A stretch of DNA of 64,000 bases from Oxalobacteraceae bacterium (GTDB lineage Bacteria; Pseudomonadota; Gammaproteobacteria; Burkholderiales; Burkholderiaceae_D): the NCBI GenBank assembly GCA_027490465.1, contig JAIXXZ010000086.1, positions 1 to 64,000 of the forward strand, read 5' to 3'. Below the pieces are notes generated by a model. It made no database searches, was not told the origin of the DNA, and worked only from the letters and a program-made list of their open reading frames with translations. Shown piece after piece: positions 1 through 64,000 of this stretch. The position numbers were made by a program, and so were the translations under genes. The stretch's first letter is position 1. Every line of letters begins with the position of its first letter.

Positions 1-138
1 AAGACAAAAAAACGCGATGGCGATGTAATGGCGCATGATGGTCTCCCTCAGTAATCGTATTGGTATGCAGCGTACTTTACCCTGATCTCAAAGCCAGAAC
101 ACAAAACCCCAGCCAACGGTAAATGCATCACCACGAAG

Positions 139-620
139 TCAGGGATTACGCGATACCACCTCGGGCTGATTTACCTGCAAGGTCACGGTCTTGGGCTCGG
201 TCTTGCCGCTCTGATCGGTCAGCGTGATCTTGATGCGGAACACGGCATTCGGTGGCACATCAGTCCCCATGCGCAGCTTGATGTCGCGAATCGCTTTGTC
301 GTAATCCCCCACCGACCTTGCCCCATTGAGCGTGACCTTGCCGCTGTCGTTGTCGACGCTGGCGGGTACCGCCTGACTGCCGCCGACTTCAATCGTCGTC
401 GTACCTGAAGCAAAGCCATCAACAATCTCGAAAGAAGCACTTGCAATTACGCGGTTGTTCGATGCAGCGGTATCGAGCGCCACTACCTTACCCACCGGGA
501 TCACATTGCGCGTGGCTTGCCACATGGGCGCTTCGCTGATTTTAATCACAGCACTCTGACCCGAGTTGTTGCCAGCACTCTGTAATCCGCTGATCACCCA
601 CCCGGAATCCGGCACGGCCA
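139..620 (-). pseudogene. 3' fragment of a secreted/adhesin-like protein (beta-sandwich style C-terminus), truncated where Fic-like sequence begins on the opposite strand
   Basis: ORF 139..741(-); the part N-terminal of about 620 is antisense to Fic-like sequence, so only the C-terminal part looks real. Confidence 0.35.
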
Positions 621-1225
621 CGGTGTTGCAGTCCACCCCACCGGCCAATGTCGGCGACCAGATGGCCGCCCTACTGGCCTGGCTGACGCGTGAGCGCAGC
701 GAACCGACCTTGCATCCGCTGTTGACGGTGACGGTGTTCACGGCTTCCTTTATGGGGATGCGCCCCTACCAGGACGGTAACGGCCGGATGGCCCGGCTGC
801 TGGCTCGCCTGCTGCTGCTGCTGCAGGCAGGCTATTCACATGTCGCTTATGGCTCGCTGGAAGCGGTACTGGAAAGAGACAAGGACAATTTTTACCACGC
901 GCTCAACCGCACGCTGGTCGGTATGGAAAGCGGCAACCCGCACTGGGAGCCGTGGATAGGCTTCTTCCTGTCGGCGCTGGCCGACCAGGTCCGCCATCTG
1001 TACAGCAAGCTCGAGCGCGAGAAACAGATTTTCTCTGCCCTGCCCAAGCTCTCATCTGCCATCGTGGATTTGGCGCGTGAACACGGCCGGGTAACCATGG
1101 CTGATGCGATACGCCTGACGGGCAGTAACCGCAACACCCTGAAACTGCATTTCAGAAAGCTGGTCCATCAGGGCCAGTTGCAACGGCATGGGATGGGGGC
1201 TGGGGTTTGGTACCAGCCGCGGTGA
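613..1225 (+). pseudogene. Fic-family protein, 5'-truncated C-terminal fragment (Fic core plus C-terminal winged helix)
   Basis: SGTATVLQSTPPANVGDQM...MRPYQDGNGRMARLL...; DGNGR Fic motif present, N-terminus missing, catalytic His position is Arg. Confidence 0.75.
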
Positions 1226-1363
1226 TCGAAGGTCTTCGTAGTTTTTGATCGTCAATACGGCGGTGGATGCAGGCCGGGATACCCGGCTGACACACACCGT
1301 GCTCGTGTTTGAACGAAGGCCTTAAGTGATCTTCAGGACTGCGGCGATGCGCTGGGGCGCAGC

Positions 1364-1391
1364 TTGACAAGACCTCCTCCTAGAGTAGAAT
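1364..1391 (+). promoter_or_regulatory. sigma70-like promoter TTGACA-N16-TAGAAT
   Basis: TTGACA 1364-1369, TAGAAT 1386-1391. Confidence 0.55.
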
Positions 1392-1397
1392 CCGGTG

Positions 1398-1481
1398 TGA
1401 GTTCACTGCCTATCGGCTTTGAACCTATCGAGGTTTCGGCCGCTGAACCCGCGTAGCGAATCAGCGGCCTTTGTTTTTTTT
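1398..1481 (+). ncRNA. candidate intergenic small RNA (~84 nt) ending in an intrinsic terminator
   Basis: promoter just upstream; internal hairpin GAACCT-atcg-AGGTTT; terminator GGCCGCTGA...TCAGCGGCC-TTTGTTTTTTTT; no convincing ORF. Confidence 0.5.
1438..1481 (+). terminator. rho-independent terminator
   Basis: perfect 9-bp stem GGCCGCTGA/TCAGCGGCC followed by T-tract. Confidence 0.75.
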
Positions 1482-1490
1482 CAGACGTTT

Positions 1491-1961
1491 TCATGGCTCT
1501 CTTCCGAGCCGACGAAGGCACTCTTCTCGCGACCAAATAGGCGACTGCCTGATCTTCCCAATACTGTTGTCGGCTTGGTAACAGGTTACAAAGTTCGCCT
1601 TGAGCGAGCCATTCAGCTTCAGTCCCATCGCGATCACAACCACAAAATCTTCGTAGACGACAGCCACGCGTCGCGTCGAGTCGTACATCCTTGCGACCTT
1701 GTTCCACCCGTCAAACAGTTCGGCGTTTGGGTGTTCCAGCGTAGACTTGATCCAGTCAATACGCTGAGCTCGGACAGGCGAAAAAACGTCCTTGCGCCCA
1801 TCGCGGGCCGAGCTCTCGTAGAACATGTGCCCAAATTTGCCAGATCCAAAAAACACGCGTATCCCGTCAAAGGTCTGGATATTGCCCTGACAGTAGACCC
1901 GTTCGTAATGGGCGCGATATTCAGTGACCGTGGCATAGTCCACCAACGGTGGCAAAGCCAT
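1491..1961 (-). CDS. hypothetical protein (~156 aa), possible BECR-type nuclease fold (speculative)
   Basis: ATG at 1961 overlaps the stop of the DUF3800 gene as TAATG; conserved-looking FGHMFYES / RAQRIDWIKSTLEHP / YEDFVVVI / FVTCYQADNS blocks. Confidence 0.6.
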   Translation of the reverse strand: MALPPLVDYATVTEYRAHYERVYCQGNIQTFDGIRVFFGSGKFGHMFYESSARDGRKDVFSPVRAQRIDWIKSTLEHPNAELFDGWNKVARMYDSTRRVAVVYEDFVVVIAMGLKLNGSLKANFVTCYQADNSIGKIRQSPIWSREECLRRLGREP

Positions 1962-2659
1962 TACCACCCCCCCTGCAGTCGGATCTTGAAGATATTGAAC
2001 TTTTCTTCTGTCTTGTCTGTGGGTGCAAGTACTCTGCCCAATGCCAGTTCCAGACGCTGAACGACGGCGGCTTTGGCTGTGCCATCCCGCAATGTGTCAT
2101 TGATTCGACTACTAGCAGCCCCCAGCAGCAGGTCGCACAGTTGAATCAAGACCACCTCATGCGAGGGCAATGATTGAATGCTATCAATGCTCGACGACAA
2201 ATTTGTCCGTGACAGGCAACGCGCCAAGACTGGCAAGCGTTTAGGGTTGCGATTACTTTTGACATCACAAAAAATTCTGTAGTCGTTGAAGTCCAGAATC
2301 CAGTGATGCAGCAGCTGGTAATAAAATTTGTAGAAACCAAGCTCTCCGTCGTTGTCGTGGAGCGCAAGGTTCAGCTGGGAGCGATCCACAGCGATACAGC
2401 GAAATCGCAGGTTGTCGCCATAACTCACAAACAGGTCGATGAGCGCGACATAAAAATCTTGTCGATTAGGCGACACCCTGCCCCACTTGATTTCACCCCA
2501 TGCCTGATGCATCTGACGCAACGCACCGACTCTGGACTTGATCTCATCACGCAACTCAACGGGCAACCAAAGACTGCCGATCATGAGGTGTTGCACGCGC
2601 GGGTTCCCAGACGTCAAGACATCAGGGTTAGATTCGTCGCAATAGACTTCAAATTTCAT
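1961..2659 (-). CDS. DUF3800 domain-containing protein
   Basis: N-terminal FEVYCDES motif and C-terminal LIQLCDLLLGA typical of DUF3800. Confidence 0.75.
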   Translation of the reverse strand: MKFEVYCDESNPDVLTSGNPRVQHLMIGSLWLPVELRDEIKSRVGALRQMHQAWGEIKWGRVSPNRQDFYVALIDLFVSYGDNLRFRCIAVDRSQLNLALHDNDGELGFYKFYYQLLHHWILDFNDYRIFCDVKSNRNPKRLPVLARCLSRTNLSSSIDSIQSLPSHEVVLIQLCDLLLGAASSRINDTLRDGTAKAAVVQRLELALGRVLAPTDKTEEKFNIFKIRLQGGW

Positions 2660-2848
2660 TCCTCATCCCCCTGCGGTGAATGAAAAACAAGCAAGAACTC
2701 GGTCACCAAGGCCACCGACTGGATTTCACTCGCGTTCTTTATGGCCGCTAGCCCTGACACTTCCATCATCCTCAGCATGCGATACACATTCGGCGCCCGG
2801 CTGGCGTTGAGTTCAGCCAGCTCCGTCAACGACTTTAGCCCGCGCTCA
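2656..2848 (-). pseudogene. C-terminal fragment of HTH-type transcriptional regulator, 5'-truncated
   Basis: manual minus-strand reading: ERGLKSLTELAELNASRAPNVYRMLRMMEVSGLAAIKNASEIQSVALVTEFLLVFHSPQGDEE*; stop overlaps DUF3800 start (ATGA); no start codon in frame upstream. Confidence 0.55.
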
Positions 2849-2954
2849 TGAACCGGACATGGGCGGGAACTATATCAATTTGGCAAGAATATAGACAGTA
2901 GAGATGCTTGGATTCTCCCAACGCAATATCCAGGCAGGTTCGCAATCTCTACGC

Positions 2955-3173
2955 AAGCTCGAGCGCGAGAAGCAGATCTTCTCGGCCCTGCCCAAGCTCT
3001 CGTCAGCCATCGTGGATCTGGCGCGTGAACACGGCCGGGTGACCATGGCCGATGCGATCCGTCTGACCGGCAGTAACCGCAATACCCTGAAACTGCATTT
3101 CAGGAAGCTGGTCCATCAGGGCCAGCTGCAACGGCATGGGATGGGGGCTGGGGTTTGGTACCAGCCGCGGTGA
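2955..3173 (+). pseudogene. second copy of the Fic C-terminal fragment (winged helix)
   Basis: 71 aa identical to the C-terminus of 613..1225. Confidence 0.75.
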
Positions 3174-3283
3174 TCGCGGAGGCTTTAAAAAAATCAGTTG
3201 CCGCCACCGTTGTACATCCGTGTGTTTACTTTGTTTCGAGAGTGCGCTAAATTCCACCAGGCTCTGGCATGAGGGATAAGGCG

Positions 3284-3520
3284 ATGCACACCACTAAGAT
3301 TTTCAAAAACGGCAACTCTCAGGCGGTTCGGATTCCAGCCGACCTTGCCTATGAGCGCACGGATATTGAACTGGAAATCGAACGCCAGGGCGAAGAGATT
3401 CGCATAAGGCCCGCTAGAAAAACGCTGGGTAACGTGCTCAACAAATTTGCGCAGTTCTCACCTGAGTTTTTGGCAGAAGGCCGGGGCGAGCATGAGCAGG
3501 CGGAGCGAGATCCGCTGTGA
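3284..3520 (+). CDS. vapB: VapB-type antitoxin (AbrB/MazE-like)
   Basis: MHTTKIFKNGNSQAVRIPADLAY; overlaps downstream PIN gene. Confidence 0.85.
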   Translation: MHTTKIFKNGNSQAVRIPADLAYERTDIELEIERQGEEIRIRPARKTLGNVLNKFAQFSPEFLAEGRGEHEQAERDPL

Positions 3521-3918
3521 CACCCAAGTACATGCTTGATACCAACATGTGCATCTATCTGATGAAAAATCAGCCCGCACAAGTTGCCGACCGATTTGCG
3601 CAATGCTATGTCGGCGAGGTTGTCATGTCAGCAATAACGTTTGCCGAACTGAGCTACGGCGTCTCGGTATCATCAGATCCCACGCGTGAAGCCGAAAATC
3701 TCTCATCACTGGTTGAAGATATCCCTGTCATGCCGTTCGATCAGTTTGCCGGAGAAGCCTACGGCCCGATTCGGCGGGCAACGCGAGATAGCAAGAAAGA
3801 CCACCTTGACAAGTTAATTGCCGCTCATGCGAAAGCACTATCGGTCACAGTGGTGACCAATAACCTCAAGGATTTCGATAAGTACCCCGGCGTGGTGGCG
3901 GAGAACTGGCTCGTTTGA
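3517..3918 (+). CDS. vapC: VapC-type PIN-domain toxin
   Basis: MLDTNMCIYLMKN...ITFAELSYG...LDKLIAAHA...TVVTNNLKDF; GTG start overlapping vapB stop (GTGA). Confidence 0.88.
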   Translation: MTPKYMLDTNMCIYLMKNQPAQVADRFAQCYVGEVVMSAITFAELSYGVSVSSDPTREAENLSSLVEDIPVMPFDQFAGEAYGPIRRATRDSKKDHLDKLIAAHAKALSVTVVTNNLKDFDKYPGVVAENWLV

Positions 3919-4029
3919 GAAACGCGCAAACAGAAGAGGCGGATCGGCATCTCCCGGCTCATCCGGGACCGGTATTGCGAGGCCATGTGCAGCAAGGTGC
4001 TGCCTAAGCCGCAAGCGGCCTAATGGACT

Positions 4030-4734
4030 TCAAGTGATCTTCAGAGGAATGCAGAGCTGATACCCCACCAGCCGTATCGAGCGCAGGCAGTTGAGGTCGG
4101 CGCCGACCTGCACCAGCTTTTTGCGCAGGCGCACGATCTTGACCTCCAGGCTGGCCTTGCGGAAATCGTCGGGCGAGTGCCCGAGCAGCTCCATGATCTG
4201 CCAGTACTCCAGCTGTCGGGCATGGCTGGTCGAAAACGCGATCAGCATCCGCAGCTCGCTGGTCGAGATCACGGTCGCGCCTTTCGGTCCGGACAAGGTC
4301 AGCGAACGCGAGTCGACAGTGAAACCCTCTTCGCCCTCGATCTGCGGCCGTGATTGCCACAAATCGGCGCGGCGACTGACGGCCGAGACGGCTGCCAGCA
4401 ATTCTTCCATTTCGACCGGCTTGGACAGATAAACGTCCGCCCCGCTTTCGTAGCCGGCAATGCGGTCGCCCACATGGGTGCGGCCGGTGGCCATGATGAT
4501 GCCGGCGCGGGGATTGCCACGACGGATGCGCTTGGACAGCGACAAGCCGTCTTCACCCGGCAGATTCAGATCAATGATGAACAAGTCCGAGGGGGCGCTG
4601 GCGGCCTCATCGTCAATCGCCTCGGCGCAGGCGATGCCCTGCACCTTGTGACCCTGCTGGCGCAGGGCCTCAATGGTCACGGCGCGCAGCGCATCATGAT
4701 CCTCGACGACAGTAATGTTCAGCTTGGCAGCCAT
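4030..4734 (-). CDS. response regulator, receiver plus winged-helix output domain
   Basis: FIIDLNLPGEDGLSLSKRIR; VYLSKPV; C-terminal wHTH. Confidence 0.85.
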   Translation of the reverse strand: MAAKLNITVVEDHDALRAVTIEALRQQGHKVQGIACAEAIDDEAASAPSDLFIIDLNLPGEDGLSLSKRIRRGNPRAGIIMATGRTHVGDRIAGYESGADVYLSKPVEMEELLAAVSAVSRRADLWQSRPQIEGEEGFTVDSRSLTLSGPKGATVISTSELRMLIAFSTSHARQLEYWQIMELLGHSPDDFRKASLEVKIVRLRKKLVQVGADLNCLRSIRLVGYQLCIPLKIT

Positions 4735-6608
4735 ACGGTAAACCTGACACTTTTCTCCAGCGGCTCGTACCTGACTTCGCCCTTCAACAGCCGCATGAAG
4801 TTGGCGACCAGATAAAGGCCCAGACCCGAGCCGGAATGCTTGCGGGCGCCATCGGCGCGGTAGTACTTCCTGAATAATTCGTCACGGTCCGGAAAACCTG
4901 AAGAACCCGGCCCCGACTGGACCAGGTTCTCGACACTGATCTCGCAGCCGGCCCGCCCGCCGAGCGGCGCGGACTTTACTGTGAGCAAGATAGTGCTTCC
5001 CGGTAACGAATACTTTAATGCATTGTCGACCAGATTGGATAGCACTGATTTGAAAATCTGCCAGTCGCTGTTCACCGTGGCCGGCCCGTCCTGCTGGACG
5101 CTGACCCGGGCCCGGTCGGGCTGCTTGGAAAGCAGGTCTTCGATCAGTGCTTCGACGGGAAAGTTTTCAAAATGAGAAATGATTTCGTCGTCGTCGAACT
5201 TCTCGGCTTGCAGGCAACGCTCGATCAGCTGGTTGATGTTATTGACCGTGCGGCGGCCATGTTCGAGCATTTCGGGGTTGAGCCGGGAGACGCCGAACAC
5301 CATGTGCAGTACCGACAGCGAGGTCTTGACTTCATGCGCCAGCATCTCCATGAACCGCCCTTGCAGCTGGGATTTCTGCTTTTCGATCTCGATTTGCTGC
5401 GCTGCCGATCGGGCGCGCAGGTAGGCGCGGTTGCGGGATTCTTCGATCCGGTAGGCGCGCAACTGCAGCAGCACGATCAGGATCACGCCGGTCATGATGC
5501 CGTGGATCAGAAACATGTGGAGGTTGAACTCGGGCCCCTTGGCAAGCCCCAGGGCCGGCGAGGTCGCTACGACCAGTGCCCCGGCCAGCAGCGAATAAAA
5601 CCCGACCAGCATCCATTTCGGAATCACCGGTCTGTCATCTTCTGCCGCCGATGACCATGCGCGGCAGGTGAAACTAAGCGTCGCGAGCAGCAAGGGACTT
5701 AACGCCACCAGCGTAAGGTTCAAGCGCATGGCCGACAGCGTGCTGCCGACTGCCAGCAAGCCCATCTCGGCCACAAAAGCCAGGATGCCTGCCGCTACCA
5801 CGAGTCGCAGCCCGGGCATCCATGGCTTGAACTCGCGCAGCATGAAATAGTGAAAAACGATACCGACCACCACATAGGTGCAGTACACGACGCAAGAGAA
5901 CCTGTCGATCACGATAGCGTTTAAGTACTCGCCGCCAATCAGGCGCGCGTAGCCGACATACACCAGCGCATAAGCAATCGCCGCCAGCTGACTGACCGTA
6001 AATGCCGCCATCAGTGCTTCTCGCTGCAAGGACCATTGCAGCACCGCCCACAGGAAAAACAGCAGCAGCGTTCCCATCATCAGCCCGTAGACCATTTCCT
6101 GCATGCGGTTGGCATGCTGCGCCTCGTCCATCGTCAACACCTGCACATGAATCAGACTGGTGCTGGTGGTCTTGAGCCGCAACCAGATATCGCGCGGCGC
6201 GTCAGACGCGGGGATCAGAAAGCCGTGGTTGAGTGACTTGAATTCGCTGGCGTGCCATTCGGTGCGATCCCCCGCGATGCGTATCCGACCGCTGGTGTCG
6301 AGAGGGTCAAACAGTCGGATCTCATCCAGATAGACAGGCCGCACCCTGACCGCCAGCGGCTCGCCAGGTCGAGTCCCGGGCATGGGTGCCACGGTGATGC
6401 GTATCCAGGTGGCTGATTCGGTGAAGCCACGACTGAGTACACCGTCATAGCGCTGCACGGGCATCTGTCGAACTTGATCCAGACTGAGCTTGCCGCTTTC
6501 GTCGACGACATAGGCGCGCTCGAGAATGTGGTCGGCAGGATCCGCCAGGGCCGCTCCCGAGAGCAGCCCCAGCCAAACAAGGAACACATAACGCGTGATC
6601 GCTTGCAT
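4719..6608 (-). CDS. sensor histidine kinase with 7TMR-DISM sensory region
   Basis: signal peptide MQAITRYVFLVWLGLLSGAALA; multi-TM; H-box MLAHEVKTSLS; HATPase GSGLGLYLV. Confidence 0.85.
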   Translation of the reverse strand: MQAITRYVFLVWLGLLSGAALADPADHILERAYVVDESGKLSLDQVRQMPVQRYDGVLSRGFTESATWIRITVAPMPGTRPGEPLAVRVRPVYLDEIRLFDPLDTSGRIRIAGDRTEWHASEFKSLNHGFLIPASDAPRDIWLRLKTTSTSLIHVQVLTMDEAQHANRMQEMVYGLMMGTLLLFFLWAVLQWSLQREALMAAFTVSQLAAIAYALVYVGYARLIGGEYLNAIVIDRFSCVVYCTYVVVGIVFHYFMLREFKPWMPGLRLVVAAGILAFVAEMGLLAVGSTLSAMRLNLTLVALSPLLLATLSFTCRAWSSAAEDDRPVIPKWMLVGFYSLLAGALVVATSPALGLAKGPEFNLHMFLIHGIMTGVILIVLLQLRAYRIEESRNRAYLRARSAAQQIEIEKQKSQLQGRFMEMLAHEVKTSLSVLHMVFGVSRLNPEMLEHGRRTVNNINQLIERCLQAEKFDDDEIISHFENFPVEALIEDLLSKQPDRARVSVQQDGPATVNSDWQIFKSVLSNLVDNALKYSLPGSTILLTVKSAPLGGRAGCEISVENLVQSGPGSSGFPDRDELFRKYYRADGARKHSGSGLGLYLVANFMRLLKGEVRYEPLEKSVRFTVWLPS

Positions 6609-6673
6609 GACCGAGATCGGAAAAGCGCTGGTGCTGGTGCCTGCGCCGGCGGGGCTGCTCAGAATATGCTCGC

Positions 6674-7459
6674 TCAGAACGTGCCGGGATAAGCGCCGCC
6701 ATCGAGCAGAATGTTCTGCCCGGTCATGTAGCTGGCGTGCGCACTGCACAGGAAAGCACAGAAAGCACCGAACTCGGCGGGTGTGCCGAAACGCTTTGCA
6801 GGATTCGAATCCCGGCGAGCTGCCACCAGTGAATCAAGATCCTTGCCGGTGGATTTGGCTGCAGCATCGAAGGTCGCCCACAGGCGATCGGTTTCAAACG
6901 GACCGGGCAGCAGATTGTTGATGGTGACGTTCTTGTGCACCGTGGTACGCGAGACGCCGGCGATGAAACCGGTCAGTCCGGCGCGCGCGCCATTCGACAG
7001 GCCCAGAATGTCAATTGGTGCTTTCACTGCGCTGGAGGTGATGTTGATGATGCGACCAAAACCCCGACCCATCATGCCATCGACCGTTGCGCGTATGAGT
7101 TCGATGGGGGTGAGCATGTTGGCATCAACGGCGGCGATCCATTGCTCGCGCTCCCAATTGCGGAAATCACCCGGCGGCGGGCCACCGGCATTGGTGATCA
7201 GAATGTCAGGCTGCGGACAGGCGGCCAGCGCTTGCTTGCGACCTTCGGGCGTGGTGATATCGGCGGCCACCACGGTGACAGTCACCTGAGCGCCTGCGAG
7301 CTGGCGTATTTCATTGGCGGTCGCTTCCAGTGCTGCCGCAGTACGTGCCACCAGCGTGACATTCACGCCCTCTTTCGCCAGCGCCTCGGCGCAAGCACGC
7401 CCCAGCCCCTTGCTGGCGCCGCATACCAGTGCATTTTTGCCGCTGATTCCTAGATCCAT
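6674..7459 (-). CDS. SDR family oxidoreductase
   Basis: GASKGLGRA nucleotide-binding motif; NAGG; C-terminal GQNILLDGGAYPGTF. Confidence 0.88.
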   Translation of the reverse strand: MDLGISGKNALVCGASKGLGRACAEALAKEGVNVTLVARTAAALEATANEIRQLAGAQVTVTVVAADITTPEGRKQALAACPQPDILITNAGGPPPGDFRNWEREQWIAAVDANMLTPIELIRATVDGMMGRGFGRIINITSSAVKAPIDILGLSNGARAGLTGFIAGVSRTTVHKNVTINNLLPGPFETDRLWATFDAAAKSTGKDLDSLVAARRDSNPAKRFGTPAEFGAFCAFLCSAHASYMTGQNILLDGGAYPGTF

Positions 7460-7552
7460 GGCCTTATCTCCTCTTGTTATTCATGTGATTGGTGTGGTTC
7501 TTGTGTTCGGTATTTCCGTGTTTGGTCTCTTGGTATTGAGCTGCCTGGCCAG

Positions 7553-8650
7553 CTATCGCTGATCCGGTGCCTTGGCTAGCGCTTTATAGACTGACGCCAG
7601 CAAGTCCTTACCGATACGCTCTTCCATTTTTTTGTGCACAGGCAGTAGCGCCTGACGCCACTGCGCCATTTCCTGCGACGTTGGATTGTAAATCGTGGTT
7701 TTACCGGTCTTGGCAATAGCCAGCATTGCCTCGGCACTCTCCCTCTCGGTGAGCGCGTTGTTCATTCGTGTGGCTTCGGCGAGTGCCGCTTCCAGACCGG
7801 AGCGAATCTCGGGCGCCAAGCCATCCCAGAATCGCTTGTTAACGATCACAGCAAAACCCATATAACCATGCTCGGTCACGGCCAGATGCTTCTGCACCTC
7901 GTACACCTTTTGGGAATAAAAATTCAGCGGCGGGTTTTCGGCACCATCCACCACGCCAGATTGCAAGGCCTGCGTCATCTCGGAAAAGGACATCACCTGC
8001 GGATTGGCACCGAGCGTGCGCATTTGCTCGTCAATGACTTTGGATCCCTGTATGCGGACTTTCAATCCGCGCATATCGGCGGGTACGCGAATCGGACGAT
8101 TGGCCGACATCATCTTGAAACCCATGTCCCAATAAGCCAGACCCCGAACGCCCTTGGTTTCCAGAATGCCGAACAGCCGCTGCCCAACCGGCCCGTCCAC
8201 CACGCGCCGCAGCGCCGCCCGGTCCTCAAACAAAAAAGGCAGATCGAAGACTTCGAATTCGCGTATGCCCAGCGGACCGAATTTAGACAAGGTCGGTGCC
8301 AGCATCTGCACCGCGCCCATTTGCAGCGCTTCCAGCTCTTCCTTGTCTTTGTAGAGTGTGCTGTTGGGATAGACATCCACCCGCACCTTGCCAGCGGTGT
8401 TGCGCTCCGCGAGTTGCTTGAAATGCTCGATGGCCTTGCTCTTGGGCGTACCCATGGCGGCCACATGGCTGAACTTGATGACGATCTGCTTGTCGACTGC
8501 GAGCGCCGGCACGCTCAGCGCTAGCAGAGTCAAAACGAGCGCTGAGCCTAGTCCACCGGCTTGTTGGATCACGTGACGGCAGATACCAGAGACAGGCATG
8601 CGCTTCGACAAATTTGCACAGAGGTTCGGCATTGTTGAATTTCCTGACAT
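7553..8650 (-). CDS. TRAP transporter substrate-binding protein (DctP family)
   Basis: KQIVIKFSHVAAMGTPKSKAIEHFKQLAERNTAGKVRVDVYPNS...; start codon uncertain. Confidence 0.88.
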   Translation of the reverse strand: MSGNSTMPNLCANLSKRMPVSGICRHVIQQAGGLGSALVLTLLALSVPALAVDKQIVIKFSHVAAMGTPKSKAIEHFKQLAERNTAGKVRVDVYPNSTLYKDKEELEALQMGAVQMLAPTLSKFGPLGIREFEVFDLPFLFEDRAALRRVVDGPVGQRLFGILETKGVRGLAYWDMGFKMMSANRPIRVPADMRGLKVRIQGSKVIDEQMRTLGANPQVMSFSEMTQALQSGVVDGAENPPLNFYSQKVYEVQKHLAVTEHGYMGFAVIVNKRFWDGLAPEIRSGLEAALAEATRMNNALTERESAEAMLAIAKTGKTTIYNPTSQEMAQWRQALLPVHKKMEERIGKDLLASVYKALAKAPDQR

Positions 8651-8898
8651 CGTTCGAGTCGCTTTGGGTCCTTAGGTCATGCGCTTTGCAATCGGTTTAT
8701 TGCCCTGCGTTTACAGATCTACGGCCAGGGTGCAAGCCACTGCGAATTGGCAAACCGCTGCCCTGCAAAACCCGCAGTATCGGTCATGGACCTGCCCCAC
8801 CAATGCCATGACAGCCCATCACTTGCTACAGGGCAATTCTACGTGGTTTTGGGGTCAGGTCGACGTCTCCGACACCCTCAAATAACAGGGATAGACCC

Positions 8899-11481
8899 AT
8901 GATCCGCAGCGCTGATCGCACCCGGACCGGCGCCCCTGCCGCTGCAGCCGACCTGTGGTGGCAAACGCCACCCGCACCACCGGATGTGCAGCAGGGCCTG
9001 AGTAGCGCGCAAGTGGCCACGCTGCTCCAACAATGGGGCCCTAACCGTTTTGTCGAGACACGCACGCCGCCCGTGTGGTTGCAATTCATTGGTCACTTCC
9101 GCAATCCATTGGTGCTGATTCTGCTTGTGGCGAGCACCCTGTCGGCGCTGCTGGGCGAATTCACCAATTTCTTCATCATCAACGTGATCGTGTTGTTGAG
9201 CGTGACGCTGGATTTAGCGCAGGAGCATCGCGCACAGCGCGCGGCCGAGATGCTGCGTCAATCGATTGCGCTGTCTACGCGTGTGCTGCGCGACGGCACT
9301 GAACAGTCCATCCCGCTGACCGAGCTCGTGCCCGGCGATCTGGTGCTGCTGAAGGCCGGCGATCTGGTGCCCGCGGATGGCATCGTGATTGAAGCACGCG
9401 ACTGCTTCGTGAACCAATCAGTGCTGACCGGTGAATCCGGCCCGTCGGAGAAACGCGTCGAGGTACCCGCCGATGCCTGCGACATACAAAGCGCGACCCA
9501 TGCGATGTTCATGGGATCCTCCGTGTTGTCAGGTAGCGCCAAACTGCTGATCGTTCGTACCGGAGCTGCCACCGAGATGGGCAGCATCGCGGGACATCTG
9601 GGGCAACCCGCGACACTCACGGCTTTTGATATCGGCACGCGGCGCTTCAATGCATTGATCATGCGATTGACCATGCTGATGGTGCTGATCGTGCTGCTGA
9701 TGAGTCTGCTCTCGCACAAACCCTGGGCGGAATCTTTTTTGTTTGCATTGGCACTGGCTGTCGGACTCACACCCGAGCTGCTGCCCATGGTGGTGTCGGT
9801 GACGCTGGCGCGCGGTGCCTTGCGCATGGCGCGCGAGAAGGTGATCGTAAAACGCCAAACGGCGATCTCCGATCTGGGCGCGATGGATGTGCTGTGCACT
9901 GACAAAACAGGCACGCTGACCGAAGCAAAGATCAGCATGCAGTCACACGTCGATCCGCTTGGCGCAGATAGTGCGCGCGTGCTCGAGCTTGCCTACCTGA
10001 ACAGCTGGTTTGAAAGCGGGTTGCACAACCCCATGGATGTCGCCATTCTCGAACATGAAACGATAGACACACGTGACTGGCGCAAGATCGACGAAGTGCC
10101 TTTTGATTTTGAGCGACGGCGAGTCTCCGTTCTGCTGGAAAAAAATTCTGCACGCACGCTGGTGGTCAAGGGTGCACCGGCCGACATATTGCGCGCCTGT
10201 CTGTATTACGAGAACGCAGGCAATACGCTATTGCTCGATGACGACGGTTTGGCCACTGTACGCGCCACCTGCGATGCACTCGAAGATGAAGGCTTCAGAG
10301 TGCTTGCGATTGCCTGCAAAGCGGTTCCCCCCGATCATCCGCATGCGGTCGTTGATGATGAATCAGCGCTGGTACTGGCCGGCTTCGCCGCGTTTCTTGA
10401 TCCACCCAAAGCCAGCGCAGGTGACACACTGCGGTCGCTTGCAGAACTCGGTGTCTCGATCAAGGTATTGACAGGCGATAGTGAGCGCGTTACCCAGCAT
10501 ATTTTTCATGCGCTGCAGCTGCCGATTGAGGCTGTCGTTTTAGGTTCCGACATTGAGAAGCTTGATGATATTGCGCTGCAGGCACGGACAGAAACTGCGA
10601 ATCTTTTCTGCCGCCTCAATCCCTCGCAAAAAGGTCGCGTTATTGCTGCACTCAGAGCGCGCGGTCATGTCGTTGGTTATCTTGGTGACGGTATCAATGA
10701 CGCTCCCTCTTTGCAAGCAGCAGATGTCGGACTCTCGGTAGACACTGCCGTGGATATCGCCAAAGCCGCCGCCGACATGATCTTGCTGCAAAAGGATCTG
10801 AATGTGCTGCAGCTCGCGGTACTTGAGGGACGTCGCACCGTCGGCAATGTGATGAAGTACCTGATGATGGGCACCAGCTCGAACTTCGGCAATATGTTCA
10901 GCATGGCAGGTGCAGCACTGTTTCTACCCTTCTTGCCGATGAAGTCCGTGCAGATACTGCTCAACAATATCCTTTATGACCTGTCGGAGGTCGCAATACC
11001 TTTTGATGCCGTCGATAACGATGAATTGAATCGTCCGCTGCCACTCGATATCACGCTGGTGCGCGACTTCATGTGGGTGATTGGCCCGGTCAGCTCAGTG
11101 TTTGATTTGCTGACATTCTGGATACTGCTAAGGCTTTTCAATGCCAACGAGGCCTTGTTCCAGACCGGCTGGTTCATTGAATCGCTCTGCACACAGGTAC
11201 TGGTGATTTTTGTGATTCGCACGCGCGGCAATCCCTTGCGCAGTCGACCGCATCCGCTGCTGATCACCTCATCCATCGCGGTGGTGTTGCTGGCCATTGC
11301 TTTGCCCTATACCGCACTGGGTGTCTACTTCGGTTTTACACCGCCACCTGCGAGCTTTTTTGGCGTGCTGACACTGCTGGTCATGAGCTATCTGTGGGTC
11401 GTCGAAGGCATCAAGCAGCGTTTCTTCCGTCACCGTCCACCGATGCTGTACGCGAGCGTTGTGCCACGGCGGCGCGGCTAG
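8899..11481 (+). CDS. mgtA: magnesium-translocating P-type ATPase
   Basis: VLCTDKTGTLTEAKI phosphorylation motif; TGESGPSEK; GDGINDAPSL; overall MgtA/B-like. Confidence 0.88.
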   Translation: MIRSADRTRTGAPAAAADLWWQTPPAPPDVQQGLSSAQVATLLQQWGPNRFVETRTPPVWLQFIGHFRNPLVLILLVASTLSALLGEFTNFFIINVIVLLSVTLDLAQEHRAQRAAEMLRQSIALSTRVLRDGTEQSIPLTELVPGDLVLLKAGDLVPADGIVIEARDCFVNQSVLTGESGPSEKRVEVPADACDIQSATHAMFMGSSVLSGSAKLLIVRTGAATEMGSIAGHLGQPATLTAFDIGTRRFNALIMRLTMLMVLIVLLMSLLSHKPWAESFLFALALAVGLTPELLPMVVSVTLARGALRMAREKVIVKRQTAISDLGAMDVLCTDKTGTLTEAKISMQSHVDPLGADSARVLELAYLNSWFESGLHNPMDVAILEHETIDTRDWRKIDEVPFDFERRRVSVLLEKNSARTLVVKGAPADILRACLYYENAGNTLLLDDDGLATVRATCDALEDEGFRVLAIACKAVPPDHPHAVVDDESALVLAGFAAFLDPPKASAGDTLRSLAELGVSIKVLTGDSERVTQHIFHALQLPIEAVVLGSDIEKLDDIALQARTETANLFCRLNPSQKGRVIAALRARGHVVGYLGDGINDAPSLQAADVGLSVDTAVDIAKAAADMILLQKDLNVLQLAVLEGRRTVGNVMKYLMMGTSSNFGNMFSMAGAALFLPFLPMKSVQILLNNILYDLSEVAIPFDAVDNDELNRPLPLDITLVRDFMWVIGPVSSVFDLLTFWILLRLFNANEALFQTGWFIESLCTQVLVIFVIRTRGNPLRSRPHPLLITSSIAVVLLAIALPYTALGVYFGFTPPPASFFGVLTLLVMSYLWVVEGIKQRFFRHRPPMLYASVVPRRRG

Positions 11482-11512
11482 GCCTGCGTTTTCAGAAAGC
11501 TGCACGACGATC

Positions 11513-12541
11513 ATGTCTGCTTCCATCCAAGCCACACTCGATTTTTTACGCCAACCTGATAGTTATGGCGCGGGGGTCACGCAGGTCGACGTGATCGAAA
11601 CGCATATGTCCTGGGTTTTTCTGGCTGGCCACCACGTGTTCAAACTCAAGAAGCCGGTATGCACCGACTACGTGGATTTTCGTGCCGTCGATACGCGCTG
11701 CTTTTACTGCCACGAAGAGCTGCGACTGAATCGTCGTCTCGCACCGGATGTGTACCTGAGCGTGGAGACACTCTCGCGTGATGCCGATGGCAAGCTGTGC
11801 TTCGGTACTTCTCAGGAACGCATCGATTGTCTGGTGCAAATGCGACGCCTGCCCGAAACCGGCATGCTGGCCCATGCACTGACACATGGTGCTGCCGATG
11901 CCGCCGTCATGCAGCGCGTGGCCGCGCGTATCGCTGATTTTCATCGAGATCTGCCAAAGCTGCGGCCTGATCCTGATGTATGGCGCGCATCGCTAAAAGC
12001 GGAAATCGATCGCAACGAGGGTGCACTACTCGCGCATAGGCAATCTCTGGCCTCAGACAAAGTGCGCATGCTATGTGATGCACAGCGAGCGATCCTGCAA
12101 TCGCAGGCCGCGTGGTTTGATGCACGTATTCGTGAGGGACATATCGTCGAAGGTCATGGTGATCTGCGTGCCGAGCATGTCTGCATCGCCGGAGACATCA
12201 CGGTGATTGATTGTCTTGAGTTCTCGCGCGACCTGCGCACGCTGGATGCGGCGGACGAAATCGCGTTTTTGGCGCTGGACTGCGAACGATTGCAAGCACC
12301 TACCCTGGCCGACGTGCTGCTGCAGACTTATTTCGCGCAGTCGCAAGATACGCCACCCGCTGCACTGGTGCATTTCTATCAGTCGCTGCGGGCAGGTATA
12401 CGCGCACGCATCGCGATACGCCACCTGGATGAAATCGATTGCACGCAACCCGCCCTGTGGACACAACGCGCCATGGACTGGCTGGCGCTAGCGCAGCAGC
12501 ATCAGGACTGCATCAGCGCAACGATGGATCCACCTTCGTGA
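11513..12541 (+). CDS. aminoglycoside phosphotransferase-like kinase domain protein
   Basis: HVFKLKKPVCTDYVDF; HGDLRAEHVCI; ITVIDCLEFSRDLR. Confidence 0.7.
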   Translation: MSASIQATLDFLRQPDSYGAGVTQVDVIETHMSWVFLAGHHVFKLKKPVCTDYVDFRAVDTRCFYCHEELRLNRRLAPDVYLSVETLSRDADGKLCFGTSQERIDCLVQMRRLPETGMLAHALTHGAADAAVMQRVAARIADFHRDLPKLRPDPDVWRASLKAEIDRNEGALLAHRQSLASDKVRMLCDAQRAILQSQAAWFDARIREGHIVEGHGDLRAEHVCIAGDITVIDCLEFSRDLRTLDAADEIAFLALDCERLQAPTLADVLLQTYFAQSQDTPPAALVHFYQSLRAGIRARIAIRHLDEIDCTQPALWTQRAMDWLALAQQHQDCISATMDPPS

Positions 12542-13488
12542 GAGCGCCGAATCGCTTCGCCGAGCAATACAGCGCAGCTCACCACCTCAAGCTTGGCCTG
12601 AAGCAGCGTGCCCTCCAGCCCCACGATGTTTACGCTATCACTGACAAAAATCCGATCAATCGGCCCGGTACCCAGACCCCGCAAGGCATCGGCATTGAAG
12701 AGTCCATGGGCCGCCGCCGCCCATACGCTAGCGGCACCCTGAGCACGACAAGCAGTCGCAGCACGTACCAGCGTCTGACCACTGCTGATCAAGTCATCAA
12801 ACAACAGCACCTGACGTCCCGCAACCTCCCCCACCAGCAGCTCGCCACTGAGCAGCCCGGCACTGCGATATTTTTCTACAAAACCCATGCTCACGGGACG
12901 ACCCAGTGCTTGCGATAACCGCTCGCGAAACAATGCGGCGCGCTTCACACCACCGGCATCCGGTGACACCACCGCCACCTCACCGGGTCCGAGCTTGCCT
13001 GCAATAGGTCGTACAAACAGCCCGGCACTATCGAGCTGCTCTGTGGGACAACGAAAGGCATTCTGAAATGCGGCCGGGTTGTGTACCTCCAGCGCCAGCA
13101 AGGCATCGGTACCCATGGCCTCGAACAGCTGCGCGACATAGCGCACAGTGACCGGATCACGCGGCTTGGTCTTGCGGTCTTTGCGTGCATACGCCAGATA
13201 AGGCACGACCGCGCTTACAAGATCGGCTGACGCATCCTTGAGTGTCGCAATGAAAAACAACAGACGATTGAGCTTGTCATTAGCACTGTGCGATACATCG
13301 CCATGCAGTGCGTGTAGCACATAACAACAACGCCCGCGCACATTCTCCAAAGGCCGCGCTTTATGCTCGCCATCTTCGAATTCACGCTCTTCATGCGCAG
13401 CCAGCGGAATGCCCAAATGATGCGCAATCTTTGCGCCTAGCGACTCGCTGCCTCGCAGCGCAAACAGCAAGGGGCGATCGAGTGACAT
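12502..13488 (-). CDS. ribose-phosphate pyrophosphokinase family protein
   Basis: VPYLAYARKDRKTKPRDPVT; VVSPDAGGVKRA; LFDDLISSGQT. Confidence 0.85.
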   Translation of the reverse strand: MSLDRPLLFALRGSESLGAKIAHHLGIPLAAHEEREFEDGEHKARPLENVRGRCCYVLHALHGDVSHSANDKLNRLLFFIATLKDASADLVSAVVPYLAYARKDRKTKPRDPVTVRYVAQLFEAMGTDALLALEVHNPAAFQNAFRCPTEQLDSAGLFVRPIAGKLGPGEVAVVSPDAGGVKRAALFRERLSQALGRPVSMGFVEKYRSAGLLSGELLVGEVAGRQVLLFDDLISSGQTLVRAATACRAQGAASVWAAAAHGLFNADALRGLGTGPIDRIFVSDSVNIVGLEGTLLQAKLEVVSCAVLLGEAIRRSHEGGSIVALMQS

Positions 13489-13694
13489 GCGTGGCGTCCG
13501 ATGAAAACTGATCTCATCATCTTCCAGCTTGCGGGTGTCAGGGTATTGCGGCGGATTGAATTGGGTAACGGTCAGCTTTGGTCAGCGTCGATGCTGAGCT
13601 AGAGATTGTGTTCATCAGTGCCGCATTCCGGCCTCGACTTACCCAGAAAATGCAAGTTAAGCTACGCGCATTATTGCATGCGCATAGCGACCCA

Positions 13695-13958
13695 ATGTCC
13701 CCTCCACGTACCACTCGACGGCCCCACCCCGACCAGCAGGGCAAGCGCTCGATCAAGATCAGCCTGAGTACCGGCGTGCTGGAGGCCGCAAGCTTATTGG
13801 ACATCAACATATCCCAAGTATGTGACAAGCACCTTCGCGAGGTAGTGCGGCTTGAACAAGAACGTCAATGGCGGGAAGAACATGCGGATTTTATCGCCGC
13901 CTTCAATGCCACGATCGGCGCCGACGGCTTGCCGCTGGATGAGTGGAAAAGCTTCTGA
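13695..13958 (+). CDS. ccdA: CcdA-like type II antitoxin
   Basis: SIKISLSTGVLEAASLLDINISQVCDKHLREVVRLEQERQWREEHADFIAAFNATIGADGLPLDEWKSF. Confidence 0.75.
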   Translation: MSPPRTTRRPHPDQQGKRSIKISLSTGVLEAASLLDINISQVCDKHLREVVRLEQERQWREEHADFIAAFNATIGADGLPLDEWKSF

Positions 13959-14011
13959 TGGCACGTTTCGATGTCTTTGCGAACCCCGGTAGTAAGAACC
14001 TGTCCCGTTAG
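13958..14011 (+). pseudogene. ccdB: CcdB toxin, truncated after ~13 native codons
   Basis: TGATG overlap with ccdA; MARFDVFANPGSKNLSR*, the MARFDV(Y/F)xNPG start is CcdB-like. Confidence 0.7.
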
Positions 14012-14061
14012 TTCGATGACAGCTCTGGCATGCACCCCAAGCTCATAGACTGGAGTAATAA

Positions 14062-14256
14062 ATGAACACAAGAGACATTCGCCTATCATCTGATCCAGAT
14101 TTAGCAGGCTCTTTCGCGGCCATGGAACGTGCAGCCCGAGCTGCGCAAGATCTAGCCATTAAAACCAACACGGGTATCGTTGTTTCAGTGGATGGAAAGG
14201 CCGTTGACTTGACAGCAGCAGAGTTGATCAAGATGCGTGAGGAAGAAGCGCACTAG
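14062..14256 (+). CDS. small conserved-looking hypothetical protein (64 aa)
   Basis: MNTRDIRLSSDPDLAGSFAAMERAARAAQDLAIKTNTGIVVSVDGKAVDLTAAELIKMREEEAH. Confidence 0.5.
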   Translation: MNTRDIRLSSDPDLAGSFAAMERAARAAQDLAIKTNTGIVVSVDGKAVDLTAAELIKMREEEAH

Positions 14257-14284
14257 TCCCACCGCAGACCGGAAACTACCTGAA

Positions 14285-14320
14285 CAAAAAAGCGCCCACC
14301 TCCCTCCGGAGATGAGCGCT
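14285..14320 (-). terminator. rho-independent terminator for the amidase operon
   Basis: minus strand AGCGCTCATCTCCggagGGAGGTGGGCGCT-TTTTTT. Confidence 0.7.
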
Positions 14321-14350
14321 GAATAGACTGCAGAGCGAGGAAAATCTGGT

Positions 14351-15868
14351 TTACATCGTTTTCCAGTCACCTGCCTTCTCAAAAGCATTACCAGCCTGGT
14401 AGATAGTCGCTTCATCAAAGTGCTTACCAACCAGCATCAAGCCGATCGGCAGACCATCGACGAGACCACAAGGCACGGTGAGAGCCGGGTGATGCGAAAT
14501 ATCGAAGGGGCAGGTATTGCCAATCTGCTCAAGCGCACGCGCGAAGTATTCTTCGCGGCTCGCATCAGCCGGTGGCAGCTTGGTGGCTTTCATGGGCATG
14601 GTGGGCAATAGCAGCAAATCATATTTCGCAAGCGCTGCATCATAAGCCGCGGTCAGACGACGGGTGATGTTCATCGCTTTGCCGTAGTAATGGCTGCCGT
14701 GGTGCTTTTTGATATAGGTGCCAAGCACCGTCATCACCTTCGTTGTCTCGGACAACTCATTGGCGCGCAGATTCCATCCATGCAGCTTGTCAATCAGGCT
14801 GGTGACATACAGATCAGGACGCGACAGGCCGTAACCATCGCCAAACATCATCGTTTGCGCGATGCCCTCCACACCAATTGGCGTCCATAGCGCGGGTCCG
14901 ATCAGATGCTCGGGAATGGAAATCTCTTCGACAACCGCGCCCAGTTTGGCGAGCAGCTCGGCAGCTTTTTTGACTTTGGCATCCGAGGCTGCCTCGGATT
15001 CGGGACGACCAAATCCTTCCTTGAGAATGCCGATACGCATGCCCTTGACGCCCGCATCAAGCTTTTTCGTGTAATTCAAATCCGGGGCTGGACCATACTG
15101 ACGAGGGTCATAGCCATCGTGTCCCGCAATCACCTCGAGCATGAGCGCATTGTCTGCAACGGTTCGGGTCATCGGGCCGGTGTGATCAACATAAATCTCG
15201 ATCGGCATGATGCCGGTGTAAGGCACCAAGCCGTGGGTCGCTTTCATGCCAACGATACCGGACCAGGAAGCTGGCATACGGATAGAACCGCCCTGATCAC
15301 CACCAATACCCAAGTCGGCTTCGCCGAGTGCAACCGCTACTGCAGTACCTGATGATGAGCCTCCTGCCGAGTAGCCCATCTTCAGCGGATTGTGAACCGG
15401 TCCTTTTGCACCAGTGTGGCTACCAGCCGAAATGCAATACGACTCGCAATGCGTCTTGCCAACGATCTCCGCACCAGCATCAAGAAGACGTGTGACCACG
15501 GTCGCATCCACGTCAGGTACATAACCCTCAAGGATGGAACAACCATTCATCATCGGCACGCCGGCGACCATCACGTTATCTTTGATCGCGACCCGCTTGC
15601 CTTGCAGACGTCCTGCGCTCGCGCCTTTGATCGAGGTTTTGACGTACCAGGCGTTCTGTTTGTTGTCTTCAGGTGAAGGAAAGTGACCCGGCGTACGAGG
15701 ATATTTCACAGCCGGCAGTTCATCTGCCATGTGATCAATCATGTTATAGGCGGCGATGCTACCCGCCATCAGACCCTGGTAGGACTTGATGTCGTCGTCG
15801 GTCAAGGCAAGCCCGACCTCATCAGCTGCGGCACGAACTTGTTCTGCGGTGGGTTGTTGGACTGCCAT
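14351..15868 (-). CDS. amidase (amidase signature family)
   Basis: RVAIKDNVMVAGVPMMNG; AGGSSSGTAVAVALGEADLGIGGDQGGSIRMPASWSGIVGMKATHGLVP. Confidence 0.9.
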   Translation of the reverse strand: MAVQQPTAEQVRAAADEVGLALTDDDIKSYQGLMAGSIAAYNMIDHMADELPAVKYPRTPGHFPSPEDNKQNAWYVKTSIKGASAGRLQGKRVAIKDNVMVAGVPMMNGCSILEGYVPDVDATVVTRLLDAGAEIVGKTHCESYCISAGSHTGAKGPVHNPLKMGYSAGGSSSGTAVAVALGEADLGIGGDQGGSIRMPASWSGIVGMKATHGLVPYTGIMPIEIYVDHTGPMTRTVADNALMLEVIAGHDGYDPRQYGPAPDLNYTKKLDAGVKGMRIGILKEGFGRPESEAASDAKVKKAAELLAKLGAVVEEISIPEHLIGPALWTPIGVEGIAQTMMFGDGYGLSRPDLYVTSLIDKLHGWNLRANELSETTKVMTVLGTYIKKHHGSHYYGKAMNITRRLTAAYDAALAKYDLLLLPTMPMKATKLPPADASREEYFARALEQIGNTCPFDISHHPALTVPCGLVDGLPIGLMLVGKHFDEATIYQAGNAFEKAGDWKTM

Positions 15869-15948
15869 CGGATCCTCCTGATTTTTTATAGTTTAAGAAA
15901 GTGCTGCCAGTTAAACGGTTGTTACTTTCAATACTCGCCAATAGCGCT

Positions 15949-16653
15949 TCAAGGCGAGAGGAGACGTTCAAGTTCAGGGTCATCGCGAATCGCAGCAGAT
16001 GCTCCTGAAAGCGCGATATGACCACGATCCATCACATAACAGTGCTGTGAAATACTCAAGGCCATCTTGACATGCTGCTCGACGATCACGACTGCGATAC
16101 CTTGCGCAAGCTCGCGCAGTCGCTCGGTGATTTCCTCGATCACGCCATGCCAGACACCTTCGGTGGGCTCATCAAGCAACAGCATGCTGGGACGACCCAG
16201 TAGTGCGCGACTGATGGCCAGCATCTTTCGCTCGCCGCCTGACAATGTGCCCGCCGCTTGCGACATACGCTGCCCCAGTCTTGGAAAGAGCGCGACCATC
16301 TCTTCAATCGCCCGGTCGCTGTTGGACTCGCGCAAGGCGCCCACCTGCAAATTTTCTCTCACCGTCAGACGCGCAAATATACCGTGGTCTTGCGGCACAT
16401 AGCCCAAGCCCCGGGAAGCCCGCTGCTCTATCGCAGCGCTATCGATACTCTCGCCATGAAACGAAAGACTGCCCCGCTGTGCGAGCAGTTCACCCGCAAT
16501 CGTTTTTAGCAGCGTCGTCTTGCCCGCACCATTTCGTCCAAGAATGGCCACACCACCCACGGCGGGTATCGACAGTGAAACATCGAACAGCGCCTGACTG
16601 TGACCGTAGTAGGTACAGAGTTTGTCAGCGACCAGAAGCGGCGAATTAGACAT
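15949..16653 (-). CDS. ABC transporter ATP-binding protein (LivF/UrtE-like)
   Basis: LGRNGAGKTTLLKTI; LSGGERKMLAISRALLGRPSMLLLDEPTEGV. Confidence 0.88.
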   Translation of the reverse strand: MSNSPLLVADKLCTYYGHSQALFDVSLSIPAVGGVAILGRNGAGKTTLLKTIAGELLAQRGSLSFHGESIDSAAIEQRASRGLGYVPQDHGIFARLTVRENLQVGALRESNSDRAIEEMVALFPRLGQRMSQAAGTLSGGERKMLAISRALLGRPSMLLLDEPTEGVWHGVIEEITERLRELAQGIAVVIVEQHVKMALSISQHCYVMDRGHIALSGASAAIRDDPELERLLSP

Positions 16654-17380
16654 GGGCGAGATAAACCTCTTTGACACGGGCATCGTTTTGCACATCGCTG
16701 GTTGGGCCAGAGGCAATGATCTGTCCTTGATCCAGCACCGTCAGAGAATCACAAATATCCTTGATGAAGTCGAGATCGTGCTCGACGATCAGCAGTGAGC
16801 ATTGCGCTTTGATAGGCTGCAGCAACTCACCCGTTGCACGACGCTCTTGCGGGCTCATGCCTGCCGTGGGTTCATCGAGCAGCAGCAGTCTGGGCTTGAG
16901 CGCCAGGGCCATCGCAATTTCCAGCCACTGCTGCTGACCGTGCGAAAGCTCTCCTGCCAGATCGTATTGACGCTCTCTGAGACGGAAACGATCCAGATAA
17001 TGAATGACTTCCGCATGCAAACTCTCGCGCGAACTTGAACGCAGCAGGCCCCAGATGGATTGATGCGCCTGCAATGCGATGAGCATATTGTCGTACACGG
17101 CGATCTCGGGAAGTATCGCCGTGATTTGAAACTTTAGGCTCAGGCCTGCACGCGAGCGCTCTTGCGGTGTGAGCGTCGTGATGTCCTTACCCGCCAGATG
17201 AATCGTGCCGGCCGTCGGAATCTCTGCACCTGCCAGACATTTGAGCAAGGTACTTTTACCGGAACCATTCGGGCCAATCAGGCCATGAAACTCATGATCA
17301 TCAACGACCATGTCAGCCGATGACAGCGCGGTCAGTGTTCCATAAATTTTCGATACACCACGAACTTGCAGCAGGCTCAT
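16646..17380 (-). CDS. ABC transporter ATP-binding protein (LivG/UrtD-like)
   Basis: IGPNGSGKSTLLKCLAG; LSHGQQQWLEIAMALALKPRLLLLDEPTAGMSPQE. Confidence 0.88.
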   Translation of the reverse strand: MSLLQVRGVSKIYGTLTALSSADMVVDDHEFHGLIGPNGSGKSTLLKCLAGAEIPTAGTIHLAGKDITTLTPQERSRAGLSLKFQITAILPEIAVYDNMLIALQAHQSIWGLLRSSSRESLHAEVIHYLDRFRLRERQYDLAGELSHGQQQWLEIAMALALKPRLLLLDEPTAGMSPQERRATGELLQPIKAQCSLLIVEHDLDFIKDICDSLTVLDQGQIIASGPTSDVQNDARVKEVYLAHV

Positions 17381-18435
17381 GATTGAACCCCTGTATCAGT
17401 TTTGTTGGTCGCGACGCTATCGTCTTTTTTACCGAAAAAGAAATTGCGACTTCGATCGCGCATCACGAAGCCCATCAGCCCGGTTGGACGGAACAGCACG
17501 GTCGCCAACAGCAGCAAGCCCAGCAAAATCGGCCAACCTGTCTCAAGAAAATTTTTGACAGTCGGGCCAAAAAACTCGACCTGTGGCAAAAGAAAATTCA
17601 TCAGATCCAGTACCGTCACGCCAATGATGGCGCCGACCAGGGTGCCCACGCCACCAAATAGTACGTACAGCACTGCTTGCGTCGAGAGTACCGGGCCAAG
17701 CTGGCCGGGGCCGACAAAACCCTCATGAAAAGCGAACAGTGCGCCAGATATGCCGGCAATCATGCCAGCGAGAGAAAAAATCACCGCCTTGAAGGTTTGG
17801 ACGTTATAGCCCAGAAAGGCAATACGGCTTTCTTGCTGACGAATACCCGCCAACACCAGACCAAATTGCGATCGCACCAGCCATCGACAGCCAAGATAAA
17901 TCACGATCAGCAGGAACAGCGCCATGTAGCAAAACAGCATGCCCTCCTCAATTTCCAATTCACCCGCCGTCAGGCGAGCCAGTGAGGAAATACCATTCTG
18001 TCCACCGACATACGACCAGCCACGTGCAAGCCGCTCGATCACATACGAGCCCGTCATGGTGCCCAGTGCGACGAAAGCCAGAGAGGGAATACGCTTGCCT
18101 AAAATGACGAGCAGCGCCATCAGGAATGCAAGTACCAAGCCGATCGTGGCGGCCACCGGCAACAAAACAAACACGGAACTGACGCCCGTTTTTTGCGATA
18201 GCAAGGCGACCGAGTAACCTGCGACACCAAAAAAGAGTGCCTGTCCAAAACTCATGATGCCGGCATAACCCCAGACAAGGTCAAAGGAAATCGCCAGCAA
18301 CGCCAGGATAAAAATCTTGGTGACGAACAGAACCCAGAAGTTTTCAAGAAACGGCGGCAAAACCAAGGCCAGCAGCAATAGTGCTATCTCGATGACCGTC
18401 AACACGTTAATCGTAGGTGAGCGAACTTCTTGCAT
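17377..18435 (-). CDS. branched-chain amino acid/urea-type ABC transporter permease (LivM/UrtC-like)
   Basis: multi-TM; FDLVWGYAGIMSFGQALFFGVAGY. Confidence 0.88.
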   Translation of the reverse strand: MQEVRSPTINVLTVIEIALLLLALVLPPFLENFWVLFVTKIFILALLAISFDLVWGYAGIMSFGQALFFGVAGYSVALLSQKTGVSSVFVLLPVAATIGLVLAFLMALLVILGKRIPSLAFVALGTMTGSYVIERLARGWSYVGGQNGISSLARLTAGELEIEEGMLFCYMALFLLIVIYLGCRWLVRSQFGLVLAGIRQQESRIAFLGYNVQTFKAVIFSLAGMIAGISGALFAFHEGFVGPGQLGPVLSTQAVLYVLFGGVGTLVGAIIGVTVLDLMNFLLPQVEFFGPTVKNFLETGWPILLGLLLLATVLFRPTGLMGFVMRDRSRNFFFGKKDDSVATNKTDTGVQS

Positions 18436-18508
18436 GGCTTGAGGCTCTTGATGGGGAATTTACAAGGAGGGCAAGCCCGCAGGCCTGCCCTCCGGCTAGC
18501 ACAACGCT

Positions 18509-19735
18509 TTATGCGCACTCTCCCGGCGCCACCATCTTGCTTGATTCGACGACCTTGTACTGACCGCCTTTGGAGACGGCGATGTACATGTTCATCTTCA
18601 GGTGACGCGTACCTGGGACCATTTCGCAGCCGCCGCCAGGACCATCTTTCAGTTTTGCATGGTCGAGTGCCGCTGCCACTGCATCACGCTTGACGCTCTT
18701 GGCTTCCTTGACGGCTTCGGCCCAGAGCATCAGACCACGCCACATACCGGTTGCACCGCCACCTGCGCAGAAACGCGACTTGTCACCGAACTGCGCCTTG
18801 TAGTTGTTGAAGATCTTGGCGCCCATCGGGTCATTAATGGCCGAGAAATAGTCGAGGCAAGTTGCCAGGCCTTCAATCTCGTTTGCGGGCGTGATACCCA
18901 GCGCGTTTTCATCGTAGTACACGCAGGCCAGACGACCACCTTTTTTACCGAATCCGGCTTCATGCAATTGCTTGAAGAGCGCGCCCACACCGGGTGGAAT
19001 GGTCGTGTTAAACACCACATTCACGCCCGAGGTCATGATCTTGTTGACCGTTGCGCTGTACTCGGTATGGTCAACCGGGAAGTATTCTTCTCCGATGACT
19101 TCACCACCATGCTTCTTGATGACTTTCTTGGCGTATTCGTTGAGTGTGTGAGGCCACACATAGTCAGCGGAAGGCAGGTAGAACTTTTTGCCGCCATTCT
19201 TGATCAGCCATGGGATAAAGGTGTCGCACTGCTGCGCAGGGGATGGCCCGGTGCAGAACAGATTGGGCGTGCACTCCTTGCCTTCGTACAGCTGCGGGTA
19301 GATGTACAGAGTCTTGCCGCGATTGACGATGGTGTCCTTGATCGCATTACGCATGGAGCTGGTGATGCCACCGAAGACGACATCCACCTTGTCCTGCGTA
19401 ACCAGTTTGCGAACCTTGGTCACGGCCAATTGCTCATTGGTCGCAGTATCTTCAAGAATCATTTGCAGCGGACGGCCGAGCAGGCCACCACCTTTATTGA
19501 TTTCCTCGATCACCATCTTGGCGACGTTGGCATTCGGAATACCACCCCAACTGATCGGACCCGTCAGGTCAGTCGCAATACCGACCTTGATCGGATCAGC
19601 CGCCCACACGCCTTTGGGCTGCAAAAGATAACTGCCACCGCCGAGGGCAACCAGACCGGCCATCAGACTTGTGCGCTGTGCAAATAAACGCCGCGAGTAG
19701 GACTCGAGGTGATCGTTGTGTTTCTTGTCGCTCAT
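18509..19735 (-). CDS. ABC transporter substrate-binding protein (urea/short-chain amide type)
   Basis: IKVGIATDLTGPISWGGIPNANVAKMVIEEINKGGGLLGRPLQMILEDTATNEQLAVTKVRKLV. Confidence 0.85.
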   Translation of the reverse strand: MSDKKHNDHLESYSRRLFAQRTSLMAGLVALGGGSYLLQPKGVWAADPIKVGIATDLTGPISWGGIPNANVAKMVIEEINKGGGLLGRPLQMILEDTATNEQLAVTKVRKLVTQDKVDVVFGGITSSMRNAIKDTIVNRGKTLYIYPQLYEGKECTPNLFCTGPSPAQQCDTFIPWLIKNGGKKFYLPSADYVWPHTLNEYAKKVIKKHGGEVIGEEYFPVDHTEYSATVNKIMTSGVNVVFNTTIPPGVGALFKQLHEAGFGKKGGRLACVYYDENALGITPANEIEGLATCLDYFSAINDPMGAKIFNNYKAQFGDKSRFCAGGGATGMWRGLMLWAEAVKEAKSVKRDAVAAALDHAKLKDGPGGGCEMVPGTRHLKMNMYIAVSKGGQYKVVESSKMVAPGECA

Positions 19736-19739
19736 TTGA

Positions 19740-20597
19740 CTAACTCCTCCGTTTAGAAAGAAGGCCATCTGGCCGGAATTTCACTACCATAATGGCAATG
19801 ACAAACACCATCACATCTGCCACCACGGGCTTGATGACCCAAGGTAAGGCAGCACTTATTGACCCAACCAGGGTCGATCCAGCAACTGATCCTTGCAAAC
19901 CACCCACACCACCCAGCATGACTGCCAAAAACGCTTTGATCAGGAAGGTCACGCCCATATCGGCGTTCAGGGGATACAAAGGCACCATCAGTGCGCCGGC
20001 GAGACCTGCCAGAGCAGCACCAAAAGCAAAGGTAACGGAGTAAACACGATTGACGGGGATACCGGAGGCGCGTGCCAGCATGGGATTTTCCAGTGCAGCG
20101 CGAACCTTGAGTCCGAAATTTGTTTTCTTGAACAAGAGCCAGCAACCCAGCAGCACCAGCAAAGTGACCACAATCACGACGCTGCGCCATTTGGAAATCG
20201 CGAGATCCCCGAACATGATGGGACCATCGAGCGGCGCTACTACCGTATAGAACTGACCACCGAGCGCAGTACGAACCGCTTCGCGAATGACCAGGCCAAT
20301 TGCGTAGGTGCCGAGCATGGCAACTACCGGTGTCGCATAGAAGCGTCGAATCGCAAAGCGTTCGAGAAACAGACCGACCACGCCCACGATGATGGGCGCA
20401 CACACCATGCCCATCCATGGCGGCACACCGGCTCTGTCGAGAAAAAATACGCTGTAGGCACCCAGCAGGAGAAACTCACCGTGGGCGAAATTGAAGATAC
20501 CCATCATGCTGGCAATGACGCCAAGGCCCAGCACGATAATGACGAATACGGCCGTATATGCCAGCAGGTCAAACAAAAACGGCAAAATCGAATTCAT
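19740..20597 (-). CDS. branched-chain amino acid/urea-type ABC transporter permease (LivH/UrtB-like)
   Basis: GLGVIASMMGIFNFAHGEFLLLGAY; VFVIAIMVVKFRPDGLLSKRRS. Confidence 0.88.
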   Translation of the reverse strand: MNSILPFLFDLLAYTAVFVIIVLGLGVIASMMGIFNFAHGEFLLLGAYSVFFLDRAGVPPWMGMVCAPIIVGVVGLFLERFAIRRFYATPVVAMLGTYAIGLVIREAVRTALGGQFYTVVAPLDGPIMFGDLAISKWRSVVIVVTLLVLLGCWLLFKKTNFGLKVRAALENPMLARASGIPVNRVYSVTFAFGAALAGLAGALMVPLYPLNADMGVTFLIKAFLAVMLGGVGGLQGSVAGSTLVGSISAALPWVIKPVVADVMVFVIAIMVVKFRPDGLLSKRRS

Positions 20598-20938
20598 CCG
20601 GCTTTGGCTCCAATCGATACTGGAAATCAAACTCGTGAGACCGATACTGCATTTGACGCAACTGCGCTCGCCGTGAGGAACCGCTGGCGTGCTGACACGC
20701 TTTCAATAAGCGAAAGTTACTGTATCACAATTATTTTCCCGGGCTGACGAATAACCCTAGCGCTGGGAAGCCCGATTGGTCAGCTCGGCCAAAGCCCTTC
20801 CACCATGCCTGCGCGCGCACGGCAGGATGATTGGCAAACGGATTGAACAAAATGTGTACGAATGCTGGAAACACTGCGTCTAGGCAGGACGATGATGCTG
20901 ACCTGAACGCTGTTGAGTGAATACTCGGCGCGACGCCC

Positions 20939-20966
20939 GGCGTCCGGCGTCCGGCGTCCGGCGTCC
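20939..20966. repeat. heptanucleotide tandem repeat (GGCGTCC)x4
   Basis: direct reading: ggcgtcc ggcgtcc ggcgtcc ggcgtcc ggcaacc. Confidence 0.9.
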
Positions 20967-21097
20967 GGCAACCAATGCGTTACCATCACCGCTGGCGCAG
21001 AGAGTTCCGATATTTTTTTGGCAATTTCAAGCCTGTACGCTTAGCCGGCCAAGGCCGACGCGGCATTCGATCACAACGTAATTGAAGGAGTTTATCC

Positions 21098-21511
21098 ATG
21101 GGATTGTTTGACATGTTCAAAGGCGCGCCACCCGCGCTGACACCAAAACTGGTTCTCGCAGTGGGCTTGCTACACATGATTCATGCCGATGGCGAGGTCG
21201 AGGCTGAGGAAATCGGACAAGTCCTGCAGGCGCTGGGCAACGACAAAGCCTTGTTCGACGATGCGGGCAAGTACGCAAAATCCAAAGATGTCGATGCGTT
21301 TCTGGCTGAGTCAGCGACTTTGCTGAATGAAGATCAGAAGCTTTGCGTCTTGCTCAACCTGTATGACTCCCTGCTCTCGGATGGTGTGGCAGCGCCCGAG
21401 GAACAGGCGCTGCTGAATCGTTTCATGATGGCTTACGGTGTCAGCGAAGCGACCCTGCAGCCGTATGCACTCGGCATCTCTGTCAAGAACAACCGAAAAA
21501 TACTGGGATAA
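21098..21511 (+). CDS. TerB-like tellurite resistance family protein (single domain)
   Basis: AVGLLHMIHADGEVEAEEIGQVLQALGND...; similar to both N-terminal domains of 32835..35816(-). Confidence 0.75.
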   Translation: MGLFDMFKGAPPALTPKLVLAVGLLHMIHADGEVEAEEIGQVLQALGNDKALFDDAGKYAKSKDVDAFLAESATLLNEDQKLCVLLNLYDSLLSDGVAAPEEQALLNRFMMAYGVSEATLQPYALGISVKNNRKILG

Positions 21512-21514
21512 ACC

Positions 21515-22114
21515 TCACAGTAGCTGACAGGCCTCACCGAATGTCAGCCGCGGCAAGCGATCCATCACCTTTGATGGATCGCCATAACCCAGTGCGCACA
21601 GAAAATTTGATTTCACGCTGCCGCTGTCGAAGAAGGTCTTGTCGACCAGTGCATTGTCGAATCCCGACATGGGGCCGCAATCCAGTCCGATCGCACGCGC
21701 GGCCATGATCAGATATGCGCCCTGCAGCGAGCCATTGCGAAAAGCGAAGCTCTCACGCACCGCACGTTTTTCGTCGCCAGTAAACATCGCAGCGAAATCC
21801 GGATTGTGCGGAAATGTCTTGTGCAGCTGCGTATGAAAATCAGTGTCGTGCGCAATGATGGCGACTACCGGTGCGCTCATGGTCTTGTCCACATTGCCCG
21901 GCGAGAGCGCTGGCCGCAGGCGCTCCTTTGCTTCGGCCGTTCGCAAAAACACCAGGCGGGCCGGCTGACTGTTGGCCGAGGTCGGGCAAAATTTCATCAG
22001 CTCATAAAGATCTTCGAGCTGCTGATCACTCACGGGACGATCCGTCCAGCCGTTCTGGCTCCGGGCATGGGTAAACAAGGTGCTGACTGCGGTGCTATCG
22101 ATTACGGTGTGCAT
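21515..22114 (-). CDS. nitroreductase family protein, RutE-like (malonic semialdehyde reductase)
   Basis: FCPTSANSQPARLVFLRT; AIGLDCGPMSGFDNALVD; LCALGYGDPSK. Confidence 0.8.
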   Translation of the reverse strand: MHTVIDSTAVSTLFTHARSQNGWTDRPVSDQQLEDLYELMKFCPTSANSQPARLVFLRTAEAKERLRPALSPGNVDKTMSAPVVAIIAHDTDFHTQLHKTFPHNPDFAAMFTGDEKRAVRESFAFRNGSLQGAYLIMAARAIGLDCGPMSGFDNALVDKTFFDSGSVKSNFLCALGYGDPSKVMDRLPRLTFGEACQLL

Positions 22115-22189
22115 GAGACCTCCAACAAGAATCCGTCAGTGTAACGGCTACGACCCAAACGATCACTGACGAGACAATGGCAATACCTG

Positions 22190-22323
22190 AGAAAGCGCTC
22201 ATGAAAGAGAGCCGGAAAGTCTTTCTGCAAAATCATTCGTGATGAGTCCTTGATTTGGCGTGGCCCCGCGTCGCACGGCGACGCTGGTTCGCCGTACAAC
22301 GTGGACTTATTCAACGCCTCCCC
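22190..22323 (+). repeat. dispersed ~130-bp repeat, copy A
   Basis: ...gagaaagcgctcatgaaa...gcgtcgcacggcgacgctggttcgccgtacaacgtggacttattcaacgcctccc. Confidence 0.6.
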
Positions 22324-22438
22324 AACATATCAAAAAATTAATTTGTATTTTCAAATTCGCAAAGAACCCTGCTCAAGCCCGGGTGCACCCTGACAAACAC
22401 CGGACGCATCCTCAACAAATACTCGACCGACCACAAAT

Positions 22439-22452
22439 AGAACGATCGTTCT
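22439..22452. promoter_or_regulatory. perfect 14-bp palindrome AGAACGATCGTTCT, candidate TetR-type operator
   Basis: upstream of the RND gene. Confidence 0.5.
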
Positions 22453-22617
22453 GTTAAGATGTGGCTTGCTTCGGTGGCGTAGCGATCGGTCGGCACTATC
22501 GATTGGTCTAAGAGCCGATACGGTGTCTGTGATCCACGATCGCCCGTCGCCCCCGTCTGAAGCGCCTCATCTTCGGGGTGGCATTCCACACAACAACGAC
22601 AACAAGGAGACCGGCCC

Positions 22618-25600
22618 ATGCGCGGTTACATAGAATTCATCGTTCGTTTTCGCTGGGCCGTGCTCGCAGCGGTATTGATTGCCACTGTTTTCCTGCATTT
22701 CCGTGGACAGGCGCTGACCGTGATTATTGACCCCAACAATATCGTCCCGCGCTCGCATCCTTTCGTCGCCACCACACTCAAGGTCGAAGAAGTGTTCGGA
22801 TCGCGCTATGTCGGTGTGATCGGTATTACGCCGAAAAACGGCGATGTGTTCGATCCCAAGGTGCTGGAGAAAGTCCAGCGTATTACGGGCAAGCTGCGTG
22901 AAACACCGCGCGTGGTGAAAGCCAATCTGTTGTCAGTGTCGGCACGCCGCGCAAAGGATATACGCGGCACCGAAGAAGGCATGGAAGTGCGGCAGATGAT
23001 GACCGATGTGCCCACCACCCCCGAGCAGATGGCCGCGCTGAAAGATGCTTTGCAGCGGAACACGGCCTATATGAATTCGGTGGTTTCCAACGACTTCAAG
23101 ACGATTACCGTGCTCGCCGAAGTGCGTGACGCGACACCCGCAGAGCTGAAAGAAGGCAAAGGCGGATTCAGCTATGTCAACAAAAAGATCGAGGATATCG
23201 TCGCAGCCGAGCGCGATGATTCAGTGGATATTGTGGTGACTGGCTACCCGGCATTTCTTGCGCTGCTGGAGCAGTTCTCGGGACGCGGTGGTCTGCTATT
23301 GCTGATTGCGATTGGTGTGATCGGCATCATCCACTACGAAGCCTTCCGCACAATACAAGGGCTGATACTACCGCTGGTCACACCCATCGTTGCCGTGACC
23401 TGGGGCAAAGGCTTCATGGGACTGGCAGGTGTACCGCTGGATATCTTCAACATGTCAACGCCCATTCTGATTCTTGCCGTCGGTGCGGGACATGCGGTCC
23501 AGATGCTCAAGCGTTATTACGAAGAGTACAACCTGCTGCGCGCGAATCCCGCGCTCTCGCCGCGTGAAGCCAACCGCATGGCGGTAGTTGAATCGATCGT
23601 CAAGATCGGACCCGTGATGCTGACTGCTGGACTGGTCGCTGCCGCCGGTTTCCTGTCGCTGATGATCTTTGATATCGTCTCGATTCGAGTCTTCGGTATT
23701 TTTGCTGGCATCGGCATTCTGTCGGTGCTGGTCATTGAAATGACCTTCATTCCCGCACTGCGTGCCGTTCTGCCTCCACCCGGTGAGAAAGAGGCGCGCA
23801 TGGAGCGCGAAGAACGTGTGTGGGATCGCATCACCGGCTTTTATGCTGACCTGATGCTGGGTGAGAAGCGCTCACGTATCTTCATTGCCGCCGGCATCAT
23901 CGTTGCCGTTGCAATTGCAGGCATGACCCAGCTCAAAATCGAGAGCGCGCTGAAGAAGTACTTCGATCCCGATTTGCCACTGATGGTGGCAGACCAAAAG
24001 CTCAATGAGCGCATGGCCGGCACGAATAACATCTATCTGATGATCGAAGGCGATCAACCCGATGCGATCAAGGACCCGGCGGTTCTCAAGGCAATGGACG
24101 AATTGCAGACCTTCATCACGGCGCAGCCTAACATCGGCAAAGTGATTTCGATTTCCGAATTCATCAAGCGCATGAATCAGTCGATGAACGCGGACAAGCC
24201 CGAGTTCTTCCGCATTCCGGACCAGCAAGCGACGATTGCCGAGTATCTGCTGCTGTATTCGATGTCGGGAGAGCCAGGTGATTTCGATCCTTATGTCGAT
24301 TACGACTACAAGATGGCAAATATGGTCATCTTCACGCACAGCGACAGCACGTCAGATCTCCATCTGCTCTGGAAAGACATCCAGGGCTTTGTCGCGCAAA
24401 AATTTCCGCCCAATATACGCGTGAATATTGGTGGCAGCGTCGCTCAGAGCGCTGCAATCACTGAGGTCATCGTCAAGGACAAGATCCTGAACGTGGTGCA
24501 GATTGCCAGCGTGGTCTTCATCGCTGCAGCGCTGGTATTCCGTTCGCTGATTGCAGGCGTGCTGGTGGTGACACCTTTGCTGCTCTCGGTGCTGGTGAAT
24601 ATGGGGCTGATGGGCTGGCTCGGCATGCGCCTGAATGTACCTACTGCGCTGACCTCGGCGCTGGCGATCGGTATCGGTGCGGATTACGCGATCTACATGC
24701 TGTTCCGTCTGCGCGAGGAAATCGCGCGCGGCACCGATGTTGATGCTGCGTTCCGCAAGGTACTCAAGACAGCCGGCAAGGCCTGTCTGTTCGTGGCCTC
24801 GGCCGTCGCGGGTGGTTATGCGGTGCAGGCAGGTTCACGTGGCTACTACCCACACACCTGGAACGCCATCCTGATCGGCACCGCCATGTTAGTGAGCGTG
24901 ACAGCGGCATTAACAGTCATGCCAGCACTGGTACTGAAATTCCGACCTAAATTCATTTTTAATGGAGGTGATGTGAACACGACATCCGGAAACAAACGCG
25001 CGGGACTGGCTATGGTCGCCGCACTCGGTCTGAGCGCCCTTCTGATGGGCACCCTCCCCACTAAAGCCTGGGCGCTGTCGGCGACCGAAATCATGGACAA
25101 GAATTTCATGGTCGCGAAATACGCCGACTCCACTTCCGAGAGCACGATGACGCTGACGAACAAGTCGGGTCAGAAACGAGTTCGCAAGACCTTCGGCACG
25201 AGCAAGCTCGAGCCCAACGGCATCGATAACAAACGCATGACGCGCTTTCTGGAGCCTACCGATGTCAAAGGCACGGTCTCCATGCTGATCGAGCACACGG
25301 ACAAGGATGATGACATCTGGATCTATCTGCCCAGCGTGAAGAAAGTGCGGCGGCTGATTTCGTCGAACAAAAAAGACAGCTTTGTGGGCACTGATTTTTC
25401 TTACGGCGATGTGATCGGACACAAGGTCAAGGAGTGGACTCACACCATGCTCAAAGACGAAGAGGTCGATGGCACACCCTGCTTCGTGATCGAGTCCATA
25501 CCCAAGGACGGTACCATCAAAGCCAATACCGGCTATTCCAAGCGCATCGTCTGGATTCAGAAAGACAATTTCGTCACCTTGAAATCGGTCGCCTACGATG

Positions 25601-25800
25601 AGGCAGGTGAACTGCTCAAGGAAGCGCGCTACAAGCATTACAAGGAAGTCGATCCGGTCAAGAAAAAATGGCAGGCAGGTGTGCTCGAGGCGCGCAATCT
25701 GCAGACCGGCCACAGCACCGTCATCACTATCGACAACTTCAAAGTCAATATTGGCGTGAAGGATGATTACTTCACAACGCGCTACATGGAACAGCAGTAA
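22618..25800 (+). CDS. MMPL/RND-family transporter fused in frame to a C-terminal outer-membrane lipoprotein-sorting (LolA-like) protein
   Basis: RND multi-TM region to about residue 780; then signal-peptide-like VNTTSGNKRAGLAMVAALGLSALLMGTLPTKAWALS and an LolA-like domain (DDDIWIYLPSVKKVRRL). Confidence 0.8.
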   Translation: MRGYIEFIVRFRWAVLAAVLIATVFLHFRGQALTVIIDPNNIVPRSHPFVATTLKVEEVFGSRYVGVIGITPKNGDVFDPKVLEKVQRITGKLRETPRVVKANLLSVSARRAKDIRGTEEGMEVRQMMTDVPTTPEQMAALKDALQRNTAYMNSVVSNDFKTITVLAEVRDATPAELKEGKGGFSYVNKKIEDIVAAERDDSVDIVVTGYPAFLALLEQFSGRGGLLLLIAIGVIGIIHYEAFRTIQGLILPLVTPIVAVTWGKGFMGLAGVPLDIFNMSTPILILAVGAGHAVQMLKRYYEEYNLLRANPALSPREANRMAVVESIVKIGPVMLTAGLVAAAGFLSLMIFDIVSIRVFGIFAGIGILSVLVIEMTFIPALRAVLPPPGEKEARMEREERVWDRITGFYADLMLGEKRSRIFIAAGIIVAVAIAGMTQLKIESALKKYFDPDLPLMVADQKLNERMAGTNNIYLMIEGDQPDAIKDPAVLKAMDELQTFITAQPNIGKVISISEFIKRMNQSMNADKPEFFRIPDQQATIAEYLLLYSMSGEPGDFDPYVDYDYKMANMVIFTHSDSTSDLHLLWKDIQGFVAQKFPPNIRVNIGGSVAQSAAITEVIVKDKILNVVQIASVVFIAAALVFRSLIAGVLVVTPLLLSVLVNMGLMGWLGMRLNVPTALTSALAIGIGADYAIYMLFRLREEIARGTDVDAAFRKVLKTAGKACLFVASAVAGGYAVQAGSRGYYPHTWNAILIGTAMLVSVTAALTVMPALVLKFRPKFIFNGGDVNTTSGNKRAGLAMVAALGLSALLMGTLPTKAWALSATEIMDKNFMVAKYADSTSESTMTLTNKSGQKRVRKTFGTSKLEPNGIDNKRMTRFLEPTDVKGTVSMLIEHTDKDDDIWIYLPSVKKVRRLISSNKKDSFVGTDFSYGDVIGHKVKEWTHTMLKDEEVDGTPCFVIESIPKDGTIKANTGYSKRIVWIQKDNFVTLKSVAYDEAGELLKEARYKHYKEVDPVKKKWQAGVLEARNLQTGHSTVITIDNFKVNIGVKDDYFTTRYMEQQ
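24964..24975 (+). promoter_or_regulatory. internal Shine-Dalgarno (GGAGGTGAT) and in-frame GTG start for the LolA-like half
   Basis: GGAGGTGAT 24964-24972; GTG 24973-24975 is codon 786 of the long ORF. Confidence 0.6.
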
Positions 25801-27204
25801 ATGCGTGTGGTCCGTCGAAGTCATCAGTTATCCGCCAAACGGCCCCGGCTTTCCGGGGTCTCGATTTGTCTCTTTGCAGTACTGCTGGGCAGCGGGATAG
25901 GCTGCGCGAGTGCTCAGGACGCAGCTGCAACAGCGGCGCAACCGCGCGCCGAATCACGCAGTGATGCAAAAGAATCGCCGGACACCGCGAGCCAGAATAC
26001 GGTACCCGCTACTGCTCCCGATCTGGCGCCGGATTTGGCACCGCCCGATAACGCCGCTGACCAGCGCCCTGCTCTGCTCGGCAAACTGAATGCGCTCGGC
26101 CTGACAGGCTCGCTGCGTAGCGGTTACTGGTCTTCCAATCGCCTCTACGACGATCGCGGGAATATCGGTACTGCTTCGACCTGGCTGAAACTGGATAAAC
26201 GTTTCGAGAATGGGCTGGGCGTCTTCGCCGAAGCCTATGGTGGCCGCGAAGATTTTCGTAGTGATGGCAACGGCGTTACTCGAGTGCGCGAGGCGTACCT
26301 GGATGCACGTGCCGGCGCGCTGGATTTTCGTCTCGGTCAACAGATCATTGCGTGGGGCCGAGCCGACCGTCTTAACCCCACCGACAATCTCACACCGCGC
26401 GACAGTCGCTTGCTGGCGGCTGATGTTGACGAAGATCGTTTCGGATCGCTCGCCGCAAAAGCTTCGTGGAATCTGGATGCACATACCAGCCTGACAGGTG
26501 TATGGCTGCCTGAATTCCGCCCTAACCGTATCTTTCTGCGCTCTGGCTTTTCGGAAGTCATTCCAAATGGCTCGCGCAACTGGGCATTGAAGCTGGATCA
26601 GTCAGGCAAAGCAGTCGACTGGTCCGTGTCGTATTACGACGGGTACGATCTTTCGGGTGATCTCTCGGCATCCTATGTATTTCGACATTACCGCACCCGC
26701 GTGATCGGGTTCGATACGGCCACCACCCGTGGTGCCTGGCGCTTTGCGCTGGAATCGGCCTACACGCGTACCGAAGACCCCGACGGCACGCTGGCCTATG
26801 TGAAGAATCCCTTTGTTTACACCGTGCTGGGTATAGAGCGAGATTTCGGAAACAACACCAGCGGCATCGTGCAACTCTTCAATCGCCGGGTGATGCACCA
26901 TCAAACGCCCTCCGCTGCCGAACAACTGCATGCGATCCTGACCTCGCAGCTCGATCGCGATCAGAATGGCGTGAGTGTGCGTGTCGCAAAAAAATGGTGG
27001 AATGAAACGCTGGAAACCGAGCTGTCCGGTTCAGCGCTGCTGGAGCGCCGCGGTTACCTGATTCGTCCACGGCTAAGCTACGCGTGGAGCGATCAGATCA
27101 AGCTGCTGGCGGGTTACGAGTATTTTGATGGCAGCAGCAACACGCTGTATGGTCTGCTGAAACGCAATCGTTTGCTGTTTACTGAGCTGCGGTATTTTTT
27201 CTGA
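25801..27204 (+). CDS. predicted outer-membrane beta-barrel protein (DUF1302-like)
   Basis: signal sequence; alternating strands; AWGRADRLNPTDNLTPRD; C-terminal aromatic (LRYFF). Confidence 0.6.
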   Translation: MRVVRRSHQLSAKRPRLSGVSICLFAVLLGSGIGCASAQDAAATAAQPRAESRSDAKESPDTASQNTVPATAPDLAPDLAPPDNAADQRPALLGKLNALGLTGSLRSGYWSSNRLYDDRGNIGTASTWLKLDKRFENGLGVFAEAYGGREDFRSDGNGVTRVREAYLDARAGALDFRLGQQIIAWGRADRLNPTDNLTPRDSRLLAADVDEDRFGSLAAKASWNLDAHTSLTGVWLPEFRPNRIFLRSGFSEVIPNGSRNWALKLDQSGKAVDWSVSYYDGYDLSGDLSASYVFRHYRTRVIGFDTATTRGAWRFALESAYTRTEDPDGTLAYVKNPFVYTVLGIERDFGNNTSGIVQLFNRRVMHHQTPSAAEQLHAILTSQLDRDQNGVSVRVAKKWWNETLETELSGSALLERRGYLIRPRLSYAWSDQIKLLAGYEYFDGSSNTLYGLLKRNRLLFTELRYFF

Positions 27205-27228
27205 GGAAACGCTGCTCCCTGAAGCTGC

Positions 27229-27570
27229 TCACACAATCATGAGCAATGCTTTCAGCTTTGCACGAACATCCCATAATTCGTGATCCTCCACACGCGCCTT
27301 GTGCTTTGCTCTTCGTGTGCGCCAGTCGAGTGATTTCACTTGATCCGTCAGTACAGCGCAGCGCGTACCATCCACTTCTGTTATCACCTCGAAGGGATGA
27401 CCTTTGACCTTCGTGCTGAGCGGACAACAAACCATCAAACCCGATTTCCCGTTGTAGGCAGCTGGACTGAGCACCAAGGCAGGGCGATGCCCCGCCTGCT
27501 CGTGCCCTGCCTGTGGATCGAATTCCAGCCAAACGATGTCACCCGAATCCGGAACATAACGTTTGACCAT
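27229..27570 (-). CDS. mazF: MazF endoribonuclease toxin
   Basis: YVPDSGDIVWLEFDPQAGHEQAGHRPALVLSPAAYN. Confidence 0.9.
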   Translation of the reverse strand: MVKRYVPDSGDIVWLEFDPQAGHEQAGHRPALVLSPAAYNGKSGLMVCCPLSTKVKGHPFEVITEVDGTRCAVLTDQVKSLDWRTRRAKHKARVEDHELWDVRAKLKALLMIV

Positions 27571-27812
27571 TACCAGGTTTCCTTACCCACTGGTTTACCA
27601 AAATCAGATTCCGCATGGGTGTTACGAGGATTGATACCAGCAACCAGGTCTTCCAATTTGTATTCTTTACGAGTCGCAGGCTCGATAATAATTTTGCCGC
27701 GCGATACTTTGACAGAGACCTTTTGATCCATTACCAGATGCGCTTCTTTCATCACGCTGGCACTCAATCTGAGTGCAGGACTATTACCCCATTTTTTAAT
27801 CACGGCTTCCAT
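27570..27812 (-). CDS. mazE: MazE antitoxin
   Basis: MEAVIKKWGNSPALRLSASVMKEA; coupled to mazF. Confidence 0.9.
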   Translation of the reverse strand: MEAVIKKWGNSPALRLSASVMKEAHLVMDQKVSVKVSRGKIIIEPATRKEYKLEDLVAGINPRNTHAESDFGKPVGKETW

Positions 27813-27822
27813 AACGAACCTC

Positions 27823-27851
27823 CTTTTGTTTCTACATTGTAGATACAAAAG
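27823..27851. promoter_or_regulatory. near-perfect inverted repeat upstream of mazE (autoregulatory operator candidate)
   Basis: CTTTTGTTTCTACA-T-TGTAGATACAAAAG, 13/14 arm match. Confidence 0.6.
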
Positions 27852-27900
27852 CCAAATTCGTCCAGCGCTTGAATTAAATGTGGTCTCACGAGCATCAATC

Positions 27901-28034
27901 CAGGAAAGCGCTGATGAAGCAAACCCAGAAAGTTTTGTGGCAAAGCCAATGGCACCGAGCCCTTGGTCTTGCTGGTCCCTACGTCGCTCAGCTGCGCTGG
28001 ATCGCCATACAACGCGGATGTATTCAGCGCCTGC
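27901..28034 (+). repeat. dispersed ~130-bp repeat, copy B
   Basis: caggaaagcgctgatgaa...acgtcgctcagctgcgctggatcgccatacaacgcggatgtattcagcgcctgc. Confidence 0.6.
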
Positions 28035-29719
28035 TATTGAAACTCAGTCAGCAAAGCCCCCGCCAAAGGCGCGTCCTGCAACAAGCCTTTGCTGTCTACC
28101 AGCCGCTGGCCATTGACCCAGACACCGTGCACACCCAGCGCATCGGTATCGAGCCGAGGAGCACCGCCGGGCAAATCGAATACGCGCTTTTTCGGGCCGC
28201 GGCCCACGGTCGCCGGATCGAACAATAGCAAATCAGCCGCATAACCCTCGCGTATCAAACCGCGGTTCTGCAAACCGAGAATTTGCGCAGGTCGTGCCGT
28301 CAGCTGATGCACGGCATCAGCCAGCCGCATCTTGCCAAGATCACGTGCCCAGTGCCCCATCAGATGCAAGCCAAAGCCAGCGTCATTGAAGAAGGTCAGA
28401 TGCGCGCCAGCGTCGCTGAGCGTGACCAGACTGTGGGGATGATTCAGTAACTCGGCCACGGCATCGGTATCGCTGTTGAGCAGAATGGCAGTGAATACCG
28501 TTTGCAAATCTTCAGCGAGTGCCAGATCAAGCGCGACATCGAGTGGGTCTTTGTGCTGCTCGCGCGCAAGTTCCGCCACGCTGCGCTGCTCGAAATGCGC
28601 GTGCTCGGGCAAGCGGGTCTCGACCACATGCACCTTGTCCCATTCATTGTTAAACAAGCGGAACGACGTAGGCGAAGCCAGTTCGTCGCGTACGCTTTGT
28701 CGAAATGCCGGATCGGCGAGTTTCGCTTTGAGTGCATCATGTGAAAGACCAAGCGCTGGTTTCCAGCTGGCGAGTCCTTCCACCGGATACGGCGAATGAA
28801 AGGTGAAGTCCATGGTCAGCGGGCAGCAGGATACCTGCCCGACCAGCGGCACACCACGCGCATTGGCCTCAGTGATCGCCTTGAGATCATTGAATACGGC
28901 ACCGGGGTTCGTGGGATTGTGGAGCAAGGCAGCAATCATCACTGGCCGGCCCGATGCCACCGCCATCGCTTCCAGGAACGGGATCGGCATCTGACCACCC
29001 TTGGTCACCATGTAGATACCCTGCCCCTGATGGCCCATGGCTTTGATGAGTGACATCATTTCATGGTCGCTGGCCAGACGGGATGGCATGGGCAAACCGC
29101 CCTCGCCGTTATGCGCCGGGCTGGTGCTGGATGCGAGACCGATCGCGCCGGCGGCCATCGCTTCTTTCACGAGATCGACCATCTGGGCGATCTCGTCTTC
29201 GGTGGCCTCGCGCTTGTTCGATTGATCGCCCATCACCCAGGTGCGAACGGACGAATGTCCGATATAGGCCGCTACATTAACCGCGCAACCGCGCTTGCGA
29301 AGCAGGTCCAGGTATTGCGGAAAAGTTTCGAAACCCCAGTCGATACCGCTGCGCAGTACATCCAGCGACATACCCTCGACCTGCGTCAGGTGACGCATGG
29401 TGATATCGCGGTCGGCTGGCTTGCAGGGCGCAATGGTGAAGCCACAGTTACCGATCACCGCCGTGGTCACGCCCATGGCCGGTGAGGGTCGCACGAACGA
29501 ATCCCAGGTAATTTGTGCATCGAAATGTGTGTGGCTGTCGATAATGCCAGGCATGAGCGCCAGCCCATCAGCATTGATCGTCTCGGCCGCTGTGACAGGG
29601 AGCGCCTTGCCTACCCCGACGATCACGCCATCTCTGACCGCCACATCACATACAGTGGGTTCCTCACCACCGCCATCGTAAACAGCGGCTTTTTGAATCA
29701 GCAAATCAACATTCATCAT
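28034..29719 (-). CDS. amidohydrolase family protein, N-acyl-D-amino-acid deacylase-like
   Basis: LMPGIIDSHTHFDAQITWDSFVRPSPAMGVTTAVIGNCGFTIAPC; SDAGAHLTFFNDA. Confidence 0.85.
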   Translation of the reverse strand: MMNVDLLIQKAAVYDGGGEEPTVCDVAVRDGVIVGVGKALPVTAAETINADGLALMPGIIDSHTHFDAQITWDSFVRPSPAMGVTTAVIGNCGFTIAPCKPADRDITMRHLTQVEGMSLDVLRSGIDWGFETFPQYLDLLRKRGCAVNVAAYIGHSSVRTWVMGDQSNKREATEDEIAQMVDLVKEAMAAGAIGLASSTSPAHNGEGGLPMPSRLASDHEMMSLIKAMGHQGQGIYMVTKGGQMPIPFLEAMAVASGRPVMIAALLHNPTNPGAVFNDLKAITEANARGVPLVGQVSCCPLTMDFTFHSPYPVEGLASWKPALGLSHDALKAKLADPAFRQSVRDELASPTSFRLFNNEWDKVHVVETRLPEHAHFEQRSVAELAREQHKDPLDVALDLALAEDLQTVFTAILLNSDTDAVAELLNHPHSLVTLSDAGAHLTFFNDAGFGLHLMGHWARDLGKMRLADAVHQLTARPAQILGLQNRGLIREGYAADLLLFDPATVGRGPKKRVFDLPGGAPRLDTDALGVHGVWVNGQRLVDSKGLLQDAPLAGALLTEFQ

Positions 29720-29873
29720 GACTATCCGGTAAAACGTAATCTTGTTCAGTGTGGCGGGAGAGTTTAGGTCCCTGAAAAGGCGCTACTTTACCGGATGAGA
29801 CATCACTGCTTAAAAAATATGCAGGTGGGAACTGAAAGGCAATTCGATCAAGATCGAACTCAGCAGATGTGAT

Positions 29874-30617
29874 TCAGGGAACCAGATTAATCGGCAGACA
29901 GAGCTGGTAACCCACACCCCAGACTGACTTAATGGCAGGTTCTGCATCATCCGATTGGGCTGAGCGAATTTTCTTGCGCAAACGGGCGACCAATTCCTCG
30001 AGGGCGTGCTTGCTGATGATCTCGTCAGCAGTCTGCCCTGTGCACACATCACATAAAGTGGCTGAATCCAAGGTGTTGTCCTGCACCTGCACGAGCGCCA
30101 CCAGCAGTATCTTCTCGCGCATCGTCAAACGCAGCACAGAAGATAAACCGGGGCCCTGCAAGGTACGTTGTCTGAGACTCAGTGACAGCGCATGGTCGTC
30201 CTGTGCAGGCTTGACGCGCCGGCCCAGACTGCGAAGTATCATCACCAGCTCATCAGGTATGACAGGCTTGGTGAGATATACATCAGCCCCGCCGACACCA
30301 TAGCCTGCGATGCGATCATTCAGCGTCACTCTGGCCGTCATGATCACGATGCCGGCATCCGGCAAAGTTTGCCGCAAGCGATTGGAGAGACTCAGCCCAT
30401 CTTCACCTGGCAAATTAAGATCGATGACGAAGATATCCACTGGCCTATGGGTAATAAGATCATCCAGCGCACGCGCGGAATTGACCGCATTGACCAGAAA
30501 TCCATGACTGCTCAGGTGATCGCTCACCTCTGCACGCAGTAACTCGTCATCTTCGACGAGCGCAATCGACATGGTGGGTTGTGGCGACATGATCTTGACC
30601 AGCTGTTGATTTTTCAA
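29874..30617 (-). CDS. response regulator, receiver plus winged-helix output domain
   Basis: FVIDLNLPGEDGLSLSNRLRQ; similar to 4030..4734(-). Confidence 0.85.
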   Translation of the reverse strand: MKNQQLVKIMSPQPTMSIALVEDDELLRAEVSDHLSSHGFLVNAVNSARALDDLITHRPVDIFVIDLNLPGEDGLSLSNRLRQTLPDAGIVIMTARVTLNDRIAGYGVGGADVYLTKPVIPDELVMILRSLGRRVKPAQDDHALSLSLRQRTLQGPGLSSVLRLTMREKILLVALVQVQDNTLDSATLCDVCTGQTADEIISKHALEELVARLRKKIRSAQSDDAEPAIKSVWGVGYQLCLPINLVP

Positions 30618-32632
30618 TTGGGAACCCTGACGGTAAATGTAACTGTATCGCGCGCATGCCGAAAATCGACACTCGCACCAATCTTTGCAGCCGCCGCCTT
30701 GACAAGGCTGAGCCCCAGCCCCATGCCCGGCACGGCCATGGAATTGGGATGTCGGTAATACCTCTCAAAGACCCGGTCTTGGTCAGGCATCCCAAAGGTA
30801 CCTACGGCATTACTGATCTCGAAACACACCCAATCAGTCTCAGTTGCAGTTGGCACGGTAACGATTGAATCTGCCGGTGATGCGCTGCCTGTAGGCTTGA
30901 CTGTGATCGCGACATCGCCGCCGGCATGACCGTATTTGTAGGCATTATTGATGAGATTGCCAAAAATAACGGTCAACATCTCCCGGTCTGCAGTGAAGAC
31001 CGCGTTCGCCTCGACCTTGACGTGAAACCTGCTTTGATCGGTGTAAGTTTCGGTCAATTCTTCGATCAGTTCTGCTGCAGGAGAAATCATCACGGACGGC
31101 AAGGACTCATAGCGATCCAAGCGCGCTGAAACTGCGACGTGCTCGATCAGACTGTTCATGCGATTCACGCACTGATCGATGTGTCGCAGTTTCTGCGTGG
31201 CCGTCTGATTGTCTTGCAGTTGCTCTTTCAGAGCTCTTGAGGCGAACGTGATCGTCCCCAGAGGATTTTTAAGATCATGGGTGAGCAGGTCGATCATGGT
31301 ATTCCGGTCGGACAGCAAGGCCGCATAAGAATCTGCCTCGATTCGGTCAATACGGATTTGATTGAGCTCTTCTGCCTTGAGTTTCTCCCTGTGCTCTTCT
31401 TCAAACTTGATCAGCAAGAAGATAACGGCACCCACCATCAATCCATTCAGACGCCAGTCCGAAATGTTCTGAATCGGCCCAACAAAACCGTTGAAAAGAG
31501 AGAAAAACAGGCCTCCCACCACTGTCGGAAGCAGAACCACATAGAACAAGAAGAATGAAACGAAAAACAATATCCTGACATTTTTGATCATCCCCTTGGA
31601 TTTAGCCACACCAAAGATGTGTATTGCGGGATAAATCGAAAAGATGACCAGATTCAAACGGATTGAGAAATTCTTGTAGTCAGTAAAGAATAGTGCGCAA
31701 TTCAGTACACAGATCACCAGGATGGCGTAGACCATCGCGACATAGAATCTTGAATCACAATAAGATTTGACCACGACAAAAATCGTCAGTATCGAAAAAA
31801 AACTTCGGAGGATGAACATCACATGCGGCAAGGCATCCAGCAGCACGGGAGACCACGACGGAAACCATATTGACGGAAATCCGTAGATACTCAGAAGATA
31901 AACAAAGATACTGGCTTGAACCCCGGCAAAACAAACCGTCATACTCGATTGATACTTCACCACCCAAAAAACACCAATAGCCAGCAAGACGCTGGCCAGT
32001 GTCAAGGAAATAAAAATACGCTTTATCCGATTGCCGGTAACTGCGGCAAGGTTTTCCAAAGTCACGACATCCGTATCCAGTATCAGAAAATTCGTCGTCT
32101 GGATTTTGAGATAAATGATGGTTGAAGGCGATGCACTCTCACGCAAATTGACGCAGTAGTAATCATCGGCGCATGATTTCTCTTTCTGTGGAAACATGTC
32201 GCCTATCGTCTGTATCTGCCACTGGCCGCGGTCAAACTCGTAGACCTCGATCAGATCGGCGTCATGCGGCCCAACACGCAGAATCATCTGCTGTGTCCCA
32301 TCATTAGCCGCTGAAGAATCCAGCGATGGGACGATGCGCATTCTCACCCAGATGGGTGCCGCCTGATAGCCGAGATTCAATCGCTTTTCAAAAGGTTTAA
32401 ATGGTGCCCCTTCGACCGAATTGATATCAAATTGAAATTTGCTGTCGATGAAGAAGGACTGCTCAACGGCGGGTTCGTTCGATGCCATTGCGGCACTTAC
32501 GCTGCACAGCCAGAAACATAAGCACAAAACATAACCAAGCCGCCCCAGCCAGCGAGCATCACCGAAAACAGTCGCGGGATAAGATCTATGGTTCAACACG
32601 TTGAAGACAGTAAGGGTCGCGTCAATCGCCAC
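30614..32632 (-). CDS. sensor histidine kinase with 7TMR-DISM sensory region
   Basis: H-box LTHDLKNPLGT; GMGLGLSLVK; N-terminal periplasmic plus multi-TM region. Confidence 0.85.
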   Translation of the reverse strand: MAIDATLTVFNVLNHRSYPATVFGDARWLGRLGYVLCLCFWLCSVSAAMASNEPAVEQSFFIDSKFQFDINSVEGAPFKPFEKRLNLGYQAAPIWVRMRIVPSLDSSAANDGTQQMILRVGPHDADLIEVYEFDRGQWQIQTIGDMFPQKEKSCADDYYCVNLRESASPSTIIYLKIQTTNFLILDTDVVTLENLAAVTGNRIKRIFISLTLASVLLAIGVFWVVKYQSSMTVCFAGVQASIFVYLLSIYGFPSIWFPSWSPVLLDALPHVMFILRSFFSILTIFVVVKSYCDSRFYVAMVYAILVICVLNCALFFTDYKNFSIRLNLVIFSIYPAIHIFGVAKSKGMIKNVRILFFVSFFLFYVVLLPTVVGGLFFSLFNGFVGPIQNISDWRLNGLMVGAVIFLLIKFEEEHREKLKAEELNQIRIDRIEADSYAALLSDRNTMIDLLTHDLKNPLGTITFASRALKEQLQDNQTATQKLRHIDQCVNRMNSLIEHVAVSARLDRYESLPSVMISPAAELIEELTETYTDQSRFHVKVEANAVFTADREMLTVIFGNLINNAYKYGHAGGDVAITVKPTGSASPADSIVTVPTATETDWVCFEISNAVGTFGMPDQDRVFERYYRHPNSMAVPGMGLGLSLVKAAAAKIGASVDFRHARDTVTFTVRVPN

Positions 32633-32697
32633 GCTAATCTGTGAGCTTTCATGAGCTTTCCCAGGTTATTTGATGATGGTTTTACTCCCGCATTCTA

Positions 32698-32831
32698 AGG
32701 AAGTGCTGATTAATTACAACCGGAAACTTATCAGCAGGATTCATTACGACAAACTCCTGATTTCGCAGCACCCCGTGTCGCACAGTTGCGCTGGCTCGCC
32801 ATAAAACCCGGATTCACTCAGCGTCTACCTA
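32698..32831 (+). repeat. dispersed ~130-bp repeat, copy C
   Basis: aaggaagtgctgattaatt...ccgtgtcgcacagttgcgctggctcgccataaaacccggattcactcagcgtctacct. Confidence 0.6.
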
Positions 32832-32834
32832 AGG

Positions 32835-35816
32835 TCAGATAAACAGATAAAAGCCATTCAGAGTCACCAGCGTACCCAAAACAAACACGACGCTGGAGCC
32901 GGTCACGGACATTTTTGATTTGAAAAGCAAACCAAACAAAGACAGGAAAAATCCGAGCATCAGAAGACCGTTGGCCAGACCAAACCATTTCAGCTTCATG
33001 AGCTGTATCGCGCTCTGACCCTCATAAAATTTTATCTTGTCAGTCAATTGGGGTTTGCCTGCATTGCTTTCGGTTCCAGATTCTATTTTCTGTGCCTGTG
33101 TGCGGTAAGTCTCTGCGCTGGTTTTAGAAAGCTCGCGCAGATCACTGCTGTAGCCCTCATTTTTCGAGACGATATGATCCATGAGATCCGCAGTCAGGTT
33201 GAAAGCCCCCTGCTGTACGGTGAGCGTCTGCACCGACATGTGGGTCGTTGATGCCATCAGCTGATTCGTCATGAAGGTGTTTTGTGCTTCGGACAATCCA
33301 TAACTGGAAAATCCCTGCGTGATGATCAGGCCAGTGGTTAGCGCAGCGAGTACTTTTCTGGTTTTATCCACTCCAGGCACTACGGCGGATTCGCTAGCGA
33401 TCTGCTGAGTTCTTTCAGTCATATCAAAATTCCTTGCCAATGGTCTGATTGCAATGTCATTTTCTCTGGCTTGCGCCGTGATGGGAATGGATGGATTTGT
33501 GATTGTGAGCGCAAGAAGCGCAGGACGATCAGGTCTGATCGTGACCATCTCAAGTGCAGTAGCTCGTTTATTTGTATGGCGCGCGTCGATGGATTCGAAC
33601 TCATCCAGATTGTCTTTAAGAGAACCGGTCCAGCTTTTCAGATAATCCATGCGCACATGCAAATGCGACTCCGGATCATGCGTTCCCTGATCATCCTGCA
33701 AGGCGACAACATCGTTTGCGGAGTCACTGTCGCTGAGTTTTTTCCCACCGACCGATGTAGCATCACGCAGATGACGTGACTTTGCTCGCGCGCTGGCATC
33801 CTCGGCAGCACGAAGGTCAAAGTCCCCATCACCATCGCTCTTTTGCCGCAGATCGGATTCACCCTCGGCATCGCGCAGATGACGCTTGTCTCTGCGTGCC
33901 TTTGCATCACGTAATTGATTTATGTCGGCATCGGCTTCGGCATCTGACAGTTGGCGTCCATCGGCTTTGCCTTCTGCGTCGCGCAGACGCCGCATGTCAG
34001 AGTCGCCCTTCCCATCTCGCGCACTGCGTAGATCGGAATCACCTTCACCATCACGCAGACGCCGCCTATCGACATCACCCTCCGCGTCACGTGCACTGCG
34101 CAGGTCGGAATCACCTTCACCATCGCGCAGATGCAGCATGTCGGCACCACCCTGGGCGTCCCGTGTACTGCGCAGGTCTGAGTCACCTTCACCATCGCCC
34201 AGACGCCGCCTATCGGCAACCCCCTTCGCATCACGCGCGCTGCGCAGCTCTGAATCACCTTCCCCATCGCGCAGACGCCGACTATCCGACTGACCATCTT
34301 CCGCATCACGCAGATTGCGCTTGTCTGACACACCACTGTCTGCATCACTCAAATTGCGAACGTCTGATACTCCCTGGGCGTCGCGCAGCTGCCGCGTATC
34401 TGCATCACCGCTTTTAGCATCGCGCAAATTGCGTGTGTCCACCACACCCTGACCGTCGCGCCGCTGCCGCGTATCTTCCTCGCCATTTTTCGCATCGCGC
34501 AAATTGCGTGTATCTGCCACACCCTGTGCATCGCTCAAGCGATGCCTGCGGTCATCCATCGTTCCGTTGGCCGCAGGGCTGGGCGAACCTGCAGTGGCAC
34601 TTGTATTGCCAGACTTCTTTGCCTGATTTTTATCAGATTCAAGCGGCGCTTTTTTGGACGGGCTCGCGAGTGCATCACTGGTGTTTTTACTCTCAGATGC
34701 TCTGGCATTGGCAGCCATGACATCCATGCCACCTGCGGATTTAGCCTGACTTTCGAAGGCATCTACACTCTGCTCAAATTTATTGACGATCTCATGCGCC
34801 ATTTTTGCAGCAGGCGCAGAAGCTGGTGACGCCTTTACAGTGTCACTGACAGCAGCTTTCCCGGTGCTGGCAAATTGTTTTTCATCGTCGGTGTTTATCG
34901 TATTGAGTATGACCTCACCTTTCTTCTCCGACTTTGATGCTTTGCGAATATCAACAGGCCGGTCGTTTTTGATGGTCAGGTGGCTGAAGTGTTTTTTGAA
35001 ATGTGCTTCCGAGACATCAAAACCAGCAAGCATGCGTCGAAACAAATCCTGCTCAAGCCGATCCACGCGCCCATCAGACAGCATGCAATCAACCACATTC
35101 ACCAGGATGCATGATTTTTGCTGATTATTAAGAACGGGGATCACCTCGTTCATGAAATCGGGAAACTTGGTTCGTTTGACGTATTTCAGCGCTTCAGGAA
35201 GCGTATTTTTTGAACCTCGCAAGGCCACATTGATCTGGCCGATTTCCTCCTTGGCCATCTCGCCATCGACGCTCATCATGTACAACATACCCACCACCAG
35301 CGCGCGCGTCGGCGTCATCTCACCGCCCGACGTATCGGCGCTGGCGCCGAATACCGAGTGTTTATTTTTCAGAGATATCGTGTCGAAATAGGGTTTGAAA
35401 GAATTTTTGTCATGTCCCAAACTGCTCAACATGCGAGAAAACAAAATCATCTCTGATTTTGAAAAATCGCCATCGGACATGCTGGAATCGCAGACATTCA
35501 GCAAAATGCAGAGTCGGTTTTCACCCTCAACCACTTCGGGCATCTCTGTCAAAAATTCATCAACACTTTTTGATTCGACGTATTTGAGAGCTCTTTGCAG
35601 AATTTGCTGATCACCACCAAATACGGAAAGGAGGTGATTGCATTCCTGTTCTGAAATCTCATCATCAGCCGCCATCATGTACAGAATGGCCACGATCAGG
35701 GAAAGATAGGGAGTTAGGTAGATCGCACCGCCGCTGCCGGGCGAGACAAATCCTTTATCCTCGGAGAGGCTTTTCAGCAACCGATTAAAAAGATTTGTTT
35801 TTTCAATCACAGACAC
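32835..35816 (-). CDS. TerB-TerB domain protein with central dodecapeptide repeat and C-terminal transmembrane segments (993 aa)
   Basis: two TerB-like blocks (VAILYMMAADDEISEQE..., VGMLYMMSVDGEMAKEEIGQ...); ~22 DxRxLRDAxGxx units; hydrophobic segments near C-terminus. Confidence 0.75.
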   Translation of the reverse strand: MSVIEKTNLFNRLLKSLSEDKGFVSPGSGGAIYLTPYLSLIVAILYMMAADDEISEQECNHLLSVFGGDQQILQRALKYVESKSVDEFLTEMPEVVEGENRLCILLNVCDSSMSDGDFSKSEMILFSRMLSSLGHDKNSFKPYFDTISLKNKHSVFGASADTSGGEMTPTRALVVGMLYMMSVDGEMAKEEIGQINVALRGSKNTLPEALKYVKRTKFPDFMNEVIPVLNNQQKSCILVNVVDCMLSDGRVDRLEQDLFRRMLAGFDVSEAHFKKHFSHLTIKNDRPVDIRKASKSEKKGEVILNTINTDDEKQFASTGKAAVSDTVKASPASAPAAKMAHEIVNKFEQSVDAFESQAKSAGGMDVMAANARASESKNTSDALASPSKKAPLESDKNQAKKSGNTSATAGSPSPAANGTMDDRRHRLSDAQGVADTRNLRDAKNGEEDTRQRRDGQGVVDTRNLRDAKSGDADTRQLRDAQGVSDVRNLSDADSGVSDKRNLRDAEDGQSDSRRLRDGEGDSELRSARDAKGVADRRRLGDGEGDSDLRSTRDAQGGADMLHLRDGEGDSDLRSARDAEGDVDRRRLRDGEGDSDLRSARDGKGDSDMRRLRDAEGKADGRQLSDAEADADINQLRDAKARRDKRHLRDAEGESDLRQKSDGDGDFDLRAAEDASARAKSRHLRDATSVGGKKLSDSDSANDVVALQDDQGTHDPESHLHVRMDYLKSWTGSLKDNLDEFESIDARHTNKRATALEMVTIRPDRPALLALTITNPSIPITAQARENDIAIRPLARNFDMTERTQQIASESAVVPGVDKTRKVLAALTTGLIITQGFSSYGLSEAQNTFMTNQLMASTTHMSVQTLTVQQGAFNLTADLMDHIVSKNEGYSSDLRELSKTSAETYRTQAQKIESGTESNAGKPQLTDKIKFYEGQSAIQLMKLKWFGLANGLLMLGFFLSLFGLLFKSKMSVTGSSVVFVLGTLVTLNGFYLFI
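33705..34560 (-). repeat. degenerate ~36-bp (12-aa) coding tandem repeat array, ~22 units
   Basis: units such as DRRRLRDGEGDS DLRSARDAEGDV DMRRLRDAEGKA. Confidence 0.85.
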
Positions 35817-36219
35817 AAGCTTCCAAGTTGGCTTTGAATACCGACGCGATCTACCCGGCCATGCCGGACTTCGCCCATACTCTTAGACCTTACTTGCTCG
35901 GAACAGTTGCCTGCGCTGCATAGGTCACACAAACTCTTGAATACTCTTAGTTTGACTGGTACCCGCGCAATGGTGGATGCGCAGGCCGCTTCCCGGAAGC
36001 GAGCACCTGCGCCGCTACTGCGATGAAATCGAGAGTTTTTGTGGGTTTACAGAGAACTACCGTAACTTGTGAGGATGTACAGGTCGCTCGAACTACACCG
36101 CAGGCGAACGGCCCTTTGAGCCACGGGTGTTGAGGTCACCCTCAGACGTCACGCGCGGGGAAAGCTGCGTCAATGGATGAGAACGCTACGGCAGGGATAT
36201 TCCGATTGTTTTCATCTCT

Positions 36220-38259
36220 TCAAAAATCATTCCACAGCCGGCGCACCACATAGTCGGACCCGCGGTTGCTTAAATGATCATCATCGATATAAAACAAAAC
36301 GCCATCGCGAGCACCAAAACATCGTACGTCATCACACAAGGCCGTTGCCAAGTCGACGACATGGACATCCGGACGGGCTGATAAAACCGCTTGCATACTG
36401 TCTCTGAATGCCCTGTTTCTGCTCACAAAAACATCTTTACTGACTGCGCACGGATCGGTCACTGTACTGGTGATAGAGAAGGGTCGAGATGAAAAGCAGC
36501 TTCGGATATCAAAGCCAAGCTCGGGAACATCATACAAATAAGTCACTTTTTTACCAGTTGCCCGCAAGGTATCCAGTGTTTTCGTCAGTCCCATGAAGAA
36601 AACTTCCTCATTGGTACGCGTCCCTGGTTGCTCGCCTTCAAAATGAAGCACCCATGACCCGAACTGATCAAGTTCAATATCCCCAAAACCTGTAGCAGTC
36701 GTATACATCGGTCCTCTGCTGGTGATGATCACCTCGCGCACGGTAGGATCAGCGATGATTCTTTTGATGGCCTCAGTTCCTTTCTTCAGACAGTTTCTGG
36801 GATCACCACCCTGATCCTGAATGACCACATTCAGCAATGGAGGACAGCCGTCGCTGGCGCCATACAAGCCAATGTCCTGTCCCTTGGCCTTGAATCGTTC
36901 ACGCAAACCGACATAAATAGTCATTGCATGACTGTCGCCAATCACCACTACAGACGGCGAAGGTCCCGTTGAATGGCACCGAGGACTGTCGTGCCTGGAG
37001 TCCTGACAGTACCAGCCCTCGCTATCGGGCAAATCAAAATTCAGATCGGCGACTTGCGCTTCAATGGCACGACTGGAAGCTCTGGATTTGAATCCCTCTT
37101 CATTGAATATGAAGAAACCCAGGCTACCGGACAAAGCCATCAACATCAGCAACAAAAAAGTCTTGCCTACTTTACGCGGTCCAAATCGCACTGGCTTTTC
37201 GATGAAAAAATAGGTCAGAACCGCCAGAACAAATGACAGAACGATAGCAGCCACGCGGATGGACAAGTCGGGGCTGGTACCCTCAAGGATTCTTGCAAAC
37301 GACAGTAATGGCCAGTGCCATAGATACAGCGGAAAGCTGATGAGTCCGATACCGACAAGGAGTCGGCTCGAAAGAACAGCGTGATTTAACCAGGCTTTTT
37401 CGCCGGCCATCATGATCAACAAAGTTCCTGCAACCGGTATCAAGGCCCAAACGCCGGGAAAGAGAACATCAGGCGTCAATAGCGATGCGCCCGACAAGAG
37501 AAGCATCATCCCGAAAACGGCTAAACCGTTATCAACAATCGGGCGGCTGATGATGCGGGACTTGATTGTGGCAAACGAATTATTCCCGGACCCTGAAAAA
37601 CAAGCCAACAACCCGCCCGACAACAGTTCCCAGATACGGGTCAGTGGGGAGAAAAAAGCGCCCGCCGTATCAGACTCGACCATACTCAGATTGAGCGCCA
37701 GTGAGGCCACAAGCAATACGCCAGCCGTTATGATCAGATTGAATCTGTATTTCAGCGAAAGCCAGACAATCAATGGCCAGAACAAATAGAACTGCTCTTC
37801 AATCCCCAGGCTCCACAAATGTAGTAGCGGTTTCGTCTCTGCTGAAAAGTCAAAGTAACCGCTCTCGCGCCAAAACAGCAAGTTGGGAATAAAAATGGCG
37901 CTTCCCGCCATATGCTTGCCGAGCGAGCGATATTCATCGGGAAGTAGCGCAAACCATCCAAAACAACAGCAACTTGCCGTCACCAAAAGGAGAGATGGAA
38001 AAATTCGCCGTATGCGACGCGCATAAAAATCGCTGAAGCTGAAAGTTCGATGTTCTATCGCCTTCAGAATCAGCGCAGTGATCAAATAGCCCGAGATCAC
38101 AAAAAAAACATCGACCCCGATAAAGCCACCCTGCAACCATTCAGGAAATGCATGAAAAGCAATGACTCCACCCACCGCGACTGCTCTCAAACCATCAATA
38201 TCGGCGCGGTATTCTGGTGCTGGCAACTGCCGATGTCGTTCTGCACTGCTGTTTATCAT
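36220..38259 (-). CDS. acyltransferase family protein (OafA/YrhL type with C-terminal SGNH-like domain)
   Basis: YRADIDGLRAVAVGGVIAFHAFPEWLQGGFIGVDVFFVISGYLIT; VVIGDSHAM. Confidence 0.9.
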   Translation of the reverse strand: MINSSAERHRQLPAPEYRADIDGLRAVAVGGVIAFHAFPEWLQGGFIGVDVFFVISGYLITALILKAIEHRTFSFSDFYARRIRRIFPSLLLVTASCCCFGWFALLPDEYRSLGKHMAGSAIFIPNLLFWRESGYFDFSAETKPLLHLWSLGIEEQFYLFWPLIVWLSLKYRFNLIITAGVLLVASLALNLSMVESDTAGAFFSPLTRIWELLSGGLLACFSGSGNNSFATIKSRIISRPIVDNGLAVFGMMLLLSGASLLTPDVLFPGVWALIPVAGTLLIMMAGEKAWLNHAVLSSRLLVGIGLISFPLYLWHWPLLSFARILEGTSPDLSIRVAAIVLSFVLAVLTYFFIEKPVRFGPRKVGKTFLLLMLMALSGSLGFFIFNEEGFKSRASSRAIEAQVADLNFDLPDSEGWYCQDSRHDSPRCHSTGPSPSVVVIGDSHAMTIYVGLRERFKAKGQDIGLYGASDGCPPLLNVVIQDQGGDPRNCLKKGTEAIKRIIADPTVREVIITSRGPMYTTATGFGDIELDQFGSWVLHFEGEQPGTRTNEEVFFMGLTKTLDTLRATGKKVTYLYDVPELGFDIRSCFSSRPFSITSTVTDPCAVSKDVFVSRNRAFRDSMQAVLSARPDVHVVDLATALCDDVRCFGARDGVLFYIDDDHLSNRGSDYVVRRLWNDF

Positions 38260-38290
38260 GGATCTATCTTTATAAATTCAGACACAAGGC

Positions 38291-38414
38291 TGAGGAGATG
38301 CTGAATAAATTCACGTTTTATGCCGAGCAGTGCAACTGTGCGACAGGAGGGCCCAAAATCAAGGGCTTGGTGCCATTGACCTTGGCATAAAAATGTCAGG
38401 ATTTATTGAATATC
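38291..38414 (-). repeat. dispersed ~130-bp repeat, copy D (minus orientation)
   Basis: minus strand: ...ccctcctgtcgcacagttgcactgctcggcataaaacgtgaatttattcagcatctcctc. Confidence 0.6.
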
Positions 38415-38606
38415 CGAACCGGATCAAGCCAAATTACCGAGGCAACCCAGGAAGCTCTAACAAACAGCTGCTGGCCAGGCGCACCGCCGCAGACTGCACG
38501 GTTGTAGGACAAGGCGGTGCAACAACGCTAGCCGCTTTTTGTCACAGCCTCTGAAGGCGGGCATCGGTGTTCTGCCAGGAGTTTCGGAGCTTGATGCGCA
38601 GCCGAT

Positions 38607-39656
38607 CTATTTTCTGGCGCAGAGCACCATATTGGTTGCTGTGGTGGCCACCGTCTCTACGCTCGAAAAACCTGCCTGCTGCAACACCATGCCGAGTTTT
38701 GCGGGCCCTGCCTGCGCACCGAGTGCCAGGCCGACTTCCTGTGCCATCGACGCTGGTACGCAGCCCATGGTCGATGCTGTGTAGAACATCTGGCCCACGA
38801 TATTGAAATTGTCTTCCAGCTTGTCATTGGCAAAGGGCTCGATGATGACCAGCAGACCATCTTCTTTCAACTGCCGGCAGGCGTGTTCGGCAGCACCCAC
38901 TGGATCGCCCATGTCATGCAGGCAGTCAAAAAAGGCAATCACATCGAATTCGCCAGTGTAGTCCTTGGCACTGCGCGTCTCGTAGTGGATGCGCTCGCTC
39001 AAACCAGCATCTGATGCAAGACGTTTCGCCTCTTCTATCGATGGACCATGAAAATCAAAGCCATGCACCTTTGCACTGGGGAAGTGCTCGGCGATCAGCA
39101 TGGTAGAGACACCGTGACCACAGCCGACATCGGCAAAACTGCCGCCCGCACTGAGTTTTTCGGTAAGGGCAGGTATCTTTGGCAACCAGCGAGAGACCAG
39201 ATTGGATTTGTAGACGGGCTTGAAAAAGCGCGCGGTACCACGGAAGTAGCAAGGGTGATGCTCGCCCCAGGCCAGACCCTCGCCTGTTTTGAATGCGGCG
39301 CGCACTTTAGGCTCGTCCATCACCAGCGATGCCACACTGTCATACGCGCCTATCATGAGTGACGTGCTGTCTTCGTAGGCGAACACAGCTGCCTGCTCTT
39401 CGCTCAGAAAAAAATGGCCTTGCTCGCTATCGTAAGAGGCATAACCCGCCGCACACATCGCGCACAACCACTCCAGACTGTAACGGGCGTGAATCTCTGC
39501 CGCTTTGGCAAAATGCGCATTGTCACAGGGACCGACACGCGCCAGCGTGGCAAATAGCCCCAGCTCATCCCCAATGCGCATCAGCGGCACCAGCTGGGCT
39601 GCAGCGACATTTTGAAATACCTGCCATTGCAGTGCCTTCAGTACCTTGGTATCCAT
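38607..39656 (-). CDS. class I SAM-dependent methyltransferase with N-terminal winged-helix-like region
   Basis: FADVGCGHGVSTMLIAEHFPSAKVHGFDFH. Confidence 0.85.
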   Translation of the reverse strand: MDTKVLKALQWQVFQNVAAAQLVPLMRIGDELGLFATLARVGPCDNAHFAKAAEIHARYSLEWLCAMCAAGYASYDSEQGHFFLSEEQAAVFAYEDSTSLMIGAYDSVASLVMDEPKVRAAFKTGEGLAWGEHHPCYFRGTARFFKPVYKSNLVSRWLPKIPALTEKLSAGGSFADVGCGHGVSTMLIAEHFPSAKVHGFDFHGPSIEEAKRLASDAGLSERIHYETRSAKDYTGEFDVIAFFDCLHDMGDPVGAAEHACRQLKEDGLLVIIEPFANDKLEDNFNIVGQMFYTASTMGCVPASMAQEVGLALGAQAGPAKLGMVLQQAGFSSVETVATTATNMVLCARK

Positions 39657-39698
39657 ACCCGTTTTTCTTCCATCGCAAGTTCAAAGCGTTTTAAAAAT

Positions 39699-39914
39699 TT
39701 ATCCACCAATCAGCACAGAGGCGATACCACAGAGAACCAGCAATATCATCAGCAGGCTGTTCTGAACGACGTGAGCAACACGACCCTCCGGCGTTTTTTT
39801 GTATCGATTGGCCTCGGCCTTGTTAATGTGCAGATAGCCAGCGAAGTACTCTATGAACAGAAGAATCATCAATCCCCCAACCAGCCCTTGACCAAATAAC
39901 TCGAGTCTGGACAT
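39699..39914 (-). CDS. small two-TM membrane protein (71 aa)
   Basis: MSRLELFGQGLVGGLMILLFIEYFAGYLHINKAEANRYKKTPEGRVAHVVQNSLLMILLVLCGIASVLIGG. Confidence 0.5.
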   Translation of the reverse strand: MSRLELFGQGLVGGLMILLFIEYFAGYLHINKAEANRYKKTPEGRVAHVVQNSLLMILLVLCGIASVLIGG

Positions 39915-39984
39915 TTGTGTCTCCTTTCTTGTTTTGATGGTTAATGCACCGTGCTGTTTTTCTCCAAGAGTCCGTGTCAGGCCA

Positions 39985-40089
39985 AGAACCTGTCTCGTTG
40001 GGTCGATGGCAAGGCGGCAGTACCGCAGGCAGTACAGACCTGCGACAAGGTACTGCCAACGCCGCCAGCGGCCTGACGAGACAGGTTCT
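39985..40089. repeat. 105-bp imperfect palindromic MITE-like element with perfect 14-bp TIRs
   Basis: AGAACCTGTCTCGT (39985-39998) / ACGAGACAGGTTCT (40076-40089), additional internal complementarity. Confidence 0.7.
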
Positions 40090-40410
40090 GAGCATCGCAT
40101 TCGCTGGCAAAGGTAGCGCAGAGAATTTGGTCTGCAAAGCGCGGCCATGCTCACTTCGAGATTTCGACTGCGACTCCAGGATCAGAAAGCATCGTATTAC
40201 CAAATGCGGCTTACTGCCAAAAAATCAGCATCTCATTATCAAATGACTATCATTTTTTGGCCGGCTGCCATGACCGTTTGGCCTTGTGGTGACGACCAGG
40301 CGTTATCATAGGGACCCAACTACTTGATCAAGCATCTGCAGATGAAACAGCCACACCCGGCGGATATTCGATAAACCGGGCGTGTCTACTCGTCTGGCAA
40401 CCATACCCCC

Positions 40411-41085
40411 ATGCCCACTGCGATTATTTTTGATACCGAAGCCACGGGCATCGTTGATCCCGTCATTATTGAAGCGGCGTGGCTTGCCGTCGATAGTCTG
40501 TCGCCATTCGCACTCGGCGAAACTTTCCATCAACGCTATCAACCCGGGAAGCCGATTAGCCTGGGTGCGCTGGCTACCCACCACATCATGGATGAGGAGC
40601 TGGTCGATTGCCCACCAGCCACCAGCTTTCGTCTGCCGGATGATCTGCAGTACCTGATTGGTCACAACATCGATTTCGACTGGCAGGCGATTGGCCAACC
40701 TGATCTCAGGCGGATTTGCACGCTGGCACTGGCGCGCCGCGTCTGGCCAGAAGTGGATTCGCACAGTCAAAGCGCCCTGCTCTATTTTCTGGAACGTGAC
40801 ACGGCGAGAGAACGCCTGCGTCACGCTCACTCGGCGGAGGCGGATGTGCGTATCTGCGGCACGATTCTTGATCACTTGTGCCAGCGTCTCAAGATTAATT
40901 CGATGCAGGCGCTGTGGGAAGCTTCGGAGCATGCTCGTCTACCCACCCACATGAGCTTTGGCAAACACAAGGGTTTGCCACTCTCTGAGGTACCGAAGGA
41001 TTATGTGCGGTGGTTACTTGATCAGCCGAACGTAGATCCCTACCTTCGTCAGGCATTCACGGCACTCAGCGCGAAAAAGTCATAG
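40411..41085 (+). CDS. 3'-5' exonuclease, ExoX/DnaQ-like
   Basis: IIFDTEATGI; HNIDFDWQAIG; HSAEADVRICGTIL; C-terminal FGKHKGLPLSEVPKDYVRWLL. Confidence 0.8.
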   Translation: MPTAIIFDTEATGIVDPVIIEAAWLAVDSLSPFALGETFHQRYQPGKPISLGALATHHIMDEELVDCPPATSFRLPDDLQYLIGHNIDFDWQAIGQPDLRRICTLALARRVWPEVDSHSQSALLYFLERDTARERLRHAHSAEADVRICGTILDHLCQRLKINSMQALWEASEHARLPTHMSFGKHKGLPLSEVPKDYVRWLLDQPNVDPYLRQAFTALSAKKS

Positions 41086-41110
41086 GGAGCGCTGCATTAA
41101 TCCTCGTTTC

Positions 41111-42163
41111 ATGGAACGCCAGCGAAAGAACATCATGCAAAGACGGCAGATACTGCGTTGGGCCTGCGGTCTGGCGGGTAGCGTGACATCGATATCATCG
41201 CTGGCCCAAGCGGCTCAGAGCGAACTGGTGTGGCGCGAGCGCGCGCTACTGGGTTTTGGCACGACGCTCTGGATCAAAGCCGCGCATGCCGATACCGGGC
41301 GTGTGGAGATCGCACTGGATGCGGCGGTACGTGCGATTCGCGATGTGGAACGCCAGATGAGCCTGTTTGATCCGGAGAGTTCATTGCAGCGGCTCAATGC
41401 ACACGGCTTTCTGTCCAAGCCTGAGCCTGCCCTGCTTGAGGTAATGACCTTATCGCGAGAAATCGCACGCCGTAGCGGCGGCAGCTTTGACGTCAGCATG
41501 CAAGCATTGTGGCTGGCCTGGGAAAAAGCAGCACAGCAAGGCGAGTTGCCCTCTGAACGAGTAGTCAGACAAGCGCGCCAACGCGTGAACTGGCGCGCAC
41601 TGGAGATATCGACCGACAGGCTGCGGCTGAATGTGCGCGGTATGCAGCTCTCGCTCAACGGTATTGCGCAGGGCTATGCCGCAGACCGCGCACGAGCGGC
41701 CCTGATGGCGCACGGAGTCGCGCACGCGATGATCGATGCCGGCGAGACCTCGCTGCTGGGCGAGGCGCCGGACAGGCAAGCGTGGGCATTTGGCATTGAA
41801 GATGCGGTAAGCAAACGGCCGCCTGCCAACGCGCACCCAAGCGAACACGCTATACCCATCGTGCAAAGCGATGGCCGGGCCATGGCCACCTCATCCGATG
41901 CACACACGAGTTTCAGTGCGGATCATCGTCACCATCACATACTCGATCCGCGCACTGGTTACTCACCGACCTACTGGGCCTCGGTCACCGTGATCGCCAC
42001 ACGGTGCGTGGTGGCCGACGCGCTGACCAAAGTGTTTTTCATGCTGCCACCATCGCGGGTGTTGGCTATGGCACGTGCGTGGGACGTTGATGTTGTACTT
42101 CAGGACAAGGCTGGCCAATGGCGTGCCAGTCCCGGCGCCAAGGCACGTCTGCCGATGGCATGA
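41111..42163 (+). CDS. apbE: FAD:protein FMN transferase
   Basis: LSLNGIAQGYAADRA; DAGETSLLG; HHHILDPRTGYSP. Confidence 0.88.
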   Translation: MERQRKNIMQRRQILRWACGLAGSVTSISSLAQAAQSELVWRERALLGFGTTLWIKAAHADTGRVEIALDAAVRAIRDVERQMSLFDPESSLQRLNAHGFLSKPEPALLEVMTLSREIARRSGGSFDVSMQALWLAWEKAAQQGELPSERVVRQARQRVNWRALEISTDRLRLNVRGMQLSLNGIAQGYAADRARAALMAHGVAHAMIDAGETSLLGEAPDRQAWAFGIEDAVSKRPPANAHPSEHAIPIVQSDGRAMATSSDAHTSFSADHRHHHILDPRTGYSPTYWASVTVIATRCVVADALTKVFFMLPPSRVLAMARAWDVDVVLQDKAGQWRASPGAKARLPMA

Positions 42164-42230
42164 ACTGGTTACATGGCAGAGGTCACCGCCCCGGTGCAAA
42201 CCGCGGCGGTGGGTTGATCAAAAAATCTGC

Positions 42231-42416
42231 TCAGGGATGCGTGTGGTCTTGCGGCGTGTGGGATGCGTCTGCCGAATCGGACGCATGGGCGGGTGATGCT
42301 GCTTCAGCTGGCGCCGCAGCGTGATCCTGCGTCTGTTCCAGTCTTGCCTCCATCGCATCGACGACCGAGTCGCTAACTGGCGTGGGAGTTTTTGCTCGCT
42401 GGGCTTTTTTTGTCAT
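42231..42416 (-). CDS. small hypothetical protein (61 aa)
   Basis: ORF only. Confidence 0.3.
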   Translation of the reverse strand: MTKKAQRAKTPTPVSDSVVDAMEARLEQTQDHAAAPAEAASPAHASDSADASHTPQDHTHP

Positions 42417-42623
42417 TGCATACTCCTGATTATTAGCATTTTTGCATTGATCGCGCGGTCGCGCTCAACCTCATTATAAGCACATGACCATGACGCTACA
42501 GTGACATAGTCGCCATGCACACCACTTCAATTGATGGCGGTGCAGCCAGCGGTGTTTGCAGCCAGACGTTGAGGCCTTTTCATTTTACCGACAGGCGAAA
42601 GGTGGGTGATATTCCATGCACCC

Positions 42624-42659
42624 AAATAAAAACCGCTGACTCGAGAGCCGAATCAGCGG
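42624..42659 (-). terminator. rho-independent terminator downstream of kup
   Basis: minus strand CCGCTGA...TCAGCGG-TTTTTATTT. Confidence 0.6.
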
Positions 42660-42703
42660 AATCATGTGAGGCAGCGCTCTATCCTAAGTGGAATTCTTGA
42701 CGA

Positions 42704-44644
42704 TCAGATCTCGATTTTTGTACCCAACTCAACAACACGATTGGGCGGGATCTTGAAAAAATCGGAAGGCTTCGCTGCATTTTGCATCATCCATGCAAAC
42801 AAGCGTTCACGCCAGAGTGCCATACCGGGCAAGTTACTCGGTATGATCGTATCTCTGGCTAGGAAGAATGTTGTGTCTTCAAGTTCCAGATGAACGCCAT
42901 TGAGTGATTCGATGAGTCTCATCACATCCTGAACATCGGGTGTCTGCTTGAAACCATATACCGCGCGCACGAGATAGATTTCGCCACCGAGATCCGTCAC
43001 TGAAAGTCGATCCTCATCGCTGACATAGGGCACATCCCATATCGAGAGCTTCAGGAATAACACGCGCTCATGCAAGATACGATTGTGTTTAAGGTTGTGC
43101 AGCAATGCGATGGGTACAAAGTCAATATGCGGCGTCAGAAAGATCGCCGTTCCCTCAACACGATGCGGTGGATGTGCAAGCAAAGACTTGACAAAATCAT
43201 GGATGTGAATTGCATCGGATGCCAGCCTTTCCCTGAGTAATCTGCGTCCGGTATACCAGGTCGTCAGCATCACAAAACACAATGTTCCGAGCACCATCGG
43301 ATACCAGCCACCGTCCTTGATTTTGATCAGGTTGGCCGTCCAGAATGAAAAATCCAAAGTGAAGAAAAGCAGGATCATCACCACAATCAGGGCAGGTTTC
43401 ATTTTCCATTCGTTGTACATCACCACTGCGAGCATCGACGTAGTAATCAGCATCGTGGTGGTCACCGAAATACCGTAAGCTGCAGCCAGATTACCGGACT
43501 CGCGAAACTGAAATACCGTGAAGATGACGAGCACAAGCAAGGTCCAATTGACGGTCGGCATATAGATCTGTCCGCGCTCGGTATCGGAGGTGTGCAGGAT
43601 GACCATGCGCGGCAGGAAACCGAGCAAAATACCCTGACTGGCCAAAGAGAAAGCGCCGGAAATCACGGCCTGCGATGCAATGACGGTAGCGGCAGTCGCA
43701 AGAGCAATCATGGGCCACACCGCCCATGACGGGAGCATCAGGAAAAATGGATTACTGATGCCGTCAGGATTCGTCATCAGAAAAGCCGCCTGACCAAAAT
43801 AATTGAGCAGCAGGCTGGGCAACGCGACCAGCAACCAGGCCAATCGCACAGGTTTGCTCCCGAAATGCCCCATATCCAGATACAGCGCCTCAACGCCCGT
43901 GACCACCAGCACCACGGAACCCATCACGATATAAGCCTGCAGCGCATTTTGCTGGATAAACGTAAAGGCATACCATGGCGAAACCGCCATCAGCACCGAT
44001 GGGCTCAGCGCAACGTTGTACAAACCAGAGGCAGCGAGCGCAACGAACCACACGACCATGACCGGCCCGAAAAGTCGTCCAACCGCTGCCGTTCCATAAC
44101 GCTGCACACCGAACAAAATCAGAATGATGACAACGGTCAGGGGTATCACAAGACGTTTGAGATCAGGATGTATGACCTCCAGTCCCTCGACAGCGGACAA
44201 CACCGAAATGGCTGGCGTGATTACTGACTCGCCCAGCAGCATGCAGGCACCCAGCGCGCCCAGCATGAGTAAAAACGTAAATCGACGCGGCTTGCCACGC
44301 GCTGAACGAAGTGCGAGCGCCATTAATGAAAGTACGCCACCTTCGCCGTGATTATCTGCGCGCAACACAAAGATCACATACTTGACTGTCACCACGAGCA
44401 TCAGTGACCAGAAAATCAAAGAGATAATCCCAAGCACGGCGTCCTGCGAGAACGGTATGCCATGGGCTGGCGCAAAGCACTCCTTGAGCGAATAAAGAGG
44501 ACTGGTACCGATGTCGCCAAACACCACACCGATGGCGGCCAACATCAGGACAGTAGTGGAGCTGTGATGCTGGTTGCTGTCCGGGTTAATCCGAACCGGC
44601 TGCATCAAGGGAGTTTCCGAGAACTCGGGGTTACTAATTGCCAT
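42704..44644 (-). CDS. kup: KUP/HAK/KT family potassium transporter
   Basis: [33 protein letters not shown]. Confidence 0.92.
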
Positions 44645-44813
44645 GTTGCCTTTCGCGACGCTGCCCGAATCCGCAGCGACGGGCAATCTTCGATGTCATC
44701 TCAAAATATGAACGCGGCAAATCGTAATTATTATCAAATTAAAAATTAGACTGCCGCGCATCGAAGCCTAGGCGATGTCGCATTAGGAACGCATAAGTAT
44801 CAGGAAGATAATG

Positions 44814-45521
44814 CTAAATCTCGCAAAATCGATAACCCACCCCCGTCTCGGTCAGCAGCAGTTCGGGGGCTGTGGGGTCACGCTCAAGCTTGCCGCGCAG
44901 TTGGGCCATGTAGAGCCTCAGGTAATGCACATGATCTACGCAATCCGGTCCCCAGACGTCTTGCAATAACTGCCGATGCGTGACGACCTGCCCCGCTTGC
45001 CTCAGCAATCGTGCCAAGAGTTTGAATTCCTTGGGTGTGAGGTGAACCTTGACGCCATCTCTGAGTACCTGATGTCGTGGCAGGCTGATTTCCAAGGATC
45101 CGAAAATGAACTCCTCTGACACCGCACTGCCGCTCAGTGTCTGTCGACGCAGTGCTACACGGATACGCGCCTTGAGCTCGTTAATGCTGAAAGGCTTGAC
45201 CAGATAATCATCTGCGCCGGCATCGAGCAAATCAACCTTGCTGCTGTCATCATTGCGGGCCGAAATCACCAGGACCGGCATCGGTGCATGCGCTCGCGAC
45301 CAGTTGATCAGGTCGGCACCATCACCATCGGGAAGTCCCAGATCAACCAGCAGCAAACAAGACTCCATTGAAATTTGTTCGTTCTTGTATTGACTCAGAA
45401 CGCATTTCGCTCCCGCCAGCGTATCTGCCAGATCAACCACAAATCCCTCGATTTCCAAGGCTTGCTGCAGGGTGTATCGCAGAGTCAAATCATCTTCGAC
45501 GAGGAGAATGCGCAATGTCAT
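44814..45521 (-). CDS. OmpR/KdpE-like response regulator
   Basis: LVDLGLPDGDGADLI; ADDYLVKPFSINELKARIRVALRR; LTPKEFKLLARLLRQAGQVVTHRQLLQDVWG. Confidence 0.85.
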   Translation of the reverse strand: MTLRILLVEDDLTLRYTLQQALEIEGFVVDLADTLAGAKCVLSQYKNEQISMESCLLLVDLGLPDGDGADLINWSRAHAPMPVLVISARNDDSSKVDLLDAGADDYLVKPFSINELKARIRVALRRQTLSGSAVSEEFIFGSLEISLPRHQVLRDGVKVHLTPKEFKLLARLLRQAGQVVTHRQLLQDVWGPDCVDHVHYLRLYMAQLRGKLERDPTAPELLLTETGVGYRFCEI

Positions 45522-46654
45522 GCGAACACCTCACCCGAGAGAGCGGGCATGACGGGTTGTACCGACAAAGGCAAATGGAGTGTGACAGTGGCACCGCCGC
45601 CCTCGGTATCTGTTATCTGAATAAACCCATCGTGCACCTGAGCGATAGCGCGGCAAACCGCAAGGCCAACACCGATACCGCGACGCCCGCCGCCATCAAC
45701 CGGGACAGCAGGCGATTCAATACGCTGAAAAATATCGAATACTCTGCTCTTCCACTCATCTGAAATACCCGATCCAAAATCACGCACAAGTATCTGCAAT
45801 TCTTGCGCTTTAATATGGGCGATCAGATGCAATGGCTTATCGCTGGCGCTATGCCGAAGACCGTTATCGATCAGATTGTCGAACAGCTGGTCTAGCAGAA
45901 TCGCGTCGCAAAGTACCAAGGGCAGATCATCAGCCAAATAAATCTCGACGGTGCGATCAGGATGATTACGACGAGCGCGCAGGCCTACCGTGCCTAAGAT
46001 TTCCTCGACAGACTCCCAATTCAATTTGATATCGACCCGGCGGCTGTCCAGTTTGGCCAGCTGCAGGGTATTGGAAGTCATGCGATTCAAGTGCTTTGCC
46101 TCGTCGAGTATGGTGTTTGCCAGCTGGGCCAGCTGCTCGCTGGGTGCTCTGCCCGCTTGCTCTGCGATCAGTGAGGCAGCACTCATGACCGTGCTTAAGG
46201 GCGTGCGGTAGTCATGCGAAATGGATGTCAGCAGTGTATTGCGCAGCTGATGACTTTGCGCATGCTCACGGGCCAACTGGGATTGCAGCATGTGTTTTGC
46301 CTCCCGATCGGCGGCGCGACGCGTCAGCTCCATCAGATAGCTGACCACGGAACTCACCGCCAGGATGGTTATCAACAAAATAACATCCTGCTGCAAGTCG
46401 ACGATGAATGTGAAGCGAGGCGATACGAAGAGCCAGTTGAACAAGATGACCGCGCAAGCGCTCGTAAGCATCGAGAGCCTCGGGCTCAGCCAAAGCGAGG
46501 CGATGGCACTGGCCAATACCATCAGCAACGCCAGATTACCCAAACTAAGCTTGTCATCCAGGTAGTAGAAGGTGACCAGCGCGATGCCCCAGACCAGAAC
46601 GGGTGCGAGACTGGCGACGATGGTGTTGGGTCTTTCGATAAATAGATTTTTCAT
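45518..46654 (-). CDS. KdpD-like sensor kinase lacking the N-terminal KdpD/Usp region
   Basis: DUF4118-like 4-TM block; LLTSISHDYRTPLSTVMSAASLI; GIGVGLAVCRAIAQVH. Confidence 0.8.
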   Translation of the reverse strand: MKNLFIERPNTIVASLAPVLVWGIALVTFYYLDDKLSLGNLALLMVLASAIASLWLSPRLSMLTSACAVILFNWLFVSPRFTFIVDLQQDVILLITILAVSSVVSYLMELTRRAADREAKHMLQSQLAREHAQSHQLRNTLLTSISHDYRTPLSTVMSAASLIAEQAGRAPSEQLAQLANTILDEAKHLNRMTSNTLQLAKLDSRRVDIKLNWESVEEILGTVGLRARRNHPDRTVEIYLADDLPLVLCDAILLDQLFDNLIDNGLRHSASDKPLHLIAHIKAQELQILVRDFGSGISDEWKSRVFDIFQRIESPAVPVDGGGRRGIGVGLAVCRAIAQVHDGFIQITDTEGGGATVTLHLPLSVQPVMPALSGEVFA

Positions 46655-46933
46655 TCTTCGGCCCGAGCATCCCCAGTGCATTGAAAGTATAACCAAGAAC
46701 CACTGACAAAATTCCAATTGCATGAGGGAGGACGGTCTTGGCCGACGCTCCGTGCACTCTGCGCAGCCCCTGCACTCCCAAACCGTACGAGCCCTCGGGC
46801 CTGCGGCATGACGCGGCGCTCTGAACTGCCTCGTTTGATTTTGCTATCCTAGCGGACTGAGTCAACACGAGGTCTTCGGATTCGCTTGATCTCAACTACT
46901 ATTCATAGACTCATTAATCTGCACTCTATTGAC

Positions 46934-48238
46934 ATGAATGCCTCAACAAACAACAAGCGCGTGATCATCGCCGGTGGTGGCATTGGAGGGCTGGCACTGG
47001 CACTGACGCTGCATCAGATCGGCATTCCGTGCATTGTTCTTGAATCAGTCCGACAAATTCATCCGCTGGGTGTCGGCATCAATATTCAACCTAACGCTGT
47101 GCGCGAATTGTTTGAACTCGGCATTGGTCCTGAAGCACTGGATCAAGTGGGTATTGAGGCGCAGGAATGGTCGCTGGTTGGATTGAATGGCAAGGATATT
47201 TATGCCGAGCCGCGTGGCCTGAAGGCAGGCTACCGGTGGCCTCAGTATGCAGCACATCGCGGGAAGCTGCATGTCATGCTGTTCGAAAAAGTTATCGAGC
47301 GACTGGGTGAATCATCAGTGCGTCTCGGTCAGCGTGTAACCGGATATGAGAAGCATGCAGATGGCACGGTGTCCGCGATTGTTGAACATGCGAACGGCGA
47401 TATCACCCACGAGCGCGCTGACTTGCTGATCGGCGCCGATGGCATTCACTCATCCATACGAGCGCAAATGCATCCGACTCAGCCACCCATACACTGGGGC
47501 GGTACCATCATGTGGCGTGGCACCACCATGGCGAAACCGATACGCACGGGATCGAGCTTTGTCGGGCTGGGTACGCACAAGCACCGCATGGTCATCTATC
47601 CGATTTCCCAGCCTGACTGCAATGGTATGGCGGCCATCAACTGGATTGCGGAACGTACCGTGGACAGTTCTACTGAATGGCAAAAAAGTGGCTGGTTCAA
47701 ACCCGTAGCGATTTCCGAATTCGCTTCGTATTTCGATGAATTCAGATTCGACTGGCTGGACGTACCCGATCTTTTGGCGAGAGCTGATATCGCCTACGAA
47801 AACCCCATGATTGACCGCGACCCCATACCTCACTGGAATGACGGCCCGGTCGCGCTGATGGGCGATGCGGCACACGCGATGTATCCCACCGGTTCCAACG
47901 GTGCAAGCCAAGCCATCGTTGATGCACGGGTGCTAGGGGCGTCTCTGGTCCAATCGGGAATAACGCCGGCAGCACTGGCGGCCTATAACGCCGCACTGTG
48001 TGGGCCCATCTCCGAAGTCGTTCTGCGTAATCGCGGTGATGGCCCGTTTGGTCTGTTGAAAATCGTCGATGATCGCTGTGGCGGCCATTTCACTGCTATC
48101 GACGATGTCATTTCACAGGCAGAACGTGATGAGTACATGGCCAGCTATAAAAAAGCGGCTGGCTTTTCCAGAGATCTGCTCAACCAGGCTGCGCCTACCA
48201 TAGCGTCTGAAAACTACCAGGTGCGATTCGCACAATGA
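46934..48238 (+). CDS. FAD-dependent monooxygenase
   Basis: VIIAGGGIGGLALALTLHQIG; LIGADGIHS; VALMGDAAHAMYPTGSNGASQAI. Confidence 0.88.
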   Translation: MNASTNNKRVIIAGGGIGGLALALTLHQIGIPCIVLESVRQIHPLGVGINIQPNAVRELFELGIGPEALDQVGIEAQEWSLVGLNGKDIYAEPRGLKAGYRWPQYAAHRGKLHVMLFEKVIERLGESSVRLGQRVTGYEKHADGTVSAIVEHANGDITHERADLLIGADGIHSSIRAQMHPTQPPIHWGGTIMWRGTTMAKPIRTGSSFVGLGTHKHRMVIYPISQPDCNGMAAINWIAERTVDSSTEWQKSGWFKPVAISEFASYFDEFRFDWLDVPDLLARADIAYENPMIDRDPIPHWNDGPVALMGDAAHAMYPTGSNGASQAIVDARVLGASLVQSGITPAALAAYNAALCGPISEVVLRNRGDGPFGLLKIVDDRCGGHFTAIDDVISQAERDEYMASYKKAAGFSRDLLNQAAPTIASENYQVRFAQ

Positions 48239-48660
48239 CGAAAAATCTCTTTTGCAACATCCTGCTGCTCGCCACGCTGCTGACTCCATTCACGCTCGCT
48301 GCCACAGATAAAAATACGGGCAAAGACCCCGAGCCACTTGTATTCTGGGCCGTCAATGAGGGAGGCGCGAAAATTTACCAACCCAATGGCACCGCATGTG
48401 AAAAAATTTCCGGCTTGTCGGTGCAGTACGCAGAAGGCGTATCGGACAAATTCAAGGTACCGGCTTACACGCTCAAAATAAAAGCAATAAAACCCAGTGC
48501 AAATCAGAGTACCTGCACGCTGATGATAGACACACCGAGAGGCCTGAAAGAATGCGCACTTGGGTCCGTGATCAGAATGTTTGGTGGCGATTATCTCGCG
48601 CACACTTACCAGCAGTTTGCCGATGGCAGCGTAAAATTTTTAGCCGGCGAGTGTCACTAA
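48235..48660 (+). CDS. secreted hypothetical protein
   Basis: signal peptide; ATGA overlap with upstream gene. Confidence 0.5.
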   Translation: MTKNLFCNILLLATLLTPFTLAATDKNTGKDPEPLVFWAVNEGGAKIYQPNGTACEKISGLSVQYAEGVSDKFKVPAYTLKIKAIKPSANQSTCTLMIDTPRGLKECALGSVIRMFGGDYLAHTYQQFADGSVKFLAGECH

Positions 48661-48824
48661 TCAAGCAGCCAAGTTTAGTTTTGAACTGTGCAAGGGAGTC
48701 GTCAGTGGGCCAATGCCTGCCGATAAAGCAAAGCTTCGTGGATCGCGTGCTTTTCTAGCCCCCGACGATGACGCTGTTATACTTTTCCACATAGGCATTC
48801 CAATCCCGCCCGGAGACATTACCC

Positions 48825-49217
48825 ATGAAAAAAATCATCCTGATAACGGCGCTTGCGCTGAACGCGGTCGCCGCGCATGCCGCATGGACGAAGATTGATT
48901 ATTCATCGAATGAAGTGACGCTTTACATCGACCGGAGCACCGCCGAAAAATCGGGACCCAACATGGTGCTGCTGTGGCATATCGCCGATTATGCGACCCC
49001 GCAGCAGATTCAAGGCAAGGCCTTCAAATCCATCAAGTTCCGCCACGAGTACAACTGCGACAAAGGCCTGTTTCGCGACATGCTGCGCTCCTGGCACAGC
49101 GAAGCGATGGGCAACAGCATCACCGTCAGCTGGACGCATGGCCCGTGGGGCTGGACTGCGCCTGAGGCTGGCAGTGCGGATGAGGCGCTCGTTCGGGCTG
49201 CCTGCAACGGAAAGTAA
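48825..49217 (+). CDS. surface-adhesin protein E-like secreted protein
   Basis: signal peptide; AWTKIDYSSNEVTLYIDRSTAEKSG. Confidence 0.55.
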   Translation: MKKIILITALALNAVAAHAAWTKIDYSSNEVTLYIDRSTAEKSGPNMVLLWHIADYATPQQIQGKAFKSIKFRHEYNCDKGLFRDMLRSWHSEAMGNSITVSWTHGPWGWTAPEAGSADEALVRAACNGK

Positions 49218-49274
49218 AACCAAGACGCTGGATGCCGGCTTGCGGGGCGCGCCACGGCAAGTACGTCATACCAG

Positions 49275-50606
49275 CTATCTCCCTCGCAAAACATCCAATT
49301 CCACCACCGACGATGCCTGGTTACCCCAGCTTTGCCGCATGAAGGTGATGATGTCAGCTATCTCTCGATGACTGAGCACATGACCGAAGGGTGGCATGCC
49401 ATAAGGTCTGGGATTTTTTTCAGTGACAGGACCAAAGCCGCCCTGACGAATTACGCTAATCAGATTCGCCGTGTTGTGCATCGTGACTGCGCGATTGCCA
49501 CGCAGCGCGGGATACACACCGCTCTTCCCCTCGCCCTGATCGCCGTGACACGCCGCGCAATGCTTGTCGTAGAGACGGGCAGCGCGTCGCATTTGATTGG
49601 CGTCGGCTGCTTCCACTGGCGCGATGGTCTTCTCTGTCTTAGGCAAACTTTTCAGATAAACAGCCATCGCTGTCAGATCGTCATCCGTCAGATACTGCGT
49701 ACTGCCAAACACCACGCTCGCCATGGGGCCACTGACATGAGCTTGTGGTGCACGGCCTGACCGCAGCAGCTGCACGACATCGGTCGTTGGCCAGTCCATC
49801 ACTCCCGCCTCTGCCATCGACAGTAATGAGGGCGCATACCAATGTTCCGAGGGCATCATGCTGCCGCTGAGCGGGCGATCGCTGATGGCAGCACCCAAGG
49901 CATTGCGAGGGGAATGGCAGGTAGCGCAGTGACCTAGACCCTCAACGAGATAAAGCCCCCGGTTCCATTGCGCGGATTGGCCAGACACCGCCTGATGATG
50001 CTGCGGCTTGAAATACAGCGCTCGCCACAGGGCCAGTGCCATCTGCGTGTTGTAAGGAAAACGCAGCGCATGATCACGCTTAGGCTGCTCTACCGCAGGC
50101 AAGCTGCGCAGATACGCAAAAATGGCATCGGTATCCGCGCGTGTGAGCCGCGTGTACTGCGCATAGGGAAACGCCGGATACAACCATCGGCCATCCTTCG
50201 AACGCCCGTTATGCATCGCGCGCCAGAAATGCGATGCGTTCCAGCTACCCAGACCCGTTTTTTTATCCGGCGTGAGATTGCCGGCATACACCACACCAAA
50301 GGGTGTCTGAATCCCCTCTCCGCCTGCGTAAGGTGCAGCACCGGCTTGTGTGTGACAGGACTGACAGTTGCCGGCGCGGGCCAGATAGGCACCGCGCCGA
50401 ATTTGTTCTGCATCAGCGGCGGGCTCGCCAAGGCGGGTATCAATATCAGCTTCGTCGCGTGTGTTCAGCGCACTGATCAAACTGACCAGGCCAATCAGCA
50501 GCACACACAACAAGGCTGCGATGCGCCAAAGAGACGAGCTCAAATACTGACGACGCATCACGCGTCGCCTATCGCCGTCAACGTCGGTGTCATCACGGCG
50601 ACCCAT
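49275..50606 (-). CDS. c-type cytochrome with three CxxCH motifs
   Basis: CQSCH, CATCH, CAACH; TAATG coupling to upstream cytochrome gene. Confidence 0.88.
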   Translation of the reverse strand: MGRRDDTDVDGDRRRVMRRQYLSSSLWRIAALLCVLLIGLVSLISALNTRDEADIDTRLGEPAADAEQIRRGAYLARAGNCQSCHTQAGAAPYAGGEGIQTPFGVVYAGNLTPDKKTGLGSWNASHFWRAMHNGRSKDGRWLYPAFPYAQYTRLTRADTDAIFAYLRSLPAVEQPKRDHALRFPYNTQMALALWRALYFKPQHHQAVSGQSAQWNRGLYLVEGLGHCATCHSPRNALGAAISDRPLSGSMMPSEHWYAPSLLSMAEAGVMDWPTTDVVQLLRSGRAPQAHVSGPMASVVFGSTQYLTDDDLTAMAVYLKSLPKTEKTIAPVEAADANQMRRAARLYDKHCAACHGDQGEGKSGVYPALRGNRAVTMHNTANLISVIRQGGFGPVTEKNPRPYGMPPFGHVLSHREIADIITFMRQSWGNQASSVVELDVLRGR

Positions 50607-51313
50607 TAATGTGTATCGCCTTTGCACGCGATACCCGTGGTCTGCCTGCCGGGCGCAGCCGGATGTCCAATACTGGGGACAGGTTGCGCAGCAAGCCACT
50701 GACTCACCGCATGAATGTCATCCTGAGATAAGCGCCGGGCGACATGCGCCATGCAATCAGGTGCATCGGCATGACGTGAACCCGTACGCCAGGCTCCGAT
50801 CTGCGCAACCACATAATCTCTGGGCAGACCCAGCAAACCTGGCGTTGCAGGCAGCCGCCCTGTCATTGCTGCGCCATGACAGGCGGTGCAGGCGGGAATG
50901 TCGCGCTGCTTGTCACCTTGCCGTACCAGTTGCTCACCGCGTGCCAGCAAGCGTGGTGTGACCGTTGTCGGCTCCGGCGGTGGATAAGGCAATTCAAGTG
51001 CGCTGAAGTACTGCGCCATATCCATCAGATACGCATCCGACATATGCGCCAGCAGATGACGCATCGCTGGATTCTGCCGGCGTCCTTCGCGGAAATGACG
51101 CAATTGATTGTAGAGATAAGCAGCAGGCTTGCCGGCAATGCGCGGGAAATAGCCTTGATTGGTGGCGACACCTTCTTTGCCATGACAAGCAGTGCAGGCG
51201 CGCACGCGCTCCTTCATCGCATCCTCTACTCGCAGCGTCTCGGCTTCGGCCAGAGACGGTGCCATTGACCCGAGCACAAATAGCATCAGGCCAGCAATAA
51301 GATTTGAAAACAC
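50606..51313 (-). CDS. diheme c-type cytochrome
   Basis: CTACHGKEG and CTACHGAAM. Confidence 0.85.
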   Translation of the reverse strand: MFSNLIAGLMLFVLGSMAPSLAEAETLRVEDAMKERVRACTACHGKEGVATNQGYFPRIAGKPAAYLYNQLRHFREGRRQNPAMRHLLAHMSDAYLMDMAQYFSALELPYPPPEPTTVTPRLLARGEQLVRQGDKQRDIPACTACHGAAMTGRLPATPGLLGLPRDYVVAQIGAWRTGSRHADAPDCMAHVARRLSQDDIHAVSQWLAAQPVPSIGHPAAPGRQTTGIACKGDTH

Positions 51314-51331
51314 GCTTGCAGGTCGGCTGAT

Positions 51332-52744
51332 TTATAGCGACTGCACAAACGCAAGCAAATCCTCACGCTCGCGCTTGGAGAATTTTGCAAAGATATCGCG
51401 TGATGCGCTTGCCTCGCCACCGTGCCACACGATCGCTTCAAGTACATTGCGTGCGCGACCATCATGCAGGAAACTGGTGCTGCCGTTGACTTGCTTTGAC
51501 AAGCCTATGCCCCATAAAGGTGGTGTGCGCCAGTCAGCACCCGTGGCGCGGAAATCAGGTCGACCATCAGCAAGACCCGGCCCCATGTCATGCAAGAGCA
51601 AATCGGTGTAGGGGCGAATGGTGCGGTCTGCAAGCGCGGGGATGGCATCGAACTTGCCGGTCCTGAGTTCAGGCACATGACATTGCGAACATTTCGCGGT
51701 ACCGAAGAGCTTCTCACCGCGCTTGACGGCAGGTTTGTCGCGGTCGCGCGGCGCCGGCGCATCCAGCGACAAGGTCCAGAACGTAATCGGCTCCCAGAGT
51801 TCATGACGCAGTTCAGCCTTGCCGCTGAATTTTTCAGTCAGACATTCCTTTTGTACCGGCGGGCAGTTCTGCTCGGGATAGAGCGGTGAGGTAATGCCTA
51901 TGTCTGCAAGAAATGCATTCGCGATCTGCTGTTTGATGCTCGGCTGATTGGCTTTCCAGCCGAAACGCCCTATCGACATTTTGTCGTTAATATCGTCGCG
52001 CACGTAGTTCGGCCGGCCATTCAGACCCTGTGATTTTTGCACTTCGGCTAGCGCCAGAATATCGCTCTCGCTCACTGCCTCCAGATAGCCCAAGCCGAAA
52101 ATGGGCTGAGAATTCCGCAGCGACATCATCAGGTCTTGAGCGAGCGGACCGAAATTGAGGTGCTTTATCTCGACCACAGGTTTGCGCAGCTCGACGGTCG
52201 ATCCATCAGCGAATCGAAAGCTTTGCTTTTCCCATCGCACATGCACTTCGCCCTCACCAGCTCTTGCCGACTTGTCCTTGCGCTGCACGGTATCAAAGGA
52301 CTGTATCTGCAAACCATAGTGCGGATCCGGATTGGGAGAGCCATGCGGCCCCTCGCCCGGAATCGATATCCTCAGCGATTGCATGAACACCGGACCACCA
52401 TCACCATCCAGTGCCTTGCCTCGCCCGGCCTGTACATGACAGGAGACACACGAGGTCGCAAGAAAGCTCGGCCCCAGTCCCCACTCACCGCCACCGGGTC
52501 CGGGACGAGACAAATCCCACCACTGAGAAATCACATCATTGGGCACGGCCAGCCAGAAGGTGTTAAAGACTTTCTCGCCTTCGCGGAAGCGCTTTTTTTG
52601 CTCGGCTTCCAATCCCGGCACAGGCTGCAGATACGCGGCATGAACCACAACTGCTTCACGCGATGCGGGCACGTTTTCGGTAATGGCCGAGCTTTGTACG
52701 GCGCACAGCGATACCAGGAGCAGACTATTGATGATATTTTTCAT
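51332..52744 (-). CDS. DUF1111/di-heme thiol oxidoreductase-like protein
   Basis: CVSCH and CSQCH; PPLWGIGLSKQVNGSTSFLHDGRARNVLEAIVWHGGEASASRDIF. Confidence 0.88.
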   Translation of the reverse strand: MKNIINSLLLVSLCAVQSSAITENVPASREAVVVHAAYLQPVPGLEAEQKKRFREGEKVFNTFWLAVPNDVISQWWDLSRPGPGGGEWGLGPSFLATSCVSCHVQAGRGKALDGDGGPVFMQSLRISIPGEGPHGSPNPDPHYGLQIQSFDTVQRKDKSARAGEGEVHVRWEKQSFRFADGSTVELRKPVVEIKHLNFGPLAQDLMMSLRNSQPIFGLGYLEAVSESDILALAEVQKSQGLNGRPNYVRDDINDKMSIGRFGWKANQPSIKQQIANAFLADIGITSPLYPEQNCPPVQKECLTEKFSGKAELRHELWEPITFWTLSLDAPAPRDRDKPAVKRGEKLFGTAKCSQCHVPELRTGKFDAIPALADRTIRPYTDLLLHDMGPGLADGRPDFRATGADWRTPPLWGIGLSKQVNGSTSFLHDGRARNVLEAIVWHGGEASASRDIFAKFSKREREDLLAFVQSL

Positions 52745-52947
52745 TCTTGTTATCCCACACATCAACCCGATACAGACGGATAGCCCGACCGCAGTGCTGG
52801 ACGCGATTGCGGGGTCGGATCGCCCGGCAAAGGTACAGCGCCGCTTATGCCAAAGGCAAACTGATTGTAGCCGTCTTTGGAAAAGCCCCCGATTTCAGGC
52901 GCGCTACCCAATGCACTATCCGGGGCAGCGCGAGGATTGCCCGGATT

Positions 52948-55080
52948 TTAATGGTCTCGCATTTGAACAAATGCGAAAAACTCATCTGCCGGCAAGGCAG
53001 GACTGAACAAATACCCCTGATACAAAGAGCAGCCATGAAGATGCAGGAAATCTTTTTGAGATTCTGTCTCCAGACCTTCGGCAATGACCTCAAGCCCCAG
53101 ACTATGCGCCATGCCGATAATGGTTTTCACCACGATCTGATCACCCGGCCTCGACAGCATATTGGAGACGAAGGACTGATCAATCTTGAGCTGCTCTAGC
53201 GGCAACTGAATCAAACTGGAGAGCGATGAATAACCAGTACCAAAATCATCCAGAGAAAAGCGTACGCCCAGCTCCCTGATTTTTTCCATTTTGACGCGTG
53301 TCTCGTCGATGCTGTGCATCATGCTCTCGGTGAGCTCGAACTTGATCCGCGCTGGATTGATACCGCTTTCAACAATGACGTGAATGACCTCATCAACAAA
53401 ACCCGGTTGTTTGAATTGGCCGGCACTGACATTGATGGCGATCTGAATATTTTTCATGCTGGCGTCAGCATCCCATGCCTTGATGTGCTTGCACGCCTCC
53501 CTGAGTACCCACAGTCCTATCGGTAAAATCAGACCCGATTCCTCGGCGAGGGTAATAAAGTCCTTGGGACCGATGAGGCCACGCGTTGGATGCCGCCAGC
53601 GCAACAAGACCTCGGCAGAGACAATGCGGCCATCGAAATCGCATTGCGGTTGAAAAAATAATTCCAGCTCATTGCGCTGCGTGGCCTGAGCAAGCTCCTG
53701 CTCGAGATTGCTGTAGGCTGACACCGCCTCTTTCATCGCCGGATCGAAAATACACAAAGAGTTTCTGCCAGTTCTCTTGGCCTGATACATCGCCATGTCC
53801 GCCTGCTGAAGCACATCAGCTTCCAGATCGGCGTGACTGAACAGGCTGATGCCAATGCTCGCGCTGCAATTGAAGATGAAACCATCCAGCTTGTAAGGCT
53901 TGGCGAGGCGAGCAAGGATTTCTTTACCAACCACTGTCGCCTGATGCGTTGCCTCGACAGGATCAGCGACCAGCGCGCTGAGCAAGACAACAAATTCATC
54001 ACCGCCCACCCGCGCGACGATATCGCTGCCTCGAACCGCATTACGCAAACGACGGCCCACTTCAATCAACAACAAATCACCCGAGGCATGGCCGCGGGTA
54101 TCGTTGATGGATTTGAAGTTATCTAGATCGATGAAGAGCAAAGCACCATGCAGATCATCACTGGGTGAATCGCTCAGGATTTCCGATAAACGCCGGTTAA
54201 GTTTGCGGCGATTGGGCAGCTGCGTCAGCGAATCAAAATAAGCCAGTTGACTGATTTCATCCTGAGTGGCTTTGTTCGCCGTTATGTCATACAAACAGAT
54301 AACAAAATGGGAGGCGCCATCGTCCTTGTCAGATATAGAGGAAATACTGAGCCAGCCGGTAAAAATCTGCCCATTTTTTCTTCGCTCTCGGATTTCTCCC
54401 TCCCACAGCCCCTTGGATGTCAGTGCACTCCATATGACAGCTGCAAGCGGACCGTTCTCCTCCAGAGATAGCATAGGCGCAGCTGACTTACCCCTTAGTT
54501 CTTCACTGGAATAGCCCGTGATTCGCCCAAAAGCTTTGTTTGTTTCCAGCACGAGACCATGATTGTCCGCAATACAAATGCCCATCTGCGATTTAAACGC
54601 TATAGCAGAGATTCGCTGCAGCTCCTTGGCACGCTTTACCTCGGTCAAATCAAAAAAAACAAATCGATCGATCTCACCCGTCTCAGTTGAAATTCCGGGC
54701 ACTTCAAGATGTTTTGCATGCAAACCAATAGGACGTACCTGATCATTTGCATCTATCAAATCGAGCTCGATTTCTTCAAGACCACCCCGCCGCAACTGAT
54801 TCGCATGGTGCATCAGTTTGCGCCAATTTGCAGCCGCTGCTTTTTCAGCAGGTCGCTTGTTCCCCAAAATAGATTCTCTGGAACACCCTATCCATAGCAG
54901 CGCCTGATTATTGATGCTCACACAGGTGCCGTCACTCGCAATCGAATAGGCGCCAAAGGGCATGAGCTCATAAAGCGCATTGATCTGAACTTCCAGACCC
55001 GCCATTTTCTGGTCAAATGAGGCTTGAATGTCGCCGCAATACTCGAAGTCCAGCGCTTTATCTATTGCAGGGATAGTCAT
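52948..55080 (-). CDS. PAS-GGDEF-EAL protein
   Basis: ARVGGDEFVVLL; EVLLRWRHP (EAL variant); DDFGTGYSSLSSLIQLPLEQLKIDQSFV. Confidence 0.92.
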   Translation of the reverse strand: MTIPAIDKALDFEYCGDIQASFDQKMAGLEVQINALYELMPFGAYSIASDGTCVSINNQALLWIGCSRESILGNKRPAEKAAAANWRKLMHHANQLRRGGLEEIELDLIDANDQVRPIGLHAKHLEVPGISTETGEIDRFVFFDLTEVKRAKELQRISAIAFKSQMGICIADNHGLVLETNKAFGRITGYSSEELRGKSAAPMLSLEENGPLAAVIWSALTSKGLWEGEIRERRKNGQIFTGWLSISSISDKDDGASHFVICLYDITANKATQDEISQLAYFDSLTQLPNRRKLNRRLSEILSDSPSDDLHGALLFIDLDNFKSINDTRGHASGDLLLIEVGRRLRNAVRGSDIVARVGGDEFVVLLSALVADPVEATHQATVVGKEILARLAKPYKLDGFIFNCSASIGISLFSHADLEADVLQQADMAMYQAKRTGRNSLCIFDPAMKEAVSAYSNLEQELAQATQRNELELFFQPQCDFDGRIVSAEVLLRWRHPTRGLIGPKDFITLAEESGLILPIGLWVLREACKHIKAWDADASMKNIQIAINVSAGQFKQPGFVDEVIHVIVESGINPARIKFELTESMMHSIDETRVKMEKIRELGVRFSLDDFGTGYSSLSSLIQLPLEQLKIDQSFVSNMLSRPGDQIVVKTIIGMAHSLGLEVIAEGLETESQKDFLHLHGCSLYQGYLFSPALPADEFFAFVQMRDH

Positions 55081-55185
55081 AACTGACTTTCGTTGGATTG
55101 ACAGAGAACAGCGTGCAGGGTCGCTAGTCAGGCAGGATGCCGGGAGACACACAAGTCTGTGTCAGGAACGAGCAAGCACGCTCTG

Positions 55186-55671
55186 CTATTTGAAGGATTT
55201 TGCAGCCTCGGAGGCCATATGCGCCATTTGCGCTGCTTCAGCCGCAGCCTCGGTCGCGCGCATCGTTGCGCGCGCTGCTTCTGCCGAAGCCTGACTGGAT
55301 GATTCTTCTGCCTGAATCGCGGCAGCCGACGCAGCGGCCGCAGCGGCTGCCGATGCGGCTGCGGCGGCCTCAGCTGCCGCCACTGCGGCCAGGCTGGCTG
55401 CTTCGGTGGCCGCATGCGTGGCATCAATGATCTTGGCACTTGCCGAGGCCATTGCAGCAGCAGCAGCATTTTTGGATGCCTGTGCAGCTTTTTCCGCGGC
55501 GTTAGCCGCACGAAGTGCGGCTTCCAAGGCGCTTTGCGTTAACAGCTTCATGGAGTCAAGCGTCTGAGCGTATCGCTTGTTGACTATCATATAGCCGTCA
55601 CGCAAGGAAGCAATGTCAGCTTCAAGTTGCGCAATTTTGGCGTGAATAACTTTTTCTGAATCAATAGCCAT
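55186..55671 (-). CDS. alanine-rich long-helix protein (161 aa)
   Basis: C-terminal ~115 residues about half Ala; N-terminal predicted coiled coil. Confidence 0.6.
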   Translation of the reverse strand: MAIDSEKVIHAKIAQLEADIASLRDGYMIVNKRYAQTLDSMKLLTQSALEAALRAANAAEKAAQASKNAAAAAMASASAKIIDATHAATEAASLAAVAAAEAAAAASAAAAAAASAAAIQAEESSSQASAEAARATMRATEAAAEAAQMAHMASEAAKSFK

Positions 55672-56153
55672 AAGCTCACTATGACACGTAAATCAACGAG
55701 CGACCAGCAAATAAACCTGATTACCCTCAAACTCGTGAACGATTCGCATGATTCCTATCGTCAAAGCTATCTCCTGATTGTCGATCTCACGTTGGATTTG
55801 ATTGACTAGCCTCAGCAATCAGAAGGTTTACCCCAATCAAAACAGCCGGAAAAAATTTTTACCCATCAGGCGTGTTGCTCAACCCGCTTTGGATCAGAGG
55901 TGTGTCGCCGCAAGAGGTTCCCGACAGTTTTCATCAATCCCGCCGCATGGGATCCAGCCCGCTGCCGTGCGGATGTAAGCGCTAGGCCTGCGCACCGTGG
56001 TTCTTTAAGCAAGCAATTTCTCAAGACCATACCGCGGAAAGGGTCCCGTGGAAGGCCCATCATCCATATGCTTTATCAGACATATTGACAAAGATACGCC
56101 ACACTCTGCAACATCCGCCTAGCCGCAGAGGAATGCGGAATTAATTACCCCTG

Positions 56154-56181
56154 ACAAATATGTCATATCGGACATATTTGT
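56154..56181. promoter_or_regulatory. perfect inverted repeat upstream of fdsG
   Basis: ACAAATATGTC-atatcg-GACATATTTGT; related half at 56074-56090 (TATCAGACATATTGACA). Confidence 0.6.
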
Positions 56182-56195
56182 AACCGGAGAGCCCT

Positions 56196-56669
56196 ATGGC
56201 TGATACGCAGATTTCCGACCACGTCCATGCGGCGTTCGATGCTGTCGGCACGATTGATGGCGCCCTGCTGCCTGTGCTGCATGAGATGCAGGCGCGCTGT
56301 GGCTACATTCCCACCGACGCCGTGCCCCTGATCGCCGATCGTCTGAACCTCACCCGCGCCGAAGTCCATGGCGTAATCAGCTACTACCACCACTTCCGCC
56401 AGAAGCCCGCGGGCAAAGTTGTCGTGCAGGTCTGTCGCGCGGAAGCCTGTCAGTCGGTGGGTGCGGATCAATTGGCCGAGCACGTGGTCAGATCATTGGG
56501 TTGCGATTTCCACGAAACGAGCAAAGACGGCTCGGTCACGCTGGAGCCGGTGTATTGCCTCGGACATTGCGCTTGTGGCCCGTCCATCATGGTGGGTGAC
56601 GATGTACACGCCCGCGTGACGCCGGAGCGCTTCGATAAACTGATGCAGCGCGCAGGGAGTGCAGCATGA
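56196..56669 (+). CDS. fdsG: NAD-dependent formate dehydrogenase gamma subunit
   Basis: NuoE-like 2Fe-2S: CRAEACQSVGA...CLGHCACGPS. Confidence 0.88.
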   Translation: MADTQISDHVHAAFDAVGTIDGALLPVLHEMQARCGYIPTDAVPLIADRLNLTRAEVHGVISYYHHFRQKPAGKVVVQVCRAEACQSVGADQLAEHVVRSLGCDFHETSKDGSVTLEPVYCLGHCACGPSIMVGDDVHARVTPERFDKLMQRAGSAA

Positions 56670-58234
56670 GCGTGAAAATTTTTGTGCCGCGCGATTCCAC
56701 GGCGATCGCACTCGGTGCCAATGAGGTCGCCAACGCCATCGTCGCCGAAGCGAAAGCGCGCGGCGTCGCCATTCAACTCGTGCGCAACGGCTCACGCGGC
56801 ATGTTCTGGCTCGAGCCCATGGTCGAGGTAGAGACCGCTGAAGGTCGACTCGCTTATGGCCCGGTCAATGAAGAAGATGTTGCATCACTCTTTGATGCCG
56901 GCTTCACTGAAGGCAAAGCGCATGCGCTGGCGCTAGGCAAGACGGAAGAGATTCCCTATCTTAAAAATCAGGAACGCCTGACCTTTGCACGCGTAGGCAT
57001 TACCGACCCGGTGTCGCTGGATGACTATCTTGCGCACGAAGGTTTTGTCGGTCTGAAGAATGCGCTGAAACTCAGCGAAGAACAAATCGTCAAAACAGTC
57101 ACCGACTCCGGCCTGCGCGGTCGCGGCGGCGCTGCCTTTCCAACCGGGATCAAGTGGGAAACCGTACGCAAATGCGCGCCGGGTCAGAAGTACATTGTCT
57201 GCAACGCTGACGAAGGCGATTCGGGTACCTTTTCTGACCGCATGGTGATGGAAGATGATCCTTTCATGCTGATCGAGGGCATGACGATTGCCGGTCTCGC
57301 GGTCGGTGCGAACAAGGGGTACATCTATGTGCGCTCCGAGTATCCGCATGCAATCGTTGCGCTGAACGAAGCGATTACCGTTGCACGCAACGCGCAATAC
57401 CTCGGCGCGAATATTCTCGGCTCCGGCAAAGCTTTTGATCTTGAAGTACGCATGGGCGCGGGTTCGTATGTATGCGGCGAAGAAACCGCCCTGCTCGAAA
57501 GCCTTGAAGGCAAACGCGGCATCGTGCGCGCCAAGCCACCGCTGCCTGCGATCTCCGGTCTGTTTGGCAAACCCACCGTGATCAACAACGTGATCTCGCT
57601 GGCCTCCGTGCCCATTATTTTGGCGCGAGGTGCCGAGTTCTATCGCGACTACGGGATGGGTCGCTCGCGCGGCACGCTGCCGATTCAGATCGCGGGCAAC
57701 GTCAAGCACGGCGGCCTGGTGGAGAAAGCCTTCGGTGTCACGCTGCGGGAAATGCTGTACGACTTCGGTGGCGGCACACGTTCGGGCAAACCCATACGCA
57801 CGGTACAGGTAGGCGGTCCACTGGGTGCTTATCTGCCGGAGTCGCAATTCGACACACCGCTTGATTACGAAGCTTTCCTCGCGCTGGGTGGCACGCTGGG
57901 TCATGGTGGCATCGTCGTCTTTGACGAGACTGTCAACATGGCCAAGCAGGCACGCTATGCAATGGAATTCTGCGCAGTGGAATCCTGCGGCAAATGCACA
58001 CCCTGCCGCATTGGCTCCACACGCGGCAAGGAAGCGCTGGACAAAGTGATCGCTGGTGAAGATCGTGAACAGCAGATTCATCTGGTGCGCGACCTGTGCG
58101 ATGTGATGCTCAATGGCTCCCTGTGCGCGATGGGCGGCATGACACCCTTCCCTGTTCTCTCCGCACTGAATCATTTCCCTGAAGATTTTGGACTCAACAA
58201 GACCACTGCCAAACCGCAGAAGGAGGCCGCATGA
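56666..58234 (+). CDS. fdsB: NAD-dependent formate dehydrogenase beta subunit
   Basis: NuoF-like: GLRGRGGAAFPTGIKW; ESCGKCTPCRIGSTRG. Confidence 0.9.
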   Translation: MSVKIFVPRDSTAIALGANEVANAIVAEAKARGVAIQLVRNGSRGMFWLEPMVEVETAEGRLAYGPVNEEDVASLFDAGFTEGKAHALALGKTEEIPYLKNQERLTFARVGITDPVSLDDYLAHEGFVGLKNALKLSEEQIVKTVTDSGLRGRGGAAFPTGIKWETVRKCAPGQKYIVCNADEGDSGTFSDRMVMEDDPFMLIEGMTIAGLAVGANKGYIYVRSEYPHAIVALNEAITVARNAQYLGANILGSGKAFDLEVRMGAGSYVCGEETALLESLEGKRGIVRAKPPLPAISGLFGKPTVINNVISLASVPIILARGAEFYRDYGMGRSRGTLPIQIAGNVKHGGLVEKAFGVTLREMLYDFGGGTRSGKPIRTVQVGGPLGAYLPESQFDTPLDYEAFLALGGTLGHGGIVVFDETVNMAKQARYAMEFCAVESCGKCTPCRIGSTRGKEALDKVIAGEDREQQIHLVRDLCDVMLNGSLCAMGGMTPFPVLSALNHFPEDFGLNKTTAKPQKEAA

Positions 58235-61065
58235 ACAAGCTCAATGACACCGACTTTGGTACGCCGGAACGCGAATCAGAGACGCAAATCACGCTGGAAA
58301 TCGATGGCGTCAATGTCACCGTACCTGCGGGTACGTCAGTGATGCGCGCAAGCACCATCGCGGGCGTGAATGTGCCCAAGCTGTGCGCGACCGATTCGCT
58401 CGAAGCCTTCGGTTCCTGCCGCGTCTGTCTGGTTGAAATCGAGGGTCGCAAAGGCTACCCCGCTTCCTGCACGACACCGGTCGAAAACGGCATGAAGGTC
58501 AGAACCCAGACCTCGAAGCTGGCCGACATTCGTCGCGGCATGATGGAGTTGTATATCTCCGACCATCCGCTCGACTGCCTCACCTGCCCCACCAACGGCA
58601 ATTGCGAATTGCAGGACGTGGCGGGCATCGTTGGTCTGCGCGAAGTGCGTTATGGCTACAAAGGCAAAAACCACCTTGAACTGAAGAAGGATGAATCGAA
58701 TCCCTACTTCACCTATGACGCATCGAAGTGCATCGTTTGCAACCGTTGCGTGCGGGCCTGCGAAGAAACGCAAGGTACCTTTGCACTGACGATCGACGGT
58801 CGCGGCTTTGATTCACGCGTAGCGGCCGGTCAGAACGACAGCTTCATGGAATCGGAATGCGTCTCCTGCGGCGCGTGCGTGCAAGCCTGCCCGACTGCAA
58901 CGCTGACTGAAAAAACCGTGATCATGATGGGTCAGGCCGAGCACAGTGCGATCACCACCTGCGCCTACTGCGGCGTGGGCTGCTCGTTCAAAGCCGAAAT
59001 GAAGGGCAATGAAGTCGTTCGCATGGTGCCGCACAAGGACGGCAAAGCCAATCACGGCCACTCCTGCGTGAAGGGGCGTTTTGCGTGGGGCTATGCGACG
59101 CACAAGGATCGCATGCTCAAGCCCATGATCCGCAAGAAGATCACCGATCCCTGGCAGGAAGTCTCGTGGGAAGAAGCGATCGGCTATGCCGCCAGCGAGT
59201 TCCGCCGCATTCAGGCCAAGCATGGCAAGGATTCGATTGGCGGCATCACCTCCTCGCGCTGCACGAACGAAGAAACCTATCTGGTGCAAAAGCTGGTGCG
59301 TGCTGCTTTCGGTAACAACAATGTGGACACCTGCGCACGCGTCTGCCATTCGCCGACCGGCTATGGCTTGAAGCAAACGCTGGGCGAATCGGCCGGTACG
59401 CAGACCTTTGATTCGGTGATGCACGCGGATGTGATCATGGTCGTTGGCGCCAATCCGGTTGCCGCCCATCCGGTGTTTGCATCGCAGATGAAGCGTCGTC
59501 TGCGTCAGGGTGCCAAGCTGATCGTGGTTGATCCGCGCACCACCGAGATGGTCAAGGGCGCGCACTACGAGGCTGACCACCATCTCAAGCTCAAACCGGG
59601 TACCAACGTTGCAGTCATCTCTGCGATGGCGCATGTGATCGTCACCGAAGGTCTGGTCAAGGAAGACTTCGTCAACGAACGCTGCGATATGCAGTCGTTT
59701 AACGAATGGCGCACTTTCGCTGCAAGTGCAGAAAATTCACCTGAGTCGATGGAAGCCGTAACAGGCATTCCGGCCGATACCCTGCGTGCTGCAGCACGTA
59801 TGTACGCCAGCGGCGGCAATGCGGCGATCTATTACGGTCTGGGTGTTACCGAACACGCACAAGGCTCAACGATGGTGATGGGTATCGCGAATCTGGCGAT
59901 GGCCACCGGTAATGTCGGTCGTGAAGGTGTGGGCGTCAATCCGCTGCGCGGTCAGAACAATGTGCAGGGTTCCTGCGACATGGGTTCTTTCCCGCATGAG
60001 TTGCCGGGCTATCGCCACATTTCTGACAGTGTGGCGCGTGCCGAGTTCGAAGCGCGCTGGAATGTCACGCTCAATCCTGAACCAGGCCTGCGCATTCCGA
60101 ACATGTTTGATGCCGCACTCGATGGCAGCTTCATGGGCTTGTATTGCCAGGGCGAAGACATTGTGCAGTCAGACCCCGACACGCAGCACGTGGCAGCCGC
60201 TCTGTCGGCGATGGAATGCATCGTCGTGCAGGACCTGTTCCTGAATGAGACCGCGAAATATGCGCATGTCTTCCTGCCGGGTTCTTCCTTCCTGGAGAAA
60301 GACGGCACCTTCACCAATGCCGAGCGTCGCATCTCGCGCGTACGCAAAGTCATGCCGGCGAAGGCGGGTTATTCGGACTGGGAAGTCACGCAGCTGTTGG
60401 CCAATGCGCTCGGCTATCCGATGCAGTACAAGCATCCGTCCGAGATCATGGATGAGATTGCTGCGCTCACGCCGACCTTCCATGGCGTGTCGTTCAAAAA
60501 GATCGACAAGCTCGGCAGCGTGCAGTGGCCGTGCAATGAAAATGCACCCGAAGGTACACCGATCATGCACATTGATGAATTCGTTCGTGGCAAGGGTCGT
60601 TTCATCATTACGCAGTACGTGCCGACCGATGAGAAAGTCACCAAGCGCTTCCCGCTGATCCTGACCACGGGCCGTATTCTGTCGCAGTACAACGTGGGCG
60701 CACAAACACGTCGTACCGAGAACGTACGCTGGCATAGCGAAGACCGACTCGAGATTCATCCACATGACGCAGAAGAACGCGGCATACGCCAGGATGACTG
60801 GGTGGGTATTGAATCACGCTCCGGCCAGACAGTACTGCGTGCGACGGTCTCGGAGAACGTCCAGCCGGGTGTGGTCTACACCACCTTCCACTTCCCGGAA
60901 TCCGGCGCGAATGTGATCACCACCGATAACTCCGACTGGGCAACGAACTGCCCCGAGTACAAGGTGACTGCGGTGCAGGTCATGCCGGTGACACAGCCGT
61001 CGGAATGGCAGCGTGAATACGAGCGCTTCAACAAGCAACAACTGGAACTGGCGAAGGTCGATTGA
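58231..61065 (+). CDS. fdsA: NAD-dependent formate dehydrogenase alpha subunit (molybdopterin)
   Basis: 2Fe-2S/4Fe-4S N-terminus; ARVCHSPTGYGL active-site Cys; ITTCAYCGVGCSF. Confidence 0.92.
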   Translation: MNKLNDTDFGTPERESETQITLEIDGVNVTVPAGTSVMRASTIAGVNVPKLCATDSLEAFGSCRVCLVEIEGRKGYPASCTTPVENGMKVRTQTSKLADIRRGMMELYISDHPLDCLTCPTNGNCELQDVAGIVGLREVRYGYKGKNHLELKKDESNPYFTYDASKCIVCNRCVRACEETQGTFALTIDGRGFDSRVAAGQNDSFMESECVSCGACVQACPTATLTEKTVIMMGQAEHSAITTCAYCGVGCSFKAEMKGNEVVRMVPHKDGKANHGHSCVKGRFAWGYATHKDRMLKPMIRKKITDPWQEVSWEEAIGYAASEFRRIQAKHGKDSIGGITSSRCTNEETYLVQKLVRAAFGNNNVDTCARVCHSPTGYGLKQTLGESAGTQTFDSVMHADVIMVVGANPVAAHPVFASQMKRRLRQGAKLIVVDPRTTEMVKGAHYEADHHLKLKPGTNVAVISAMAHVIVTEGLVKEDFVNERCDMQSFNEWRTFAASAENSPESMEAVTGIPADTLRAAARMYASGGNAAIYYGLGVTEHAQGSTMVMGIANLAMATGNVGREGVGVNPLRGQNNVQGSCDMGSFPHELPGYRHISDSVARAEFEARWNVTLNPEPGLRIPNMFDAALDGSFMGLYCQGEDIVQSDPDTQHVAAALSAMECIVVQDLFLNETAKYAHVFLPGSSFLEKDGTFTNAERRISRVRKVMPAKAGYSDWEVTQLLANALGYPMQYKHPSEIMDEIAALTPTFHGVSFKKIDKLGSVQWPCNENAPEGTPIMHIDEFVRGKGRFIITQYVPTDEKVTKRFPLILTTGRILSQYNVGAQTRRTENVRWHSEDRLEIHPHDAEERGIRQDDWVGIESRSGQTVLRATVSENVQPGVVYTTFHFPESGANVITTDNSDWATNCPEYKVTAVQVMPVTQPSEWQREYERFNKQQLELAKVD

Positions 61066-61901
61066 GCATGGGCCACATCCCTGACAGTCACGCACTGACA
61101 CGCGGCGCAGAAACGCTGGCCGAGGTGTCGGTGCTGCGCTGCCGGGATGGCGAACGCTCAGTCTCGGCCGATGTGCTGGCAGTGGAAGTTCCCGTCGCGC
61201 TGGAGTACAACGGCATCTCGCATGTCGTGATGCTGGCCTCGCCGAATGATCTAGAAGATTTTGCGCTGGGGTTTTCACTGACCGAAGGCATCATCGCGCA
61301 GCCCTCGGAGCTGTATGAGGCTGAGGTCGAGACGCGCGAGGATGGCTTGCTGGTGCATTTGCAGATTGCCTCGGAACGTTTCGTCGCGCTCAAAGAACGT
61401 CGCCGCAACATGACGGGTCGAACGGGCTGTGGTTTGTGTGGCACGGAGGCATTGGATCAGGTACGTCGTGTGGTCGCGCCGGTGACGCATCGCCGGCATT
61501 TTGCGGATCATCAGCTGATGGCAGGCATGCGCGCCATGCAGGCGCTGCAACCACTGCAACAGCAAAGTGGTGCTACGCATGCGGCTGCATGGATGCAGGC
61601 GGACGGACAGGTTGTACTGGTGCGCGAAGACGTGGGCCGACACAATGCGTTGGACAAGCTGATCGGCGCGCTCGTTTCACGACCAACGGATTTAAGTACT
61701 GGCGCGCTGCTGATCACCAGCCGCGCAAGTTATGAAATGGTGCAGAAAGCAGCCATCATGAATATCGGTCTGATCGCAGCCATCTCGGCACCGACCAGTT
61801 TTGCGGTCAGTCTGGCCGACAGCGCAGGCGTGACGCTGATTGGCTTCATGCGCGACCATTCGTATGTGATCTACACCCACCCGGAACGGTTGGAGAACTA
61901 A
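61062..61901 (+). CDS. fdhD: formate dehydrogenase accessory sulfurtransferase
   Basis: MTGRTGCGLCGTEALDQV; VLVREDVGRHNALDKLIGA. Confidence 0.92.
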   Translation: MSMGHIPDSHALTRGAETLAEVSVLRCRDGERSVSADVLAVEVPVALEYNGISHVVMLASPNDLEDFALGFSLTEGIIAQPSELYEAEVETREDGLLVHLQIASERFVALKERRRNMTGRTGCGLCGTEALDQVRRVVAPVTHRRHFADHQLMAGMRAMQALQPLQQQSGATHAAAWMQADGQVVLVREDVGRHNALDKLIGALVSRPTDLSTGALLITSRASYEMVQKAAIMNIGLIAAISAPTSFAVSLADSAGVTLIGFMRDHSYVIYTHPERLEN

Positions 61902-61904
61902 ATT

Positions 61905-62129
61905 ATGGACAGTCAACAGTTAATCAAAATGGCCAACCAGATTGGTCAGTTCTTTGAGAGCATGCCAAATCGCGAGGCGGCAGAAAAGGATATCGCCACG
62001 CATCTCAAGCGCTTCTGGGATCCGCGCATGCGTCGTGTGATCGTGGCGAGTCTGGATACGGATGATGCCGGCAGCATGAGCCCTATCGTGCGCGAAGCGC
62101 TGACGACTCACAGGCAACTGCTGGCCTGA
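61905..62129 (+). CDS. fdsD: formate dehydrogenase delta subunit
   Basis: MANQIGQFFESMPNREAAEKDIATHLKRFWDPRMR. Confidence 0.88.
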   Translation: MDSQQLIKMANQIGQFFESMPNREAAEKDIATHLKRFWDPRMRRVIVASLDTDDAGSMSPIVREALTTHRQLLA

Positions 62130-62191
62130 GTCCTGTCCTGCCGGTGCTTGTGACAGTCATCTGATGTAACACCAAAGACGCAGCTTTTTTC

Positions 62192-62653
62192 TCAGCACCC
62201 ACAGAACATCACCATCGCCGCAACAAACTCTGTCTGACTGTGACTCGACCGTGCCAGCACGAACAGCGCATGGCGATCAGCCTCGATGAGGCTCTGCCAC
62301 TTCGAGAGCGGCGGTAACGGCAGATCCTGAGCCTCACACTGCCTGACCACCACCTCAGGCCACACCTGCGTGATACGCCAGCCTTCTTCGCCCGTCATGG
62401 GTTCCTCGGCCAGTGCAGCACCGCCCAGACGATCTACCATGCGGAATAAGGCATCCCTGTAAGCGCCCCGCTCCTGGGGTGTGACGACCGGCAGCTGCAG
62501 CAGCTGCGTTTTCTCGTCGTGGCTCAGCGCCTGCCACTGCGACAAACGCAAGCGTATGCCGGCACAATCCAGCTTGTAGCGGACCCGCAGGGGTATCAGC
62601 AGCAAACTGCTCGCTTCCCGGGACTCAAATGGATAAAAATCTCTGTTGGTCAT
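62192..62653 (-). CDS. nitrate reductase associated protein (NARP)-like
   Basis: FYPFESREASSLLLIPLRVRYKLDCAGIRLRLSQWQALSHDEKTQLLQLPV. Confidence 0.6.
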   Translation of the reverse strand: MTNRDFYPFESREASSLLLIPLRVRYKLDCAGIRLRLSQWQALSHDEKTQLLQLPVVTPQERGAYRDALFRMVDRLGGAALAEEPMTGEEGWRITQVWPEVVVRQCEAQDLPLPPLSKWQSLIEADRHALFVLARSSHSQTEFVAAMVMFCGC

Positions 62654-62833
62654 GCTTCTGGGGCAAAAATATAGAATGTCAGGATACTTTGATCAGGATA
62701 GCGGAGTGACGTTAGAATTTAAGGCCCGCCCAATCATGGGTTCAAGGTGGGAGCGTTCACATCATTCGGAAGATATCAAAATTATAATTTCAAACGCTTG
62801 CCTTACGAATGCCGGTATCAGGGACTGCTTCCA

Positions 62834-63490
62834 GTGAAGAAAACCATCGCAATATTTCTGCATCATCCCACGTGCTCGATTGAATCCGTCAATGGCGTTA
62901 TCAGCGCCCTTGCACCCAATTACAACATTCGGGTGTTCACTCGACACAAAGTCCCGGACGGATTTTTTGATACGGTTGATATGGTGGTTTTTCCGGGTGG
63001 CGTGGGTGACGACAGCGCATTTGTCTCTCTGTTGAAAAACAACATTGATGAGATCAAGACCTTTCTCCACCGAGGTGGAAGATATCTCGGCATTTGCATG
63101 GGTGCTTATTGGGCCGATTCCTATTATTTTGGTCTGCTCAAGGATACGCGGGTAGTTCAATACATCAAACGTCCCAAATCGGATATCAAATCTTCCTACG
63201 CAACCACCTTGCCTATTGTCTGGCGCGGTGAAGAGCAGCGCATGTATTTTTATGATGGTCCGACTTTCGTTGGCGGCGAGTTCGAAAAAATTGCCACTTA
63301 TGCCAATGGTGATCCCATGGCGATCGTGCAGGGATCGGTCGGTTTGATAGGATGCCATCTCGAAAGTGAAGATAGCTGGTACATGAAAAAAAACATGCGT
63401 CCTCACTGGCACTATGGCGAGCACCATGACTTGCTTTTGCAGTTTGTCGTTGACTACCTTCTCGAAGAAAACCAGATGGCGCTGTTCTGA
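62834..63490 (+). CDS. BPL_N / class I glutamine amidotransferase-like protein
   Basis: VKKTIAIFLHHPTCS...VFPGGVGDD...YLGICMGAYWA; GTG start proposed. Confidence 0.65.
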   Translation: MKKTIAIFLHHPTCSIESVNGVISALAPNYNIRVFTRHKVPDGFFDTVDMVVFPGGVGDDSAFVSLLKNNIDEIKTFLHRGGRYLGICMGAYWADSYYFGLLKDTRVVQYIKRPKSDIKSSYATTLPIVWRGEEQRMYFYDGPTFVGGEFEKIATYANGDPMAIVQGSVGLIGCHLESEDSWYMKKNMRPHWHYGEHHDLLLQFVVDYLLEENQMALF

Positions 63491-63698
63491 CCCTGGCGAA
63501 GCGCTGGCTGAATAAACGCAGCGACCTGGGAATCAGCGTTGCCGTGAACAAGCGTCCATCCTCCCCCCTTATCTGCCCTCCACACCAAGTACCAAAGACC
63601 ATCAGTGCCTTGTGAGAAAATATCGGGCTGAGCAGTTTGCGTAGTCCGCGACGACTGGCAAAAACATTAACAAACTACTACAACAAGGGCAGAGATTC

Positions 63699-64000
63699 AT
63701 GCATCAGGATGTACATACCGAGTTACTGAACACGCCGGGCTGGCGCGGCGATATCGAACGCTTCATGTCTCGACCCTTCATTCAGCACTTGCTGATCACG
63801 CTGATCATCGTGAACGCCGGTATCCTGGGTATAGAAACCAACCCGGAAATCATGGCCTCGATCGGGCACGAACTGATCCTCCTGGATCACGCCATCCTTT
63901 GGGTTTTCATTGCGGAGATCGTCTTGCTGATCGCCGCGCGCGGCTGGCATTTTTTCAAAGATCCGTGGTGTATTTTCGATTTTCTGGTGGTTGCAATTGC
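63699..64000 (+). CDS. voltage-gated cation (sodium) channel family protein, truncated by window end
   Basis: MHQDVHTELLNTPGWRGDIERFMSRPFIQHLLITLIIVNAGILGIETNPEI...HAILWVFIAEIVLLIAARGWHFFKDPWCIFDFLVVAI. Confidence 0.75.
   Translation, partial: MHQDVHTELLNTPGWRGDIERFMSRPFIQHLLITLIIVNAGILGIETNPEIMASIGHELILLDHAILWVFIAEIVLLIAARGWHFFKDPWCIFDFLVVAI

Follow-up and report, generated by a model that had tools for sequence, protein, structure and literature searches.

A putative transporter–carrier polyprotein with an internal start site at its seam

In the window, the 64,000-nucleotide stretch of DNA analysed here, an MMPL/RND transporter and a LolA-like protein are joined in one 1060-codon open reading frame without an internal stop (22618–25800, + strand), with a predicted signal peptide between the two parts. 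From the sequence and its relatives, we consider it probable that this gene encodes a transporter–carrier polyprotein processed by signal peptidase, and that in the window's lineage an internal start also gives extra carrier. For annotation, the locus carries a warning that a carrier can hide inside a gene called as a 'transporter'.

The long frame and its seam

The initial annotation had proposed that a transporter and a LolA-like partner share one uninterrupted frame, and domain searches bear this out. In the transporter part (residues 1–785; 22618–24972, + strand), Pfam matched MMPL (PF03176) twice, with 171 bits against a cut-off of 20.5, and LolA_like (PF17131) was matched at residues 870–1059 (E = 3e-58, 197 bits, cut-off 30). 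The top-scoring NCBIfam family for the transporter was TIGR00921 (HAE3), yet its 234 bits lie below the cut-off of 351.9, and we call this part HAE3-like. A structural model of the transporter gave predicted fold matches to MmpL4/5, MmpL3, HpnN and NPC1. The predicted mature LolA-like periplasmic protein (residues 820–1060; 25075–25797, + strand) has solved structural relatives in the PDB (9tp6, 3bk5 and 4z48).

The seam reads FRPKFIF-NGGD-VNTTSGNKRAGLAMVAALGLSALLMGTLPTKAWA, then LS. FRPKFIF (24940–24960, + strand) ends the transporter, and its R-P-x-F-x-F pattern is invariant in an alignment (A1) of 16 fused sequences. It is followed by an internal Shine–Dalgarno sequence, GGAGGTGAT (24964–24972, + strand), which includes GGAGG (24964–24968) and encodes G-G-D within the long frame, and by an in-frame GTG (V786; 24973–24975, + strand); this pairing had been pointed out in the initial annotation, as had the cleavable type of signal peptide that begins there. 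The duplex energy of the window's Shine–Dalgarno sequence is -9.9, compared with a mean of -6.1 after synonymous recoding; it beats most recodings, 5.6% of them being equally strong. The predicted signal peptide spans V786–A819 (24973–25074, + strand) and ends in a signal peptidase I type site, AWA followed by LS; fused relatives conserve this motif even where they have no internal start. Around the internal GTG the RNA structure was unremarkable (z 0.37), and neither a promoter nor a terminator was found at the seam on the + strand.

RND transporters of this family have 12 membrane helices, so the FRPKFIF end should face the cytoplasm, the orientation expected for the family, and the next hydrophobic stretch should therefore be oriented like an ordinary signal peptide. 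As a putative 13th segment, it would be taken up by the Sec channel; AlphaFold2 leaves the seam (residues 783–820, pLDDT <50) unmodelled and so does not show this segment. Signal peptidase I would then cut after AWA, leaving a LolA-like carrier of ~27 kDa in the periplasm beside the pump. In addition, the ribosome-binding site and GTG at the seam may allow extra carrier to be made alone from the same mRNA.

Directly after the TAA of the fusion comes the ATG of a gene resembling DUF1302 outer-membrane barrels (25801–27204, + strand; PF06980, 32.1 bits against a cut-off of 23.2). The other neighbours of the locus are nitroreductase and PemK/MazF-like genes; the PemK/MazF-like toxin gene (27229–27848, - strand) stands right after the DUF1302 gene and has a small upstream partner, which we named MazE-like by eye, Pfam giving only a weak SymE match. 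A response regulator and a 7TMR-DISMED2 histidine kinase lie side by side at 29874–32632 (- strand).

Split and fused loci among relatives

Loci were collected by a protein search of related genomes, a scan of named contigs, and profile searches at the level of order, class and phylum, which after removal of duplicates gave 58 distinct loci with both parts, a collected set and not a random sample. The frame is fused in 38 of the 58 (Burkholderiales, Gallionella/Nitrotoga, Bdellovibrionota, Nitrospinota and one gammaproteobacterium), and the possibility raised initially, that orthologues are always separate, does not hold. Three states were distinguished: split (class A, 20 loci), fused with an internal Shine–Dalgarno sequence and an ATG or GTG start (class B, 23 loci, the window included), and fused without an internal start (class C, 15 loci, from Nitrospinota, Burkholderiales family f29 and others), where class C means no ATG, GTG or TTG with a Shine–Dalgarno site and rare start codons may still occur. 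A DUF1302-type barrel homologue lies directly downstream in 53 of the 58 loci, the other five being short contigs or distant or broken loci. The protein search recovered the same fused frame from three other metagenome-assembled genomes (MAGs) of the window's genus (96, 95 and 90% identity) and from more distant families, as well as two genes instead of the fusion in two genomes of that genus. The fused loci of Gallionella, Nitrotoga, Bdellovibrionota and Nitrospinota were added by the named-contig scan. The class search also gave distant MMPL/LolA neighbours, and those that we examined were split.

Some loci in the searches had features of their own. The Bdellovibrionota-phylum search yielded a distant homologue (L149, genome G883) whose single frame contains GAAAGGAG as well as an in-frame ATG, apparently an independent fusion of the B type. 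Genome G046 carries two diverged fused copies (L037 and L014/L039), both in class B. In the distant loci L108, L109, L110, L112, L113, L121 and L157 the carrier lies in the frame of the transporter with an in-frame stop between them. Matches were spread over two frames in a Limnobacter MAG (L067, LolA-like) and in a Nitrospinota MAG (L065, MMPL), in each case through a frameshift or an assembly error.

Sequence around the internal start is constrained in class B. In each of the 22 core loci an ATG or GTG stands 2–6 codons beyond the aligned transporter end, and the split relatives use the same start position. The duplex energy to the anti-Shine–Dalgarno sequence is -5.6 or lower in every core locus, and the best class-C candidate reaches -4.1. 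When upstream codons were synonymously recoded using each gene's own codon usage, the mean energy over the 22 class-B loci was -3.2, compared with -7.4 observed; the fractions for single loci ranged from 0.009 to 0.34, and the combined p-value of 4e-10 overstates the case because related loci do not give independent tests. The start residue in class B is always M (ATG) or V, with GTG used for V in 11 of 11 cases (GTG makes up 27–57% of Val codons in those genes), and of the 1046 columns in a 17-row alignment just two hold exactly {M,V}, one of them the start column. The initial annotation had offered, as one of two options, a fusion made together with a separate secreted protein; the constraint on start and ribosome site in 22 fused loci points to the internal initiation that this option requires. 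Elongating ribosomes may suppress internal initiation, which counts against our preferred reading.

Within the window's genus, one base at the seam separates a split relative (L066, GGAGAGTGATGTGA) from the window (GGAG-GTGATGTGA). A missing base whose return would restore a stop codon had been considered from the outset; such a one-base difference is real in split relatives of the genus, but the fused form is common to four different genomes there. An assembly or sequencing error, in which a lost base merged two ordinary neighbouring genes, would explain why a one-base change at the seam restores the stop as in L066; it is nonetheless hardly credible, for the frame is also open in independent assemblies with different seam sequences (L048 has GGAGCTAACGTG) and in other phyla. 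We rejected sequencing error because the same fused layout recurs across genomes, families and several bacterial phyla.

The loci of class C bear on cleavage. Barring a rare start codon, their carrier would be made only within the fusion, since they have no internal start, and all 15 retain A-x-[AS] after the hydrophobic stretch and ahead of the carrier; within these proteins the motif follows 21 of 244 other hydrophobic segments (about 9%) and occurs in 26% of 19-residue windows. The strict pattern is present in 13 of 17 class-A and 15 of 22 class-B loci, and most of the others have SWA, GWA, VYA, SYA or similar, which are also accepted by signal peptidase. In 5 of 5 Nitrospinota rows the net charge before the hydrophobic stretch is -1 to -4, compared with 0 to +4 in classes A and B; such a loss of positive charge would fit a segment that has ceased to function by itself as a signal peptide. 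The second option of the initial annotation, a signal peptide cut from a polyprotein, gains support from the 15 class-C loci, and the comparison thus speaks in part for each of the two options.

The same loci weigh on two other explanations. Internal initiation alone might make the functional carrier, with the missing stop neutral and read-through giving a little unused fusion. The Shine–Dalgarno sequence and start so clearly kept in class B, the common start position of the split relatives, and the single base between fused and split in the window's genus all fit this account; we nevertheless think it unlikely, because class C keeps the cleavage motif and an intact carrier domain without such a start, and because the reconstruction places the fusion in the ancestor and it has been retained in different phyla, which a neutral missing stop would not be. 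Alternatively, the fusion could stay uncut, its internal segment forming a 13th membrane helix that tethers the LolA-like domain as a permanent periplasmic subunit. A single chain, as found in many lineages, would guarantee 1:1 stoichiometry, and several class-C hydrophobic stretches are 18–22 residues long. This we regard as distinctly improbable given the cleavage motif in every class-C locus, and given that in the split relatives the secreted protein has a gene of its own, so that tethering is not a general requirement.

History of fusion and splitting

A tree of 55 rows required 10 state changes; A and B were intermingled on it, and C occupied the deep branches. Two-state models on this tree made the core ancestor fused at 0.86–0.92, and an equal-rates model over 40 bootstrap trees did so at 0.94 or more; three-state models made C ancestral (0.84–0.95), with two changes from C to B and five or six from B to A, all of these values being subject to long branches, horizontal transfer and a root set by one split outgroup row. 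For the genus group that includes the window, the ancestral state came out ambiguous, at 0.18–0.46 fused in two-state models and 0.99 B in the three-state unequal-rates model. Trait reconstruction thus favours an ancestor that was fused, internal starts that would have been gained later, and splits afterwards.

A fuller history can be offered tentatively, with chances that we place a little short of even: an ancient polyprotein processed by signal peptidase may be undergoing stepwise fission. Class C would be the ancestral state; an internal ribosome-binding site and start would have arisen at least twice, in Betaproteobacteria and in Bdellovibrionota, while the frame stayed open; and breaks in the frame would later have given two overlapping genes on repeated occasions. 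Class B, to which the window belongs, would be a long-lived intermediate that makes its carrier by two routes. Few bacterial polyproteins with an internal signal peptide are known, and genes are not often caught partway through fusion or fission. This family holds all three stages side by side within a shared operon layout, so its natural variants allow tests of the order of the steps and of internal start versus cleavage.

Comparison with known systems

In the fbcH cytochrome b/c1 polyprotein of Bradyrhizobium, a polytopic membrane protein whose C-terminus is cytoplasmic is joined through an internal signal peptide to a periplasmic partner, and signal peptidase cuts the product. The window gene likewise has one frame, a transporter part whose C-terminus is predicted to be cytoplasmic (by RND family topology) and an internal predicted signal peptide with A-x-A; its mechanism would be the same in principle, although the proteins are unrelated. 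We know of no internal ribosome-binding site described for fbcH.

The fused MMPL–LolA architecture is already in the literature: TOL_3187 of Thalassolituus oleivorans MIL-1 has the same fused domain content, and TOL_3188 is the same porin-like neighbour (PMC6304351). Both proteins were up on n-C28 alkane (42-fold; n-C28 only) (PMC6304351). For TOL_3187 that paper gives domain content only; a search of its text did not find the term 'signal peptide'. A limited literature search gave nothing useful on MMPL–LolA junctions or on fission of genes that have internal starts; within the literature searched, neither the anatomy of the junction nor the A/B/C series appears to have been described.

AmeABCD of Castellaniella defragrans comprises an HAE3 RND pump, a DUF1302 protein, a DUF1329/LolA superfamily protein and a COG4447 protein, and its role in the efflux of hydrophobic substrates is supported by deletion (PMC6394551). 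The window locus resembles it in having an HAE3-type pump, a DUF1302 outer-membrane protein and a LolA-superfamily periplasmic protein. It differs in that AmeABCD is encoded by four separate genes, with a 451-aa DUF1329 carrier and the extra AmeC (COG4447), which was not found at the window locus; a cassette of that type has separate DUF1329 and AmeC genes, whereas the window's carrier is fused to the pump. The HpnN hopanoid and BstA sterol transporters, whose substrates are hydrophobic lipids, share the RND fold and partial NCBIfam matches with the window pump, but its scores for these equivalogs (82 and 27 bits) are far under the cut-offs of 752 and 1400. HpnN works without a dedicated periplasmic partner (PMC6394551). 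The n-C28 response of TOL_3187 and TOL_3188 and the related hydrophobic efflux by AmeABCD make a hydrophobic substrate likely for the pump–carrier system by analogy, and the carrier and the adjacent DUF1302 barrel would take this substrate from the pump across the periplasm.
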